Below, piece after piece: positions 1-64,000 of a stretch of DNA of 64,000 nt. The notes under the pieces were generated by a model. It saw nothing but the letters and a program-made list of their open reading frames with translations, was not told where the DNA came from and ran no database searches. This stretch comes from an uncultured Acidobacteriota bacterium. Lineage in GTDB: Bacteria > Acidobacteriota > Terriglobia > Terriglobales > Acidobacteriaceae. The translations under genes and the position numbers were made by a program. The stretch is taken from positions 1-64,000 of the forward strand of contig CAILAC010000017.1 in assembly GCA_903832055.1 (NCBI GenBank), read 5' to 3'. Position 1 is the stretch's first letter, and each line of letters starts with the position of its first letter.

Positions 1-1
1 A

Positions 2-754
2 ATAGCACTGGTTCGCGTCAAGGGCGGCAGCAAGCGCCGGCAACGTCCGACCACTCTGACTGTTGAGGAGTTCGAACTCATCGTTGCGACTCTGCAAGAG
101 CCGTGGCGCTTGATGGTACAGATCGCCCAATGCCTCGGTCTTCGCGTGAGCGAGATCGCGGCGCTTCAATGGGACGACTTCGACTTCGACAAAAACCAGC
201 TTCTCGTTCAGCGCAGTTTTGTGAACGACAGGGTGGATGACGTCAAGACCGAATACTCCCAGGACTACGTTCCTCTGCATCCGTCCTTGACCGAGATTGT
301 TCTGAAGTGGAGCACACAAGCAGTGCCCACGGAAGAAGGCTGGGTCTTTGCCAATCCCCGAACGAACCGGCCCTACTATCCCACCGAGATCCAGAAGCGG
401 CATCTTCGCCCTTCGGGTTGCTGTGTGGTGGAATGTCCGACGTGCGGGGCGGCACCTGGTGTTTGGTGTAACCAGGATCAGAAAACCGGAAACGGCGTTC
501 GCATGCTCTTGCATGACACGCGCGTAAAGAACTCCGGCAAGTATGGGGGCATCGGCTGGCACACGTTCCGCCACACCTATCGTTCGTGGCTCGACGAGAC
601 CGGAGCTCCGATGAAAGTGCAGCAGGAGTTGATGCGACACGCTTCCATCCAGACGACGATGAACGTCTACGGACAGGCAATGTCGTCATCAAAGCGGGAA
701 GCGAATCGGAAGGTTGTGGAGATGGTGCTCAAGCCGTTGAAAGCGAGCGCCTGA
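2..754 (+). CDS. Tyrosine site-specific integrase, N-terminus cut by window edge
   Basis: The frame is open to the first base, so the core-binding domain is partly outside the window and the gene has about 250 visible codons. The catalytic domain is clear: the first Arg in GLRVSEIAALQW, then HTFRH, then LMRHASIQTTMNVYG with the nucleophilic Tyr. These enzymes cut and rejoin DNA at short att sites through a 3'-phosphotyrosine. Between KRHLRP and GIGWHTFRH, where most relatives have a short linker, lies an insert with CPTCGAAPGVWC followed by a His about 20 residues on. It resembles the zinc-binding module CPxCGAxPGxxC...H found in phage-encoded proteins. The gene ends 74 bp from the 3' end of a tRNA gene, which suits an element integrated at that tRNA. 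Family assignment is sure; the role of the insert is inferred. Confidence 0.93.
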   Translation: MALVRVKGGSKRRQRPTTLTVEEFELIVATLQEPWRLMVQIAQCLGLRVSEIAALQWDDFDFDKNQLLVQRSFVNDRVDDVKTEYSQDYVPLHPSLTEIVLKWSTQAVPTEEGWVFANPRTNRPYYPTEIQKRHLRPSGCCVVECPTCGAAPGVWCNQDQKTGNGVRMLLHDTRVKNSGKYGGIGWHTFRHTYRSWLDETGAPMKVQQELMRHASIQTTMNVYGQAMSSSKREANRKVVEMVLKPLKASA

Positions 755-756
755 AA

Positions 757-787
757 CCCAATTTTCCTTATTGGGAGATATTGGGAG
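757..787. repeat. Small hairpin and direct repeat between integrase and tRNA
   Basis: CCCAAT (757-762) and ATTGGG (770-775) can pair across a 7-nt loop, and TATTGGGAG occurs twice in tandem (769-777 and 779-787). No T-tract follows, so a terminator is doubtful. Short direct repeats beside an integrase and its target tRNA could be recombinase or excisionase binding sites, but this is only a suggestion. Confidence 0.35.
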
Positions 788-828
788 CCGATCCGTTTTT
801 CTGATCGACTCGAAGTGATTGATTTGAT

Positions 829-905
<77 letters not shown>

Positions 906-1056
906 ACCTGATTGTAACAAGCTTTACCGGGCAGGGTCAAACCTGCTCAACTCCCGTGCAAATCAACTTTAACTCTTTTATTAACATGATCTTAGCGTGA
1001 ATTTCTCAGTTGTTTTTGAAGTGTGGCCCCAGGCTTGATCTAAATACTCTGAGGAT

Positions 1057-1713
1057 TCACGAGAAAAGAACTGCCAGCGCTTCTTCCGGCTCAGGCCTCA
1101 CGCGGAAATCCGCATGCGCCTCCGCAAAAACCACCCGGCCATCGCGCCCAATCACATACGTGGCAGGCATCGGCAGCCGCCAGCTCGCCTCGCCATTCAA
1201 AAACGGCAGATTCACCAGAATCGACTTCAGATACCGCTGGTGAAATTCCGGCACCGTGTACACCAGCCCAAACTTCTCCGCCACCCGCGCCTCAACGTCA
1301 TGCAGCAGCGGAAACGGCAACCCATGCTGCTGCACCGCAAAGTCCGACTGCCGCTGCGTCTCCGGGCTCACCGCCACCAGCAGCGCCCCATGCTCGCGAA
1401 TCCGCCCATACAAATCGCGCCAGGCCTCCAGCTCCGTCACACAATACGAGCACCAGCGCCCTCGAAAAAACTTCACCACCAACGGCCCCACAGCAATGAG
1501 GTCAGCACTCTTCACCACCCGGTTCGAAGAATCCCGCAGCTCAAACACGGGCGCCAGAGCCCCAACCGGCAAAATCCGCTCTTCAATCCCGGTAGCAAAC
1601 AGCTCTTCGACCGCCCGCTCCCCAACGGCCAGCCGCTCCGCCTGCACCAAACCCCGCGTCCGCGCAGTAATCTCGTCGAGTTGGTCCTGCAGCGGAACTG
1701 TGCGTGCGTTCAC
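1057..1713 (-). CDS. Peroxiredoxin-like (AhpC/TSA, thioredoxin-fold) protein
   Basis: A thioredoxin-fold protein of the peroxiredoxin-like family. The motif FFRGRWCSYCVTEL holds the redox-active CxxC, followed by an AhpC/TSA-type core (VAVSPETQRQSDF, FPLLHD, YVIGRDGRVVFAEAHADFRVRPEPEEAL). Such proteins reduce peroxides or act as thiol oxidoreductases; the substrate cannot be told here. The GTG start at 1713 lies 4 bp after the ffh stop and gives 218 aa. An ATG at 1743 inside ffh would add 10 residues. Tight coupling to ffh suggests co-transcription. Confidence 0.85.
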   Translation of the reverse strand: MNARTVPLQDQLDEITARTRGLVQAERLAVGERAVEELFATGIEERILPVGALAPVFELRDSSNRVVKSADLIAVGPLVVKFFRGRWCSYCVTELEAWRDLYGRIREHGALLVAVSPETQRQSDFAVQQHGLPFPLLHDVEARVAEKFGLVYTVPEFHQRYLKSILVNLPFLNGEASWRLPMPATYVIGRDGRVVFAEAHADFRVRPEPEEALAVLFS

Positions 1714-1717
1714 TTGG

Positions 1718-3118
1718 CTACCGCCCAAACTTCTGCTTGCCACCCATCCCGCCCATCATGCTCCCCATGCCGCCGCGCATCATCTGCTTCGCCATCCCGC
1801 CCTTGCCAAACTGCTTGAACATCTTGCTCATCTGCGCATACTGCCTCAGCAAAGCATTCACGTCCTGCACCGTCGTCCCGGAGCCAGCCGCAATCCGCTT
1901 CCGCCGCGAACCTGAAATAATGTCCGAGTTCAGCCGCTCCTTCTTCGTCATCGAATTGATGATCGCCTCAAGCCGCGTAAACTGGCTCTCGTCCACATTT
2001 TTGCTCGCCTGCTGCAACCCCGCAAACGGACCCACCGACGGCAGCATCTTCAGAATCGACTCCATTGAGCCAAGTTTCTTGATCTGCCGCAACTGGTCGC
2101 GGAAGTCCTCGAGCGAAAATCCATCCCCCAAGAGCGCCTTCTTTGCAAAATCCTCGCTCTTCTTCCGGTCGAGCACGCTGTCTGCCTTCTCCAGCAGGCT
2201 CATCATGTCGCCCTGCCCGAGAATCCGCCCCGTAATCCGGTCCGGATGAAATGGCTCAAAGGCATCCGGCTTTTCGCCCACGCCAATGAACTTGATCGGC
2301 TGCCCGGTCACATGCCTGATCGACAGCGCCGCGCCACCGCGCGCATCGCCATCCATCTTGGTCAGCACCACTCCCGTCAGCCCCAGCCGCTTGTGAAAGT
2401 CCGAGGCCGAATTCACCGCGTCCTGGCCCGTCATGGCGTCGGCCACAAACAAGATCTCCTGCGGATCGAGCAGCTTCTTCAGCGTCTCCATCTCCCGCAT
2501 CAGCTCTTCGTCAATGCCCAGGCGGCCCGCCGTATCCACGATCAGCGTGTCGCAGCCCATGATGATGGCCTCGCGTCGCGCTTCCTTCGCCAGCCGCTCC
2601 ACCAGCGCCGTGCCTGCCACTTCGCCCTTCAGGTCGCCCTCGTAGATGCGCGCCTCAATCGACTTCGCCACCACCTTGAGTTGTTCACGCGCCGCCGGGC
2701 GATACACGTCCACTGAAACCAGCAGCGGCCGATGACCGCCCTTCTTCAGCCACATCGCCAGCTTGCCGCTCGTCGTCGTCTTGCCCGAGCCCTGCAAACC
2801 CGCCATCAGAATGACCGTCGGCGGCTTCGATGCAAATTTGAACCGCGCCGTATCCTTGCCCAGCAGCGCCACCAGTTCGTCGCGAACAATCTTGATCACC
2901 TGCTCGCTCGGCGAAAGCGCCGTCATCACCTCGGTGCCAATGGCCTTGACCCGGATCTGCTCGATCAGGTCCTTCACCACGCCCAGGTTCACGTCGGCTT
3001 CAAGCAGCGCCACGCGGATCTCGCGCAACGCCTCGCTGATGTTTTCTTCGGTCAACACGCCCTGGCCACGCAGGTGTTTGAAGGCGCGCTGTAGCTTATC
3101 TGTCAAATTCTCAAACAT
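1718..3118 (-). CDS. ffh: Signal recognition particle protein Ffh (SRP54)
   Basis: Ffh is the GTPase of the signal recognition particle. It binds signal sequences of nascent membrane and secreted proteins together with 4.5S RNA and docks with FtsY. The 466-residue protein has the N domain (from FENLTDKLQ), the G domain with P-loop GLQGSGKT at about residues 107-114, DTAGR and TKMDG, and a methionine-rich M domain with RRKRIAAGSG and a Met/Gly-rich tail. The start is taken at ATG 3118, where the conserved FENL sequence begins; an in-frame start at 3130 adds four residues. It is followed directly by the peroxiredoxin-like gene and diverges from the GH3 gene across about 170 bp. Confidence 0.98.
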   Translation of the reverse strand: MFENLTDKLQRAFKHLRGQGVLTEENISEALREIRVALLEADVNLGVVKDLIEQIRVKAIGTEVMTALSPSEQVIKIVRDELVALLGKDTARFKFASKPPTVILMAGLQGSGKTTTSGKLAMWLKKGGHRPLLVSVDVYRPAAREQLKVVAKSIEARIYEGDLKGEVAGTALVERLAKEARREAIIMGCDTLIVDTAGRLGIDEELMREMETLKKLLDPQEILFVADAMTGQDAVNSASDFHKRLGLTGVVLTKMDGDARGGAALSIRHVTGQPIKFIGVGEKPDAFEPFHPDRITGRILGQGDMMSLLEKADSVLDRKKSEDFAKKALLGDGFSLEDFRDQLRQIKKLGSMESILKMLPSVGPFAGLQQASKNVDESQFTRLEAIINSMTKKERLNSDIISGSRRKRIAAGSGTTVQDVNALLRQYAQMSKMFKQFGKGGMAKQMMRGGMGSMMGGMGGKQKFGR

Positions 3119-3288
3119 AGTTTGTCTCAATTTCAGTGTATCGCGGGTCGCGGCTGCGGGGTTATCCTCGCCCCATCTTCCCGCGCGTGTGGCCAGATCA
3201 CTCGTTCACTCAAACGTTTATTCTCAGCGTTTCAGCGACAACGCTCTGTTCCAGCAGGTACAATTTCCGAGAATTCCGAGGCCCCTCC

Positions 3289-5895
3289 ATGCATCCCAAT
3301 CAACACCCCTCTCTGCTGCGTTTCAGTGTCGCGTTTCTCGCCATCACCTCCTGCTTTGCGGTTACCACGGCAGTTTTCACCAGCTCTGCCGCTGCCCAGG
3401 CCCCTCACACGCCCACCCCTGCTGAGGTCCAGCGCGTCGACGACCTCATCAAAAAGATGACCCTCGCCGAGAAAATTGACTACATCGGCGGCACCGGCTT
3501 CGGGCTCCGTCCTGTCCCGGCGCTCGGCATTCCTGCGCTCGACATGTCTGACGGCCCCTACGGAACCCGCTCCAACGCCGGCTTCCCCTCCACCACCTAT
3601 GGCGCGGGCATCGGTCTTGCAGCTTCATGGGATCGCGACCTCGCCGCCCGCGTCGGCGCCGGCATCGGCCGTGACGCACGCGCTCGCGGAGTCCACTTCA
3701 TGCTCGGTCCCGGTATCAACATCTACCGCTCCCCGCGCAATGGCCGTAACTTCGAGTACTTCGGTGAAGACCCTTTCCTCACCGGCCAAATCGCTTCCCA
3801 CTACATCATCGGCATGCAAAAGCAGGGCGTCAGCGCCACCGTCAAGCACTTCCTTGCCAACAACAGCGAATTCCTACGCCACGATTCTGACTCCATCGTC
3901 GACGAGCGCGCCCTTCGAGAAATCTACCTCCCCGGCTTTGAGGCCGCCGTCAAACAGGGCCACGTCAGCTCTGTGATGGATTCCTACAACTTCATCAATG
4001 GCGTCCACGCCACCCAGAACGGCTACTTCAACATCGACATCCTCCGCAAGGAGTGGGGCTTCAAAGGCGTGCTCATGTCTGATTGGGACGCAACCTACGA
4101 CGGCGTAGCCGCCGCCAACGGTGGCCTCGACGTTGAGGAGCCCTCCGGCAAGTTCATGAACCAGGCGAACCTGCTCCCCGCCATCAAAGACGGTAAGGTT
4201 TCTGAGGCCACCATCGACGAGAAGGTCCGCCGCGTCCTGCTCCTTGCCGCCTCCTATGGCTGGCTCGACCGCAATCAGAAGGACACGTCCATCTCCTACT
4301 TCGATGCCCGCAACATGGCTGCCGCGCTTGACTCCGCTCAAGAAGGCACCGTCCTGCTCAAGAACAGCGGTAACATCCTTCCGCTCGACAAGGCCAAGGT
4401 CAAGACCATCCTCGTCGTCGGTCCCGCAGCCTACCCCGGCACACCTGAGGGCGGTGGCAGCGCCGGAGTCGTTCCCTTCCATCTGGTCAGTGACCTCGAG
4501 GGCATCTCCCACGAAGCCGGCGCGGCCGTCAACGTCCTCTATGACCGCGGCCTGCCCAAGTTGAACCAGCTTGCCTCGGAGACGCAATTCACCACCGCCG
4601 ACGGCAAGCCCGGCATCACGCTCGAAACATTCGCCAACCTCGATCTCTCCGGAACCCCAAAATCCACATCGGTAGTCCGCCACGCCACACTCAAAGGCCT
4701 CAATCTGGCGGAACTGATTACCGACATGGACGCACTGATAGAAATGTTTTTCAACTCTCCGCCAAGCCAGACTTCCCACCGCATGAGCGGCTTTTATGAA
4801 GCTGCCAGCGCAGGCAAGTATGTCGTCACCCTGGAGTTTTCCGGCGAGGGCAACGGCGACCGCCTCTATGTCGACGACAAGCTCATCTTCGACAACTGGA
4901 AGATTGTCCGCGCTTTCCAGCCGACCGTAACCCTTGACCTCTCCGCCGGCAAGCACAAGATCGTCGTCGAAGAATGGCAGAAGAGTCCGATCGGCGGTCG
5001 CGTCGCGCTCGCCATCACGCCTGAGAAGTCCATCGTCAGCCCCGGTGTCCTCGAACTCGCCAAGAAGGCCGACGCCGTCGTGATCGCCGCTGGCTATAAC
5101 CAGGACGCGGAGTCCGAAGCCGGCGACCGCACCTTCTCCCTCCCCTACGGCCAGGATGAACTCATCCGCGAAATCGCCGCCGTCAACCCCAAAACCATCG
5201 TCTCCGTCGTCTCCGGCGGCAACGTCGATTCTCAGACCTGGATCGACAAGGTTCCGGCGCTGCTCGAATCCTGGTATGGCGGTCAGGCCTCAGGTTACGC
5301 CCTCGCCGATATCCTCTTTGGCAAGTACAACCCCTCCGGCCATCTCCCTGCCACCTTTGAGCGGCGCCTTGAAGACAACCCGACTAACGACAGCTACTAC
5401 CCGGAGGGTGATTCAGTCCAGGTCAAGTACAAAGAGGGCATCTACGTCGGCTACCGTGGCTACGAAAAGAACCACACCAAGCCACTCTTCCCCTTCGGCT
5501 ACGGACTCTCGTACACCACCTTCCAGTTCGCCAACCTCAAGGTTGCCCAGGTCACCAACGCTGAGGCGAAATCCGCAGGCATCCACGCAACGGCCGACTT
5601 TGACATCACCAACACCGGCAAGCGCGCTGGCGCAGCAGTTGCCCAACTCTACGTCACCGAGCCCGGCGCTAAAATCGACCGCCCCGCCCATGAACTCAAG
5701 GGCTTCGAACGCGTCGTCCTGGCTCCCGGCGAAACCAAACACGTCTCCATCCCGCTCGACAGCCGCTCTTTCTCCTACTACGACGTAGCAGGTAAAAAGT
5801 GGGCCATCAGCTCCGACAAGTTCACCATCTCGGTAGGCGATTCCGTTGAATCCCTCCCAATCACCGCCGACCTGACCCTCACCGGCGTCAAGTAA
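3289..5895 (+). CDS. Glycoside hydrolase family 3 beta-glucosidase with PA14 insert, secreted
   Basis: An 868-residue secreted GH3 enzyme that probably releases terminal beta-D-glucose or xylose from plant or microbial oligosaccharides. A signal peptide covers about residues 1-37 (hydrophobic stretch, SSAAAQA cleavage region). The (beta/alpha)8 domain follows; the nucleophile is the Asp of LMSDWDATYDG, about residue 265, and GRNFEYFGEDP and KHFLANN are family motifs. A PA14-like domain (about 498-585, SGFYEAASAGKYVVTLEF, DRLYVDDKLIFDNW) interrupts the second domain, as in some GH3 enzymes where it shapes substrate choice. The C-terminus has a fibronectin-III-like domain (HELKGFERVVLAPGE). The start at 3289 is chosen because it leads straight into the signal peptide. 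A long hairpin follows the stop. Confidence 0.95.
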   Translation: MHPNQHPSLLRFSVAFLAITSCFAVTTAVFTSSAAAQAPHTPTPAEVQRVDDLIKKMTLAEKIDYIGGTGFGLRPVPALGIPALDMSDGPYGTRSNAGFPSTTYGAGIGLAASWDRDLAARVGAGIGRDARARGVHFMLGPGINIYRSPRNGRNFEYFGEDPFLTGQIASHYIIGMQKQGVSATVKHFLANNSEFLRHDSDSIVDERALREIYLPGFEAAVKQGHVSSVMDSYNFINGVHATQNGYFNIDILRKEWGFKGVLMSDWDATYDGVAAANGGLDVEEPSGKFMNQANLLPAIKDGKVSEATIDEKVRRVLLLAASYGWLDRNQKDTSISYFDARNMAAALDSAQEGTVLLKNSGNILPLDKAKVKTILVVGPAAYPGTPEGGGSAGVVPFHLVSDLEGISHEAGAAVNVLYDRGLPKLNQLASETQFTTADGKPGITLETFANLDLSGTPKSTSVVRHATLKGLNLAELITDMDALIEMFFNSPPSQTSHRMSGFYEAASAGKYVVTLEFSGEGNGDRLYVDDKLIFDNWKIVRAFQPTVTLDLSAGKHKIVVEEWQKSPIGGRVALAITPEKSIVSPGVLELAKKADAVVIAAGYNQDAESEAGDRTFSLPYGQDELIREIAAVNPKTIVSVVSGGNVDSQTWIDKVPALLESWYGGQASGYALADILFGKYNPSGHLPATFERRLEDNPTNDSYYPEGDSVQVKYKEGIYVGYRGYEKNHTKPLFPFGYGLSYTTFQFANLKVAQVTNAEAKSAGIHATADFDITNTGKRAGAAVAQLYVTEPGAKIDRPAHELKGFERVVLAPGETKHVSIPLDSRSFSYYDVAGKKWAISSDKFTISVGDSVESLPITADLTLTGVK

Positions 5896-5904
5896 TCCAG
5901 CCAC

Positions 5905-5949
5905 TTCGGCAGTCCCGGGCCAGCCGTTGCGCTGGTTCGGACTGCCGAA
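5905..5949 (+). terminator. Hairpin after GH3 gene
   Basis: TTCGGCAGTCC (5905-5915) pairs perfectly with GGACTGCCGAA (5939-5949), and an inner CCAGC/GCTGG pair extends the stem. Only AATTCCCC follows rather than a T-tract, so it may end transcription imperfectly or stabilise the mRNA 3' end. Confidence 0.6.
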
Positions 5950-6017
5950 AATTCCCCTCCTGTCCCACCCCGGCTCAAGTCGTGCATAATGGGTGTCGCC
6001 TTCCAAACAGGAGACCC

Positions 6018-7226
6018 ATGCCTCTCGAACCGACACGCCGCTCTTTTCTGATCGCCACCGGCATCACCGCCCTCGCCTCCACCCGCGTCCTTGGCGCCAA
6101 CGACTCCCCGCGCATCGGTGTGATCGGCAACGGAGGCCGCATGGGCTCCCTGCTCGACTCGGCTGAAAAAGTCGCGCCAGTCCAGTTCGCCGCAGTCGCC
6201 GACGTCTACAAATCCAACCGCGACAAAGTCGTTGAACGCTCCGGCGGCCTCGCCACCAGCCACCTCGACTACCGCGAAGTTCTCGACAACAAAGACATTG
6301 ACGCCGTCTTCATCGCCTCGCCCGATCACTGGCACGTCAAGATGGCCATCGACGCCCTCGCCGCCGGCAAAGATGTCTACCTCGAAAAGCCCGTCAGCCA
6401 CACCATCGAAGAAGGCATCGCCCTCACCAAGGCCGTCCGCGCAACCAACCGTATCCTCCAGTGCGGCATGCAGCAGCGCTCCTGGGAGCACTTCCGCAGC
6501 GCCGTCAACCTCATCCAGGGCGGCTCGCTCGGCCGTATCCACCAGGTCCGCACCTACTGGTGGCAAAACTACCAGTCCCACTTCTCCAAAGATCCCGGCT
6601 GGACCAGCGCCAACCGCCCCGTCGACACCGCCAACCTCGACTGGAAGCTCTGGCTCGGCAACGCCCCCGATCAGGAATTCACCAAGGAAAAATTCTTCCA
6701 CTGGCGCTGGTTCTGGAACTTTGGCGGCGGTGCCATGACCGACCTCTTCACCCACTGGATCGACGTCGTTCACTGGGCCATGCAGTCCGACACACCCACC
6801 AATGCACAGATGCTCGCCGACAAATACTACTTTGACCAGTGGGATTGCCCCGACACCGTCCAGGCAGCCCTCCGCTACCCCGGCACCGAAGGCAAGAAGG
6901 GCTTTGACGTTGTCTACGAAGGCATGATGACCAGCTCCATCGACGATGGCGGCCTCGAATTCCGCGGCACCGAAGCAACCCTCAAACTCAATCGCAACGG
7001 CATGTCGGTCCACCACGAGGGCGTCAACGGCAAAGACAATCCCGTTCTCTCAGAAACCAGCTACCGCGACGGCACCATCAGCCACATGCAAAACTTCTTC
7101 GATTGCCTGCAATCCCGCAAGGAACCAAACGCCCCCGTCGAAGCAGGAGTAGCAGCAGCCCGCGCCGGCCACATCGCCAACCTCGCCTACCGCGGCACCG
7201 GCCAAATCCACTGGCCACCTAAATAG
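6018..7226 (+). CDS. Gfo/Idh/MocA-family oxidoreductase with Tat signal
   Basis: A 402-residue NAD(P)-dependent sugar oxidoreductase of the Gfo/Idh/MocA type. The N-terminus has a twin-arginine signal (TRRSFLIATGITALA), so the enzyme is probably folded with its cofactor and exported to the periplasm, as with glucose-fructose oxidoreductase. The Rossmann motif is IGVIGNGGRMG (about residues 33-43), and the family motif EKPVSHT follows at about 122. The C-terminal half matches the substrate-binding domain (WFWNFGGGAMTDLFTHWID). ATG 6018 has AGGAGA just upstream. It follows the secreted GH3 gene in the same direction, so a shared role in sugar breakdown is plausible but not shown. Confidence 0.9.
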   Translation: MPLEPTRRSFLIATGITALASTRVLGANDSPRIGVIGNGGRMGSLLDSAEKVAPVQFAAVADVYKSNRDKVVERSGGLATSHLDYREVLDNKDIDAVFIASPDHWHVKMAIDALAAGKDVYLEKPVSHTIEEGIALTKAVRATNRILQCGMQQRSWEHFRSAVNLIQGGSLGRIHQVRTYWWQNYQSHFSKDPGWTSANRPVDTANLDWKLWLGNAPDQEFTKEKFFHWRWFWNFGGGAMTDLFTHWIDVVHWAMQSDTPTNAQMLADKYYFDQWDCPDTVQAALRYPGTEGKKGFDVVYEGMMTSSIDDGGLEFRGTEATLKLNRNGMSVHHEGVNGKDNPVLSETSYRDGTISHMQNFFDCLQSRKEPNAPVEAGVAAARAGHIANLAYRGTGQIHWPPK

Positions 7227-7244
7227 TCCGCCAGGTGTACGACA

Positions 7245-7277
7245 GGCGAACGGAGCGCACAAATGCATCCGTTCGCC
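7245..7277. terminator. Bidirectional hairpin between convergent genes
   Basis: GGCGAACGGA (7245-7254) and TCCGTTCGCC (7268-7277) form a perfect 10-bp stem with a 13-nt loop between the oxidoreductase stop and the stop of the convergent protease gene. No clear T-tract. Confidence 0.6.
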
Positions 7278-7283
7278 CATTCC

Positions 7284-9443
7284 CTACCGCGACACCATCA
7301 TCATCAGCAGGAACTCGGAGCCGATCCAAAGCTGCACGTTCGCCTCGGAACTCGTAAGCCTCGCGCTGCACCCAGGCCCGCCTACAGGATCCAGTTTGAT
7401 CTTCGGATACCCCATCACAATCCCTGGATGAATCGTATGCGGTGGGCCGCCGGGATTCAGATTTGTGTCAAATGTTCCCACCGAAACTTCGGCAACGGTA
7501 CGTCCCCCGCCAGCAACCTGGGCCGGCAAAGCTGTGTGAAGACCCACATATTGGTCCGGCGGTGCGACCAGCCCAATCACCTTCAACGTCAATTCACCCG
7601 GGGCATGCCCGTCGCACTGTCCGTGATCAAAGACCAGCGCCAACTCGGAGGTTCCCCCGCCCTTGGCAGACCCCGCCATCGTAATATGCCCGGTCAGATA
7701 GCTACCCGCAGGCAGAGTGCATTTGTCCGTACTGTACTCATTTACCACATTGACCGTAACCTCTTTGCCTGGCTTCAGATGGCTTGAGTCCAGCGTGCTG
7801 ACGACCTTGGCCTCAATCGCTGCTTCGGTCGGCAATTCCCGGTCCTCAATGCGCGGGCACTCCATCTTTTCCCCATCAATCGCCGCCGAAGCAACACTCG
7901 CGCCGCCGCCTGAAACGCCCTCGCCGGTAGGCGATTCAAACTTCACCAGCCCGTCCCGGTAATCCAGATGCAATACCAGCCCATGCAGCATGTCAAAACC
8001 CAGCATCCCTGCCACCTGCATTCCGGAATTCTGCGCCACTGCACTCGGATCAAACTCCAGCACATGACTCTGATTGCCCAGCGAAAGATTCGCAAACTGC
8101 ATATCAAAGCTGTCGCGAAACACCTGCAAGGTCGCCCCCGTCACCGTCTGCACAGCATTGGTAAAGTTCACCTTTGTTGTTGAAACAGAATGAGCCACCT
8201 CCGGCGTCATCGTGCTAAATCGTATCCCCGTATCGAGAATGAACAGCTTGCGCGTCTTGCTGTTCACCATCACCGGCTCCATCAGATACTGCTGCCGGTG
8301 ATACACGGGCGAAAAGCCCTGCAACTCGGCGGCTTCCATCCGGTCACCCGGCAAGATGCCCGGCAGCTTTGGTAATGGATCAAGCACCAGCCTGGCCTGA
8401 GGCAGATTCAGAGTGATCAGGTACGACGCGAACATATCCGTCCCGATAAAGCCGGCCCCTTTCCCCGCAAACGGCGTTTCGCTCACCCCCACCATGCAGT
8501 CGCGAAACTCCAGCGGGCCAATCGTCACCCTATCCGCATGCACCGTCCCCGGCGGCATTCCTGCCTCCGCCTTCAAGCCAATCTGATCGGCCATTGCCCG
8601 TGTAATGTACAACCCCGAAGCAGCCGTATCCACCAGCAATCGCGCCTTCGTCTGCGCCAGCTGCACATCCAGCCGATACCCTTCGATATGCTTCGGATCG
8701 AGGTAGCTCGGCATCAACGGCAGCACCGCCGATTCCACTCCTGGCAGCACCTTGCACGTCTGCGAATTCTCCGTCAGCAGCGGCATCATCGACTCCATCG
8801 AGTCCGTCGCCTTCTGACGCGTCTCCCCATCCATATCCTTCATCGTTGCGAGGCTTTCGTGAATGGCCGCGATATCGTGCGCCGGCGATACAACCCTCAG
8901 GAAAGCATGTCGAATATCCGGGTCAGTTGGATCGATTGCGTACGCGCTCTCAATTTCCTGGCGCTCCGACGCGTACATCGAATCAATCCGCAGAACACGG
9001 CTGCGAATCAGGTATCCCCGCGCGTAGCACTTATCTTGAGCCACGGCAGCCTTGAGAGTCTCCAGAGCCAGCCACGGCTCGCCTTGCCGCAACTGCACCT
9101 CCGCCTCAGCCGTAAGCGTAACCGCCGAATTGGGGTCCACCGCCATCATCTTGCTGACGCGCGCAGCAGCCTGGGACACCGAGCCCTCATGCAGCAGCGT
9201 CTGCACCAATCCAGCCGCAAGCCGCAAATCCCCCGGCGCAGCAGCCAGCGCCTGCCCATAGAGGTCCTCCGCTCGCGAATACTGCCCTTTCGCATAAGCC
9301 GAAGACGCAGGAGTTTCCGGGTGCGACTCAATCACCGCGCACGCTTCTGTCTGCGCCAGACCCTCAGCCAGCGGCCAAACCACCAAAAGGCACGCAAAGC
9401 CCACCGTCAAAAACCGATACTTCGAATAGCGCAGAACACTCAT
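7284..9443 (-). CDS. Retropepsin-like aspartyl protease with TPR region, exported
   Basis: A 719-residue protein with a signal peptide or anchor (FLTVGFACLLVVWPLAEGLAQ), a TPR-like helical region (about 45-210) and two retropepsin-like segments. The first has LLVDTAASGLYIT, the second LFILDTGIRFSTMTPEVA; both resemble the D(T/S)(G/A) loop of aspartic proteases that fold from two similar halves. The first loop reads DTAAS where DTGAS is usual. A C-terminal part of about 170 residues contains a charged segment (KPGKEVTVNVVNEYS) I cannot assign. Proteins of this build are common in Acidobacteriota, but I know of no defined substrate. Activity is inferred from the fold only. Confidence 0.8.
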   Translation of the reverse strand: MSVLRYSKYRFLTVGFACLLVVWPLAEGLAQTEACAVIESHPETPASSAYAKGQYSRAEDLYGQALAAAPGDLRLAAGLVQTLLHEGSVSQAAARVSKMMAVDPNSAVTLTAEAEVQLRQGEPWLALETLKAAVAQDKCYARGYLIRSRVLRIDSMYASERQEIESAYAIDPTDPDIRHAFLRVVSPAHDIAAIHESLATMKDMDGETRQKATDSMESMMPLLTENSQTCKVLPGVESAVLPLMPSYLDPKHIEGYRLDVQLAQTKARLLVDTAASGLYITRAMADQIGLKAEAGMPPGTVHADRVTIGPLEFRDCMVGVSETPFAGKGAGFIGTDMFASYLITLNLPQARLVLDPLPKLPGILPGDRMEAAELQGFSPVYHRQQYLMEPVMVNSKTRKLFILDTGIRFSTMTPEVAHSVSTTKVNFTNAVQTVTGATLQVFRDSFDMQFANLSLGNQSHVLEFDPSAVAQNSGMQVAGMLGFDMLHGLVLHLDYRDGLVKFESPTGEGVSGGGASVASAAIDGEKMECPRIEDRELPTEAAIEAKVVSTLDSSHLKPGKEVTVNVVNEYSTDKCTLPAGSYLTGHITMAGSAKGGGTSELALVFDHGQCDGHAPGELTLKVIGLVAPPDQYVGLHTALPAQVAGGGRTVAEVSVGTFDTNLNPGGPPHTIHPGIVMGYPKIKLDPVGGPGCSARLTSSEANVQLWIGSEFLLMMMVSR

Positions 9444-9530
9444 AACCCCAACTCACCGCCGCTTCAAGCGACAGCCGGAGTATACAGTGAACATGGAACG
9501 AAGCACATTGGCGCGGGTCCACTCACGTCG

Positions 9531-10928
9531 CTAATCCCCCGGCCCCACCAAAAACTGCTCCAGCTTCCCATCCGGATACGTGTAGGTAGTCAGTGAAAGA
9601 CGCTTCCCCGGATACACCACGCGAAACGCACGAAACGTCATCCCGCCCCGCAGCTCATCACCCACCTGCTTCAGTGTCAACGGCTCCCCCAGCGGCCCCA
9701 GACTGTCTTCGAAATCCTTGACCGTCTGCTCCGAAAAATAGTCGTTCAGATTCGGTGCTAGCAGCCTGCGGTCAATCTTTCCCTTCAGCAGATCGCGATA
9801 TATCCCCAAAACAAGCGCCTCGGCCTCTGTCGGCTTTCCACCCGCCACCGCCGCAGCCACCAGTTGCGCAATCGCCTCCGCCCCGCCAGCCATATGATTC
9901 GTCAGCACCGCCACAGCCGCGCCATCATCCACCAGCACCTCGTTGTCTGAAACAAACCCCGTCACCTCGCCCGAGTGCTCAATCGACCTGTGCCCATCCC
10001 GCGTCGTCACCTCCACGCCCAGGCCGTACTTCGTTCCCGTACCATCCTTGAGCTTGATCTCGGTGAACATCGCGTCATAGCTCTCCGGCTTCAGCACCGT
10101 CCGCCCTATCAGGCTCGCATCCCACAGCGCCAGGTCATGCGCCGTCATCGCCAACTCCCCGGCCGCAAACATCCACCCCCGCCCTTCCTTCGGCGCAAGC
10201 CTCAGCGGTCCCAGCGCCGCCCTTACATACGGCGTCGCATCCGGCGAAGTCAGCTTTTCCTCATCCGAATTCCACACCGACCTCATCCCCAGCGGACGGA
10301 AGATATGCTCACCCAGAAAATCCATCAGCTTCTGCCCACTTACCCGCTCCACAATCAGCCCGGCAATCACAAAATTCGTATTTGAATACTGCCACTTCGT
10401 CCCCGGCTCAAAGTCCAGCGGCTTCTTCGCCCACGTATCCAGAATCTGCTGCGCCGTCGCCGGCTGCATCATCGGCGTCATCAGGTAGTCCTCGGGCCAG
10501 TAATCCTGATACCCCGACGTGTGGCTCAGAATTTGCCGGATCGTCACCTCATCCCCGCGCGTGAGCCCCGGCACATACTTCCCCACCGCGTCGTCCAGCT
10601 TCAACTTGCCCTGCTCCTGCAAAATCAAAATCGCCGCCGCCGTAAACTGCTTCGAAACCGACCCAATCGAATAGCGCATATCCGGCGTCGCCTTCAGATC
10701 CGGGCTCAGATGCGCCAGCCCATAGGCGTGGGTATAAACAACCTTCCCGCCCTCGACCACCGCCACAGAAGCAGAAGGCACCCCGCGTTGCTCCAGCACC
10801 TGCCCCGCAATCCGGTCAATCCGCGCCTTCAACCCCGCGTCAATCGTATCCACCACCTGCGCCCTGCCCTGCACGGAAGCGGCAACACCAATCGCCATTC
10901 CCAAAACAATCAAACCATTTCGCTTCAT
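9531..10928 (-). CDS. Serine hydrolase, beta-lactamase/PBP (class C-like) family
   Basis: A 465-residue secreted member of the beta-lactamase-related serine hydrolase family. The signal peptide is MKRNGLIVLGMAIGVAASVQGRAQ. The SxxK motif is SVSK (in YSIGSVSKQFTAAAI), the YxN motif is YSN (KWQYSNTNFVIAGLI), and a HSG triad lies later (IEHSGEVTGF). The family includes esterases, D-aminopeptidases and class C beta-lactamases, so antibiotic hydrolysis should not be assumed. A C-terminal extension of about 100 residues resembles the small beta domain of many relatives. It lies 48 bp after the SpoIIE phosphatase genes in the same direction. Confidence 0.9.
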   Translation of the reverse strand: MKRNGLIVLGMAIGVAASVQGRAQVVDTIDAGLKARIDRIAGQVLEQRGVPSASVAVVEGGKVVYTHAYGLAHLSPDLKATPDMRYSIGSVSKQFTAAAILILQEQGKLKLDDAVGKYVPGLTRGDEVTIRQILSHTSGYQDYWPEDYLMTPMMQPATAQQILDTWAKKPLDFEPGTKWQYSNTNFVIAGLIVERVSGQKLMDFLGEHIFRPLGMRSVWNSDEEKLTSPDATPYVRAALGPLRLAPKEGRGWMFAAGELAMTAHDLALWDASLIGRTVLKPESYDAMFTEIKLKDGTGTKYGLGVEVTTRDGHRSIEHSGEVTGFVSDNEVLVDDGAAVAVLTNHMAGGAEAIAQLVAAAVAGGKPTEAEALVLGIYRDLLKGKIDRRLLAPNLNDYFSEQTVKDFEDSLGPLGEPLTLKQVGDELRGGMTFRAFRVVYPGKRLSLTTYTYPDGKLEQFLVGPGD

Positions 10929-10976
10929 CGGATTTCTTCCCTCTCAGTCATCTCCAGGACAAGGTACATCAACCCG

Positions 10977-12332
10977 CTACACCACCCGCGCCACCGTCAA
11001 CACCGTAATATCGTCATCCTGCCCAAAAGCCTGCGCCGCCTGCGCAATCGCCTCCGCAGGCAGCACACTTAGTTGCGCCGTACGCTCAAAGCCATAAAGC
11101 TCACCAGCCTTGTTGCGCGCTTCCACCACGCCATCGGTCATCAGCGTCAATTGCTCTCCCGTTTCCAGCATCCTCGTGCTCTCGGAATACAGTGCATCCG
11201 TCGCCAGCCCCAGCGGCAAACCATTCTCCAGCGCGACCTCGTGGCCATTCAGATAAGGAGCAATATGCCCTGCGTTCGCCATTGTCAGTGTGCCGTTCGC
11301 ATCCGCGTGCAGCACCAGGCACGTCGTAAATCCGCCCCCAGCGTGCCCCAGCAGAGCACGATTCAGAGCCGCAAGTATCATCCCCGGCCGCGTGCTCGCT
11401 TCCACCGCCATACGCAGCGCACCAACCAGCAAAGACACGGTGATTGCTGCCGGCATGCCCTTTCCGCTCACGTCTCCGATCACCACCAGCATTCCGTCCT
11501 GCGGCAGCGGCAGAATCTGAAAGAAGTCTCCGCCAACCTGCCCGAACGGCCAATATGCCGCGCCCACCTGAAAGCCCGGCGTCGCCGGCAGGCGGCGCGG
11601 AATCAGCGCCTCCTGCACAATGCGGCTCGCCTCCAACTCTGAGGAAAGCGCCTGTTTCGCGCGACGGTCTGCAATCAGCGCTTGCCCATAGATCACCAGC
11701 GCTGCGGCCCCAAAAGCAACAACGGCCGCCGAATTGAAACTCCAAAACCAGCCGCCGATTGTCAAACCGGAGGGCAGATGCCACTTTTCAAAGACCGATG
11801 AAAAAGTCGCCCAGCCCCTCACCAGAAACAGCGCGAAGAAAGCCGCGCGGATTCGTGCGTCCGCCCGCGTCTTTTGCGCCTGTGCCTGCAACAGCAGAAT
11901 GCCCAGCACAACCTGACACAAGAGGAACGTCGAGTTCCTCACCCAGGCAAACTGTGGAGACAACCCCAGGCCAACCACTGCAACCCCCACAACCGCCAAT
12001 ATCCATACCCACCTGCGCCGCCGCACCTGAAGCGCTTCCGCCGCAATGAATGGCAAAATGGGAGCCGATATAGATACCAGGATCCAGCGCGAGGGCTGCC
12101 CTCCGGAGTATGCCCAGAGCAAAGTCACTCCAAAACAAAACAGAAAAATTCCCGTGCTTCGAAACACCCGGAAATCCCTTGCCGAGAGCCAAATCAGCAA
12201 AAACGCGGCAGCCAACTCCAGGCCCAGCGTGCCGAGCACCAGGTCCGGCGTCCGCCGCCACTGCTCCGCTACCGAATAAGTTTCAAACCAAGGCACAAAA
12301 CCAACTGCCCACCCCACCATTGAAAGCATCAT
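10977..12332 (-). CDS. PP2C-type SpoIIE/RsbU serine phosphatase, membrane-anchored (paralogue 2)
   Basis: A 451-residue protein with six or seven hydrophobic segments in residues 1-225, then a SpoIIE-type phosphatase domain with FGQVGGDFFQILP, VVIGDVSGKGM, TMANAGHIAPY, LMTDGVVEA and FGQDDDITVLT. The Asp residues in these motifs bind the metal ions. RsbU-type enzymes dephosphorylate anti-sigma-factor antagonists in partner-switching pathways, so this is probably a membrane sensor controlling a sigma factor; no partner lies in the window. The start overlaps the stop of the upstream paralogue by ATGA, indicating translational coupling and a tandem duplication. Confidence 0.92.
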   Translation of the reverse strand: MMLSMVGWAVGFVPWFETYSVAEQWRRTPDLVLGTLGLELAAAFLLIWLSARDFRVFRSTGIFLFCFGVTLLWAYSGGQPSRWILVSISAPILPFIAAEALQVRRRRWVWILAVVGVAVVGLGLSPQFAWVRNSTFLLCQVVLGILLLQAQAQKTRADARIRAAFFALFLVRGWATFSSVFEKWHLPSGLTIGGWFWSFNSAAVVAFGAAALVIYGQALIADRRAKQALSSELEASRIVQEALIPRRLPATPGFQVGAAYWPFGQVGGDFFQILPLPQDGMLVVIGDVSGKGMPAAITVSLLVGALRMAVEASTRPGMILAALNRALLGHAGGGFTTCLVLHADANGTLTMANAGHIAPYLNGHEVALENGLPLGLATDALYSESTRMLETGEQLTLMTDGVVEARNKAGELYGFERTAQLSVLPAEAIAQAAQAFGQDDDITVLTVARVV

Positions 12333-13714
12333 GGCGCCACCAACCTGTTAAGCGTCAGCACGGTAATATCGTCATCCTGCCCAAAAGCCTGCGCCGCCTC
12401 CGCAATCGCCTCCGCAGTCCCGACACTCAACTCGGCTGTCCGCTCAAAGCCCAGCAACTCACCCTTCGTCGACCGCGCCTCCACCACCCCATCCGTTACC
12501 AGCGTCAACCAATCGCCCGCCCTGAAGGGAAAAGCAACCTCTGCATACTCCACATCTGCAGCCAGCCCCAGCGGCAGACCATTCTCCACGGTCAATTCCT
12601 TCCCAGAGACGTAGGGCGCAATATGGCCGGCATTCGCAACCGTCAGCGTTTCATCCGGGTCCAGTCGCACCACCAGGCAAGTCGTAAATCCTCCCCGGCT
12701 TCTCCCCTGCAATCGATGGTTCATTCCCCGCAAAATCGCCGCCGGACTCGTCGTCGTCTCGACCAAAGCCTGCAACTTTCCCAATAGCAGCGAAACCATC
12801 ATCGCCGCCTGCATGCCCTTCCCGCTCACATCCCCAATCACCACCAACACACCGCCGTCAGCAATCGGCAGAATCTGAAAAAAGTCTCCGCCCACCTCGC
12901 CAAAGGGCCGGTACACAGCGCTGATTGCGAATCCCGGAACCGCCGGAATCTCCTCCGGTACCAGCACCTGCTGCACCACTCTTGCCGACTCAAACTCGGT
13001 TGCCAGCCTTTGTTTCTCCGCCCGGTCGCGCATCAGTACCCGGGCAAGCACAATCAGCGTTGTGGCTCCCAGCACCGTCAGCGTCATCGCCGTTAAGCGA
13101 ACCCGCCATCCTCCGACATACAGAAAATTGTTCTGGCCGGTAAACCTCTGCGCAACCGGAAAGATCAGCATACGGACCAGAAAATGCAGCGACAAGGCCG
13201 CCGAAATCATCCGCTCCACCCGGCCGCCACGGCGGAAGCCGAGATAAATCAGGATCCCAAGAGGAATCTCCGACACAGCCCCAAGATCCCGTAATCCACC
13301 CAGCGACGGCACCCACGCCCCGACAAACACCAGAAAATAAAACGGCCAGAAGATGCGCGTCCAGCGCCGATTCCGAATGTTCAGCGCGTGCCCCGCCGCC
13401 TCCACAATCACGCCCACGGCCAGCGCACGCAGCGACCAGTCGATCGGGTCCGCCCCCGCGTACTCCATGAACTGTTCCAGCCCAAGCAGCATGTAGAAAA
13501 AACTGAGAATGCGAAATACCCGGAAGTCCCGGGCAACCAGCCACAACGAAAGAAACGCAATCGACAGCGAAATCTCGAGAACTCCCAGAATCAGGTCCGG
13601 GCTCTGATGCAGCCGGTCCGCCATCGACATGGGCGTAAGCAACGGATTAAGCGAAATCGGAAATTCGCCCGCTGCCAGCATGGCGGAGCATCCCACGGCC
13701 TCAAAAATCCTCAT
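12329..13714 (-). CDS. PP2C-type SpoIIE/RsbU serine phosphatase, membrane-anchored (paralogue 1)
   Basis: A 461-residue paralogue of the downstream gene. They share LVARDFRVFR-like membrane sequence, FGEVGGDFFQILP, VVIGDVSGKGMQAA, GGFTTCLVVRLD, ANAGHIAPY, ENGLPLGLA, TDGVVEARS and FGQDDDITVLT. The N-terminal half has several membrane segments and a short lead of about 30 residues. The gene begins 2 bp after the stop of the jelly-roll sensor gene. In related fused proteins an extracytoplasmic jelly roll, a membrane domain and SpoIIE form one chain, so this pair may be one sensor in two pieces. The likely target is an anti-sigma antagonist or similar phosphoprotein. Confidence 0.92.
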   Translation of the reverse strand: MRIFEAVGCSAMLAAGEFPISLNPLLTPMSMADRLHQSPDLILGVLEISLSIAFLSLWLVARDFRVFRILSFFYMLLGLEQFMEYAGADPIDWSLRALAVGVIVEAAGHALNIRNRRWTRIFWPFYFLVFVGAWVPSLGGLRDLGAVSEIPLGILIYLGFRRGGRVERMISAALSLHFLVRMLIFPVAQRFTGQNNFLYVGGWRVRLTAMTLTVLGATTLIVLARVLMRDRAEKQRLATEFESARVVQQVLVPEEIPAVPGFAISAVYRPFGEVGGDFFQILPIADGGVLVVIGDVSGKGMQAAMMVSLLLGKLQALVETTTSPAAILRGMNHRLQGRSRGGFTTCLVVRLDPDETLTVANAGHIAPYVSGKELTVENGLPLGLAADVEYAEVAFPFRAGDWLTLVTDGVVEARSTKGELLGFERTAELSVGTAEAIAEAAQAFGQDDDITVLTLNRLVAP

Positions 13715-13716
13715 CT

Positions 13717-14493
13717 CTATGCCCCCACCCGCGCCAGCGACAGCACATACACCGCCGCCCCCAGATATTCTTTCTGCTCCCGCAGAGACGCAAACAGCGA
13801 AAGTGCAATCAGCCCCGTCAGCAGGCAGAGGGCGATCAAACTCAACAAATCCCAGTCAAGATGACTTAGGACATAGGTCGCATCCCTGGCAGCTGCATCC
13901 GGGGCCGCTCCCTCCCCGCCGTAGAGATACAAGCCCGCTTCTGCCCCGATCCCAGTCGCGGTACCCGCACCTTGGGCGCCTGCGGGATTGATATGAAATC
14001 GCAGCGCCAGGACGAGTTCTCCACCACGGCCAACCACGCCTGCAGGAATCGAGAAATCTCGCAAGCGTGCCTGCTCCAGAAACATCGCTCCAGGAAATGC
14101 GCCACTTCCCCCAATTCGCACTCCGTTGGCGTATACCTCATAACTGCCTTCGACGCGCAAAACAGCTACAGAAAGATCGCGTGCATCCGGCCTGACCCGC
14201 AGATGCATCCGGTACCACCCATACCGAATGTCGTGAATCCCATACTCTGTGAGCGGCTTCTCGGCTGAAACCGTCCGCCACCCTGAATCATCCAACCCCG
14301 GCTGCGCCCAAGCCAGATCATCCCCCGCATGAAACAGCCACTCCGGCCCGAGCGTGACGCGCCCACCAACCTGCGAAGCATCCAATGCTCGCGGGCTCTG
14401 ACCTGCCGACACACTGCCACCCTGCCCCATCCCCGACGGAGCAAAGGCCAGCATCAACCACCAGCAGAATATCCAGAATGTACGACGGCGCAT
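13717..14493 (-). CDS. Extracytoplasmic jelly-roll sensor fragment with terminal membrane segments
   Basis: A 258-residue protein with a signal peptide (FWIFCWWLMLAFAPSG), a galactose-binding-like or 7TMR-DISM-type beta-sandwich (LGPEWLFHAGDDLAWAQPG, WRTVSAEKPL, YGWYRMHLRV, YEVYANGVRIG) and two hydrophobic segments at the end (LLSLIALCLLTGLIALSLF; YLGAAVYVLSLA). It stops in what looks like the middle of a membrane domain. The stop is preceded by a five-G tract (13722-13726, C on the plus strand), and the next gene starts 2 bp on, one frame over. Either it is a subunit that pairs with the next protein or a frameshift has split one gene. Confidence 0.7.
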   Translation of the reverse strand: MRRRTFWIFCWWLMLAFAPSGMGQGGSVSAGQSPRALDASQVGGRVTLGPEWLFHAGDDLAWAQPGLDDSGWRTVSAEKPLTEYGIHDIRYGWYRMHLRVRPDARDLSVAVLRVEGSYEVYANGVRIGGSGAFPGAMFLEQARLRDFSIPAGVVGRGGELVLALRFHINPAGAQGAGTATGIGAEAGLYLYGGEGAAPDAAARDATYVLSHLDWDLLSLIALCLLTGLIALSLFASLREQKEYLGAAVYVLSLARVGA

Positions 14494-14680
14494 GGCACCA
14501 ACTATAACAAGACACGCGCACGCTCTCCGCCTGTCTCACCCGCAAATGAGCCCGCTCCGGTTGAGCAGAACCTGACACACATGCGTCCCCGCCCAATTTG
14601 CTCGATGAATGCAATCATAGATACAGTGCCGAAAAGTAAACTACGTTCTGGCTCTGGCCACGGAACCACCAAGGACACAC

Positions 14681-15298
14681 ATGGATAAATTGATTGAAGG
14701 CCACAAGCACTTCCTCTCCGACGTCTTTCCCCCGCGCCGCGAACAGTACAAACTGCTCGCCGATCGCCAGAGCCCCCGCTGGCTTTTTATCACCTGCGCC
14801 GACTCCCGTATCGTCCCCGACCTCATTCTCGGGACTGACCCAGGCGACCTCTTCATCACCCGCAACGCAGGCAACATCGTCCCCGCTGGCAGCGAAGGCG
14901 ATGACGGCGTCGCCGCCACCATCGAGTACGCGGTCGAAGTCCTGCACGTGCGCCACATCATTCTCTGCGGACACTCAGACTGCGGTGCGCTCAAAGCCGC
15001 TCTCGACCACAAAAGCCTCAAAAACCTGCCCCGCGCCCGTCGCTGGCTCAACCACGTCGAGGGTGCCTTCACCCACAAGCAACCTCCAATCCCCGCAGAA
15101 GGCGAACACGCCGAACTGGCTGCACTCATCCGCGGAAACGTCATCGCCCAGCTCCTCAACCTGCGTACGCAGCCCTCCGTCACTCGCGCCGCAGCCAACG
15201 GCGAACTCCAGGTCCACGGCTGGTACTACGACATCCTGAGTGGCAACATCGAACAATACGACGAGCAGCAGCGCAAATTCCTCCCGCTCGTCAGCTAA
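14681..15298 (+). CDS. Beta-class carbonic anhydrase
   Basis: A 205-residue cytoplasmic zinc enzyme that interconverts CO2 and bicarbonate. The zinc ligands are visible: C39 and D41 in CADSR, then H98 and C101 in GHSDCGA; the Asp41/Arg43 dyad is intact. FITRNAGNIVP and AATIEYAVEVL are family motifs. The length is normal for the class. It stands alone between a minus-strand sensor gene and a minus-strand MBL hydrolase gene, with its own 187-bp upstream region. Confidence 0.97.
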   Translation: MDKLIEGHKHFLSDVFPPRREQYKLLADRQSPRWLFITCADSRIVPDLILGTDPGDLFITRNAGNIVPAGSEGDDGVAATIEYAVEVLHVRHIILCGHSDCGALKAALDHKSLKNLPRARRWLNHVEGAFTHKQPPIPAEGEHAELAALIRGNVIAQLLNLRTQPSVTRAAANGELQVHGWYYDILSGNIEQYDEQQRKFLPLVS

Positions 15299-15374
15299 CC
15301 CCCGATCTGCTTACCAACGCAACCGCCGTTGGCACCCTGAGCGCAGCGGCAGGCCTGCTTTTCACACCCCCCAC

Positions 15375-16472
15375 TCATCGCCACCACTCTGACCGCACTT
15401 CCTCCCGGCCCACCACCTCCGTCGGCTCCCCCGGCGTCGGCGACCAAAGTCGCAAACCCTCCTCCGCAAACATCGTCTCGATCGGCTCCCTCCAGCCATG
15501 CAGTGCCAGGTCAAACAGCCCCCAGTGAATCGGCATCAGCAACCCTGCGCCTCCCAGCTGCCCAAAGCTGCGCACCGCCCCCTCCGGCCCCATGTGAATG
15601 TCGGCCCACAACGGGTTTGAAGCGCCAATCTCCAGCATCGTCAGGTCAAACGGGCCAAACTCCGCGCCGATGTCACCCATCCCATCCCATTCCCCTGAAT
15701 CCGCGCCGTAGTAAACCCGGTGCCGCGGCCCCACCAGCGCAAACGATGCCCACAAAGTCTCAAACCGGTTAAACAGGCTCCGCCCTGAAAAATGCCGCGC
15801 CGGCAGCGCCGTAACCGTCACCTCTCCAACTCGCGCGCTCTCAGTCCAATCCAGCACCGTGCACCGCTCCGTCGCCACACCCAGTTCCTCAAGAATCTTC
15901 TCCACGCCGCACGCCGTAATCCAACGCGCATTGCGCAGATTCTCCAACCCCGCCAGCCGCCGTATCGTCTCCGCACCCAAATGATCGTAGTGATCATGCG
16001 AAACAATCACCGCATCAATCCGCGGCAACTCCTCCAGCGCCAGCGGAGCCGCAAAAAAGCGCTTCGGCCCAGCCCACCGCGATGGCGACGCCCGCTCCTC
16101 CCACACCGGGTCAATCAGCAGCCGCACGCCATCCATCTCAATCAGCGAGGTCGAGTGCCCCATCCACGTCACCCGCAGCCCGGATTCCGGCGCCGTCTCA
16201 TACACCCGCGCGTCCGTCTTGAACGGTCCCAGCGCCCCCTGCGGCACCCGCGCCGCCCGCCCAAAGAGCATCTCCGGTACCACGTCGAACATCATCGAAA
16301 ATCCGCCAATGCTCGTCGCCACCGGATTCAAAAACCGCCGCCCATCCCGCTTCGCTCGCTCTAAATTCATCCGCCCTGAACTCATCCTCTTTGGATGGAA
16401 CATCCTCCACGCAGATTCACCAAATCCCATTCCACTGAGCGCCTCAAACATCCAGCCGGGTGCCCCTTCCAT
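15375..16472 (-). CDS. MBL-fold metal-dependent hydrolase (UlaG/NAPE-PLD-like)
   Basis: A metallo-beta-lactamase-fold hydrolase of 365 residues. The metal-binding motif HDHYDHLG sits at residues 159-166, preceded by MGHSTSLIEMDGVRLLIDPVW. Later conserved elements are LPARHFSGR, YYGADSGEW and MPIHWGLFDLALHGWREP. This pattern fits the group containing lactonase UlaG and N-acyl-phosphatidylethanolamine phospholipase D; the N-terminal segment before residue 100 (PKRM, RRFLNPV) favours the NAPE-PLD-like side. The substrate is unknown. Internal Met codons at residues 8 and 35 are alternative starts. Confidence 0.85.
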   Translation of the reverse strand: MEGAPGWMFEALSGMGFGESAWRMFHPKRMSSGRMNLERAKRDGRRFLNPVATSIGGFSMMFDVVPEMLFGRAARVPQGALGPFKTDARVYETAPESGLRVTWMGHSTSLIEMDGVRLLIDPVWEERASPSRWAGPKRFFAAPLALEELPRIDAVIVSHDHYDHLGAETIRRLAGLENLRNARWITACGVEKILEELGVATERCTVLDWTESARVGEVTVTALPARHFSGRSLFNRFETLWASFALVGPRHRVYYGADSGEWDGMGDIGAEFGPFDLTMLEIGASNPLWADIHMGPEGAVRSFGQLGGAGLLMPIHWGLFDLALHGWREPIETMFAEEGLRLWSPTPGEPTEVVGREEVRSEWWR

Positions 16473-16625
16473 TCCGCGCTCTTTGCGGAATGGGTGGGAA
16501 CCACAAATCCCCTGGAGTCTTTTCTCCTGCCCTTGCCATTCTGGCTGTCATTCCCGTCAGGGAATCTGCTTCTCCCGCCTTCCAAGGCTGCCGACAATAA
16601 AGCTCAGAGAATCTACCGAGGCGCA

Positions 16626-16892
16626 ATGCACACGGAAATCACCGAAGCCTACGCCGAAGAACACTTCCTCGAAATCCTCAATAAAGTCGAGCAAGGCCAG
16701 AGCTTCAACATCACCACCAACGGCCGCCCAATCGCCGATCTTCGTCCCCCTGCCAAAGCAACCGCCGAAGTCATCGACGGCCTCATGCACCCCAAAACCA
16801 GCAGCATCTCTGGCGACGAAGTCCGCGCGAGCCGACATCCTCAACCCGGCGCGTTTGCATGCTCTGACAGCATACGATGCGACTTATTTTGA
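16626..16892 (+). pseudogene. Phd/YefM-like antitoxin, C-terminus out of frame over a toxin remnant
   Basis: Residues 1-68 look like a prevent-host-death antitoxin: HFLEILNKVEQGQSFNITTNGRPIADLRP is the DNA-binding part. After GDEVRA the frame runs through 20 residues (ending SDSIRCDLF) that do not resemble an antitoxin; this DNA in the next frame encodes the end of a PIN toxin. A deletion has therefore probably joined the antitoxin gene to the last part of its toxin gene. The N-terminal domain might still be made and bind DNA. Confidence 0.7.
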
Positions 16893-16992
16893 ACCAGCAA
16901 TCAGAACCAACGCCAATCTCTCCACCTTTGACCGCAGACTTGCAGAAGCCTACCGCGAGGCTGGCGGCCACATCTTCGGCGACCTGCCATGA
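16858..16992 (+). pseudogene. VapC-type PIN-domain toxin, C-terminal remnant
   Basis: In the frame one base on from the antitoxin, 44 residues read as the end of a VapC ribonuclease: LTAYDATYFEPAIRTN with a conserved acidic Asp, then LSTFDRRLAEAYREAG and GHIFGDLP. A whole toxin is about 130 residues, so the N-terminal two thirds with the first catalytic Asp are missing. No start codon is apparent. The remnant directly follows the antitoxin sequence and points to a decayed toxin-antitoxin locus. Confidence 0.7.
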
Positions 16993-17085
16993 ATCCCTTC
17001 CAAGCCTAAACCGGCTACTGATCGCAGTAGCCTGTCAGCCATGTCCTCTTTTGCTCCACTCTTAATGCATCTGCACTAAAGAAAA

Positions 17086-17111
17086 CTTGACAACAACTCA
17101 CTCACCCATCA
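17086..17111 (+). promoter_or_regulatory. HAIR-like HspR operator and heat-shock promoter of dnaK
   Basis: CTTGACA (17086-17092), seven bases, then ACTCACC (17100-17106) matches the HspR box CTTGAGT-N7-ACTCAAG in 10 of 14 positions with exact spacing. hspR lies 4 kb downstream. The same bases also resemble a sigma-32 promoter (CTTGAC, 13 bp, CCCAT at 17105-17109), and TTGACA (17087-17092) could be a housekeeping -35. Operator and promoter would overlap, as expected for repression released by heat. Inferred from sequence only. Confidence 0.55.
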
Positions 17112-17158
17112 AACTAGAGAAGTACAGATTTCAAGAATCCCCAGGCAGGTAACCCAAA

Positions 17159-19063
<1,905 letters not shown>

Positions 19064-19445
19064 GCGGAGCTAGCGGTGCTGGTAACGGGGTGGGCGACGA
19101 GGCTGTCGCCCACCCCGTTTGCTGTGTGACACGGGAATATCAGGCTTGTGACATTTTGGGAATTTTTCCGGGCTGGATTTTGTCAAGGAAGTTTGTTGGA
19201 TGCGGTTTGTCTTAGGGAACTTAGGTTTGCGGGAATTTGATTGGCTTGTGCATTGGCCCGGCTGCGAATATGCCGATCGCAAACATGAGATATTACACAC
19301 GAGATGACGCAGAGGATTCAGGACGGAGAGACGCGGCGGAGCGCTAGCCTGGAAGACAATGAATAGGGGTTGCTGGCGGCGGCTACGGGCTCCATTGAAC
19401 CCCATGTTTCAGAAGCGAGACATGGGGCTTCCTGCAGGCGGAGAA
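19064..19445. other. Gene-free stretch after dnaK, at the strand-composition switch
   Basis: No convincing gene in 382 bp. It begins with the dnaK hairpin and is then rich in G and T on the plus strand (19141-19200 has 19 G and 7 C). This is where the plus strand changes from C-rich to G-rich. Only one weak DnaA-box-like word was seen (TATTACACA, around 19293), so there is no direct evidence of an origin. Confidence 0.6.
19084..19119 (+). terminator. Strong hairpin after dnaK
   Basis: A perfect 15-bp stem: 19084-19098 (AACGGGGTGGGCGAC) pairs with 19105-19119, with loop GAGGCT. Only three T residues follow, so it is a stable stem with a minimal T-tract. It probably ends dnaK transcription. 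Confidence 0.75.
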
Positions 19446-19895
19446 TCAGGGGAGAGTGACGCGTTTGCCGTTGAGGGGTGAGGGGGGAAAGTTCTGGATC
19501 TCCTTGCCCGCGGGGTCGTAGAAGCGGCCTCCGAGGGTGCCGGCGAAGTTATCACCATTGACTTTGATCTCAAACGTGAGTTCGCCGCGACTTACATATT
19601 TGTGCGTCATGCGGTCCGCTGTGATTTCCATCCATTTGCCTTTGATCGAATTGCCTTCGGCTACCCAGACGCCCTTGCCGTCACTGTCGCTTGTCGTCGC
19701 ATCACCAGCATCGGGGTTGGCCTGCTGCATGGTGCCATCGGCGTTGAAGACATACATGTGGTATTGAAAGGGCGCTCCTGCATCGTCGACAAACCAGGCG
19801 CCTACGATGGGGTCGGGTTTGGCTTTGCATCCTGGCAGGGCGAGCAGGGCTATGAACAGCGGCGCAACGCCGAGAGTGAGCAGAATCTTCTTCAT
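19446..19895 (-). CDS. Small predicted lipoprotein
   Basis: A 149-residue protein with a lipoprotein signal: hydrophobic stretch LLTLGVAPLFIALLALPGC, where LPGC is the lipobox. The mature part reads like a small beta-barrel of lipocalin-like type (DPIVGAWFVDDAGAPFQYHMYVFNADGTM, VWVAEGNSIKGKW, FEIKVNGDNFAGTL). No enzyme motif is visible and I do not recognise a named family. It lies between dnaK and dnaJ but on the opposite strand, so a link to the heat-shock genes is doubtful. Confidence 0.75.
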   Translation of the reverse strand: MKKILLTLGVAPLFIALLALPGCKAKPDPIVGAWFVDDAGAPFQYHMYVFNADGTMQQANPDAGDATTSDSDGKGVWVAEGNSIKGKWMEITADRMTHKYVSRGELTFEIKVNGDNFAGTLGGRFYDPAGKEIQNFPPSPLNGKRVTLP

Positions 19896-20043
19896 CCGCC
19901 AAGTCTAAGGGGCCCGCAAGGGGGTGGCAAACCGTTTGAAGAGGCACGCATTGTGGCCAGGAACTCTTCTTTTTGGTCTGCGCAGCCGATAGAGCAAGTT
20001 GTTTGAAGATAATCGGATACGAGGCGGCGCAGATTGCCGTAAA

Positions 20044-20050
20044 CTTGAGT
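20044..20050 (+). promoter_or_regulatory. HspR half-site before dnaJ
   Basis: CTTGAGT, a perfect match to one arm of the HspR box, lies 9 bp before the dnaJ start. The second arm at the proper distance is not conserved, so this could be chance. Confidence 0.25.
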
Positions 20051-20059
20051 CAGGCGACT

Positions 20060-21265
20060 ATGTCCAACACGCAAAACAAGGACTATTACGGCACTTTGGG
20101 CGTCAAGAAGACGGCGACTTCGGATGAGATCCGGAAGGCGTTCCGTAAGCTTGCGCGGAAGTATCATCCGGACGTCAACCCCAACGACAAGAAGTCTGAG
20201 GAGAAGTTCAAAGAGATCTCCGAGGCCAACGACATTCTGAGCGACGAAAAGAAGCGCAAGGTTTATGACCAGGTGGGCTTCTACTCTGACCAGATTGACC
20301 CGGCGACGGCTGAGGCGTATGCGCGGCAGCAGGCGGGGGCGCGGCAGGGTCCGCCGGTAGACTTTGGCGGCTTTGATTTTTCCGGCTTTGGCGCTGGGCA
20401 GGGTCCGGGAGCCGGCGGAGGGCCCCAGGGGGCTGGATCAGCTTCGTGGGGCAGCTTCCGTGACATTTTCTCTGGAATTTTCACGGGCAATGAGCAGCAG
20501 AGGCGTGGTCGTGGACCTGAGCCGGGGACGGACCTGGAGTACCAGGCGCCGATCGATTTCTGGACTGCCATTCGTGGCGGCAATGCGCGGATTGAGGTGC
20601 GGCGGCAGGATGTTTGCCCTACATGTCATGGGCAGGCCTCATCTGGAGCGGCAATGACTTGCCCGGAGTGCAGTGGTTCGGGCCAGGTGACGCAAATGGG
20701 CGGCCGGATGAAGTTCAACATCCCCTGCCCGCGGTGCCAGGGCTCGGGACGGATTTCGAATGCGTGCCCGACTTGCCAGGGTGAGGGATTAGTGAACCGG
20801 ACCGAGTCCATCGAGTTTCGCATCAAGGCGGGAACGCGGGACGGGCAGCGGATTCGATTGCAGGGCAAGGGCAATGCCGGTACCAATGGCGGCGCGCAGG
20901 GCGACCTGTACGTTATCGTTCGGACGGGGACGCATCCGGTGTTTACGCGGTTGGGAGACGACATTCACCTGACGGTGCCGATTACGCTGGCGGAGGCGAC
21001 GCTGGGGGCGAAGGTGGATGTGCCGACGATTGAGGGTGGCCGGGCGCAGTTGCGGATTCCGCCGGGGACGCAGAGCGGGCAGAAGCTGCGCATGCGGGAG
21101 CGGGGGGTTGAAAATGCCGCAGTAGCGGGGCAGCGCGGCGACCAGATTGTGACGGTTGAGGTGCAGATTCCTCAGTTGAACGATGAGCGGAGCCGGGAAA
21201 TCATGCGGGAGTTTGCCAAGCTGAATAATCAGGACCCGCGGGTGACGCTTTTTGACAAGTTGTGA
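20060..21265 (+). CDS. dnaJ: DnaJ-type Hsp40 co-chaperone
   Basis: A 401-residue type I Hsp40. The J domain (about 8-72) has HPD in KYHPDVNPN, which stimulates DnaK ATPase. A Gly/Phe-rich region follows ([14 protein letters not shown], about 98-130). The zinc region holds four CxxC-type motifs: [23 protein letters not shown] and CPTCQGEG. The C-terminal substrate-binding domains follow ([16 protein letters not shown]). The start at 20060 gives the usual N-terminus just before the J domain. The hspR gene follows 48 bp on, the arrangement of dnaJ-hspR operons in other phyla. Confidence 0.95.
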
Positions 21266-21313
21266 TGGCTGATTGGTTCGAGCGATAGAGTTGTTTAGCT
21301 AAGGGCGAGGGCA

Positions 21314-21730
21314 ATGGCAAAACGTAAATCCAAGGGCGCGTACATGATCTCGGCAGTGGCCGAGATGTATGACATTCATCCGCAGACGCTCAGGCTGTAC
21401 GAGCGGGAGGGGCTGTTGAAGCCTTCGCGGACGGAGGGAAACACGCGCCTGTACACGGATGAGGATATTGAGCGGCTGGAGTTTATTTTGAACCTGGCGC
21501 GGGACCTGGGTGTCAATATCGCCGGGATCGCGATCATTCTGCAGATGCGCGAGCGAATGGAAGAGATGAACCGGCAGATGCACAGCTTTGTGGAGTATGT
21601 GCGGACGGAGATGCTGGCGCACGTGACGCAGGCTTCGGGCGCTGCTTCGAAATCGGCGATGGTGCCGCTGCGCAAGCCGATCATCGTGCCAAAGGCAGCA
21701 AGTGCGCGTAAGGCTCCGAAGGAAAACTAA
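21314..21730 (+). CDS. hspR: MerR-family heat-shock repressor HspR
   Basis: A 138-residue MerR-type regulator with the helix-turn-helix at the N-terminus (YMISAVAEMYDIHPQTLRLYEREGLLKPSRTEGNTRLYT) and a coiled segment for dimerisation (MRERMEEMNRQMHSFVEYV). The DIHPQTLRLYEREGLL sequence and position after dnaJ fit HspR, which represses dnaK-type operons at HAIR boxes and uses DnaK as co-repressor. A HAIR-like box lies before dnaK. The C-terminal tail is Lys/Ala-rich. The stop codon overlaps that of the convergent ABA4-like gene by two bases. Confidence 0.85.
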   Translation: MAKRKSKGAYMISAVAEMYDIHPQTLRLYEREGLLKPSRTEGNTRLYTDEDIERLEFILNLARDLGVNIAGIAIILQMRERMEEMNRQMHSFVEYVRTEMLAHVTQASGAASKSAMVPLRKPIIVPKAASARKAPKEN

Positions 21731-22191
21731 GACACAACTTGCTGCTTATTCTGCTTGAAGAAGGCGCGTATCGCGAGATACGCGAGGAAACCCATGGGTC
21801 CGAAGAAGAAGGTGAGGGCGAGGATGGGGACCATGGCGAGGTGGGGGATGCGACGGGAGCGGCTGTCGGCGAGTTCCCAGCCACCGATGAAGAGGTCGAA
21901 GGCGAGGTAATGGACCCATCCGGCGACGACGAGCCAGCGGCTGGTGAAGAGCAGCATGACGCCGTCGAGGGAGTTGAAGCTGCCAGGGTGTCCGGCCCAG
22001 TGGGTGAGAATCACGCTCGAATAGATGAGCGCGATGAGGGCCGGGATGGCGATGGCACCGATGAGGCGCGGTAGAGATTCGCGGCCGGGTTCGAGGACGG
22101 AACGGGGCCAGAGGGGCGTGGAGACGAGGCAGAGCCAGCCGAGGGTAGCGAGCAGGCCGCAGATTTGAAAGAGGCTGTCAGGGGTGAGCAT
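21727..22191 (-). CDS. ABA4-like (DUF4281) membrane protein
   Basis: A 154-residue integral membrane protein with about four transmembrane segments. HYLAFDLFIGGWELADSR and FGPMGFLAYLAIR match the ABA4-like family, named from a plant protein required for neoxanthin formation. The bacterial function is unknown; many lie near carotenoid or stress genes. The start overlaps the stop of the upstream membrane gene in a TGATG junction, so the two are translationally coupled, and both may be controlled by the divergent TetR regulator. Confidence 0.8.
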   Translation of the reverse strand: MLTPDSLFQICGLLATLGWLCLVSTPLWPRSVLEPGRESLPRLIGAIAIPALIALIYSSVILTHWAGHPGSFNSLDGVMLLFTSRWLVVAGWVHYLAFDLFIGGWELADSRSRRIPHLAMVPILALTFFFGPMGFLAYLAIRAFFKQNKQQVVS

Positions 22192-23216
22192 CAGGCATTT
22201 TCCTTGAAGCTGGCGGTGGTTTGATTGGTGGAAGAGGCTGCCCAGAACAGGAGGGCTGCGGTGAGGACGGCGGTAGTGGCCCAGCTGATGGCTATCTGGC
22301 TGTCAGGGTGGAGGAAGCTCTGACCACGCAGGGCCTGGACGAGAAGTGTCGCATAGGCGGCGGCGAGGCTGAAGGCGAGGGCCCAGACGAGCCGACTTTG
22401 CTGCTTTTGTGACCAGCGAAGGGCGGCAGATGCCCATCCGCCGGTGATGCCCCAGGCCAGGATGAGCACCTGCATTGCGTGAAGGCCGACAAAATGGGCG
22501 ATGCGCAGGTCACCGTGGTCGGCGCTCCAGCCGGTGAAGGGCAGACCTGGTCCGCCGTCGGGGGCTCCTACGGTGTGGGCACCGGTGCGGGGTAAACCGA
22601 GGCCGGCGTGGGCAGCGGTGAGTTGTTGCGGAGTGGGGATGGACATCATGGCACCCGTGGACATGCCGGCAAGGGCGAGGACGAGGCTGAGGCGGATGGA
22701 GTAGCCGAGGGAGCGGTCTGGGAATTTTTCGAAGAGAGTGGCGGCGAGCAGCAGCGTGGTGGCGAGGAAGACAATGGCGATGCCCATGCCCATGATGCCA
22801 TAGACGGCGCGGTCGAAAGGCAGGGCGGTATTGAAGTGGCTGGTGGTATGGCGGGCCGCCTGCATGTCAATGAGGATGATTTCGAGGGTAAGGGAGCTGG
22901 CCATAAAGCGGCCGATCCAGGCGGCAAGGCGACGGGTTTTGTGGAGGCGGCCGATCATCCAGGCGACGGTGAAGCTGAATAGGCCGGTGGAGATGGCGAA
23001 TTTGAGGGGTTTGAGCCAGGCGGGTGCGCCGGTGATGACGCTGGGATCAGCAATGAGACCGACGATTGAGAGGACCATGTCGGCGAGCATGAGGCAGCCA
23101 GTGAGGGTGAGCCAACTGTGGTCGTTGTAAAGAGACTTGAAGGTGGCTGCAAGATAGGCGCTGCCGGTGAGCTGGTGTGTTGGGTGCTGGTCATGATTTT
23201 GTGAGAGGGTGGACAT
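22191..23216 (-). CDS. Multi-pass membrane protein of unknown function
   Basis: A 341-residue protein with about eight hydrophobic segments. Features are a cytosolic-looking N-terminus (QNHDQHPTHQLTGSAY), WLKPLKFAISTGLFSFTVAW, the polar stretch DMQAARHTTSHFN, and a HFVGLHAMQVLILAW segment with His in the membrane. His residues at helix ends could bind a metal or heme, but no known motif is matched. It is coupled to the ABA4-like gene and divergent from a TetR regulator, with two palindromic sites between. I do not recognise the family by function. Confidence 0.75.
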   Translation of the reverse strand: MSTLSQNHDQHPTHQLTGSAYLAATFKSLYNDHSWLTLTGCLMLADMVLSIVGLIADPSVITGAPAWLKPLKFAISTGLFSFTVAWMIGRLHKTRRLAAWIGRFMASSLTLEIILIDMQAARHTTSHFNTALPFDRAVYGIMGMGIAIVFLATTLLLAATLFEKFPDRSLGYSIRLSLVLALAGMSTGAMMSIPTPQQLTAAHAGLGLPRTGAHTVGAPDGGPGLPFTGWSADHGDLRIAHFVGLHAMQVLILAWGITGGWASAALRWSQKQQSRLVWALAFSLAAAYATLLVQALRGQSFLHPDSQIAISWATTAVLTAALLFWAASSTNQTTASFKENA

Positions 23217-23243
23217 GGATGGTTCTCCTAAAGCGTTGGGCCT

Positions 23244-23266
23244 CGATGTTAATCAAGATAACATCG
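23244..23266. promoter_or_regulatory. TetR operator candidate 1
   Basis: A perfect inverted repeat, CGATGTTA (23244-23251) and TAACATCG (23259-23266), with a 7-bp spacer. It lies between the divergent TetR gene and the membrane-protein pair, the usual position of a TetR operator that controls both directions. Confidence 0.65.
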
Positions 23267-23287
23267 CTAGTGAAAATTGCAAGAGAA

Positions 23288-23306
23288 ATGTTAGATTAAT
23301 TTACAT
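23288..23306. promoter_or_regulatory. TetR operator candidate 2
   Basis: ATGTTA (23288-23293), a 7-bp spacer and TTACAT (23301-23306) repeat the core of candidate 1 with one mismatch. The centres are 42 bp apart, about four helical turns, so two dimers could bind on the same face. Confidence 0.55.
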
Positions 23307-23336
23307 GCGGTGAAATTTTCCCGCTGGGGCTTGTAT

Positions 23337-23948
23337 ATGGCGAGAGATGGCCAAAAAGGGCGGGAGGAACATCAGCCGTATCATCATGGTGATCTGCGGG
23401 TGGCTTTGCTGACGGCGGCTTTGCAACTGATTGATAAGCATGGGGTTAAGAGTTTTAGCCTGAAGGACGCGGCCCGGATGGCCGGGGTGAGTACGGCTGC
23501 GCCGTACCGGCATTTTACGGATAAGGAGGCGCTTATCCGGGCGATTCTGGTGGAGGGCTATGAGCTTTTCAACGAGTCGCTGGCGGAGGCGTACGCGCGG
23601 GGGAAGTCGCCGCAGGGGCGGATTACGGAGCTTGGTGTGGCATATGTGCGGTTCGCGGAACAGCATCCGGCGCATTTCAGGGTGATGTTTGGGTTGGCTG
23701 GGAGCGCAGGTGACAAGCCGCTGGATGCAGAGCCGACGGGGTTTCTGCTGCTGGTGGAGGGCATTGAGGCGTTGCAGCCGCAGTCCAGTGCGGAGCAACG
23801 ACGCGACCTGGTGGTGGCTTGCTGGTCGATTGTGCATGGGTTTGCGATGCTGCTGATTGATGGAGCATTTGCGGCGACGATGGGCATGGCGGACGCGGAA
23901 GGGCAATTGCGACGAACGCTGGGGGTGATGATTTCCGGGAGAGAATAG
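23337..23948 (+). CDS. TetR-family transcriptional regulator
   Basis: A 203-residue regulator with an N-terminal helix-turn-helix (RVALLTAALQLIDKHGVKSFSLKDAARMAGVSTAAPYRHFTDKEALIRAIL) and a ligand-binding domain of the kind annotated TetR_C/WHG (HPAHFRVMFGLAG; VVACWSIVHGFAMLLIDGAF). The ligand is unknown. The start at ATG 23337 puts the HTH at the normal distance; a GTG at 23310 would add nine residues. It is divergent from the two membrane-protein genes, which it probably controls through the paired palindromes at 23244 and 23288. Confidence 0.9.
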   Translation: MARDGQKGREEHQPYHHGDLRVALLTAALQLIDKHGVKSFSLKDAARMAGVSTAAPYRHFTDKEALIRAILVEGYELFNESLAEAYARGKSPQGRITELGVAYVRFAEQHPAHFRVMFGLAGSAGDKPLDAEPTGFLLLVEGIEALQPQSSAEQRRDLVVACWSIVHGFAMLLIDGAFAATMGMADAEGQLRRTLGVMISGRE

Positions 23949-23973
23949 GGTGGAAAGGTATTCTTGAAATTGT

Positions 23974-25128
23974 ATGTTGCTTGTTCTTTTGGGATTGGGA
24001 TGCTTTGGACTGCTGACCTCGACGGTGTTTGCGGGGATGGTTGTGGCGGGGGCGCGGCACCATCTTCGACAGCGCGAGGAAGCGGGTGAATTCACGCCGC
24101 CACTTTCGCTGCTGAAGCCGCTGCATGGGGCGGAGCCGGGGTTGGAAGCGAACCTGGCGACGTTTTTTGAGCAGGATTATCCGGACTACGAGATTCTTTT
24201 TTGCGCGCGGGATGCGGCGGATGCCGGGCTGGAAATGGCGCGGCGGGCGGCGGCGCGCTATCCGCTGGTGGCGGCGCGGTTCTTCAATACGGGGGAGCCG
24301 AAGTACATCAATGCCAAGGTGCATTCGATGGAAGTGATGGCGGGGGCTGCTGCGCACGAAATTCTGGTGATCAGCGACTCGGATGTGCGGGTGACCCGGG
24401 ATTACTTGCGGGCGGTAGCAGCGCCGTTTGCGGACCCAGAGGTGGGCGCAATGACCTGCCTGTATCGCGGCGTAGCTGCGGAGGGTGGGCTGTGGGCGCG
24501 GCTTGAGGCGGTAGGGATGTCGGTGGAAATGACGGCCGGCGTGCTGGTGGCCAATATGCTTGAGGGGATGCAGTTTGTGCTGGGGCCGACGATGGCGGTG
24601 CGCGCGGCTTGTGTGCAGGCGATGGGCGGAATGGGCGTGCTGGGCGATTATTGCGCGGATGATTTTCTGCTGGGCAATGAGGTTTTCAAGCAGGGGAGCC
24701 GGGTGGCGCTGAGCCACCATGCGATTGACCACATGGTGATCAATTCGAGCTTTGCATCGTCGATGGCGCACCAGGTGCGGTGGATGAAGTCGACGCGCTT
24801 TTCGCGGCCGAAGGGGCATTTTGGCACGGCGCTGACGTTCAGCATGCCGTTTGGATTGCTGGCTTTGGGGTGCGCGATGGCGATGGGGCGTCCGCTGCTG
24901 GGTGTGGGGCTGTTGGCGTGGGCGATGCTGACGCGGTGGGCGATTGCGTGGGCGGCTGGCGGGCGGGTGGTCAGGGACCCAAGCTGGTTAGGGCTGTATG
25001 GGTTGTATCCGCTGCGGGATCTGATGGGCTTTGGGTTCTGGGCGGCAAGCTACTTCTCGAGCGAAATTGTGTGGCGGGGGAAGCTGTATCAATTGCTGCC
25101 GGGAGGCAGGATGCGCGCGGTGCGTTAA
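23974..25128 (+). CDS. HpnI-like / ceramide glucosyltransferase-family transferase
   Basis: A 384-residue membrane glycosyltransferase (GT21-type). An N-terminal membrane anchor precedes the GT-A domain with PPLSLLKPLHGAEPGLEANLATFFEQDYPDYEILFC, the metal-binding DSD (VISDSDVRV), CADDFLLG and the QxxRW motif HQVRWMKSTRF. Three or four membrane segments follow. HpnI transfers N-acetylglucosamine to bacteriohopanetetrol; the eukaryotic relative makes glucosylceramide. No other hopanoid gene is in the window, so the acceptor lipid stays open. Confidence 0.8.
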   Translation: MLLVLLGLGCFGLLTSTVFAGMVVAGARHHLRQREEAGEFTPPLSLLKPLHGAEPGLEANLATFFEQDYPDYEILFCARDAADAGLEMARRAAARYPLVAARFFNTGEPKYINAKVHSMEVMAGAAAHEILVISDSDVRVTRDYLRAVAAPFADPEVGAMTCLYRGVAAEGGLWARLEAVGMSVEMTAGVLVANMLEGMQFVLGPTMAVRAACVQAMGGMGVLGDYCADDFLLGNEVFKQGSRVALSHHAIDHMVINSSFASSMAHQVRWMKSTRFSRPKGHFGTALTFSMPFGLLALGCAMAMGRPLLGVGLLAWAMLTRWAIAWAAGGRVVRDPSWLGLYGLYPLRDLMGFGFWAASYFSSEIVWRGKLYQLLPGGRMRAVR

Positions 25129-25227
25129 GGATTCGGTCCGGAGTTAGGCGCGTGGTCGGTTGTGCACAGCAAATCCTGCGAGAGGACACTAGTCTCAATC
25201 TGCTCTATGGGGCACGGAGGAGACTTG

Positions 25228-25401
25228 ATGTCATTTGGAATCTATGCAGCTGGATTTGCGATATTCACGGGCGGACTGGTGTATGCCGCTTACCTGGTGC
25301 ACGTGCCGACACATTGGATCATTGTCGGCGCGGTGATGATGGTGGGTTTGGGGATACTGTCGGCAGTGAAGGCTACGCGGCAGAAGGACTCGGCTAGTTA
25401 G
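25228..25401 (+). CDS. Small two-helix membrane protein
   Basis: A 57-residue protein starting at ATG 25228 with GGAGGA seven bases upstream. It has two transmembrane segments (IYAAGFAIFTGGLVYAAYLV and WIIVGAVMMVGLGILSAV) and a short basic tail. Similar short proteins with HVPTHWI-type linkers are common and unnamed. Function unknown. It follows the glycosyltransferase by 99 bp in the same direction. Confidence 0.7.
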   Translation: MSFGIYAAGFAIFTGGLVYAAYLVHVPTHWIIVGAVMMVGLGILSAVKATRQKDSAS

Positions 25402-25503
25402 TCTTTTGAGTGTGTGCTAAGAGCGGATCCTTCACTTCGTTCAGGAAGATAAGAGACGTTTGCCCGGGTTGAAGATGACGCCTCTGGACTTGCAGTCGCG
25501 CGG

Positions 25504-27468
25504 CTAGTTGAGGGGCCGGTCGGTCCAGAGGGTTTTGTCGGCGATGGTTTGGACGGTGATGAGGCGGCCGTAGAGGAGTTGCTGGAGTTTGGCGCGGTTG
25601 GTGTCCTGAGCGAATATCCAGTGCCGAGTTCCGTGGCCCCAGGCTGCGTTGAGCTGGTCTTCTGTGAGGAATATCTTGGGCGCGTCGGGGTAGCAGGAGC
25701 CCCAGAGCATGGACGAGCCAGTGCCGTGGACGAGCAGTGCTGGGCGCCAGAAAAACTGGTGTGTGTAAAAGATGAGCGACGAGCCATCTGACTGATCGCC
25801 AAAGATGATGAGGTCGTCTGCGGTTGAGCCCTTTTGCAGGATGGTGTCGGCGAGCTGCTTTGAGCTGAGCATCGGTTCAAAGCGTGCAAAGGCAATGTGG
25901 GCGGCTACGAGAAAGAGGGCAGAGGTGAGGGCGATGCTGACGGTGGCGGCGATGTTGCGACGCCAGAGGCGGAGTGCTAGCCCTGTGACGGGGCCGACGA
26001 GCAAAGCGAATGCGGCGATGCTGGCGGGGAGTCGCAGTGCTGCGAAGGAGGGCCCGGTGAGATCAAAGAAATGGGACATGGAGAGGGAGTAGTCGCCGAC
26101 GGCGCGATGGGCGAGGAGGGTGCCGATGTCTGAGACGAAGGGGAGGTTACGCGACTCCCACAGGCCCCAGCAGAGCATGCCCGCAGCGAGTGAACCGACC
26201 ATGGTGAAGACGACGTGCGCGCTGCGGACCCAGCCTTTGGCGACGCCCCAGCCCTGGTGCTCGGCGGACTGCTCGAGGGTGGCGAGGACGCCGGCGGTGA
26301 GGAGGATGAGAGGAATCCAGCAGGGGTAGGTGTAGTACTCCTGGTTGGTGGAGAGGGAGAAGAAGAGGAGGGTGAAGGTGGAGAAGCAGCCGAGGAGCCA
26401 GATGGAGCGGCTGCGGAATTTGAGGCGGAGGACGTAGTTTACGGTGTCTTCGTGTTCAGTGTTGTCGAGGTAGAAATCGACGGTAAGGCCGGCATCTTTG
26501 CTGACGTGCTGGAGCCAGGTGTGGCGGGTTTTCCAGGCGACGAGGAGGGCGGCGGGGAAGAAGAGGCTCCAGGGGAAGACCCAGACGAGGTGGAGAAGCC
26601 AGTAGGCGAGGACAGGCAGACGGTTGTAATCGTGGGGGTAACGGAGGCCCAGGAAGCGGAAAACGTGTTCGTTGAGGAAGTAGAAGTACCAGAAGCCGTG
26701 TACGTTGCCGGGGGTGGGAATGTTGCCGATGGGGTGGCCCTGATCTGGATTGCGGAGGCCGGCGAGGATGTGCCAGGGAGCCGCAATGAGAAGGAAGAGC
26801 AGGAAGCCTGAAATTGGCTTGAGCTGACGCCAGCGACGCCATTGTCCGCTGACGAGGAGCATGGGGATGGCAGCGGCGAAGAAAAAGACCGGGGCGATGA
26901 GGCCCTTGGTGAGCATGGCGAGGGCGAGGGCGGCCCAGGCGAGGTAGAAGCGGCCGGGACGGCGGCTTTCGAGGCCGGTGATGAGGCAGAAGAGGGCGAG
27001 CAGCAGGAAGAAGGTCAGGATGGCTTCGGGGATGTAGAAGCGGGTGAAGAGGAAGGGGCCAAAGGCGGTGAGGGTGCCGAGGGCAGCGTAGAGGGCGGCA
27101 CGTTCACCCCAGGCGCGGCGGCCCCAGAGCCAGGCAATCCAGGCGCATCCGAGGACGGCGAGGGCGTTGGGGAGATGGGTGGCGAAGGCGCTTTCGCCAA
27201 AGACGCGGTACATGGCGGCGACGAGCCAGTAGGGGAGCGGTGGTTTTTCCAGATAGCGAATGCCGTTGACGCGGAGGGTGACCAAATCGCCGACCTCAGC
27301 CATGTGGGCTGCTGCCTCTGCGTGAGTGGCGTCGGCATCGTCTAGTAGCGGCGGAGAGAAGAGCGCGGCACCGTAGACGGCAGCAAAAACGGCAAGCAGT
27401 AATACCCAAACGGCCAGCACAGAAGGAGTTTTGGAGGGACGCGATGCGGATTGTGTCGTGTCTGTCAT
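25504..27468 (-). CDS. GT39/ArnT-like polyprenyl-phosphate-dependent glycosyltransferase
   Basis: A 654-residue integral membrane protein of the dolichyl-phosphate-mannose / ArnT (PMT) superfamily. The first periplasmic loop has LLDDADATHAEAAAHMAEVGDLVTLRVNGIRYLEKPPLPYW: the acidic pair is the catalytic site and the YLEKPPLPYW motif is typical of ArnT-like enzymes. About a dozen membrane segments follow (FLFTRFYIPEAILTFFLLLALF, AMLTKGLIAPVFFFAAAIPML) and then a soluble C-terminal domain. These enzymes move a sugar from an undecaprenyl carrier to lipid A, protein or another lipid; the acceptor is unknown. Confidence 0.88.
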   Translation of the reverse strand: MTDTTQSASRPSKTPSVLAVWVLLLAVFAAVYGAALFSPPLLDDADATHAEAAAHMAEVGDLVTLRVNGIRYLEKPPLPYWLVAAMYRVFGESAFATHLPNALAVLGCAWIAWLWGRRAWGERAALYAALGTLTAFGPFLFTRFYIPEAILTFFLLLALFCLITGLESRRPGRFYLAWAALALAMLTKGLIAPVFFFAAAIPMLLVSGQWRRWRQLKPISGFLLFLLIAAPWHILAGLRNPDQGHPIGNIPTPGNVHGFWYFYFLNEHVFRFLGLRYPHDYNRLPVLAYWLLHLVWVFPWSLFFPAALLVAWKTRHTWLQHVSKDAGLTVDFYLDNTEHEDTVNYVLRLKFRSRSIWLLGCFSTFTLLFFSLSTNQEYYTYPCWIPLILLTAGVLATLEQSAEHQGWGVAKGWVRSAHVVFTMVGSLAAGMLCWGLWESRNLPFVSDIGTLLAHRAVGDYSLSMSHFFDLTGPSFAALRLPASIAAFALLVGPVTGLALRLWRRNIAATVSIALTSALFLVAAHIAFARFEPMLSSKQLADTILQKGSTADDLIIFGDQSDGSSLIFYTHQFFWRPALLVHGTGSSMLWGSCYPDAPKIFLTEDQLNAAWGHGTRHWIFAQDTNRAKLQQLLYGRLITVQTIADKTLWTDRPLN

Positions 27469-27867
27469 GGGTTTATGCGTTCAGGGCTAGGATACCAGCC
27501 GATTGCGCTGCTGCTTTGCGCTGAGTGGGATGGCGGGAAAACAATTCTTCAGAATGCATGCAATCCAAACGGGACGCTGGTGCGTTCTCAGGCAGTGAAT
27601 TGCTCCTGTCTTCGCGCAGGTCTTCTTTTGAGTTTTGGGTATGACTGGCGCGAGCCTCATGGGGAGCGTGGCTGTTTTACCCAGCGGTGCCGCCTTCTGT
27701 CGGCAACCGTCCAGAGGTGGTTTTCCAGAGCAAGTCCTGGCGGGAAGACCACCTGCTTTTTTCCATGCGGCGGTTTGTGTAAACCTGCGTTGGGGGATGA
27801 GACGGGTGTTGTATCTTTGCTTTAGGCCGCCTTGCCTAACTTCTGAATCCGCGGCCGAAGCCTGAAA
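27469..27867. other. Gene-free stretch upstream of ppx
   Basis: About 400 bp between divergent genes. Open frames occur (for example from 27451 and 27635), but their translations are rich in Cys, Trp and Arg and lack a domain or a convincing ribosome-binding site. It should contain promoters for the GT39 and ppx genes; no clear box or repeat was found. Confidence 0.5.
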
Positions 27868-29529
27868 ATGCCTCCAGTTGCAGCTACATTTGCCGCGATC
27901 GATATTGGCTCCAATTCATGCCGCCTGAAGATTGCGCGGGTTGTTGCCCATCGTCTGAAAACCCTGCACGAAGACCGTGAGGTGACGCGGCTGGGGACGA
28001 GTGTGTTTGATACGGGGCTGGTTTCGCCGGATGCGATGGCGGTGACACTGAGGGCGCTGAAGCGGTTTCAGCGTGCGGTGCAGGCGCATGGGGTGGAGCA
28101 GATTCGGGTGGTGGCGACGTCGGCGATGCGGGATGCGCGGAATGCGCAGGCGTTTGTGAGCTGGGCGAAGGCGGAGACGGGCTGGACAATCGAGATTATT
28201 TCCGGGCTGGAAGAGGGGCGACTGATTCACCGGGGGGTGATGACGAACGAGCCGGGGACGAGCGGCCGGGTGATCCTGGTGGATGTAGGTGGGGGCAGCT
28301 GCGAGATCACGCTGAGCGAGCACCAGCGCATCAAGGAGACGGTGAGCCTGCCGCTGGGCGCGGTAAGGCTGACGCAGGAGTTTATTCCGACGGACCCGGC
28401 TACGGAAGAGGGCCTGGCGCGGATGAAGCAGTTTATCGGGCGGGAGCTGCGGCGGGCGCATCGGCGGATACAGCCGGAGAATGTGCCGCTGGTAATTGCC
28501 ACTTCGGGTACGGCGGCGGCGCTGGCTGAGGCACATACGGTGCTGGTGAAGCCGGAAGCAGCCATGCCAACGGCTGGGACGCGGTCGAAGGGAAGCGCAG
28601 CGAAGGCTACCGCAAAGGTTCCCATCAAGTCAGCCAAGTCTGTAACCGGGCGCAGTGTTGCGGCCAGGGTAGCGACCGCCGCGGGCGAAGTGGAGATTAC
28701 GACGACGCACCAGGTACGCCGGCTGGCGACGAAACTGCGCAAGATGACGATGCTGGAGCGAGCCGCTGTACCCGGAATTGGGCCGAAGCGGGCGGAGATC
28801 ATTGTGGCCGGGGCGTTTGTGTACGCCGAACTGCTGGAGGCTTTTGCGCTGCCGGGGTTTCGCTACTCTGACCTGGGATTGCGGGACGGCATACTGGCGC
28901 AGATGCTGGCGGAGCAGGATGACCGGGCGACGGTGCATCAGCAGTTTGAGCAGGAGCGGTGGGAGAGCGTGCTGGCGACGGCTCGGCGCTATGGCGTGAA
29001 TCTGAAGACGGCTGAGCCGGTGAAAGCCCATGCAGAGCAGCTTTTTCGCGATCTGGCACCGCTGCACAAGCTGCCGCCGGAGTATGAGAACTGGCTGGCG
29101 GCGGCAGCAATGTTGAGCGATACGGGCAAGTTTCTGAACCACCAGGGGCATCACCGGCACGCGCAGTACATTATTTCGAGCTCTGAGATTTACGGATATA
29201 CACAGCCGCAGCGGACGATTATTTCGGCAATTGCGCGCTACCTGGGCAAGACACGGCCGCAGCCTGAGGACCGGGCGATGCGGAATATTCCTGCGCATCA
29301 TCATGCGAATGTGCAGCGGAGCGTGGTGCTGCTGCGGCTGGCAATTGCGCTGAACCAGGATCGGGCTTCGGATGTGCTGCGGGTGACGGCGCGAGTTTAT
29401 CCCAAGCGGATTTTGCTGGAGCTGGAGCCGGGCCGCACCGGCGCAGAACTCGAGCTCTGGTCACTGCGCAAGGAAGCTGATTATTTCCGCGAGGTCTTTG
29501 GTCGGGAGCTCTTTGTAACGCTGGCGTAG
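27868..29529 (+). CDS. Ppx/GppA exopolyphosphatase / pppGpp phosphatase
   Basis: A 553-residue member of the Ppx/GppA family, which hydrolyses polyphosphate and/or pppGpp. The actin-fold motifs are FAAIDIGSNSCRLKI, VVATSAMRDARNAQ, ISGLEEGRL, VDVGGGSCEITL and VPGIGPKRAEIIVAGA. The C-terminal half has an HD-type helical domain (LSDTGKFLNHQGHHRHAQYIISSSEIYGY). A segment of about 55 residues rich in Ala, Lys and Arg (about 227-281) interrupts the actin-like domain before the final motif; it looks disordered and is not a family feature I know. The start at 27868 fits the usual N-terminus. The end overlaps the convergent sixA gene. Confidence 0.92.
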   Translation: MPPVAATFAAIDIGSNSCRLKIARVVAHRLKTLHEDREVTRLGTSVFDTGLVSPDAMAVTLRALKRFQRAVQAHGVEQIRVVATSAMRDARNAQAFVSWAKAETGWTIEIISGLEEGRLIHRGVMTNEPGTSGRVILVDVGGGSCEITLSEHQRIKETVSLPLGAVRLTQEFIPTDPATEEGLARMKQFIGRELRRAHRRIQPENVPLVIATSGTAAALAEAHTVLVKPEAAMPTAGTRSKGSAAKATAKVPIKSAKSVTGRSVAARVATAAGEVEITTTHQVRRLATKLRKMTMLERAAVPGIGPKRAEIIVAGAFVYAELLEAFALPGFRYSDLGLRDGILAQMLAEQDDRATVHQQFEQERWESVLATARRYGVNLKTAEPVKAHAEQLFRDLAPLHKLPPEYENWLAAAAMLSDTGKFLNHQGHHRHAQYIISSSEIYGYTQPQRTIISAIARYLGKTRPQPEDRAMRNIPAHHHANVQRSVVLLRLAIALNQDRASDVLRVTARVYPKRILLELEPGRTGAELELWSLRKEADYFREVFGRELFVTLA

Positions 29530-30020
29530 ATTGTCCGAGCCAGGCGCGGGTCGATGAGCCACTGCAACTGTGGGGGGCGGCGCGACATATCGACGCGGGC
29601 GATTGCACCCTTGCGCAGGCGAATGCTGCCGCCGCCGGCCTGGTGTCCGTTGCCGGAGAGAATCCGCGCAAGAAACTGGTGGAGGTTGGGGTTGTGGCCG
29701 ACGACCAGAACGCCTTCGCGATCGGAATACTCGCCAATCAGATGCTGAAAAGCGGCGTAGTCTCCGTCTGGGGCAAGGGCGGGGGAGGAAAGCACTCGGC
29801 CCTCAAAGCCGATCTCAGTGCCGACAAACTGCGCGGACTGCAGGGAGCGCTTCAGCGGGCTGGCGATGATGACGTCCACCTGCACCTTGAGCGCGGCGAG
29901 GACTCCGGCCATCAACATGCACTGCTGCTTGCCCTCTTTGATGAGCCCGCGCTTGAGATCAAGCAGGGGGTTTTCTCGGGGAACACCGGCATTGGCATGA
30001 CGCATCAGATAGAGATTCAT
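29481..30020 (-). CDS. sixA: Phosphohistidine phosphatase SixA
   Basis: A 179-residue histidine phosphatase of the SixA branch. NLYLMRHANAG has the RHG-type motif (RHA here) with the phosphorylated His, and VVGHNPNLHQFLARIL supplies the second His. ASPLKRSLQSAQFV is the third conserved element. E. coli SixA removes phosphate from His of phosphotransfer proteins. The ATG at 30020 gives the normal N-terminus; one at 30032 adds four residues. Its 3' end overlaps the convergent ppx gene by 49 bp. Confidence 0.9.
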   Translation of the reverse strand: MNLYLMRHANAGVPRENPLLDLKRGLIKEGKQQCMLMAGVLAALKVQVDVIIASPLKRSLQSAQFVGTEIGFEGRVLSSPALAPDGDYAAFQHLIGEYSDREGVLVVGHNPNLHQFLARILSGNGHQAGGGSIRLRKGAIARVDMSRRPPQLQWLIDPRLARTIYASVTKSSRPKTSRK

Positions 30021-30209
30021 GGGAGGCTTCAATCAGGCAAAGCTTGGGCTAATTCCGCTTTGCGAATGTCGATTTTAACACAAATGTAACAATTGAATAA
30101 GCAGGAGTGACCCGTCTTGGCGGAGGTATATCCCGAGAAAGTGTATTCTCCCGAGGGTTGCACTGTGGTATCACTTGAGTGAGAATTCACAGGATTGGAA
30201 CTTCCCCCC

Positions 30210-31406
30210 ATGCTTATCAAGACGCAGATTGCAGCAAAAGAACTTGGCCTGAGTGAACTAGCCCCGCGCGCGTTGCAGTCAGAGATTCGCGCGATGACGA
30301 TGGAGTGCGACCGGATGGGCGGGGTGAACCTGGCTCAAGGCGTATGCGATACGGAGCCGCCGGCGGCGGTAACGGAAGCAGCGGTTGCGGCGATCCATGC
30401 CGGGCACAACATTTATACGCGGCTGGATGGGATTGCGCGGCTACGGGCGGCCATTGCAGCGAAGATGCTGCGGTTTACGGGAATGGTGGTGAATCCCGAT
30501 ACGGAAGTGCTGGTGACGAGCGGAGCGACGGGCGGGTTGCATGCGGCAGCGATGGCGCTGCTGAATCCGGGCGACGAAGTGATTTTGTTTGAGCCGTTTT
30601 ACGGGTACCACGCGAGCACGCTGAAGTCGCTGCGGATGGTGCCAGTGCTGGTGCCGCTGGCGGAGCCGGTGACGGCGGAGGCGGACTGGACCTTTGACCT
30701 GGAGGCGCTGAAGGCGGCGTTGACGCCGCGAACGCGGGCGCTGATTATCAATACGCCGTCAAACCCGTGTGGGAAGATTTTTACGCGGGCGGAGCTGGAA
30801 GCGTTGTCGGCGGTAGCGATTGAGCACAACCTGTTTGTGTTTACGGATGAGATTTACGAGCATTTTGTGTATGGCGAGGCGGAGCATCTTTCTCCAGCGA
30901 CGCTGCCGGGGATGCGGGAGCGGACAATCATCATTTCGGGATTTTCGAAGACGTTTTCGGTGACGGGCTGGCGGCTTGGGTACCTGGTGGCGGATGCGAA
31001 GTGGCTGGGGGCGATTAGCTATTTTCACGATTTAACGTATGTGTGCGCACCGTCGGCGTTGCAGCATGGGGCTGCGGCCGGGCTTGAGCAACTGGGGTCG
31101 GAGTTTTATACGCAGCTGGCGACGGACCATCTGGACAAGCGAACGCGGATATTGGCGGCGCTGACGGATGCGGGGATGAAACCGTATGTGCCGCGAGGGG
31201 CTTATTACATACTGGCGGATGCTTCGCGGCTGCCGGGGGAGAATGCGGCGTTGAAGGCGCGGGCGCTGCTGGCGCAGACGGGTGTGGCTTCGGTGGCGGG
31301 GTCGGCGTTTTTCAGGGCGGGGCATGGGGAGGATCTGCTGCGCTTCTGCTTTGCCAAGCGGGATGTGGATCTGGATGATGCTTGCCGACGATTGCGGAGC
31401 CTGTAA
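30210..31406 (+). CDS. PLP-dependent aminotransferase, class I/II
   Basis: A 398-residue fold-type I aminotransferase. The PLP lysine lies in SGFSKTFSVTGWRLGYLV, the cofactor-contacting Asn in INTPSNPCGKIF, the Asp/Tyr pair in VFTDEIYEHFVYG, and the substrate-carboxylate Arg near the end (LLRFCFAKRD). The sequence NLAQGVCDTEPP near the start and overall pattern resemble kynurenine/methionine-type aminotransferases (KAT/YbdL-like) more than aspartate aminotransferase. The substrate cannot be fixed from sequence. It stands alone, divergent from sixA. Confidence 0.9.
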   Translation: MLIKTQIAAKELGLSELAPRALQSEIRAMTMECDRMGGVNLAQGVCDTEPPAAVTEAAVAAIHAGHNIYTRLDGIARLRAAIAAKMLRFTGMVVNPDTEVLVTSGATGGLHAAAMALLNPGDEVILFEPFYGYHASTLKSLRMVPVLVPLAEPVTAEADWTFDLEALKAALTPRTRALIINTPSNPCGKIFTRAELEALSAVAIEHNLFVFTDEIYEHFVYGEAEHLSPATLPGMRERTIIISGFSKTFSVTGWRLGYLVADAKWLGAISYFHDLTYVCAPSALQHGAAAGLEQLGSEFYTQLATDHLDKRTRILAALTDAGMKPYVPRGAYYILADASRLPGENAALKARALLAQTGVASVAGSAFFRAGHGEDLLRFCFAKRDVDLDDACRRLRSL

Positions 31407-31543
31407 GAAAAACGGGAAATGTGAGCAATCCTGTACACGAATGAGCCTGCCAGGGCTGGGGACGGGACAACCTGAGGCGATCAATGCTGGTCTAACTGAT
31501 TGTGAGGGAACGATTTATATCCTCACAAAAAGAAGGGCTGCGC

Positions 31544-31765
31544 ATGAAGCTTGTTTCGGTGGTGGGGATTGTCCTGATTCTGCTGGGTATCGTTGGATTT
31601 GCCATGGGCGGGTTTTCGTTTACCCATGAAAAGAAGGTAGTGGATATGGGCCCTCTTCAGATGGAGCACAAGGAGACGGAGAATGTTCCGATTTCGCCGG
31701 TGCTGAGCGGTCTGGTGCTGGTGGGTGGGATTGCGCTGGTGGTGGTGGGCACGCGGAGCAAGTAA
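31544..31765 (+). CDS. Small two-helix membrane protein, DUF3185-like
   Basis: A 73-residue protein with two transmembrane segments (VVGIVLILLGIVGFAMGGF and VLSGLVLVGGIALVVVGT) around a loop with THEKKVVDMGPLQMEHKETENVPISPV. Short proteins of this shape are widespread and unnamed; it resembles the DUF3185-type group. The start is ATG 31544, since sequence upstream is not hydrophobic. Function unknown. Confidence 0.7.
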   Translation: MKLVSVVGIVLILLGIVGFAMGGFSFTHEKKVVDMGPLQMEHKETENVPISPVLSGLVLVGGIALVVVGTRSK

Positions 31766-31771
31766 ACGCTC

Positions 31772-34096
31772 TTACTTTGATGGAGTTAGAGGCAGCGGGA
31801 CCGGATTGAAGGAGTCTTCGCCTTCGCGGACCCGGTAAGTCTGGTTGGGCTTCAGGTGGGCGAAGTGCTGGGTGGTTTTTGAGGTGGGCCAGGCGACTTC
31901 GATCCGCTCAACCTCGGTGGCCTGACCAATGCCGATGTGCTGACGGAGTGGATTGCCGCCGAAGCTGGAGCCGTAGCCGACAGTTCTGAAGATGTGGCGT
32001 CTGTGGCCGTTCTCGACAATGGTTACGTCGATGCGTGCGCCGTAGGCGGCGCGGTTGGTCTGGACGCCCTCAAGCATGAGGGTGATCCAGCGATTGCTGT
32101 TGCCGGGGTTGTGGTAGAGGGTGCTCATGAAGGTGTCGCCGGGGAGCGCGCCGCCCATTTCTTCAAAAACGTCTTCAAAGCCGCGGTTTTCGAGGTCGGC
32201 GAAGGCGATGGCGTGGCCTTTTTGCAGGTGGCCGAAGCCTCCGGCTGTAGTGATGTCGCGAAAGTCTTTGCCGTCGTCGTTGCGAAACATGCGGTTGGGC
32301 AGCAGGGCCTGGTAGGTGGAGTCGCCGGTGCCGAGGTAGATGTCGAGGAAGCCGTCGTTGTCGAGGTCGCCGAAGTTTGCGCCCATGGTGAGGATGGCGC
32401 GGTCGAGATGAACCTGGTGGGTGACGTCAGAAAATGTGCCGTCGTGGTTGTTGTGGTAGAGGCGCGGGGTGTCGGCGGTGTAGGGCTTGCCCATCTCGAA
32501 TGCGCCGACGTCGCGGACGTTTTCAGTGGAGTATCCGGCGGCGAAGATGTCGGGCCAGCCGTCGTTGTCGTAATCAAAGAACCATGTGGCGAAGCTGTGC
32601 TGGGGGTTGGCGACCCCGGCCTGACTGGTGACTTCGGTGAACTTCCAAAAGGCTGCTGAACCTGCGGGTGCGGGGCCGTCATTTCTGAAGAGGCGGTTAT
32701 TGCCGTTGAGGGTGGAGATGTAGAGGTCGGGGCGGCCGTCGTTGTTGTAGTCTCCCCAGGCGACGCCTTTGACGAAGCCCAAATTTGCCAGGCCCATGGG
32801 GGCGGCCATTTCACTGAAGGTGCCGTCGTGGTTGTTGTGGAAGAGCTTGCTGGGGTTGGGGTCTTCGGGGGTGGATTCGTAGCCTACGAAGAGGTCGAGC
32901 CAACCATCGTTGTCAAAGTCGGCCCAGGCGGCGGCCTGTGTGGGGCCGATGGAGAGCAGGCCTGCGGATTCAGTGACGTCGTCGAAGGTGCCGTTGCCGT
33001 TATTGCGGAGCAGAGAGAGGGGGTAGTGGCCGTATTTGCGCCACCAGCCGCCGCGCAAAACGAGCAGGTCGGGGTGGCCGTCGTTGTTGTAGTCCGTTTC
33101 GACGACGTTGAGGCCGCCGACCTCGCCGATTAGGCCGGAATATGCCGTCACATCCTTGAAAGTGCCGTCGCCCTGGTTGTGGAAGAGGTGCATCTGGTCC
33201 TGGGGGCCGGAGGAGGTGACGAGGATGTCGAGGCGGCCGTCGCCGTCGAAGTCTTCGAGGATGACGCCGCCAGCGTGTCCGGTGATATCGACGCCGGCCA
33301 GCATGGCGACGTCGGGGAATTCAGGGAATTTCTGTTCTGAATCAAAGAGGGAGGCGGGGATGAGCCAGGCTTTTGGGACGTCTTGCGGGTAGCGGCCGAG
33401 TTGCATGTAGGCGACGTTGAGCAGCCAGCGGGACTGATCGTCGTTGGGGTCTTTGGCGAGGAGGGCGGAGAATTCGCGGACTGCGCCCTGGGCTCCGCGC
33501 GGAAGCTGATGGATGCCGGAGCCGCGGATGGGGAAGATGCAGGAGTGCTGGCCGTGGTTGTGGGCACAGTTTTCCTGCTCGCCAAGGCGGAGCCAGGAGA
33601 GGGCGAGCCATTCGCCGAGGTCATGCTCGGCCTGGGGGGGCAGGGTGATGCTTTTCTGTTGGGCCCAGTTGCGGAGGTCTTCGAGGGCGTGGACTGCGTC
33701 TTCGCTGTTGCCAGCGCGGAGCATTTCCTTGGCCAGTTCCATGCGGACGAGGATTTCATTGGGAGGGGTCAGACCTTTGGCGAGGAGGCTCTGGTAGTAG
33801 GGGATGCGCTCGGCGGGCTTGTTGGGATCAGCCTTCCAATCCATGTCCTGAAAGGCCTTTTGGAGCAGGGCAGCCATTTTGCGGGTGGAAGGAGCCTGAT
33901 AGATGGGGCCGGGGCTGGGCGGACCGCCCATCTGCATGTGGTCGTGCTGGGCGGGCGGGCTAGCTGGCTGGACTGGGGCCTGGGCGGGAGAGTCGATTGC
34001 GGGCCAAGCCAGAATCAAGCTGAGCAGCACGAGAATTCGCCGGTAACCGATCAATCTTGCCGGGGTGGCCGTGAAATGCACGATGAACTCTGGCAT
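31772..34096 (-). CDS. CRTAC1/ASPIC-UnbV family FG-GAP repeat protein, exported
   Basis: A protein of about 774 residues. After a signal segment (GYRRILVLLSLILAWPAIDSPAQA) comes a short TPR-like region (about 85-190), then a seven-bladed FG-GAP/VCBS propeller with repeated Ca-binding DxDxDGxxD motifs (LEDFDGDGRLDILV, ETDYNNDGHPDLLV, WADFDNDGWLDLFV, WGDYNNDGRPDLYI, FFDYDNDGWPDIFA, FGDLDNDGFLDIYL). The C-terminal ASPIC/UnbV domain is AAYGARIDVTIVENG to WPTSKTTQHF. The family is abundant in Acidobacteriota and Planctomycetota; adhesion or substrate binding is presumed. Start uncertain: ATG 34138 would add 14 residues. Confidence 0.88.
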   Translation of the reverse strand: MPEFIVHFTATPARLIGYRRILVLLSLILAWPAIDSPAQAPVQPASPPAQHDHMQMGGPPSPGPIYQAPSTRKMAALLQKAFQDMDWKADPNKPAERIPYYQSLLAKGLTPPNEILVRMELAKEMLRAGNSEDAVHALEDLRNWAQQKSITLPPQAEHDLGEWLALSWLRLGEQENCAHNHGQHSCIFPIRGSGIHQLPRGAQGAVREFSALLAKDPNDDQSRWLLNVAYMQLGRYPQDVPKAWLIPASLFDSEQKFPEFPDVAMLAGVDITGHAGGVILEDFDGDGRLDILVTSSGPQDQMHLFHNQGDGTFKDVTAYSGLIGEVGGLNVVETDYNNDGHPDLLVLRGGWWRKYGHYPLSLLRNNGNGTFDDVTESAGLLSIGPTQAAAWADFDNDGWLDLFVGYESTPEDPNPSKLFHNNHDGTFSEMAAPMGLANLGFVKGVAWGDYNNDGRPDLYISTLNGNNRLFRNDGPAPAGSAAFWKFTEVTSQAGVANPQHSFATWFFDYDNDGWPDIFAAGYSTENVRDVGAFEMGKPYTADTPRLYHNNHDGTFSDVTHQVHLDRAILTMGANFGDLDNDGFLDIYLGTGDSTYQALLPNRMFRNDDGKDFRDITTAGGFGHLQKGHAIAFADLENRGFEDVFEEMGGALPGDTFMSTLYHNPGNSNRWITLMLEGVQTNRAAYGARIDVTIVENGHRRHIFRTVGYGSSFGGNPLRQHIGIGQATEVERIEVAWPTSKTTQHFAHLKPNQTYRVREGEDSFNPVPLPLTPSK

Positions 34097-34183
34097 GCGA
34101 AGAAGTGCGTGGGACACAGAGTTCATCGTATCTGGCACGGAGCAGACTGGGCAATGAAGGCCCGGCGATTCCGGAGAGCCTGG

Positions 34184-35749
34184 TCAGAAGCGGGCAGGCG
34201 TTGGCGTTGAGTCCAGAATGTCGGAGTACTGATGCGAAAGTGAGACAAGCTGCTGAACCTCAGCCACGTTCACCTTCCGGGTAGGTAGAGGAATCTGGAG
34301 AATGCGGTTTGAGGGGGAACTTCGCTTGACGAATCGTTGGAGAGCTTCAAAGACCTCAGCATCGAGTTTGTTGGGTACATCCTTGCTGAGCAAGTTGAGG
34401 ATCTGGTCGGGCGCGAGGGCGGGGCGATGGGGGCGATCTTCAGAAAGCGCGCTGTAGATATCGGCCATAGCCACGATGCTGTCTTCAATGGAGAGTTGCT
34501 GGGCTGTGAGTTGATTGGGATAGCCGCTGCCGTCGAGTCGCTCATGATGACGGCCTGCAATCCTGGCAACTCCCTTGAATGAGGGGATGCGCTCGAGGAT
34601 GCGCTCTGAAATCAGCGGATACTTCTGGACGGTGGCTCGTTCGTGGGGTTCGAGTTGGCCGGGTTTATTGAGGATTTCGCTGGAGACACTCAACTTGCCA
34701 AGATCGTGGAGCAGCGCGGCGCGATGAATGAGCTTGCGTTGATTGGGGCGCAGGCCAAGTTCCGCGGCGAGCGCATCAGCGGTTTCGGTAACTCCGGTGG
34801 AGTGACGATACGTAAAGGGCGACCTGGCGTCGACCACACCGGCGAAGGCCTCGCAGACCTTGTCGATTTGTGAGGAGTCAATGACAGCAGGGGTGCCGGG
34901 CTCCATATCCATGGCTGCGTAGCGAGCGGCGGCGGCGCCGAGCGGGCCGGCTTCACAGCCAGACCAGAGCATGCAGGCGCGGTGGAGTGCGACGGCGATG
35001 CGAACGAGCTCCGGATCGAACCGGGTGCCACTTTGCTCCTGGAGGCTTTCGATGGCCCAGCTCTGCCCCTGTTCTGTGAGGGAGCGGTCTAAAAACTGGG
35101 CAACGCCGACAATGCGGGCCAGCAATGGTGCTGCTTCGCCGCGCAACTGATCGGGGTGGCCGCCTCCGTTCCAGTGTTCATCGCGCGCGTGGATTGCGTC
35201 TGCGCATTGCTCAGAGAGGCCAAAATTGCAGACAATGTCGGCGCCGCGTTTGCGGTGGAGGCCGGCTGCATTGGGATTGCTGGGTTCCCGGCTCAAGCTG
35301 AAGTTGAAGACGTGCTTTGCCCGTTGCCACAAACTCCATCCCCGAAGCGCGGTTGTCTCGTTTGGCCGTGGGGTTCGCCGGTGGCTGAGGGAAATGGGGG
35401 TCAACTCGAGGGTGTTGCCGCTGCCGGCGGTTTGGTGGTTATCTGTGCCCGAGGCTTTGCGATTGCGCGAGATTAGGCTTGCAGTGTCTTTTGGCAACAA
35501 GTCTTTGAGGAGCAGGGCGTAATAGAGATCCTGGAGGTCAGATTCCGGCAGGCCGAGGGCGGAGGCGATGCGCATTCCGAGCAGGCAGGTGCGTACGGCG
35601 TGCCCCGGAGTGGCATTCTTGGCTGAATCAAGCGCGAAGGAAAGCGCTGAGACGACTTCAGAAAGGGCGACAGCGCCAGGGGCATCGTAGGGGGATGCTT
35701 GCTGGCGCTGCCTTGTTGAGACGACAAGATTCTGAGTGGCAAGTGACAC
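34184..35749 (-). CDS. HD-GYP-domain protein, probable cyclic-di-GMP phosphodiesterase
   Basis: A 521-residue protein with two HD-type regions. The first, near residues 45-75 (GHAVRTCLLGMRIASALGLP), lacks the full metal motif. The second is a complete HD-GYP domain: HRAALLHDLGKLSVSSEILNKPG (about 340-362), then HHERLDGSGYPNQLTAQQLSIEDSIVAMADIYSALSEDRPHRPAL (from about 398). Such domains hydrolyse cyclic-di-GMP to GMP or pGpG. No membrane segment or receiver domain is visible. A paired-HD layout is seen in other HD-GYP regulators. It follows no obvious partner; the CRTAC gene lies 87 bp downstream. Confidence 0.88.
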   Translation of the reverse strand: MSLATQNLVVSTRQRQQASPYDAPGAVALSEVVSALSFALDSAKNATPGHAVRTCLLGMRIASALGLPESDLQDLYYALLLKDLLPKDTASLISRNRKASGTDNHQTAGSGNTLELTPISLSHRRTPRPNETTALRGWSLWQRAKHVFNFSLSREPSNPNAAGLHRKRGADIVCNFGLSEQCADAIHARDEHWNGGGHPDQLRGEAAPLLARIVGVAQFLDRSLTEQGQSWAIESLQEQSGTRFDPELVRIAVALHRACMLWSGCEAGPLGAAAARYAAMDMEPGTPAVIDSSQIDKVCEAFAGVVDARSPFTYRHSTGVTETADALAAELGLRPNQRKLIHRAALLHDLGKLSVSSEILNKPGQLEPHERATVQKYPLISERILERIPSFKGVARIAGRHHERLDGSGYPNQLTAQQLSIEDSIVAMADIYSALSEDRPHRPALAPDQILNLLSKDVPNKLDAEVFEALQRFVKRSSPSNRILQIPLPTRKVNVAEVQQLVSLSHQYSDILDSTPTPARF

Positions 35750-35894
35750 GATACGACCTCAACCGGATTACGGTAACCAGCCCTCAAAGAGTTTCGGCAG
35801 TTTTGCCTGAAACTATTTGGGTACCAAAGTAATTTACCACGGGCTTTCCGAATCTGGTCAAGGACTTAAGTGCTACATGGTCAGTACTTTCGGT

Positions 35895-38117
35895 TTAGCC
35901 ATCGCTCATGGTGCTGGCGGCGGGGAAGAAGGGGAGATTCCGAACGCGGATGCCGGTGGCGCGGAAGTAAGCGTTGGCGAGGGCGGGGCCGAGTGGGGGA
36001 ACACCTGGTTCGCCTGCTCCGGTCGGGGCGTTGGTGTTGCTGAGGATTTTGACTTTGATGACCGGCATGTCTGCCATGCGAACGAGACGGTAGTTGTTGA
36101 AGTTGCGAACGCTGGCTGTGCCGTTGGTGAAGGTGATGTGTCCCCAGAGAACAGAGCTGAGGCCGTGGACGATGCCACCCTGCATCTGGGCAGTAACGGA
36201 ATCTGGGTTGATGACGCGACCGCAGTCGACGGCGCAGGCGACGCTCACGACTTTGAGGCCGGTAGCGGTTGCTCCGGAGATCTCGACGACCTCAGCAACG
36301 ACGGTGCCGAATGCCTCAGAGATGGCGATACCACGAGCATGACCGGCGGGGAGAGCCGTAGTCCAGCCGCCGAGTTGAGCAGCAGCGTCGAGGACGGCGA
36401 GGAAGCGGGGATTGTTGGCCAGCAGGGTGCGCCGGTAGGTGTAGGGATCGATGCCGGCCTGGTGGGCAAGTTCATCGATGAAACTCTCGATGACATACGT
36501 ATTGAAGGAGCATCCGACGGAGCGCCAGAAGCCGATTGGCACGGTTGCAGGATGGGCGACAAAATCGACCGACCTGTTGAGCATGGCGTAGGGCAGACCG
36601 GTTGCAGCTTCAGTGGCCTGGCCGTCTTCAGCGCCGGCGGCGATCCAGCCACGCTGGGCAAGGATGGAGGGGGTGACGATGCGGTTTTCCCAGGCAACGA
36701 TGTTGTGCTTGGCGTCAAGACCCCCTTGCACGCGGGCGAGAACCATGGGGCGATACTGATCGCGGCCAAAGTCTTCTTCACGGGGCCAGGTGAGTTTGAC
36801 GGGCTTTTTGATGGTCTTGGCGATGGTGACGGCCTGAGCGATGTAGTCCTGCTCAATTTTGCGGCCGAGCCCGCCGCCGAGGAGGGTGGTGTGGACGGTG
36901 ATGGCTGTCAGGGGCAGACCGGTAATGGCAGACGCGGTTGCCTGAACCCAACCGGAGGCCTGTGTGGGGGCCCATATTTCGCAGGTGGTCGAGGTCAGGT
37001 TGACGGTGCAATTGAGCACTTCCATGCAGGCATGGGCCAGGTACGGGAAGGAGTAGGTGGCTGTGAGGGTCGAGGCAGCGGTTTTCATGGCGGCGGCTGG
37101 GTTGCCGATGAGCTCGGCATTGACCGGCTTGCCGCTGGCCATGAGCGTCGCGGCCTGGGCAGCATAGAGGGTGCTGTTGACCTGTGCTGCGGAAGCGGGG
37201 ATGTGCCAATTGAAGTTTGCACCGCCACCGCCGCCGTTATCGCCACCCTCGCCAATGGCTGCCATCGCGGAATAGGTATTGCTCGCGACGGCTGCGATTG
37301 CGTTGCCGAGGTTAACCCAGGTAATGCCGTTGGCATTGGCAGGCATGCTGGCCAGGGTGCCACCGAGCGAAGGGCAATGTTTGACGGCAGCATAGACCAT
37401 GTTGGGGATGCGAACGTCGATGCCGTAGATGGCGCGCCCGTTGACCTTGTTGGGAATATCGAGTCGAGCGAGCGGTTTGCCGATGAGCTTGAGATTGCTG
37501 TCAGCAATGAGGGTGGGGTTTGTGGGGGGCGTAAGCTTCGCTGCGGCGGGCGCGAGCGCGCCGTAGGTGAGAGTCCTTTTGGTGGGAGTATGGGTCACGA
37601 TGCCATTGCTGGCCATGCATTCTGATACCGGGACACCCCAGGTGTTGGCAGCTGCCTGAATCAACATCATGCGGACTGCAGCACCGGCGGTGCGCAAGGG
37701 CAGGTAATTGGTGCGGATCGCGCTGGAACCGCCGGTGATGTAGCTGATGGCACTCGGGGGCGCCGAAACACTCTTCACCTTGGACCAGGCGACGATCAGC
37801 TCTTCTGCAACCAGTTGGGCAAGACCAGACATGGATCCCTGGCCGAGTTCGCAGCCGCCGAACAGGACTGTGATGCTGCTGTCGGCACCGATCTGGATAT
37901 AGGAGTTGAACTGCGTAGGCGCGACTGTGCCGGCGGCCTGGGCTACGCGCGAGAGGCCCGGAAGGCAGAACTGCAACATGAAGCCGCCGGTCGCGGTGGC
38001 GATGAAGGCGCGGCGACTGGGCCCGGAAGATGTCTGGAGAGTTTCGGAGGCCGCTTCATTTTCTGCGATCTCTGTGACGGTGGAAACGGGTTCTTCTAAA
38101 ACAAGCTCTGCGGGCAT
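35895..38117 (-). CDS. Xanthine dehydrogenase-family molybdopterin subunit (IorB-like)
   Basis: A 740-residue large subunit of the isoquinoline 1-oxidoreductase type. A Tat signal is placed internally (SRRAFIATATGGFMLQFC, about residue 34), so the enzyme acts in the periplasm. Molybdopterin-binding elements include FGGCELGQGSMSGLAQLVAEELIV, FPYLAHACMEVLNC and TTLLGGGLGRKIEQDYIAQAV, and the C-terminal part has GEPGVPPLGPALANAYF with the conserved Glu. Family members hydroxylate N-heterocycles or oxidise aldehydes, passing electrons through the 2Fe-2S subunit to a cytochrome. Its partner gene lies 45 bp upstream. The substrate is not deducible. Confidence 0.92.
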   Translation of the reverse strand: MPAELVLEEPVSTVTEIAENEAASETLQTSSGPSRRAFIATATGGFMLQFCLPGLSRVAQAAGTVAPTQFNSYIQIGADSSITVLFGGCELGQGSMSGLAQLVAEELIVAWSKVKSVSAPPSAISYITGGSSAIRTNYLPLRTAGAAVRMMLIQAAANTWGVPVSECMASNGIVTHTPTKRTLTYGALAPAAAKLTPPTNPTLIADSNLKLIGKPLARLDIPNKVNGRAIYGIDVRIPNMVYAAVKHCPSLGGTLASMPANANGITWVNLGNAIAAVASNTYSAMAAIGEGGDNGGGGGANFNWHIPASAAQVNSTLYAAQAATLMASGKPVNAELIGNPAAAMKTAASTLTATYSFPYLAHACMEVLNCTVNLTSTTCEIWAPTQASGWVQATASAITGLPLTAITVHTTLLGGGLGRKIEQDYIAQAVTIAKTIKKPVKLTWPREEDFGRDQYRPMVLARVQGGLDAKHNIVAWENRIVTPSILAQRGWIAAGAEDGQATEAATGLPYAMLNRSVDFVAHPATVPIGFWRSVGCSFNTYVIESFIDELAHQAGIDPYTYRRTLLANNPRFLAVLDAAAQLGGWTTALPAGHARGIAISEAFGTVVAEVVEISGATATGLKVVSVACAVDCGRVINPDSVTAQMQGGIVHGLSSVLWGHITFTNGTASVRNFNNYRLVRMADMPVIKVKILSNTNAPTGAGEPGVPPLGPALANAYFRATGIRVRNLPFFPAASTMSDG

Positions 38118-38162
38118 GGGGGATGCTCCTATTTTGCTCTCGATGCTGAGATGTCTGTGTGC

Positions 38163-38594
<432 letters not shown>

Positions 38595-39021
38595 GATCGA
38601 GCTCTCCTGTTGGGGGGGTGAGGAGACAAGGTTGCGCCGTACAAAGCTATAGTTGGCTTTGCGGGACGAAGAGTATGGGAATTCGGCAAGGAAGGGTGGT
38701 ACTGAAACTATCTTTGACCCGGAAGCCCTATCGCTTAGCGACGGCTGGCTCAGGTTTGGGACAACGACGGCCCCGTTCTCCCCATGTCCTGACTGTGCCA
38801 CTCAGACAAGTGACTAAATCGGCTGGAGATAATGAAGCATAAATCGGCTCAATAACGGTTTGCAAGCGGAAATCTCGCAAATTCTTCGTTTCAGGACAAT
38901 CCGGGCGTTTCCTGAGGGCCGAGAGCCGAATCACGCCGTGTCTGCCGAAGCAGGTTTCGCCTGGGCGGGGTCAGGGTTCAGGCACTTTGATAGACTAAGT
39001 GGTTTACCCGGGAGGAATGAT
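38595..39021. other. Divergent intergenic region with a direct repeat
   Basis: 427 bp between iorA-like (minus) and rbfA (plus), without a convincing gene. TAAATCGGCT occurs twice, at 38815-38824 and 38840-38849, 25 bp apart. The spacing is not an exact number of helical turns, and the meaning is unknown. Promoters for both directions must lie here. Confidence 0.45.
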
Positions 39022-39432
39022 ATGGCAGAGCCAAGATCGCGTGTGTACCATCGGAACCGGGTGGCTGAAACGCTGCGTGAAGAGATCGGCACCATGCTGG
39101 AAGGCCAGCTCTCTGACCCTCGCATTGCGTTTTGTTATGTAACGGAAGTGGCGATGAATCCCGGCAGCAAGTCTGCCCGTGTGTACATAGCTGTGGACGG
39201 CGGAGCAGAAGCAGAAGAGCAGACAGTAGCTGCGCTGGTGGCCGCCAAAGGATACATTCGGCATGAGTTGCTGGAGAGACTGGGAGTGCGGCGCGTGCCT
39301 GACCTGAGCTTTCACGTGGACCGGTCGGAGAAGTTTCAGTCGCGCATTGACGAGCTGCTCGGGCGCGCCAAGAAGCGCCAGAAAGCCAGTTCTCCAGCAC
39401 CGCTGCCGGGCGAATCGACCGCCCCCAAATAG
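39022..39432 (+). CDS. rbfA: Ribosome-binding factor A
   Basis: A 136-residue RbfA, the KH-fold protein needed for maturation of the 16S rRNA 5' end in the 30S subunit. RVAETLREEIGTML, LSDPRIAFCYVTEVAMNPGSKSARVYI and the C-terminal VRRVPDLSFHVDRSEKF are typical. The C-terminus has a basic then Pro-rich tail. The ATG at 39022 has GGAGGA 6 bp upstream. A DHH phosphoesterase gene follows 17 bp on, the common order rbfA-nrnA. Confidence 0.95.
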   Translation: MAEPRSRVYHRNRVAETLREEIGTMLEGQLSDPRIAFCYVTEVAMNPGSKSARVYIAVDGGAEAEEQTVAALVAAKGYIRHELLERLGVRRVPDLSFHVDRSEKFQSRIDELLGRAKKRQKASSPAPLPGESTAPK

Positions 39433-39449
39433 GCCGGTGACCTTGCGGT

Positions 39450-40508
39450 ATGGCATCGACTCAACCCATCTCGACGAAGCAACGCCCCATTGCAGTGGAA
39501 GGTGACGGTGCCTTCAAGCCTCAGGCTGAGGTGATTTTGCCGCAGATGCGGCAGATTCTGGAGGCACTGCAGGGCGGCGAGCGCTTCCTGGTGTGTTCTC
39601 ACTCCCGGCCAGACGGGGACGCGGTGGGCTCGATGCTGGCGATGGGCATGCTGCTGCGGCAGATGGGCAAGCGGGCTGACCTTGTGACGGCCGACCGGAT
39701 TCCCGCGGTCTTTCGTGGACTGCCCGGCGCAGACGAGGTTCGAACGGTGATGCGGGTGCACGGCCCCTATGACGCGGTGATTCTGCTGGAGTGCGACGGG
39801 CTGGAGCGAACGCGGCTGCGGGGGCTGGAGGCGATGTTTCAAATCAACATCGACCATCACGCGAGCGGCAAGGAGTTTGGCGATCTGAACTGGATTGACC
39901 GCGACGCGTGTTCAGTTGGCGAGATGGTACACCGACTGGTGCAGGCAGCGGGCGGAACTGTGACCGCAGCGATGGCGACGTGCCTTTATACGACACTGCT
40001 GACCGACACGGGTGGTTTTTGCTACGGCAGCATCGGGGCAGGAACGTTTGCCCTGGCGGCAGAACTGACCGAGGCGGGAGCTCAACCGGTCGAAATTGCG
40101 CGCGATGTGTATTTTGCCAATCCGTTGTCGCGCATGTTGCTGCTGGGCAAGGCGCTGAGCACGCTACAGCGGGAGGGCCCGCTGGCATGGCTTTGGGTAT
40201 CGGACGCTGACCAGCGCAGTGTTGAAGCCACCGAGGAGGACTGCGAGGGCGTGGTGAACTACGCGCTCTCGATCAGCGGTGTGGAGGCGGCGGTATTCCT
40301 GCGCGAGTTGCCTGAGGGGCGCATCCGGCTAAGCCTGCGCAGCAAGGGCGCGGTGAATGTGGCCTCGATCAGCGTTGCGCTGGGCGGCGGCGGCCACGAA
40401 AATGCCGCAGGCTGCACGCTGGATGGACCGATGGAACGGGCCCGAGAAGAGATCCTGAATGCGCTGCGGAAAGATGTCATTGCGGGTGACCCTGAGCCTG
40501 CAAGCTGA
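39450..40508 (+). CDS. DHH/DHHA1 phosphoesterase, NrnA-like
   Basis: A 352-residue DHH-family enzyme, probably a bifunctional oligoribonuclease and pAp phosphatase. Metal-binding motifs are CSHSRPDGDAVGS (DGD), ILLECDG, NIDHHAS (DHH) and TLLTDTGGF; the DHHA1 domain ends in ALGGGGHENAAGCTLDG (GGGHxxAAG). Such enzymes finish mRNA decay by clearing 2-5-nt RNA. The leading 30 residues are variable, so the start could be later. Coupling to rbfA supports an RNA-metabolism operon. Confidence 0.92.
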   Translation: MASTQPISTKQRPIAVEGDGAFKPQAEVILPQMRQILEALQGGERFLVCSHSRPDGDAVGSMLAMGMLLRQMGKRADLVTADRIPAVFRGLPGADEVRTVMRVHGPYDAVILLECDGLERTRLRGLEAMFQINIDHHASGKEFGDLNWIDRDACSVGEMVHRLVQAAGGTVTAAMATCLYTTLLTDTGGFCYGSIGAGTFALAAELTEAGAQPVEIARDVYFANPLSRMLLLGKALSTLQREGPLAWLWVSDADQRSVEATEEDCEGVVNYALSISGVEAAVFLRELPEGRIRLSLRSKGAVNVASISVALGGGGHENAAGCTLDGPMERAREEILNALRKDVIAGDPEPAS

Positions 40509-40743
40509 TTTGCGCTGAAGCTATTTGATTGCGGGCGGGCCCCCATGCCATAGTGGGACACATCCTCTGCCGAACTGACTTCGCATCGTGTCTCAATCTC
40601 TGAATGAGTCTTGGTTCGCGACCAATCCATAAGCGGTCGTGAGGGTGGAACGCTGGGTTGAGGCATTGCTCAGCCCTTCCGCTAATTTTCATCTTGCGAT
40701 GGCAGATCAAAACCATGAAATACAGTTGCTCAAAAGGAATCTT

Positions 40744-43700
40744 ATGACTCGCATCCTTATCTCCAGGCCCATTGGCCGCTGCCTTTTCGCTGCTTCACTT
40801 TTGCTGATGCTGGTGCGGAGTGCGGCGGGGCAGATAACTTCGTGGCCGATGGCTGGCGCGGCGTTTACAGCTTCACCAGCGGAAGTAACTGCGGCTGCCG
40901 CGAAGATTGCGCCGGAGAAGTTTGCTGAAGTTACAGTGCTCTTTGAAGAAGAGAAGTATGTCCTCGATGCTGCGGGACGGGTGACCAACACGCATCACCT
41001 GATTTATCGAATTGAGACGGCGGCGGGGGTTGAATCGTGGTCAGAGGCTTCGGTGGAGTGGGAAGCGTTTTACCAGAAAGAGCCGAGGATCCGGGCGCGT
41101 GTGGTTCGGGGCGATGGCAGCGTGCTGGAGCTGGACCAGAAGACGCTGACGGACGTTCCGGCGCGGAACGATGAGGATGGCACCTACTCGCAGGCACGTA
41201 TTCACAAGGCTCCATTGCCAGGGCTGAATGTGGGCGCGATTGTGGAGCAGGAGACGACGCTTTCAGATGCCGAGCCACTGTTTTCAGGGGGCGGAGTTTA
41301 CCGGGTCTACTTTGAGAGGGATGTCCCGATCATCCGCACGCGGCTGGTTGTGGAAGCTCCGGTGGGATTGCCGCTGGAGTATCGGTTGGATTTTCTGCCG
41401 GAGGTGGCGGTCCAGAAGGAAGAAGCGGGCGGGGTGCGGCGGCTGATTTTTGACCAGGGGCATCTTGCGCCATCGGTCAACTCGGATATCGGTCTGGCCA
41501 CCCATGTTTTGCATGCGCCGTGGGTGGAGTTTGCGACCGGCAAGTCGTGGTCTTCAGTTGTAGCGGCATACCGGGATCTGGCGGAGCCGCAGATACAGGT
41601 TGCGCAGGTGAAGTCGCTTATCGGGGGCGTGACGGCGCCTGTCACTGCGGAAAGCCGGCTGGCGTTGATTCAAACGCTGGTTTCGCGGCTGCACAAAGAG
41701 GTGCGTTACACGGGGATTGAGTTTGGCGAGGCAAAGCTGCAGCCGCAGACGCCGGCAGAGATTCTGAAGCGCCATTACGGGGACTGCAAGGACAAAGCTG
41801 CACTGCTGGTGGCGATGCTGCGGGCGGCGGGGATTCCTGCAAATCTGGCGTTGCTTGACTCTGGTCCGGGCCGGGATGTGACGCCGGATTTGCCGGGCAT
41901 GAACCAGTTTGACCACGCAATTGTCTACGTGCCGGGTGCCACGGCTGGCGACAAACCGCTCTGGATTGACGCGACGGCGGAGTTTACCCGCGTGGGTGAC
42001 CTGCCGTACATGGATCAGGGCAGGCTGGCGCTGGTGATTGCGGATGGAACGCAGGCGTTGACGCAGATACCGGAAGCGCGTCCCGAGGACAGCGTGCTGA
42101 CCGAGACGCGGGAGTTTCTGCTGGCGGATTATGGGCCGGCGCATGTGATTGAGACTTCGCGCACGACGGGGCACATTGATACAACCTACCGCTCAGATTA
42201 CGGCGAGGTGGAGAGCAAGGAGCAGAAGACGCAGCTCGAGAACTACGCAAAGAGCGCTTACGCGAGCAAAGGCCCGCCGACAATTGAGCACGGCGACCCG
42301 CGCGACCTGAACAAGCCATTTGTACTGAAGCTGGACATGGCGCAGGCGAAGCGCGGGAACACCGGAATCAAAGACGCAGCGGTCGCGATTTTCCCCACGG
42401 GGACATATTCTTCACTGCCGAAGTGGTTTGGGACCGACCCGGACCAGAGCGGCGACAAGCTGACGGCGGAGGAAGAAGCCGATCGGCACAAAGCGGAGCT
42501 GCAGCGCAGCCCGGAGTATGACGTGCAGCCCTTCATTGCCGAGCGCCGCTATGTGGTGACTCCGCCGGCGGGGTTTGTGCTGAGGGCATTGCCGGCAGCG
42601 AAGACGACGCAGATGGGTCCAGCGACGCTTACCGAAGCCTACAGCGCGGATGGTGCCGGGGTGGTGACGGCGGTGTTGCGCTTCAATTCAGGCAAGCCGC
42701 GCTACACGGCAGATGAAGCACTGGCGCTGCGCAAGGCGGTACTGGCGGCGAACAAAGAAGACGCGGTGATGCTGTATTTTGATCAGGCTGGAGCCAAGCT
42801 GGTGGCTGCAGGCAAGGTACGCGAGGGGCTGGCGGCGGACCAGGCTGTTCTGGAAAGCCACCCGAAGGAGGCGATGCCGCACATCCGGCTAGCTTACGCA
42901 CTGCTCGAAGCCGGGCTGGGCGAGAAGGCGCGCGCCGAAGCGACATTGGCGACAAAGCTGGATGCGAAATCCGCGCTGGCTTTCAGTACCCTGGGTTGGA
43001 TTGCCCAGTTTGACTCAATCGGCGAGCGATTTCGCAAGGGGTTTGATCTGGCAGGGGCGCTGGCGGCATTTCGCAGGGCCAAGGAGCTCGGCCCGGAGGA
43101 CGTGGATACGCGGGAGAACCTCGCGATTCTGTATGAGTACGATGCGCAGGGGGTTCGCTACGCGTCTGCAGAGGGATTGAAGTCTGCCATCAGGGAATAT
43201 CGCGATTTGAAGACGCAGGACAAGGCAGAGGGAGAGCGATTTCAGGACAACATCCTGTTTGATCTGCTCTATTCGCAACAGTACAAGGAATTGCTTGCGG
43301 AGATTGCGCCGCTGCCGGCGACGGCGACTCGGAACAGCCTGAGCATTGCCGCGACGGTTGCGCTGGACGGCGTTGATGCGGGAATCAAACGCGCCGATGG
43401 GCTTGCAGGCGATGCAACGCAGCGCAGCACCGCACTGCGCAATGCGGGCGCGCAACTGATCAACCTGCGGTTGTACGGGCAGGCGGCGGAGGTGCTGAGC
43501 GCGGGGATTGAAGGCCAGGAAAATGCGACAGCCATTGCGCGACAGATCGAGATATTCCGCAATTTGAAGCCGTTTGATATGGCTGCGGTTGTCGAGAGCA
43601 AGGCTACAGACAAGCCGGAAGCAGTCGTCCAGAGGATGATTGCGCTGGGCCTGAGCGATCAGCTCTCAGCAGATGTGATTTCCAGATTGCTGAGTCATCA

Positions 43701-44943
43701 TGCATTTGCCACGGACGCGGAGTGGCAGGCCAATCTCAAGAAAAGCACGGAATCAGCGGGATCGTTTCGCGCAATTGCGGAGCGGTCTGGGTTAACGCCA
43801 GACGTTCTGGCGGATGTGACTCTGGGGAGCATGAAGATGACATCCCAGGGCGACGACGGGATTGGTTACCGGGTAACAATGCAGTCTGTTGGTTCAAAGG
43901 CACAGCAGTTTTATGTGGACCGGGAGGAAGGCGGATACCGGATTATCGCTTCGTACTCTGACACAACCGAGGTTGGAAATGCCGCGCTTTATTTTCTGCA
44001 TCACGGCAATGAGGCGGCGGCGCGGGCGCTGCTGGACTGGAAGCGCGAACTGGTGCACCGGGGCGGCGGAGACGATGTGCTGGAGGGGCCACTGCTGCCG
44101 CGTTTCTGGACGGCGGGGGAATCGAAAGGGGCGGAGGCGATTGAGCTTGCTGCGGCTTCACTGCTGACCAGCAGCGCGGAAATTGGAGATTTGCTGCCCG
44201 CGATTGCGGCTCGACGGGACAAATGGACGGCGGAGCAGGGCAAGCCCGACCGGACTGATCTGAACCTGTTGCTGGCGCAGGGATATTTCTGGACGCGCGA
44301 CGGGGCAAACCTGCGCAAGGCCGGGGACGCGCTGCTGGCCGAGAATCCTGACTCGATTACGGCGGCGCGCTGGGTAGGCTTTGGCGACTGGTTCAACCAC
44401 GACTGGGCCCATTGGAACGCGATGCTGGACGGGCGGCTGGCGAAGCACCCCTCCGATCGGGAGCTTTTGACGCTGAAGGCTTTTGCGGCCGAAGCGGAGG
44501 GGGACTTTGCCGCAGCGCGGAAGGTGATGCGCAAGGTGCTGGATGGAGGCGAGGCGACCGGCAACGACTACAACGGCTACAGCTGGAATACGCTGTTCGA
44601 GGGCAAAGTGGATGCAGATGCCGTGCAGGCCGCGCAACAAGCGAACATGCTGAGCAAGAACTCCAGCTTTGCCGATCTGCATACTTTGGCCTGCCTCTAT
44701 GCGGCGGTGGGCAAGACGACCGAGGCGAAGCAGGAGTTGCTGGCGGCGATGGCGGCGGGCAATCTGGGCGAGCCGAATTCAGCGACCTGGTTTGGATTTG
44801 GGGCGATCTACGAGCAGTACGGCGTAACGGACGCTGCGATTACCGCCTTCAGGCGGGTGGAGAAGCCGGAAGGGCCGATGATGCCGACCGATACGTACGT
44901 GCTGGCGCAGATGCATTTGAAAGCGTTGAAAGCGACAGATTAA
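40744..44943 (+). CDS. Exported DUF3857 / transglutaminase-like / TPR giant
   Basis: A 1399-residue protein with a signal peptide (PIGRCLFAASLLLMLVRSAAGQ). A DUF3857 beta-sandwich follows (about 35-310), then a transglutaminase-like domain with the papain-type triad: Cys in HYGDCKDKAALLVAML, His in FDHAIVYVPG, Asp in LWIDATAEF. The remaining 800 residues are mostly helical repeats of TPR type (about 690 onward). In this family the transglutaminase fold may cross-link or cut peptides; no substrate is known. ATG 40744 has AAAGGA just upstream. It stands alone between nrnA-like and a convergent thiolase gene. Confidence 0.88.
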   Translation: MTRILISRPIGRCLFAASLLLMLVRSAAGQITSWPMAGAAFTASPAEVTAAAAKIAPEKFAEVTVLFEEEKYVLDAAGRVTNTHHLIYRIETAAGVESWSEASVEWEAFYQKEPRIRARVVRGDGSVLELDQKTLTDVPARNDEDGTYSQARIHKAPLPGLNVGAIVEQETTLSDAEPLFSGGGVYRVYFERDVPIIRTRLVVEAPVGLPLEYRLDFLPEVAVQKEEAGGVRRLIFDQGHLAPSVNSDIGLATHVLHAPWVEFATGKSWSSVVAAYRDLAEPQIQVAQVKSLIGGVTAPVTAESRLALIQTLVSRLHKEVRYTGIEFGEAKLQPQTPAEILKRHYGDCKDKAALLVAMLRAAGIPANLALLDSGPGRDVTPDLPGMNQFDHAIVYVPGATAGDKPLWIDATAEFTRVGDLPYMDQGRLALVIADGTQALTQIPEARPEDSVLTETREFLLADYGPAHVIETSRTTGHIDTTYRSDYGEVESKEQKTQLENYAKSAYASKGPPTIEHGDPRDLNKPFVLKLDMAQAKRGNTGIKDAAVAIFPTGTYSSLPKWFGTDPDQSGDKLTAEEEADRHKAELQRSPEYDVQPFIAERRYVVTPPAGFVLRALPAAKTTQMGPATLTEAYSADGAGVVTAVLRFNSGKPRYTADEALALRKAVLAANKEDAVMLYFDQAGAKLVAAGKVREGLAADQAVLESHPKEAMPHIRLAYALLEAGLGEKARAEATLATKLDAKSALAFSTLGWIAQFDSIGERFRKGFDLAGALAAFRRAKELGPEDVDTRENLAILYEYDAQGVRYASAEGLKSAIREYRDLKTQDKAEGERFQDNILFDLLYSQQYKELLAEIAPLPATATRNSLSIAATVALDGVDAGIKRADGLAGDATQRSTALRNAGAQLINLRLYGQAAEVLSAGIEGQENATAIARQIEIFRNLKPFDMAAVVESKATDKPEAVVQRMIALGLSDQLSADVISRLLSHHAFATDAEWQANLKKSTESAGSFRAIAERSGLTPDVLADVTLGSMKMTSQGDDGIGYRVTMQSVGSKAQQFYVDREEGGYRIIASYSDTTEVGNAALYFLHHGNEAAARALLDWKRELVHRGGGDDVLEGPLLPRFWTAGESKGAEAIELAAASLLTSSAEIGDLLPAIAARRDKWTAEQGKPDRTDLNLLLAQGYFWTRDGANLRKAGDALLAENPDSITAARWVGFGDWFNHDWAHWNAMLDGRLAKHPSDRELLTLKAFAAEAEGDFAAARKVMRKVLDGGEATGNDYNGYSWNTLFEGKVDADAVQAAQQANMLSKNSSFADLHTLACLYAAVGKTTEAKQELLAAMAAGNLGEPNSATWFGFGAIYEQYGVTDAAITAFRRVEKPEGPMMPTDTYVLAQMHLKALKATD

Positions 44944-44947
44944 GACT

Positions 44948-46126
44948 CTAGCGCTCCAGGGCAAGGGCTACTGAGTTCCCTCCCCCGAGGCAGAGAGCCG
45001 CGACGCCGCGATGTGCTTCGCGGCGGATCATCTCATGCGCCAGGGTGACCAGGACGCGTGCGCCGCTGGCCCCGATGGGGTGGCCGATTGCGACTGCGCC
45101 TCCGTTGACGTTGACATTGGCGGGGGTCAGATCCAGTTCGCGCATGACGCCGAGGGCCTGCACGGCGAAGGCTTCGTTGAGTTCAAAGAGGTCAACGGAT
45201 GAAGCAGACCAGCCAGCTTTGGCGAGGAGCTTTTGCACGCCAGTGACCGGAGCGAGCATGACCCACTGCGGGTCGACGCCGCTGGTTGCCTGGGCGCGGA
45301 TGGTGGCCATGGGGGTGAGCCCCAGCGCAGCGGCTTTGCGAGCGGACATGAGCAGGAGCGCGGCGGCGGCATCGTTGAGGCCGGGGGCGTTGCCTGCGGT
45401 CACGCTGCCATCCGATTTGAAAGCCGGCCTGAGGGCGGCGAGCGCTTCGATGGTCAGCTCGGGCCTGATGGATTCGTCTGTGGTGAAGCTGGTGACGGCG
45501 CCCTTTTTTCCGGGAACATCGACGGGGACGACCTCGGCCTTGAAGCGGCCTTCGCGCCAGGCAGCGGCGGCGCGGCGATGGGATTCAAGGGCGTAGCGGT
45601 CCTGCTCCTGGCGGGAGATGCTGTGTTTGGCTGCGACGTTTTCTGCGGTGATGCCCATGTGGTAGTCGTTGTAGACATCCCACAGGCCGTCGTGGACAAC
45701 GGAATCGACGAGCGTTCCATTGCCCATGCGGTAGCCCTGACGGGCCTGGGGCAGCAGGTAAGGGGCGTTTGTCATGGACTCCATGCCGCCAGCGACGATG
45801 ATTTCAGCGTTGCCGGTCTGGATGGCCTGAGCGGCAAGGGAGACAGCTTTGAGGCCTGAACCGCAAACCTTGTTGATGGTAAGAGCGGCGACGGAGTGGC
45901 TCAATCCCCCGTAAAGGGCGGCCTGGCGAGCGGGATTCTGCCCCAGGCCGGCGGTGAGCACGTTACCCATGATGCATTCGTCGACGGTGGCGGGGTCGAT
46001 GCCGGCGCGGATTACAGCTTCGCGCACGGCGATGGCTCCAAGCTGCGGGGCTGAAAGGGGGCTGAACATGCCCTGAAACTTGCCTACAGGGGTGCGGACT
46101 GCGGAGACGAGGACGACTTCTTCCAT
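44948..46126 (-). CDS. Acetyl-CoA C-acetyltransferase (thiolase)
   Basis: A 392-residue thiolase that condenses two acetyl-CoA or cleaves 3-ketoacyl-CoA. The acyl-carrying Cys is C88 in [10 protein letters not shown], the general-base His lies in [15 protein letters not shown], and the second Cys in [16 protein letters not shown]. The length and the [13 protein letters not shown] motif fit a biosynthetic-type tetramer. ATG 46126 starts with the typical [16 protein letters not shown]; an upstream ATG at 46189 would add 21 unrelated residues. No other fatty-acid gene is adjacent. Confidence 0.95.
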
Positions 46127-46428
46127 GATCGACCATGATAGCTTGCATTTGCGGAACTGGAATCCTGGGTCAAGAACTGAATCCGCCATTCAGGGATATG
46201 CGGTGAGCTTCTCTTTCACTTATGGTCAGAATTGTGGAGTGTTATGGTGCTATACTCCCCAGTCGGCTACAATCCGACGTTTATTGGTTTAATGTTTGGC
46301 GTTCGCACATTTCAGGCTGCATGAGCACGAGCGGTACTTGTTTGGGCCCAATCTGGATGCGCGTAAGAATTCCACCCGGCGAAGGCTGCCTGTGCATGCT
46401 AGCGCCGACAACCATAAGGAGTTAATTA

Positions 46429-46743
46429 ATGTCACGATCGTTTCGTTCTCATCTGGTTCTAGCTGTCATTGTTTCAATGGCAAGTGCCGTGGGTTTTGCC
46501 CAATCCGGCGATGCAACCTACAAGTCCAAGTGTGCAAGCTGCCACGGCGCAACTGGCACGCCGAGCGCCGGAATGGCCAAGCTCATGGGGATCAAGCCTG
46601 CGTCTGACCCAGAAATGCAGAAGCTGACCATCGAACAGATTTCAGCTGCAATCAAGAGCGGCAAGGGCAAGATGAAGCCAGTTTCGGGGCTTACCGACGA
46701 ACAGATCAAGGAAGTGGCGACCTTCTTCAAGGGACTCAAGTAG
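46429..46743 (+). CDS. Monoheme class I cytochrome c, periplasmic
   Basis: A 104-residue c-type cytochrome with a signal peptide (LVLAVIVSMASAVGFAQ). Heme attachment is CASCH (C35, C38, H39), and M81 in GKGKMKPVSGL is the probable sixth ligand, followed by the helix LTDEQIKEVATFFKGL. This is the usual soluble electron carrier of the periplasm. AAGGAG lies 7 bp before the ATG. It lies at the left end of the multiheme cluster and could shuttle electrons between inner-membrane enzymes and the outer-membrane cytochromes. Confidence 0.95.
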   Translation: MSRSFRSHLVLAVIVSMASAVGFAQSGDATYKSKCASCHGATGTPSAGMAKLMGIKPASDPEMQKLTIEQISAAIKSGKGKMKPVSGLTDEQIKEVATFFKGLK

Positions 46744-47077
46744 TTTTTTGGGGAATCGATACTGAAATTGCAACTGGATTGGCGATGAAAGAAACCCGAC
46801 CGGTACGGGCCAGTGTGAGGTCTGACCAGGCTTGCGACAGATGATTTCCGCAAGGGAATCGATGTTGAAGGCTGGTGGCCACCAGGTGTGCCGGTCGAGT
46901 TTTGACGCTTTATAGCTTCGTTGTTTCCGAACCCCGTCTGCAAAAAAGTGCAGGGCGCAAAGCGGCATTCCGCTTCACGCCCAATTGGTGAACCTGTTTC
47001 AGGATGTAAGGCTGGATGACCCCGGACTTCTCGGCCCGGAATCAAGAAATGATTCGAGGCTGCATGCCGGGCCATGT
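46744..47077. other. Gene-free stretch between convergent genes
   Basis: 334 bp between the cytochrome and the TPR gene stops. No gene seen. It contains a perfect 14-bp palindrome, CTGGTGGCCACCAG (46872-46885). No stem followed by a T-tract was found near either stop. Confidence 0.5.
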
Positions 47078-47731
47078 TCAGGGCTTGACCGCATCATTTT
47101 TCCTGGCCTCGGCCATCATCTGCTGCACATTGGCTTTGCCGGCGTAGTTTGGATTGGCCGCGAGTAGTTTTTCCCAATCTGCGATCGCGCCGGCGCTATC
47201 CGACTTCCCTTTCCACTTCACCAATCCGAGGTTGAACAGGGTATTTGGATTGTTGGGTTCGTAGGAAAGCGCCTTGTTGAACTCGGCAATCGCCGCATCC
47301 GCGTTGCCCGTATACCAATAAGCGGTTGCCATATCAGTGCGGACGGCAGCGTCTGAGGGCCGGGCCTTGAGAGCGCGCGCGTAAAAGTCGATGGCCACGG
47401 CGTATTGCTGTGCATCGTAATATACGTTGCCGACGCTGATGAGCATTTCTGGATTGGCAGGGTCTGACTTGAGCTTTTCAAGCTGGGGCGCGGCCTGCGC
47501 ATCTGCCATTGCCTTCAATTGAGCAGGATCAGGCGTCAAGGAAGCCGGGCTAGCCGCCGTTCCGCCCGAGGCCGAGACGTTTGTGACAGGAGCGGCGCTG
47601 GCCTCTGTCTGGCCCTGCAAGCCGCGGATGTACCTGCCGCCAACCAATCCAACCGCGAGACAAACTGCCGAGAGGACGAGGGTACGCGTTCTGGTCCATT
47701 GGAAGGTAGAGAGACTCTTTTTGTCTGTCAT
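47078..47731 (-). CDS. Membrane-anchored TPR protein (NrfG/CcmI-like), paralogue 2
   Basis: A 217-residue protein with an N-terminal membrane anchor (TLVLSAVCLAVGLVGGRYI), a linker, and about three TPR units (PEMLISVGNVYYDAQQYAVAIDFYARAL; AAVRTDMATAYWYTGNADAAIAEFNKAL; PNTLFNLGLVKWKGKSDSAGAIADWEKLL). The layout resembles NrfG or the C-terminal part of CcmI, which hold apocytochromes for heme ligation. That fits the cytochrome cluster, but the similarity is of architecture only. Its start overlaps the upstream paralogue by ATGA. Confidence 0.82.
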   Translation of the reverse strand: MTDKKSLSTFQWTRTRTLVLSAVCLAVGLVGGRYIRGLQGQTEASAAPVTNVSASGGTAASPASLTPDPAQLKAMADAQAAPQLEKLKSDPANPEMLISVGNVYYDAQQYAVAIDFYARALKARPSDAAVRTDMATAYWYTGNADAAIAEFNKALSYEPNNPNTLFNLGLVKWKGKSDSAGAIADWEKLLAANPNYAGKANVQQMMAEARKNDAVKP

Positions 47732-48426
47732 TGCTTTCTGGCTCCTTCAATCCCGCTCTGATCGCCCTGCGTGGTGAGCAAATCTGCTATCAACTTGAGG
47801 ACAGTAGCCTTGCGGTCTGGGCTCAATTGAGGATTCAGCTTCAACAGCTTCTGCCATGCAGCCAGAGCGCCTTTTCCGTCTCCCTTGCCCTGCAGCTTGA
47901 TCATGCCGAGGTCGAAGAGTGAGTTGGCGTCCTTTGGGTCGTAGGTCAACGCCTGGTTCAACTGGGCAATGGCACCATCAACATCGCCGTCACGGTAGAG
48001 GCTGGAGGCCAATTTCGTGCGAACAGCGACATTCTTGGGATCGGCATCCGCCGCTTTCCTGTAATAGGTAGCGGCTTCTTTGAACTGGTGAGAGGTGTGG
48101 TAGACCGCTCCTACCTGCACAAGCAGGGCGCTGTTGCTTGGATCGCTCTTCAATTTTTCGAGAAGCGGCGCAGCCTGCTTGTCTGCCATCTGCCTCATAG
48201 CCTGCAGGGTCGGCATGTGCCCTTCGCCCATGGGGCCGTGGGGCGAAGCGGCCTTAGCCGCCGACTGGGGCGGAGGAGCGAGGGTTTGCGATGGTGATGA
48301 TTGCGATGCCGGAAGCAGGTAACCGATCGCCAGTCCCGCCCCCAGGCAGATGACCGCAATCCCGTATACCTGCATCGTCCGCAAGGATGGGATTGCAGCC
48401 GATGCCGCATTTGGCTCGTTTGCCAT
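47728..48426 (-). CDS. Membrane-anchored TPR protein (NrfG/CcmI-like), paralogue 1
   Basis: A 232-residue paralogue of the next gene: an anchor (YGIAVICLGAGLAIGYLLP), the shared segment MRQMADKQAAPLLEKLKSDPSNSALLVQVGAVY, then three TPR units (HQFKEAATYYRKAADADP, VDGAIAQLNQALTYDP, GKGALAAWQKLLKLNP). The ATG at 48426 is preceded by GGGGAG. It diverges from the tetraheme cytochrome gene. Role in cytochrome assembly is inferred from architecture and place. Confidence 0.82.
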   Translation of the reverse strand: MANEPNAASAAIPSLRTMQVYGIAVICLGAGLAIGYLLPASQSSPSQTLAPPPQSAAKAASPHGPMGEGHMPTLQAMRQMADKQAAPLLEKLKSDPSNSALLVQVGAVYHTSHQFKEAATYYRKAADADPKNVAVRTKLASSLYRDGDVDGAIAQLNQALTYDPKDANSLFDLGMIKLQGKGDGKGALAAWQKLLKLNPQLSPDRKATVLKLIADLLTTQGDQSGIEGARKQ

Positions 48427-48577
48427 GCCGTTTTCTCCCCAGTACAGATTATTCAGAGCGCCAGCCGCCGGGCACCGACATTTCCCGGCGGCAGAGAGGA
48501 CTCTTCGCCCCGCCTGATCGCTCATTCACTTCCAAACTGAACAAGAACAGAAGAACACTCCGGGAGTCGAGGGTACT

Positions 48578-48591
48578 ATGACGGCGGTCAC
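48578..48591. promoter_or_regulatory. CRP/FNR-type palindrome 1
   Basis: ATGAC-GGCG-GTCAC: arms match in 4 of 5 positions with a 4-bp spacer, the geometry of FNR-family sites. It lies between the divergent TPR and cytochrome genes. Confidence 0.5.
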
Positions 48592-48634
48592 AAGATCATC
48601 ATTCATATGGAGAATCTATATCGAAGGAGGGAAC

Positions 48635-48648
48635 GTGACGCCAGTCAC
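48635..48648. promoter_or_regulatory. CRP/FNR-type palindrome 2
   Basis: GTGAC-GCCA-GTCAC: a perfect 5-bp inverted repeat with a 4-bp spacer. It is a second copy of the site 57 bp to the left and lies 121 bp before the cytochrome start. Confidence 0.55.
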
Positions 48649-48768
48649 ATTAAAAATCCCCCAACGGAACTATTCTCACCCTGACGACCGGTGGCGGTTA
48701 AGGGAAGCATTGAGACCGCCAGCTTGTTAACAACCAAACGCGAATGCGTTCTTAGGGGGCTTAATACC

Positions 48769-49647
48769 ATGAAACGAACTTTACTTGTAATGCTCTTGAT
48801 GTTGGCGGCCGCCAGTTTTGCGGCTGCTCAGATTAGCACGCCGTCGACTGACGTCCTGGGTGCTCACCTTAACTATGGCCGTGGATGTACGGCCTGTCAT
48901 GCACCTCACAGTGGTGCTTACGGCAACGGCAACGCCAAAACTGCCGATGCCACCTCTGGCAACATCGCTCTCTGGGGCGAGGACGTAAGCAGCCTTTACG
49001 GGAAGACAATCATCTCGGGTCAAAGCGAGCATGGATCGGTCACCGAAGTTCTGCCTTCTTCAACGACTGCCGGAACCCCGGACGTTGCCGGTTTGCTCAT
49101 GTGCCTAAGCTGCCACGATGGCAACTACGCCACGGGCGCGATGATGAAGAACAAGGTCTACGAGACCTTGCCTGCAACGTATGGAACGTTGAACGACGTT
49201 CCCACCCTGCTTGGCAACGACGGCAGCACGGTTGGCAACTACCTCAACGATCACCCCGTAGGCCTGACTGCTGTTATGGGCTGCGGTGGACCGTATGACT
49301 GGGATTGCACGATCAGCGCAACCGGTGCGGTGCAGATGACAGGCACGAATTCTTCAAAGTTTGTGACCAACTACGGCTTTTTTGTCAGGCCTGCTGCGTA
49401 TAACAACACCCCAGTTGTGATGTGCACTACCTGCCACAACCAGCATTTGATGAACGTTGTGAACGTCACCACCGGTCCGAAGTCAGGGTTGCCGAGCGGA
49501 ACGTATGCAACGATGTTCTTCATTCGCGCTCCTTATAACCCAGCCAGCGGTACCGCCGGAAGCAACCAGACGGCGCAATTCTGCCGCCAGTGCCACGGTG
49601 GCGAAGCCAACGAAATGTCCGGCAGCACCGCAGTCACAGTTTTCTAA
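48769..49647 (+). CDS. Tetraheme c-type cytochrome, secreted
   Basis: A 292-residue protein with a signal peptide (LLVMLLMLAAASFAAAQ) and four CxxCH sites: CTACH (residues 40-44, followed by APHSG), CLSCH, CTTCH (followed by NQH) and CRQCH. The CHAPH and CHNQH forms belong to the doubled-CXXCH type of multiheme cytochrome, in which a nearby His ligates a heme. Spacing between sites is long, so the protein also has sizeable loops. ATG 48769 follows the leader by an AGGGGG sequence. It is the first gene of the rightward cluster and ends in a clear terminator. Confidence 0.92.
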   Translation: MKRTLLVMLLMLAAASFAAAQISTPSTDVLGAHLNYGRGCTACHAPHSGAYGNGNAKTADATSGNIALWGEDVSSLYGKTIISGQSEHGSVTEVLPSSTTAGTPDVAGLLMCLSCHDGNYATGAMMKNKVYETLPATYGTLNDVPTLLGNDGSTVGNYLNDHPVGLTAVMGCGGPYDWDCTISATGAVQMTGTNSSKFVTNYGFFVRPAAYNNTPVVMCTTCHNQHLMNVVNVTTGPKSGLPSGTYATMFFIRAPYNPASGTAGSNQTAQFCRQCHGGEANEMSGSTAVTVF

Positions 49648-49664
49648 TAGGTCATTACATCCGG

Positions 49665-49698
49665 GGAGGGGGTGCACTTTCCCCCTCCTTCTTTTTTT
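49665..49698 (+). terminator. Rho-independent terminator after tetraheme cytochrome
   Basis: GGAGGGGG (49665-49672) pairs with CCCCCTCC (49681-49688); the loop is TGCACTTT and a run of seven T (49692-49698) follows. The conduit genes downstream would need read-through or their own promoter. Confidence 0.85.
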
Positions 49699-49719
49699 CC
49701 CAAACTGGGGGTCAATCAA

Positions 49720-50748
49720 ATGAAGTGCAAAAGCTCACTTTTCTTTTTTCTGCTGATGAGCGTCGCTGTTTCTGGAGCCCAGGTATCTTCCCACGCACCG
49801 ACAGTATTTCCAAAAGCACCTGCTCAGAATGCAGCTAAACCTTCGCCCGCCCTGGGAGACAAGCCGGTTGCGCGCGTGAACAGTTCAGTTCTCACCGACG
49901 CGGATCTGGTTCGGGAAGAGTATGCAATCTTTCCGTACGCGAAGCAGCACAATGGGATTCCAAAGGACCTGGAAAAGCAGATTCGCGATGGCGCCCTCAA
50001 GATGATCATCTTCGAGGAACTGGTTTACCAGGAAGCGCTGCGCGGGAAGATGACAGTACCTGCACTGAAATTACAGCGTGCAGAAGCCGATTTTCGCAAG
50101 CAATTCTCTTCACCGGCGCAGTTCAGCGCGTTCCTGCAGAGCGACTTTCACGGATCCCGGCAACTGTTGCAGGAGAAGATCCGCCGCTCACTGTTGATTG
50201 AAGCCTTCTTGAAGGTTGCGGTTGAGGACAAGAGCGTCGTAACGCCAGCGGAAATCAGGGCCTACTACGACAAGAATGCCGCCCGCTTCCGTCATCCTGA
50301 GATGTTTACGTTCCAGACAATTTCGGTTCTGCCTCCGGCAAATGCGACGGCTGCGCAGTTGAAAGAAGGCCGGACGCGCGCCGAAGCAGCGCTTCGACAG
50401 GCGAAGGCGACCAAGACCTCCGAGGAGTTTGGGATGCTTGCGGAGAAGAGCTCTGACGACGACTACCGCGTAATGATGGGCCAGCACAAGCCGGTGGCCG
50501 CTGAAGAACTGGCACCGCAGGTCGTGAAGGCGCTGCTTGCCATGCATCCGAATGAGGTGAGCGATCTCATTCAAATTGAGCAGGCTTATACCATCGTGCG
50601 GCTGCAGGCACACACGCCGGCAGGGCAGACAAAGTTTGAAGAAGTGAAGTTGCAGCTGCAAAAGGAATTGAGGGAATCAAGGATTAACCAAACCCGGGCC
50701 GCGCTGGACCAGAAACTGCGACAGAACGCAAAGATCGAAGAGATGTGA
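49720..50748 (+). CDS. SurA/PpiC-type periplasmic peptidyl-prolyl isomerase
   Basis: A 342-residue exported foldase. A signal peptide (SLFFFLLMSVAVSGAQ) precedes a SurA_N-like helical domain (about 70-180, KPVARVNSSVLTDADLVREEY; KMIIFEELVYQEAL) and a parvulin domain (about 200-310, EIRAYYDKNAARFRHPEMFTFQTISV; APQVVKALLAMHPNEVSDLIQ; AYTIVRLQAHT). The C-terminal helix completes the chaperone part. It precedes the outer-membrane barrel, so the natural reading is help in barrel or cytochrome folding. ATG 49720 lies after the terminator; an ATG at 49672 would fall inside the hairpin. Confidence 0.9.
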   Translation: MKCKSSLFFFLLMSVAVSGAQVSSHAPTVFPKAPAQNAAKPSPALGDKPVARVNSSVLTDADLVREEYAIFPYAKQHNGIPKDLEKQIRDGALKMIIFEELVYQEALRGKMTVPALKLQRAEADFRKQFSSPAQFSAFLQSDFHGSRQLLQEKIRRSLLIEAFLKVAVEDKSVVTPAEIRAYYDKNAARFRHPEMFTFQTISVLPPANATAAQLKEGRTRAEAALRQAKATKTSEEFGMLAEKSSDDDYRVMMGQHKPVAAEELAPQVVKALLAMHPNEVSDLIQIEQAYTIVRLQAHTPAGQTKFEEVKLQLQKELRESRINQTRAALDQKLRQNAKIEEM

Positions 50749-50870
50749 CAGGCGGTTAAAGAAACCAGGGAGAAGAACTGAGCCCAGGGATGGGCACCTG
50801 ACTTCTGAAAGCCCTTCGGGACCGCGCAGGCGGAATCCGAAACGAATGATCTTAAAGGTAGCGTTCAGTG

Positions 50871-52700
50871 ATGGCATCGACCCCAATTTCGTGGATTGCC
50901 AAGGCATTCTTGCTGATGCTGGCAGTCCCAGTGACTGCACAGATTCGGTTGGGCGAAACCAGCTCAAGCGCGTCTGGCTCGATTTCCACTGGATATACGG
51001 CAAATTTTGGGAATATGACCGGATCATCCCACGGATGGACGATGGGAGGCGCAGCTACTCTGACGGGGTCTTTCCACAGTCCAAACTTCCTCTCATATAA
51101 CGTGTCGCCTTACTTGAACCAGTCGCGCGCCAACTCCAATTTTCAGTCCACATCGAACGCGAGTGGTATCAATGCGAGCGTCAACATCTTTGCGGGCAGC
51201 AAATTTCCTGGGTCGATCAACTATTCCCGTGCCTACAACAGCGAGGGCAATTACGCAGTTCCGGGACTGGCCAACTATGTGACCCACGGGAACAGCGATA
51301 CGTTTGGCATCAACTGGAGCGAAAATCTGCCGGATGCACCGAGTTTTTCAGCCGGCTTTCAGAGCGGAAGCAGCCAGTATTCGGTCTATGGCTCAGGCAA
51401 CAACGGCAAGAACTCGTTTCATTCGCTCAATCTGCATTCGGGTTACAGGTGGTCTGGTTTCAACATGGGCGCCTACTATACAAACGGCGCGGGCAACTCC
51501 CGGATTCCGCCAGTGGTCGCCGGATCGACACTGGAAATCCACTCAGACAATAACGCCTATGGATTAAATCTCTCGCACCTTCTGCCGCTGAGGGGTTCGT
51601 TCTCTTCAGGAGTCAACCGATCGACCTGGAAGACTGACTACCTTGGCGCGAGCTCCAATGGAACGATTGATACCGTGACGGCAAACGCGGGGGTTCATCC
51701 GACAAACAGGGTGTCTCTGACAGCGACTGCGAGCTACACTGACAACCTGGCGGGCGAGATCATCCAGTCGGTGATTGCGGCCGGCGGGGTGGTCAATGAG
51801 CTGAACACGAATCAATCGTCAAATTCGCTGGACCTGATGGCGATTGCAACCTTTACGCCTCAAGCGAATCTGCAGGCTTCGACCTATTTTGAGCGGCGCA
51901 CACAGACTTTTCTGGGGCAGAGTTATGGCGTGAAATCCTTTGGAGGAAACGCCACCTATGCGCGCACGATTTTGAATGGAACGCTCAATTCTTCGGCGGG
52001 CATAAGCGCCAACTCGGCAGAGCAGAACGGTACGGACACCATTGGCTTTTCAGCAACCGAGAATTATTCCAACCAGGTACTGGGGTGGCACGTGAATGAG
52101 TCTTTCAGCTACGCCCAAAACGTGCAGACTCTTCTCGTGACGTACATGAACTCGTTCTATTTTTATTCAGGGAACGTCCGGCGCAACTGGGGCATGTTCA
52201 ACATGAGCCTTGGCGCTGGCGGTTCGAGAACGGCGCTCACCAACCAGGCCGGCATCTCGAACAGCAGCCAGACGTATAGCGTCGGCCTGGGGTACGGTAA
52301 ATGGCTCACGAGTTCAGGCAACTACTCCAAATCAGACGGACAGGCACTGATTACGGGAACCGGCCTGGTTGGCGTGCCGGTGCCGTCGCCCATTTTGCCC
52401 TCGGACCTGGTGAGCCTCTTTGGCGGGGAGAGCTATTCTTTTGGCGTTTCAAGCACGCCTCTCAGAAAGCTGATCATTGCGGGCAGCTATGCAAAATCGA
52501 CGAGCAACACCTTGAGCAACGGAATTTCATCGGCAAACAAGAACAGTCAGTACAACGCGCTGATTCAGTACCGGCTTCGCAAGCTGAACATCGTCAGCGG
52601 ATATGCACGGATGGAACAGGGATTCGGCATCACCACCTCAAAGCCTGAAATCATTTCTTCGTATTACATGGGGTTGTCACGTTGGTTCAACTTTTTCTAA
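50871..52700 (+). CDS. Outer-membrane beta-barrel protein, candidate conduit porin
   Basis: A 609-residue protein with a signal peptide (ISWIAKAFLLMLAVPVTAQ). The mature chain lacks Cys and consists of alternating polar/hydrophobic segments rich in Ser, Asn, Gly, Thr and Tyr, as in transmembrane beta strands (for example FNMGAYYTNGAG, ASTYFERRTQTF, QTYSVGLGYGKW). It ends in YYMGLSRWFNFF, an aromatic beta-signal for the BAM machinery. Its position among multiheme cytochrome genes suggests the porin of a porin-cytochrome complex like OmbB or MtrB. I see no close similarity to those by eye, but such porins diverge widely. A GTG at 50868 is an alternative start. Confidence 0.85.
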   Translation: MASTPISWIAKAFLLMLAVPVTAQIRLGETSSSASGSISTGYTANFGNMTGSSHGWTMGGAATLTGSFHSPNFLSYNVSPYLNQSRANSNFQSTSNASGINASVNIFAGSKFPGSINYSRAYNSEGNYAVPGLANYVTHGNSDTFGINWSENLPDAPSFSAGFQSGSSQYSVYGSGNNGKNSFHSLNLHSGYRWSGFNMGAYYTNGAGNSRIPPVVAGSTLEIHSDNNAYGLNLSHLLPLRGSFSSGVNRSTWKTDYLGASSNGTIDTVTANAGVHPTNRVSLTATASYTDNLAGEIIQSVIAAGGVVNELNTNQSSNSLDLMAIATFTPQANLQASTYFERRTQTFLGQSYGVKSFGGNATYARTILNGTLNSSAGISANSAEQNGTDTIGFSATENYSNQVLGWHVNESFSYAQNVQTLLVTYMNSFYFYSGNVRRNWGMFNMSLGAGGSRTALTNQAGISNSSQTYSVGLGYGKWLTSSGNYSKSDGQALITGTGLVGVPVPSPILPSDLVSLFGGESYSFGVSSTPLRKLIIAGSYAKSTSNTLSNGISSANKNSQYNALIQYRLRKLNIVSGYARMEQGFGITTSKPEIISSYYMGLSRWFNFF

Positions 52701-53806
52701 TTCGGTTCCGTGGCAAGGCAGGACGGAGAACGGTCAAGTCAGCATCCATTTTGCTGGCCTGTCTGGCGATGCTGCCGGCCCTGTTTGCGGCGTCGCCCAA
52801 AGCAAAGACGGCAACTGCGTCTGAGCTCTGGGAGATGTCGCTTGACGGTGGCCGCAGGCTGACATGGGAGCACAGCTTCCAGTCAGAAGCTGAAGTGAAG
52901 CCGAATCGGAGTTTTTGGAACAAACTGGTGGATGTGGTTGCGGGTGCTCCGGATTACCGCTTTCTGGTGCGCCCTTACAGCGTCACGACAGATTCGCGCG
53001 GTCGTGTGATTGTGACCGACCCGGGTGCCTCGGGAGTGCATGTCTTTGACTTTGCGCTGCATAAGTACAAGTTCATCGAGCGCAGGGAGAAGAGCAAAGA
53101 CGCTATGTTGACCCCGCAGTGCGTGGCGGTCGACGCCCAGGACAACATCTACGTAACCGACTCGGACGCCGGGAAGATCTTTGTTTTTGAACCAGGCGGA
53201 AAGTATGTGCGGGCGATCGGCAGTCTGAAGGGGGGGGAGGGCTACTTCAAACGGCCGACGGGAATCGCGGTGGACTCGGCAGAGCAGCGGATTTATGTGA
53301 CAGATACGCTGCGAGACAAGGTATTCATCCTCGATATGCAGGGCAACATTTTGAAGACCGTTGGGGGAACCGGGGAGGCCGAAGGCGAATTCAATCTGCC
53401 GACCGAACTGCGGTTGAGGGGGACGAATCTTTACGTGGTCGACGCAATGAACTTCCGTGTGCAGGTGTTTGACCTGGCCGGCAAGTTTGAATACGCCATT
53501 GGAAAGATCGGAGATGCCACTGGAGCAATGTTCAGACCAAAGGCTGTGAGCGTTGACTCAGAGGGCGATGTCTACGTTGTCGATGCCTTGTGGGGCGCTG
53601 TACAGGTCTTCAACCGCGAGGGCCAGTTGCTTTACTACTTTGGAACCAAGGGAACTCATGCGGGTGAGTTTCAATTACCGTCAGGACTTTTCATTGACCA
53701 CGATGATAAGGTTTTCGTCGTTGACTCATTCAACCGCCGGGTTCAGGTATTTCAATTTGTCGCCCGGAAGAGCGTAGGCAGTCCTGTTCGGGAGGCGTCA
53801 CGGTGA
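52682..53806 (+). CDS. Exported NHL-repeat beta-propeller protein 1
   Basis: A 374-residue protein starting at TTG 52682, which overlaps the barrel gene by 19 bp; the next Met falls inside the signal peptide (SASILLACLAMLPALFA). Six NHL repeats form a propeller: PYSVTTDSRGRVIVTDPGASGVHVFD, QCVAVDAQDNIYVTDSDAGKIFVFE, TGIAVDSAEQRIYVTDTLRDKVFILD, TELRLRGTNLYVVDAMNFRVQVFD, KAVSVDSEGDVYVVDALWGAVQVFN and SGLFIDHDDKVFVVDSFNRRVQVF. NHL propellers bind protein or nucleic acid; here they may hold conduit components together. Confidence 0.88.
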   Translation: MVQLFLIRFRGKAGRRTVKSASILLACLAMLPALFAASPKAKTATASELWEMSLDGGRRLTWEHSFQSEAEVKPNRSFWNKLVDVVAGAPDYRFLVRPYSVTTDSRGRVIVTDPGASGVHVFDFALHKYKFIERREKSKDAMLTPQCVAVDAQDNIYVTDSDAGKIFVFEPGGKYVRAIGSLKGGEGYFKRPTGIAVDSAEQRIYVTDTLRDKVFILDMQGNILKTVGGTGEAEGEFNLPTELRLRGTNLYVVDAMNFRVQVFDLAGKFEYAIGKIGDATGAMFRPKAVSVDSEGDVYVVDALWGAVQVFNREGQLLYYFGTKGTHAGEFQLPSGLFIDHDDKVFVVDSFNRRVQVFQFVARKSVGSPVREASR

Positions 53807-55695
53807 AAATCAGGAACCTGCTGCCAATATTGACGCTACTTCTGATGGGACCCATTTTGTCGGCGCAGATACCCGGCGATGCTCTGGGCGTGCACAGCCT
53901 TGGCCCGGGAAGCCCGTCGCATATCACCGGTGCCCGGCCAGACGCCTGCGCCTACTGTCATGCTCCTCATTCCGGATTAAATATGGGCCTCTGGAACCAA
54001 AGGCTGACGACGCAGATCTACAACATCTACAGCAGCAATACCGCAAAAAATGTCGGCAGCCAGCCGGTACTTGGGGCTGTCAGCAATCAATGCCTCAGCT
54101 GCCATGACGGTGCCGTCGCAGTCGGAGCCACGGTGGCATATGGCCAGGTGACGACGCACGGGTCGATGTCTGCCGTGGATGTTTTCGGCAGTAACATGCA
54201 GTCTTCGCACCCATTCAGCCTCGTTTTGCCACTGAAGGACAATATCGACCTTGCAGCCTCGCTGGTCTCGAGCGGGCTGACGGCGGATGCGACCGGCGCA
54301 GTGAAGTTGATCAAGGGCAATGTGGAGTGCACTTCGTGTCACAATCCACATATCCAGTCCAAGGATCTTATTTCGCAGAACTTCTTGGTGAAAGACAGTT
54401 CGAACGGTCAGCTTTGCCTGGCCTGCCATGACCCCAGCCGGACAATCGGCGGGCAGGTCAATCCGCTGGCCGATTGGACAACGAGCGCGCATGCACTTTC
54501 CGCGAGCAAGATTTCGCCCCAGGCTCTGCTTGGAAGCTACTCTACCGTTGCGGGAGATGCGTGCAATTCATGCCACGCGCCGCACAATGCAAGCGGCCCG
54601 GTGCGGCTGTTGCGCGGACAGAATGAGCAGGATTGCATTGCCTGCCACAATGGCGGTACGAATGTTTCCCCGATGCCTCCCTACGGAAACGTGTTTACTG
54701 AATACGCTTCGCCCAAGGTGGGACATCCATTCCCGGCCTCAACCAATCCTCATGATGCCGCGGAAGCCACGTTGCTGAACAACAATCGGCATGCGACCTG
54801 CGTGGATTGCCATAGCCCACATGGGTCTGAGCAGGTTGGGGTCTTCCCGCCGGCACCCCAGATTCGCATCTCGCAGAAGAATATTGCAGGCATCAATGCG
54901 AGTGACGGAACCAGCTTGCTCACGCCCGCGATCAATCAGTACGAGAACTGTCTGCGTTGCCATGGAACGAGTTCCGGCAAACAGGTACAGCCAATTTATG
55001 GGTATTTTCCAGTACGCGAGGTTTCGGCTGGAGATGCACTGAACCTGATTCCGCAGTTTGCTGTTTCGGCGACCTCAAGCCATCCAGTCATGCATACCAG
55101 AAGCAGTTCCCTCGCCCAGCCGAGTTTGCTGGCCAATATGTTGAACATTGACGGGATCACGCCGGGGCGCGCCATGGGGGTGCAGATTCTCTGCACAGAC
55201 TGCCACAACAGCGACGATAATCGCGAGTTTGGTGGTTCTGGCGCAAACGGGCCGCACGGCTCACGCTGGACTCACATTCTGGAGCGCCGTTATGAATTCA
55301 GCCAGGCGGTCGTTCCGGGGCAGGCGATTACGAATCTCAATCCTAATCCTGACCTCAGCGTGAACGGACCCTACGCATTGTGCGGCAAGTGCCATGATCT
55401 GGCCAACCAGATTGTGCAGAATACGAGCTGGACCAAACACGGCAGCCACATCAATGCAGGGCTCAGTTGCTCGACCTGTCATACCGGACACGGCATTGGA
55501 GCTACCAGCGGCACGATCAGCGGAGAGCGCCTGGTGAATTTTGACGTTAATGTTGTCGCGCCAAATGGGAATCTGCCCATCTCTTACAATCGCTCCACCA
55601 ACACATGCACCCTGACATGTCATCTGGTTGCACACAATCCTGACGGAACGATTTCGGCGGGCAGCCCGCGTGGGCGGATTGGGGTAAAGAAATGA
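53803..55695 (+). CDS. Multiheme c-type cytochrome, 11 CxxCH plus one CX3CH
   Basis: A 630-residue cytochrome with a signal peptide (LLPILTLLLMGPILSAQ, no lipobox Cys). Eleven CxxCH sites are visible in order: CAYCH, CLSCH, CTSCH, CLACH, CNSCH, CIACH, CVDCH, CLRCH, CTDCH, CGKCH and CSTCH. Several are of the CHxPH form of doubled-CXXCH proteins (CHAPHSG, CHNPHIQ, CHSPHGS). A twelfth possible site, CTLTCH at residues 602-607, has three residues between the Cys. The GTG start overlaps the NHL stop as GTGA and has GGGAGG upstream. Probably it faces or spans the outer membrane with the barrel as a sleeve. Confidence 0.93.
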   Translation: MKIRNLLPILTLLLMGPILSAQIPGDALGVHSLGPGSPSHITGARPDACAYCHAPHSGLNMGLWNQRLTTQIYNIYSSNTAKNVGSQPVLGAVSNQCLSCHDGAVAVGATVAYGQVTTHGSMSAVDVFGSNMQSSHPFSLVLPLKDNIDLAASLVSSGLTADATGAVKLIKGNVECTSCHNPHIQSKDLISQNFLVKDSSNGQLCLACHDPSRTIGGQVNPLADWTTSAHALSASKISPQALLGSYSTVAGDACNSCHAPHNASGPVRLLRGQNEQDCIACHNGGTNVSPMPPYGNVFTEYASPKVGHPFPASTNPHDAAEATLLNNNRHATCVDCHSPHGSEQVGVFPPAPQIRISQKNIAGINASDGTSLLTPAINQYENCLRCHGTSSGKQVQPIYGYFPVREVSAGDALNLIPQFAVSATSSHPVMHTRSSSLAQPSLLANMLNIDGITPGRAMGVQILCTDCHNSDDNREFGGSGANGPHGSRWTHILERRYEFSQAVVPGQAITNLNPNPDLSVNGPYALCGKCHDLANQIVQNTSWTKHGSHINAGLSCSTCHTGHGIGATSGTISGERLVNFDVNVVAPNGNLPISYNRSTNTCTLTCHLVAHNPDGTISAGSPRGRIGVKK

Positions 55696-57260
55696 GATTA
55701 CTCCACCGGCCGTCTTCTGCTGATTCAGCAAATTTTGTGGAACATTCTTTGTTCGGAGGTTGCTTGAGATTGCTGCCACATCTCGTTTGGTTTCATCGGA
55801 CAATGACCGGCTGGGGCCGGTGCAGGCGTGGTGGATTGATCTGCCTGATCTTGTTTGTGTTGCTCGCATCACGCGCAACTGCCGCCGTTCATCCGGTGCC
55901 GTTGGACAAGGACACAGACGCCAAGAAGTGTCTGGAATGCCACGACGACAAAACGAAGCACAAGTTCGTTCACACGGCGATGCAGACCGGATGCCTGAGT
56001 TGCCACGAGGTCAGAGTCAACAAGGATATAACCCGGGTCAAACTCATTACCGCGACTACCTCTGCGCTCTGCCTGACCTGCCATGCGGACAAGAAGGCCG
56101 CGGATATCAAGGGTACTGTCCATGCTCCGGCGGTGCGGGACTGCGTCACATGCCATGACCCGCACTCCAGCGAGAACAAGAACGTGCTGATCAAGCCTGA
56201 GTCGGGCGACGAGAAGGAGAACCTCTGCCTGAGTTGCCACAAGACTGGGCTGCATGTCCCTGAAAATGGTAGCCGCCACGCCGCGCTTGAGGCGGGCTGC
56301 GACACCTGCCACACCACACACAAGACGGGTGCCGAGCCAACGCCCGAGAACCGGTTTCATCTCACCAAGGCGGCCCCCGCACTCTGCATCGATTGCCATG
56401 ACGTCAAGGATGCCGGCCTGCAGAAAGCTCACCAGAACCAGCCGTTTGGCACGGCGAATTGCGTGCAGTGCCACGATCCGCACCAGTCGAATGCTCCCAA
56501 GCTGATGGCCAAATTCCTGCATGCACCGTTTGTGGGTGGCGGCTGCGATACCTGCCACCAGCCGGCCAAGGACGGAAAGGTTGTTCTAACGCAAAGCGAG
56601 CCCAAGGCACTTTGTGTGACCTGCCACGACGACAAGGCCACGCTGATCGAAAAGGCAAAGGTGCCCCATGCAGGCGCGGCCGGCGATTGCACTGACTGCC
56701 ACAACCCGCATGCCAGCAGCGAGCCTGGCTTGCCAAAGACCGATGGCGTGACGATCTGCGTTGGTTGCCATACTGATATCGATGACCTGCGCAAGATGGC
56801 GGTGCATCACCAGCCAGCCTTCACCCAGGGATGTGCCACTTGCCATACACCGCACGGAGGCGACAACGACCACCTGCTGCGCGCCAAAGGCAACTCACTC
56901 TGCCTGGAGTGCCATGGCCCTGATTCTGTTCCGCAAAAGGATGAAGCTGCCCATTTGCTGACTATTTTCAACGGCCAGGTGAAACTGCCGGACGACTATT
57001 ACAAGAAGAATCGGGTTCCCATTTTGCCTCTGCGCTACGGTCTTGGTCACCCGGTGGAGTATCACCCTGTTTCTGATGTGATGGACCCGTCAAATCAGAG
57101 CAAGGTGAAGACTCCGCTCAGTTGTCTTTCCTGTCATCAATCACATGCCTCTGCGCGCCCTGATCTTTTGATCAATGACCAGGTCAACAACATGGCATTT
57201 TGCGATAACTGCCACAAGAACCGGATCAACATGAAAGATACAACGATTCCTGGAAAATAA
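55692..57260 (+). CDS. 16-heme c-type cytochrome
   Basis: A 522-residue cytochrome with sixteen CxxCH sites packed into about 450 residues: CLECH, CLSCH, CLTCH, CVTCH, CLSCH, CDTCH, CIDCH, CVQCH, CDTCH, CVTCH, CTDCH, CVGCH, CATCH, CLECH, CLSCH, CDNCH. Many are followed by DPH, NPH or TPH, and extra His residues for bis-His ligation are frequent. The dense spacing suggests a heme wire. The ATG overlaps the upstream stop (ATGA). A later ATG at 55803 starts directly before a standard signal peptide (GGLICLILFVLLASRATA); with the first start the n-region is unusually long. No lipobox. Confidence 0.94.
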   Translation: MRLLHRPSSADSANFVEHSLFGGCLRLLPHLVWFHRTMTGWGRCRRGGLICLILFVLLASRATAAVHPVPLDKDTDAKKCLECHDDKTKHKFVHTAMQTGCLSCHEVRVNKDITRVKLITATTSALCLTCHADKKAADIKGTVHAPAVRDCVTCHDPHSSENKNVLIKPESGDEKENLCLSCHKTGLHVPENGSRHAALEAGCDTCHTTHKTGAEPTPENRFHLTKAAPALCIDCHDVKDAGLQKAHQNQPFGTANCVQCHDPHQSNAPKLMAKFLHAPFVGGGCDTCHQPAKDGKVVLTQSEPKALCVTCHDDKATLIEKAKVPHAGAAGDCTDCHNPHASSEPGLPKTDGVTICVGCHTDIDDLRKMAVHHQPAFTQGCATCHTPHGGDNDHLLRAKGNSLCLECHGPDSVPQKDEAAHLLTIFNGQVKLPDDYYKKNRVPILPLRYGLGHPVEYHPVSDVMDPSNQSKVKTPLSCLSCHQSHASARPDLLINDQVNNMAFCDNCHKNRINMKDTTIPGK

Positions 57261-57272
57261 CTGGAGCCTGAG

Positions 57273-58601
57273 ATGTTTGCCTTCCCTTCCAATTCGATCC
57301 GTACACGCCAAGGCTTCGCTGTTCTGTTAGTGCTTGCACTGGGTATAAGTGCTCCAATGACCGCAATGGCTGGCAAGAAAAAGAAAGATGAGCCGGTCAA
57401 CCTGAGTGCGGCAGGACCGCGCAAGTTTCCATTCGATCCAACCAAGCTGGTGTGGCCGAGCCCCCCCAATATTGCGCGCATCCACTGGCTTGACTACTTT
57501 GCCGGAGCAAAGATCGATTACACGCCCGTCACAAGTGCCAAGCCCAAGGCAAGCTGGATGGACAGACTCGCCGGCGGGCAGTCTGAAACGGAAAAGTCCA
57601 ATACAAAGAACTTCCCATTTCAGATGATCGGACCTTACGGGATCGCAGTCGATTCCAAGGGACTGGTGTATGTGGCCGATCAGAGGGTTGGCGCGATTTT
57701 CATCTTCAACACTGAAACGCGCGATTGCCAGATGATTCGCAACAGTTTTGAAGCCCACTTTGGCTGGGTCAACGGCCTCGCGATTGATGACGATGACAGA
57801 CTCTTTGTCTCTGATGGCAAGATGCACCGCGTACTGATTTTGAATACCAAGCACGAGGTCGAAGGCCAGATTTCAGAGGGCCTGGTCGACCCGGTGGGCA
57901 TTGCGATTGATACCGCCAACCGCTTTCTCTACGTGGTCGATACCCAGCAGGACCAGGTCATCGTGTATGACGCAGACTCTCACAAGCTGCTGAGACGGAT
58001 TGGAACCGGAGGGAAGAATCACTTCCTCACGACACCGGGTGATTTCGGGGCGCCCCAGGGCGTGGCAACTGATGAAGACGGAAATGTCTACGTGACCGAT
58101 ACCTTGAATGACCGGGTGGAGATTTTTGATGCTGAAGGAAACTTCATCAGTGAATTTGGAAAGGCGGGCGACGGCCCTGGATATTTTGCGCGACCCAAAG
58201 GAATCGCGATCGATGGCGACGGACATATCTGGGTCACCGACCAGATGCAGGACCGGCTACAGGTCTTCAATCGTGAAGGACAGTTGCTCACCTACATTGG
58301 GACTGGGCACGGAGAGCTCCCAGGCCAGTTCAAGTCACTGATGGGTGTGGCAATCGATAAGCAGAATCGGGTGTTCACGACCGAGCAGGAACCGGGACGC
58401 TTGCAGGTCTTCCGCTACGTGACGGATGCACAGGCTGCCGCCGAGAAAGCAAAGCGTGAAGAGGAATTGCAGAAAGCAGCCGACCGGCGGCGAAATGCCG
58501 CTGCCGCAGCGCCGACAGAAAAGCCGGTGGTAACTTCTCCCGTGGAAACTCCGGTCGAGTCGGCCCAGAAAGAAGCCGCGACGCAGAAGCCGCAGCCGTA
58601 A
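57273..58601 (+). CDS. Exported NHL-repeat beta-propeller protein 2
   Basis: A 442-residue protein 12 bp after the 16-heme cytochrome gene. The signal peptide is GFAVLLVLALGISAPMTAMA. The propeller has about six NHL units (YGIAVDSKGLVYVADQRVGAIFIFN, NGLAIDDDDRLFVSDGKMHRVLILN, VGIAIDTANRFLYVVDTQQDQVIVYD, QGVATDEDGNVYVTDTLNDRVEIFD, KGIAIDGDGHIWVTDQMQDRLQVFN, MGVAIDKQNRVFTTEQEPGRLQVF). A charged helix (AEKAKREEELQKAADRRR) and a Pro/Val/Glu-rich tail end it. It resembles NHL protein 1 but is not a close copy. A cell-surface scaffold or docking role is inferred. Confidence 0.88.
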   Translation: MFAFPSNSIRTRQGFAVLLVLALGISAPMTAMAGKKKKDEPVNLSAAGPRKFPFDPTKLVWPSPPNIARIHWLDYFAGAKIDYTPVTSAKPKASWMDRLAGGQSETEKSNTKNFPFQMIGPYGIAVDSKGLVYVADQRVGAIFIFNTETRDCQMIRNSFEAHFGWVNGLAIDDDDRLFVSDGKMHRVLILNTKHEVEGQISEGLVDPVGIAIDTANRFLYVVDTQQDQVIVYDADSHKLLRRIGTGGKNHFLTTPGDFGAPQGVATDEDGNVYVTDTLNDRVEIFDAEGNFISEFGKAGDGPGYFARPKGIAIDGDGHIWVTDQMQDRLQVFNREGQLLTYIGTGHGELPGQFKSLMGVAIDKQNRVFTTEQEPGRLQVFRYVTDAQAAAEKAKREEELQKAADRRRNAAAAAPTEKPVVTSPVETPVESAQKEAATQKPQP

Positions 58602-58734
58602 GAGCCTTGACATTGTGTTCGGGGGGAGCGCTTCAAGCGGCGTGACACGCACGCACTGGCAGACCTGCACTTGCGGTTCAGCGAGGGGCAGATGAGGGTT
58701 GCGCCCTATCTCGTCATTGATCTTTTAAAAGGAT

Positions 58735-58809
58735 TGGAGGCGCGGGTCGGGATCGAACCGACGCATAAAGGTTTTGCAGACCTCTCCCTTACCACTTGGG
58801 TACCGCGCC
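58735..58809 (-). tRNA. tRNA-Cys (GCA)
   Basis: On the minus strand GGCGCGG (58809-58803) pairs with CCGCGCC; the anticodon loop TCTGCAAA gives GCA. The discriminator is U, the main identity base for Cys, and CCA is encoded (58737-58735). It lies just after a cluster that needs very many Cys residues, probably by coincidence. Confidence 0.95.
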
Positions 58810-58887
58810 CTGGCAAGGCCGATTTTGAGAAGGGTTGATACTATCCATTCCTGCCGTAGCCTGCCCGGCTGGCGCCGGAGGGCGGAA

Positions 58888-58962
58888 TGGAGCGGGAGAC
58901 GAGATTTGAACTCGCGACCCTCGCCTTGGCAAGGCGATGCTCTACCACTGAGCTACTCCCGC
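58888..58962 (-). tRNA. tRNA-Gly (GCC)
   Basis: GCGGGAG (58962-58956) pairs with CTCCCGC; the anticodon loop TTGCCAA gives GCC. The T arm has GAGTTCAAATCTC, and CCA is encoded (58890-58888). It is 78 bp upstream of tRNA-Cys in the same direction, so the two may share a transcript. Confidence 0.95.
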
Positions 58963-59046
58963 TTGGTACTTCTTGAGTATATCGGGCCGACCTGATGTGG
59001 TCAAACCTGGTGGCCCGTGTTGTGTGAAGCGTGCTCCACACCCCGA

Positions 59047-59778
59047 CTAGACAGACGCTGCAACTGGCTCGGGACGGATGTTAACCGTGTCGGAAACGAT
59101 CTGACCGTCGCGGACCTGGAGGATGCGGTCAGCCACACCGGCCGCCTCCATGTTGTGGGTGATCATTAGAATTGTCTGTCCGAGTTCCTTGTTGGAGCGG
59201 CGAAGCATGTTCAAAACAGCGTCAGAATTTTTGGTGTCGAGATTGCCGGTTGGCTCATCGGCCAAGACGATGGCCGGGCGGGTGATGAGCGCGCGCGCGA
59301 TGGCCACGCGCTGCTGCTCACCGCCGGAAAGCTCAGAAGGGCGATGCTTGAGGCGGCCCTGGATGCTGAGCATTTCGCAGAGGTGATCGAGGTAGGCGAG
59401 GTCGAGGGGCTGCTTTTGACCGCTGATGGCATGGGCGATTTCGATATTGCCCATAGCTGTAAGGGTGGGCAGCAGGTTAAATCGCTGAAAGACAAAGCCG
59501 ATGCGCTGTTTGCGCAGGCGAGTACGTTCACCATCATCCAGCGTAGCGAAATCCACGCCATCGATGATGACCCGGCCGCGGGTGGCGCGGGTGAGGCCGC
59601 CGAGCAAGTAGAACAAAGTTGATTTGCCGGAGCCGGACGGCCCGACAATCGCAATGAACTCGCCCCGGTTGATGGAGAAGCTGACACCGCGCACGGCTGG
59701 CACTTCAATGCGTCCGGAGCGATAAATCTTGGTCAGGTCATCGGCCTGAATGATGGGCGTGGGCTGATCTGGCTGCAC
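59047..59778 (-). CDS. ABC transporter ATPase, LolD/MacB-like
   Basis: A 243-residue ATPase with Walker A (IVGPSGSGKST), Q-loop (GFVFQRFNLLPTLTAMGN), signature (LSGGEQQRVAIARAL), Walker B (AIVLADEPTGNLD) and H-loop (ILMITHNMEAA). GNLDTKNSDAVLNMLRRSN and the FxRFNLLPTLTA pattern mark the LolD/MacB/FtsE group, which drives lipoprotein release, macrolide export or similar mechanotransmission. No permease gene is adjacent downstream within the window. The start is uncertain: GTG 59778 is the likeliest, since no ATG lies between it and the upstream gene. Confidence 0.88.
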   Translation of the reverse strand: MQPDQPTPIIQADDLTKIYRSGRIEVPAVRGVSFSINRGEFIAIVGPSGSGKSTLFYLLGGLTRATRGRVIIDGVDFATLDDGERTRLRKQRIGFVFQRFNLLPTLTAMGNIEIAHAISGQKQPLDLAYLDHLCEMLSIQGRLKHRPSELSGGEQQRVAIARALITRPAIVLADEPTGNLDTKNSDAVLNMLRRSNKELGQTILMITHNMEAAGVADRILQVRDGQIVSDTVNIRPEPVAASV

Positions 59779-59839
59779 TGCTTGATTGTAAATGGGCAGG
59801 GTGCTGCTCCGTGCTGGGGATGCCTGAATCCTCAGGAGT

Positions 59840-60349
59840 TTAATCGAGAGCCAGAGTCGCGTAAACGAGACCCAGCTCTTCGCACAGGGCTTCGACGGCA
59901 AGTTCATGATCGGCGCGCTGCGGCAACCCGGAGACTGTGACTGACCCGATAACGCCAGCCTGCGCAACGGCAATGGGAAAACAGCCGCCGTGGTCGGCGT
60001 AGTCGGCATTGGTGAGGCCGTAGGACTGCTCCAGCGAAGAGCCTTTCAGCTTGAGACTGAGGCCAACAGCATAGGAGCTGCGCAGGAAGCGCGCCGTCAG
60101 GTTGCTTTTGCGGCGAACCCAATCGACATTGTCGGGCGTTGTTCCGGCAAGCGCAGTGTAGAAGAGCGGCTGGCCAAACCGGCGAATGTCGATGACAACG
60201 CTGAGATTACGGGAAACGGCGAGGGCGCGCAGCCGGGAGCCGAGGCTCCACGCGGTGGACTCGTCAAAGCTGGAGAACTGGAGCTGCTGCTCCTGGAGGG
60301 CGATGCGGGTGATGTCTTCGGCAATCGGCATAGGCGTGGAAATCCTCAA
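59840..60349 (-). CDS. UPF0303 / GlcG-HbpS-like (heme-degrading domain) protein
   Basis: A 169-residue single-domain protein of the UPF0303 group within the GlcG/HbpS (DUF336) fold: [55 protein letters not shown], then [47 protein letters not shown]. Relatives include a heme-binding sensor domain and yeast YBR137W; no enzyme activity is proven for this group. It lies between tyrA and the ATPase gene on the same strand. An ATG at 60331 is an alternative start. Confidence 0.8.
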
Positions 60350-60427
60350 GCCACTTTAGCATTGCCAAGACTTCACGTCATGAACGAGAAGCAGTGTCTC
60401 GACCTTCACAATATTCGTCCCGGCAGG

Positions 60428-61291
60428 CTAGCTTTTGCGGAAGCGGTTGGCCAAATCGAATTCGTCGCGGAGTTCAGGGGTGCGGAGATTTTCACGGAGG
60501 TGAGCCAGGCGCTGTTCAAGGGCAGCGATAGCTGCGGCGATAGCTTCAGTATTGGTGTAAGCGACGTCTCTCCACATGCTGTAGGGGCTGGAGCCCAGGC
60601 GGGTCATCTCGCGCAGGGCTCGGCCGCCGACAGCGGTGAGCTCAGGCGCATCGCCAACCTCAGTCTGGAGCAGGGCGGTAAGAGCGGTCGAGAGGAACTG
60701 GGGCAGGTGGCTCACCCAGGCGACGAGTTCATCGTGCCGAGCGGCGTCCAGGTCGAGGGTGCGGCAGCCGATTGCCTCAACCCAATGTCGCCAGCTTGCC
60801 GCCAGTTCTCCGGCCTGAAATGAGAGGGTGCCGTGATCGGGCATGGATGTGAATATCCATACTGCGTCCTGAAAAAGCGCTGCTTCGGCTGATGCAGCTC
60901 CGCTGACTTCCCTGCCTGCCATGGGGTGGCCGGGAAGGAATCCTGCGCGATTTGGCTGGTTGAAGAGGCGGTTGCCGGCCTCAGTGATGAGCGTCTTGGT
61001 GCTGCCTACGTCGGTAACCAGCTGGGCCGCAGTGAGGACTCCGGAAAGCTGCTCCATCCAATCAAGGATGGAATAAACAGGGCCGGAGAGCAGGATCAAC
61101 TTGCACTTGCGTGCAGCGTCCAAGGGATTGAGAGCGACAGTGTCAATCGCTTTGAGGGCTAGTGCCGCTTCAGATTGGCGGGGGTCTTTGTCCCAGCCGG
61201 TGATTGAACCGGTAAAGCCCGCCGCACGCAACGCCAGGCCTGTCGAGGTTCCGAGCAGGCCTGTGCCGAGGATGAGGATGCGTTCGATCAT
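60428..61291 (-). CDS. tyrA: Prephenate dehydrogenase
   Basis: A 287-residue TyrA-type dehydrogenase that oxidatively decarboxylates prephenate or arogenate toward tyrosine. The Rossmann motif is ILILGTGLLGTSTGLAL at the N-terminus; DVGSTKTLI, GFLPGHPMAGREVSGAASA (with the catalytic His) and WVSHLPQFLSTAL are conserved. There is no fused chorismate mutase or ACT domain; the mutase is a separate gene two places upstream. The gap to aroF is 6 bp, so it is part of the same operon. Confidence 0.94.
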   Translation of the reverse strand: MIERILILGTGLLGTSTGLALRAAGFTGSITGWDKDPRQSEAALALKAIDTVALNPLDAARKCKLILLSGPVYSILDWMEQLSGVLTAAQLVTDVGSTKTLITEAGNRLFNQPNRAGFLPGHPMAGREVSGAASAEAALFQDAVWIFTSMPDHGTLSFQAGELAASWRHWVEAIGCRTLDLDAARHDELVAWVSHLPQFLSTALTALLQTEVGDAPELTAVGGRALREMTRLGSSPYSMWRDVAYTNTEAIAAAIAALEQRLAHLRENLRTPELRDEFDLANRFRKS

Positions 61292-61297
61292 TGACTG

Positions 61298-62344
61298 CTA
61301 TACGTTGGTCGTCGCTGGAGCGTTGGCATAGACTGAGCGGCCAACTGCCTGCGCAATGAGGCGAAGCTCTCCGACGAGCTTGGTGAACTGGTCGGGGAAG
61401 AGCGTCTGCGCGCCATCCGAGACCGCCTTGTCCGGGTTGGGGTGAACTTCGACGATGATGCCGTCGGCTCCAGCCGCAACCGAAGCACGCGCCATGGCTG
61501 GCACCATATCGCGACGGCCGGTGCCATGCGACGGATCACCGACGATGGGCAGGTGCGAGAGCTTCTTGATGACCGGAATCGCCGAGATGTCCATCGTGTT
61601 GCGGGTGTAGGTCTCATAGGTGCGGATGCCGCGCTCACAGAGGATGACGTCGTAGTTGCCGCCGGCGAGGATGTACTCGCTGGAAAGCAGCAGCTCTTCG
61701 ATGGTTGCCGCGATGCCGCGCTTGAGCAACACCGGCTTGCGAACCTTGCCGAGCTCGCGGAGCAGGTTGAAGTTCTGCATGTTGCGTGCACCGACCTGGA
61801 AGCAGTCGATGTAGGGCAGCATCGGCTCGATCTGGGCGATTTCCATGACTTCACTGATGGCGAGCAGTCCGAATGCATCGGCGGCTTCGCGCATCAGCTT
61901 GAGGCCGGGGATGCCCATGCCCTGGAAGGCATACGGCGAACTGCGGGGCTTGAAGGCGCCACCGCGCAGGAAGCAGGCACCGGCTTCCTTGACCTGCTGC
62001 GCGACGAGAAAGATCTGCTCGCGGCTCTCGATGGAGCACGGGCCAGCCATGATGGGAATTTCGTCCCCGCCGATCTTGACCCCATTGTTGAATTCAATGA
62101 TGGTGCCCTCAGGACGAAAAGCGCGGCCCGCCAGCTTGTAAGGCGAGCTGATGCGGTGAACGCTGAGCACACCTGCCAGCAGCTTGTACTCCTCGATATC
62201 CAGCGTCGAGGTCGGCCCGACTGCGGCGAGAATCGTCTGGGTGGCACCAGTGGTGCGGTGAACGTTGACGCCAGCCTCGACCAGTTTTTCGATGATACTG
62301 TCGATCTGTTCTTCAGTTGCTAGTTCCTGCATTGCTACGATCAT
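61298..62344 (-). CDS. aroF: 3-deoxy-7-phosphoheptulonate synthase (DAHP synthase, type I beta)
   Basis: A 348-residue enzyme for the first shikimate step, joining PEP and erythrose 4-phosphate. The N-terminal 80 residues form a ferredoxin-like regulatory domain (EEQIDSIIEKLVEAGVNVHRTTG), typical of the I-beta group in which it mediates feedback inhibition by Tyr or Phe. The barrel has IMAGPCSIESREQI, FLRGGAFKPRSSPYAFQG, QVGARNMQNFNLL, LLKRGIAATIEELL, CERGIRTYETYTRNTMD and DPSHGTGRRDMV. The start overlaps the aroQ stop (ATGA). Confidence 0.96.
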   Translation of the reverse strand: MIVAMQELATEEQIDSIIEKLVEAGVNVHRTTGATQTILAAVGPTSTLDIEEYKLLAGVLSVHRISSPYKLAGRAFRPEGTIIEFNNGVKIGGDEIPIMAGPCSIESREQIFLVAQQVKEAGACFLRGGAFKPRSSPYAFQGMGIPGLKLMREAADAFGLLAISEVMEIAQIEPMLPYIDCFQVGARNMQNFNLLRELGKVRKPVLLKRGIAATIEELLLSSEYILAGGNYDVILCERGIRTYETYTRNTMDISAIPVIKKLSHLPIVGDPSHGTGRRDMVPAMARASVAAGADGIIVEVHPNPDKAVSDGAQTLFPDQFTKLVGELRLIAQAVGRSVYANAPATTNV

Positions 62345-62682
62345 TGCCTATTCCCCGTCTCGGGCGACTGCACGCCTGCTTCATGGCCCTGCACTGCGGC
62401 GAGGGCATTTCTCTGGCTGGCCAACTCATTTCTCTGGAGGGCGCGCATAACGTCAATAATGCGCTCGAAGATATGCGTCAGTTCAATGTCCGGCAGTGGT
62501 CCCTGGTTGGCTGCGCGTACATTTTCGTAGATCAGCTTTTCCCGGGCCGGTTCGTAGATGGGCAACGAAGTCGCCACCTTCAAACGGCCCGCCTCGAGAG
62601 CCGTCTCAGCGCGTTGGCTGAGCAGGGCTACCAGTTGGCGGTCCAGCTCATCAATCTGTTTCCGCAATTCTTCTAACGTCAT
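62341..62682 (-). CDS. aroQ: Chorismate mutase, AroQ type
   Basis: A 113-residue all-helical mutase converting chorismate to prephenate. LEELRKQIDELDRQLVALLSQRAETALEAGRLK includes the active-site Arg and Lys; PAREKLIYENVRAANQGPLPDIELTHIFERIIDVMRALQ completes it. The last 20 residues are a Gln/Gly-rich tail. Placed before aroF with a 4-bp overlap, it can act together with the DAHP synthase, as type I-beta enzymes often do. 150 bp separate it from trpA. Confidence 0.94.
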   Translation of the reverse strand: MTLEELRKQIDELDRQLVALLSQRAETALEAGRLKVATSLPIYEPAREKLIYENVRAANQGPLPDIELTHIFERIIDVMRALQRNELASQRNALAAVQGHEAGVQSPETGNRQ

Positions 62683-62832
62683 GTTTGCCTCGTCCTGTTC
62701 CTGTTCAGGGTGCGTGATCAGGAGAAATAAGTTCAGCCAATTTTTACGGCGACCTGGGCTCGGGAGCTGAAGCCAAAGAGCGCCTGTGAAGGGTTCGTCG
62801 GCGGTTGCGGGAGACTTTCCCCGACTTCCGCG

Positions 62833-63657
62833 TTAAAGGGCCTGCACCGGATACGGCTGGCGCAGACCCTTGATAAATCGAGCCACTGCACCTGGTGCGT
62901 CCTCTTCAGTTGATCTTTCAATCAACTCAACGATTGCGCTGCCGATGACCGCCGCATCTGCGAATTCGCCCACCTTGGTGACGTGATCCGCGTTGGAGAT
63001 GCCGAACCCGACGGCTACCGGCAGCCTGGTCCAGCGTCGAATTCGTTCCACCAGCGCGGCTGCGTCTGCGGCCACGCTTTGCTGCTTGCCGGTGATTCCG
63101 GTGCGCGAAATTGCGTACACAAAACCCTGGGAGTGCTCGGCGATAGCCTTGAGGCGCTCATCGGGACTGGTTGGCGCGGCAAGGAAGATCGGGGCCAGAT
63201 TCACCCGCTTCATCTCAGCCAGATACTCTCCCGCTTCTTCGACAATCATGTCGGTGAGCAGCACTCCGTCGGCGCCGGCATCGGCAGCCGCATCAGCAAA
63301 CCTGCTCAGGCCAAAGCGCAGAATTGGGTTCAGATAGGAGAAAATCACCAGGCCAGCATGCGGGCGGGCCGCGCGCAACTCTTTGGCGAGAGCGAGCACG
63401 TCTTTGAGTCGAGTACCGCGGGCGAGAGCGCGTTCGCTGGCGCGCTGAATCACCGGGCCATCGGCGAGCGGATCACTGAAAGGCACACCCAGCTCAATCA
63501 CATCTGCGCCGGCGTCGATTGCAGCCAGGGCGATGTCGCGCGTAGCGGACAGGTCAGCGCCTTCGGCGGCTGCGTGAGTCAGTCGCGGGGAGAGGCCGGT
63601 GTCGCCTGCAGTGAGGTAAACAACGAGGCCGGGATGTTGCTGGAATAGGATTGCCAT
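62833..63657 (-). CDS. trpA: Tryptophan synthase alpha subunit
   Basis: A 274-residue TIM barrel that splits indole-3-glycerol phosphate to indole and glyceraldehyde 3-phosphate and channels indole to TrpB. The catalytic acids lie in DAGADVIELGVPFSDPLADGPVIQ (Glu and Asp); FSYLNPILRFG, GVLLTDMIVEEAGEY, FLAAPTSPDERL, FVYAISRTGITGKQ and VAVGFGISNADHV are conserved. It follows trpB by 38 bp. Confidence 0.97.
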   Translation of the reverse strand: MAILFQQHPGLVVYLTAGDTGLSPRLTHAAAEGADLSATRDIALAAIDAGADVIELGVPFSDPLADGPVIQRASERALARGTRLKDVLALAKELRAARPHAGLVIFSYLNPILRFGLSRFADAAADAGADGVLLTDMIVEEAGEYLAEMKRVNLAPIFLAAPTSPDERLKAIAEHSQGFVYAISRTGITGKQQSVAADAAALVERIRRWTRLPVAVGFGISNADHVTKVGEFADAAVIGSAIVELIERSTEEDAPGAVARFIKGLRQPYPVQAL

Positions 63658-63695
63658 TCAGTCGAAATATCCGGGCCGGTCAAAAATTGCCGCGA

Positions 63696-64000
63696 CTAAA
63701 GACCCTGGGCCCCCTGGATGTTCAACTCGCGAGCGATGATGTTCATGTCCTTGTCGCCGCGACCAGAGAGGTTGACTACTAGTATGTCATGGGAGGCCAT
63801 GCCGGGCGCAATTCTCATACATTCAGCGACGGCATGCGCGGATTCCAGAGCTGGCAAGATTCCTTCGGTCCGAGCCAGCTTCACCACCGCTTCAAGTACA
63901 TGGGCATCGTCGGCAGAGACATATTCGGCACGCCCGCAATCATGCAATGCCGCATGTTCCGGACCCACCGTGGCGTAATCGAGACCGGCCGACACTGAGT
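63696..64000 (-). CDS. trpB: Tryptophan synthase beta subunit, C-terminal part only
   Basis: The last 100 codons of trpB; the rest lies beyond the right edge. [59 protein letters not shown] and [16 protein letters not shown] are typical of the C-terminus, including the SGRGDKD segment near the cofactor. The frame is open to base 64000. It is the first visible gene of the trpB-trpA-aroQ-aroF-tyrA operon. One usual Pro is Ala (DYATVGP instead of DYPGVGP). Confidence 0.95.

Follow-up and report, generated by a model that had tools for sequence, protein, structure and literature searches.

A candidate OmcE-type cytochrome nanowire and outer-membrane conduit locus in an uncultured acidobacterium

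Results

We analysed a stretch of 64,000 nucleotides from an uncultured Acidobacteriota bacterium (the window) and found a locus whose probable products are an extracellular cytochrome nanowire of the OmcE type, an outer-membrane conduit (D and G), assembly factors, and a candidate OmcE-headed adaptor, F. The locus is the OmcE-type counterpart, in Acidobacteriota, of the osc and Oet loci rather than a wholly new kind of conduit. What stands out as new is F, which may physically join the filament to the conduit.

The initial annotation of the locus had listed eight genes with 32 CXXCH heme motifs (1, 4, 11 and 16 in the four cytochromes), and a count of the motifs bore this out. Its gene assignments also held, as Pfam gave a monoheme cytochrome c for A, a PpiC rotamase for C, NHL repeats for E and H, and multiheme cytochromes for B, F and G. 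The barrel D does end in an aromatic C-terminus (RWFNFF) and is predicted to be a large barrel of about 28 strands. From the barrel on, the genes overlap or nearly touch as described (D/E -19, E/F -4, F/G -4 and G/H +12 bases), and a sequence check confirmed that the large cytochromes have no lipobox. We found that one atypical CX3CH site had been overlooked, which brings the probable heme sites of the locus to 33. The features are as follows.

46429..46743, plus strand: A, small class I monoheme cytochrome c (PF13442), from Pfam; also upstream in loci L015 and L047
47078..47731, minus strand: T1, membrane-anchored TPR protein with a weak likeness to CcmH/NrfG TPR domains
47728..48525, minus strand: T2, second TPR protein, overlapping T1, from Pfam and family profiles
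48769..49647, plus strand: B, tetraheme cytochrome assigned by sequence to the OmcE family, candidate filament subunit, with 4 CXXCH and 4 further invariant His
49663..49690, plus strand: GC-rich hairpin then T run, predicted intra-operon terminator 3' of B, from hairpin analysis
49720..50748, plus strand: C, periplasmic PpiC/SurA-type foldase, from the Pfam PpiC rotamase match
50868..52700, plus strand: D, large outer-membrane beta-barrel of about 28 predicted strands, nearest solved fold MtrB
52682..53806, plus strand: E, NHL beta-propeller 1, from Pfam
53803..55695, plus strand: F, 12-heme cytochrome (11 CXXCH and 1 CX3CH) with an OmcE-like N-terminal domain and an MtrC/MtrF-like middle
53866..54438, plus strand: OmcE-like tetraheme domain of F, about aa 22-212 (7TFS, E 1.8e-22)
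55606..55623, plus strand: CX3CH heme site of the F C-terminus (CTLTCH, aa 602-607), a family signature from the homologue alignment
55692..57260, plus strand: G, 16-heme MtrA/DmsE-like cytochrome, from CXXCH count and profile search
57273..58601, plus strand: H, NHL beta-propeller 2, from Pfam

The operon proper runs from B to H. A is tied to the locus in close relatives only and is possibly a periplasmic electron carrier. Between A and B, on the minus strand, lie the overlapping T1 and T2 (47078-48525), which had gone unmentioned in the earlier reading; TPR genes are kept beside B or F in several relatives, and the two proteins are possibly cytochrome maturation helpers. The likely start of B is the ATG at 48769 (the listed ORF start is 48691) and that of C is the ATG at 49720, the listed GTG at 49672 falling within the hairpin. 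We considered E as a lipoprotein from its N-terminal LLAC and dropped this candidate, since that Cys is not conserved among E homologues. A scan for sigma-70 promoters returned no more sites than were found in shuffled sequences. The GC content of the locus is low (0.556 against 0.604 in the rest of the window), but we do not claim horizontal transfer, because module and flanks differ little in 12 relatives and the same genome elsewhere averages 0.58 GC.

Profile comparison places B, along with the N-terminal third of F, in the family of the tetraheme cytochrome OmcE, which forms filaments in Geobacter. When the profile of F was searched against the PDB, it matched OmcE (7TFS) at E 1.8e-22 over aa 13-212, and a second solved tetraheme chain, 9YUQ, at 1e-17. 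The profile of B matched 9YUQ at 2e-7 and OmcE at just E 0.44. A direct phmmer search of B against the PDB matched no cytochrome filament; family profiles alone did so. In hhalign comparisons B scored 99.0-99.5% against an alignment of the OmcE family in which an unambiguous Geobacter OmcE was included, and 99.2-99.4% against the N-terminal domain of F, while control stretches from G and from the remainder of F gave at most 86.5%, over 15-54 columns. All eight heme-ligand His of the OmcE family (4 in CXXCH and 4 more, in the same order) are invariant in B, and the B alignment keeps the same Cys and His columns invariant as the OmcE alignment does. The AlphaFold2 model of B was poor (pLDDT 51), and a fold search with that model gave no structural match.

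B is positionally orthologous to OmcE, since a recognisable OmcE takes the place of B in three loci from other acidobacteriotal families (L105, L108 and L109). There the order, as in Terriglobia, is (large cytochrome)-NHL-OmcE-PpiC-barrel-NHL-F, the barrel of L108 being assigned by position and length. In a tree, B fell on a long branch beside the N-terminal domain of Terriglobia F and not with OmcE, but a clade of B plus OmcE was not rejected (p-AU 0.108). B may be either a diverged OmcE itself or a copy of the F head that took over the slot.

The hairpin behind B starts 15 bases past the stop codon. We found a hairpin 3' of B in 31 of 31 in-operon Terriglobia copies (median z -3.6 against mononucleotide shuffles); most of these have a T-rich tail and most score as terminators. 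By the same criterion a terminator was called downstream of C in 1/31 cases, of D in 4/34 and of E in 3/32. Strong hairpins also lie 3' of the OmcE genes in other acidobacteriotal families, of Geobacter omcE (L122), and of one OmcS-type gene (L058). A terminator after a first gene allows excess transcription of that gene over the rest. The hairpin is therefore what one would expect if B were overproduced as the subunit of a polymer, and not if it were a one-to-one conduit part, and we infer that B would be expressed above the downstream genes.

About ten relatives have an extra copy of B, antiparallel, between F and G (L016:8216-9103, L017, L018, L020, L021, L023, L025, L026, L052 and L054). 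These copies nearly always come without the hairpin (nine of the ten do not score as terminators and the tenth does so weakly), and they recall the omcS/omcT pairing.

Structure prediction gave a barrel of about 28 strands for D (pLDDT 78). The protein falls in no Pfam or NCBIfam family. Its top structural match was MtrB (6R2Q_B; Foldseek 1.6e-8, VIA Z 15.4 over 420 residues, rmsd 8.1), a likeness of fold with no match in sequence, and other barrels came close behind at Z 13-15. The best PDB match of G was MtrA (6R2Q_A, profile E 5e-28), and the 26- and 16-heme cytochromes of the Geobacter omcS locus are relatives of G as well. The predicted fold of D, the profile of G and the MtrC/MtrF-like middle of F agree with an MtrAB-like gate that would have F on its outer side. 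The earlier proposal of an outer-membrane conduit in an acidobacterium thus stands at the level of family and fold (D like MtrB, G like MtrA, relatives in Acidobacteriaceae and Terriglobia), but it was incomplete, having missed that B and the N-terminal domain of F are of the OmcE family and that the gene set as a whole accompanies OmcE-type loci elsewhere.

The number of CXXCH motifs was 16 in all 40 full-length Terriglobia homologues of G and 11 in all 32 of F, and these identical heme numbers argue that the locus is not a product of chance. The CX3CH of F was likewise invariant in 32/32 aligned Terriglobia homologues, and 18 of 19 more distant ones have the site. Invariant His that lie outside heme motifs are no fewer than the hemes in either F or G, as expected for bis-His ligation. 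At 53 bits the middle of F exceeds the Pfam cut-off of 30 for MtrC/MtrF domains II/IV, and F combines this domain with an ordinary signal peptide and no lipobox. In Geobacter sp. AOG1 (L123:7932-9859) the halves of F occur as neighbouring genes, one for a tetraheme protein like OmcE and one for a protein of 7 hemes; the latter ends in the same CX3CHGxxHxP tail as F, and an NHL gene and PpiC adjoin.

A synteny search, which the initial annotation had suggested, showed that the set of large cytochrome, NHL, tetraheme, PpiC, barrel, NHL and 12-heme genes recurs in Terriglobia and in other acidobacteriotal families, and in part around a real Geobacter omcE. Scanning genome contigs with G as the query gave 43 Terriglobia loci (L015-L057), 31 of which have all seven genes B-H. 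Of the remaining 12, ten are for the most part truncated at the end of a contig, and L019 and L048 have G without the rest. The gene order in most Terriglobia is G-H-B-C-D-E-F; in the window and the loci closest to it the order is B-C-D-E-F-G-H. Of 199 sampled genomes of the phylum, 18 carried F; they represent 18 genera and many families. An OmcE-type tetraheme gene accompanied it at 16 of these 18 loci, the other two lying near contig ends, and NHL genes did so at all 18. Within the genus sample D was found in 4 of 15 genomes, so the locus is patchy. In Occallatibacter savannae (L019:10001-11479) G is split into two reading frames with 5 and 11 heme sites and B-F are absent, which resembles a decaying remnant.

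By its nearest loci the host falls within Acidobacteriaceae; a family-mate, G213, carries the contig of L017. The Ccm maturation genes are present in the host genome. On host contig C10 we observed a second conduit locus (L002:4729-9827) with a decaheme MtrA/DmsE-like cytochrome, a 732-aa barrel and an A-like monoheme cytochrome. Adjoining this MtrAB-like pair is a NapC/NrfH-like membrane protein (PF03264) with 5 CXXCH motifs. The same contig holds adjacent 23-heme and 34-heme genes followed by a 591-aa protein, perhaps a porin (L001:6267-13242), which is possibly a further extracellular electron transfer system. Taken together, the Ccm genes, the MtrAB-like pair and this multiheme cluster make extracellular electron transfer plausible for the host.

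Elsewhere in the window, the GC skew flips sign sharply at about 18 kb, near dnaK (17159-19060). This could be a replication-related switch or merely a change of gene strand. Antisense to dnaK, at 17117-18538 on the minus strand, we found a strong match to Pfam NAD-GH (PF10712), a family that probably arose from spurious ORFs antisense to hsp70 genes.

Discussion

The make-up of the locus had been thought unlike the three-part conduit types, yet it is not without known parallels. Sets of propeller, PPIase, barrel and large cytochrome have already been described for omcS (osc) and for SEEP-SRB (Oet) (PMC13194489, PMC12977616, PMC5539420, PMC10553843). The products of the omcS-companion (osc) cluster (Shen 2025) are described as serving the folding, secretion and morphology of OmcS filaments (PMC13194489, PMC12977616), with folding assigned to OscH, secretion to OscE-G and morphology to OscD (PMC13194489). 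The operons of SEEP-SRB are closely similar to the osc block and were described as Oet conduits (PMC10553843, PMC5539420). In the literature searched, which covered only a minority of subscription papers, neither F-type cytochromes nor an OmcE-type locus from acidobacteria were found to be described.

The Geobacter omcE locus is represented by L122 of Geobacter sp. AOG1, whose omcE product matches 7TFS at 6e-62 and has a decaheme G-like cytochrome, an octaheme cytochrome, an NHL protein and a barrel as neighbours. It shares with the acidobacterial locus the tetraheme family, the eight His positions, the hairpin behind the tetraheme gene, and NHL, G-like multiheme and barrel neighbours. In contrast to OmcE, B is longer (about 271 against about 210 mature aa) and strongly diverged. 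L122 also has neither PpiC nor an F-type fusion beside omcE, whereas the Terriglobia set has the 16-heme G and two propellers.

The omcS locus of the same Geobacter (L058; 6EF8 match 3e-106) contains NHL and YVTN-type propellers, a barrel, lipoproteins, PpiC, and 26- and 16-heme relatives of G. It thus resembles the acidobacterial locus in combining a filament cytochrome with a PPIase foldase, beta-propellers, a barrel and large G-family cytochromes. The filament gene differs, being an OmcS-type hexaheme there and an OmcE-type tetraheme here, where no hexaheme gene is found. L058 has lipoproteins of 203 and 370 aa that are absent here, and it has no F protein. The OetABI or SEEP-SRB 16+26-heme operon likewise has a 16-heme cytochrome, a PPIase, a porin, putative filament cytochromes (PMC10553843, PMC5539420) and a six-bladed propeller, and its filament and conduit were proposed to work jointly. 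The acidobacterial locus differs in having no 26-heme protein and no lipoprotein cytochrome, and its filament gene is OmcE-type and not OmcS/OmcX-type. With MtrCAB (6R2Q) it shares the MtrB-like barrel fold of D and the MtrA-like multiheme rod G. Here, however, G has 16 hemes and not 10, there is no MtrC-type surface lipoprotein, and OmcE-type proteins, a foldase and propellers are additional.

Under the reading that we favour, B would be secreted and would polymerise into a filament, and the foldase C together with the propellers E and H may fold, secrete or cap it. The 16-heme rod G would thread the MtrB-like barrel D and take electrons from the periplasm. At the barrel exit F, with its OmcE-like first domain and an MtrC/NrfB-like 8-heme remainder, could offer the face where the filament starts, and electrons would flow outward to Fe(III), humics or partner cells. 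We tentatively propose that F represents a family of 12-heme filament-to-conduit adaptors, each a permanent fusion of an OmcE subunit and a conduit cytochrome that has a CX3CH heme at its C-terminus. Such adaptors may nucleate and anchor an OmcE-type nanowire on the MtrAB-like gate. Most OmcS homologues are not known as wire formers (PMC12977616), so membership of the OmcE family is no guarantee of polymerisation. The physiological role of such filaments is also disputed (PMC11077965).

Three other explanations deserve weighing. The locus might be a nanowire secretion system in which D is the export channel for B and not an electron conduit, and G and F carry electrons in the periplasm. Such a channel has been proposed for OscE/F/G in Geobacter, and the foldase and propellers beside the barrel parallel the roles in osc (PMC13194489); the Geobacter omcS locus, too, is this same set plus 26- and 16-heme homologues of G. 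We nevertheless consider this explanation rather unlikely, because the best fold match of D is MtrB and not a secretion channel (at an rmsd of 8 and with many barrels near behind) and G is MtrA-like. These same likenesses, with the MtrC/MtrF-like domain of F, would fit a plain porin-cytochrome conduit in which D holds G, F is the outside cytochrome and B is a small carrier, with no filament formed. A conduit alone leaves unexplained why B and the N-terminal domain of F are of the OmcE family, why the OmcE slot is kept across acidobacteriotal families and in Geobacter, and why a terminator stands behind B in every operon, and we regard it as unlikely.

The system might also work inward, with Fe(II), minerals or partner cells as the electron source. 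Multiheme conduits can in principle run either way, and Oet-type loci have been proposed for electron uptake in ANME-partner bacteria (PMC10553843). Nothing in the sequence fixes the direction, but the relatives come from bog, palsa and fen metagenomes, where on ecological grounds humics and Fe(III) are plausible acceptors, and we think an inward system quite improbable.

An outward nanowire-and-conduit locus, as we favour, would bear on the step from filament to cell interior, which has been called not well understood (PMC10553843). If the adaptor proposal is true, F would be the missing physical junction of cytochrome nanowires with outer-membrane conduits, across Acidobacteriota. An earlier peat metagenome study searched for OmcE, OmcS and OmcZ without success (PMC3669403), a miss that divergence of the kind seen in B would account for. 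One compact operon here unites a filament subunit, a conduit, assembly factors and a candidate adaptor, each of which is open to deletion or co-purification. Acidobacteriota are abundant in peat and permafrost soils. The locus leads to the prediction that Terriglobia and other Acidobacteriota use nanowires for extracellular electron transfer, and it could allow these soil bacteria to deliver electrons to minerals, humic matter or other cells.
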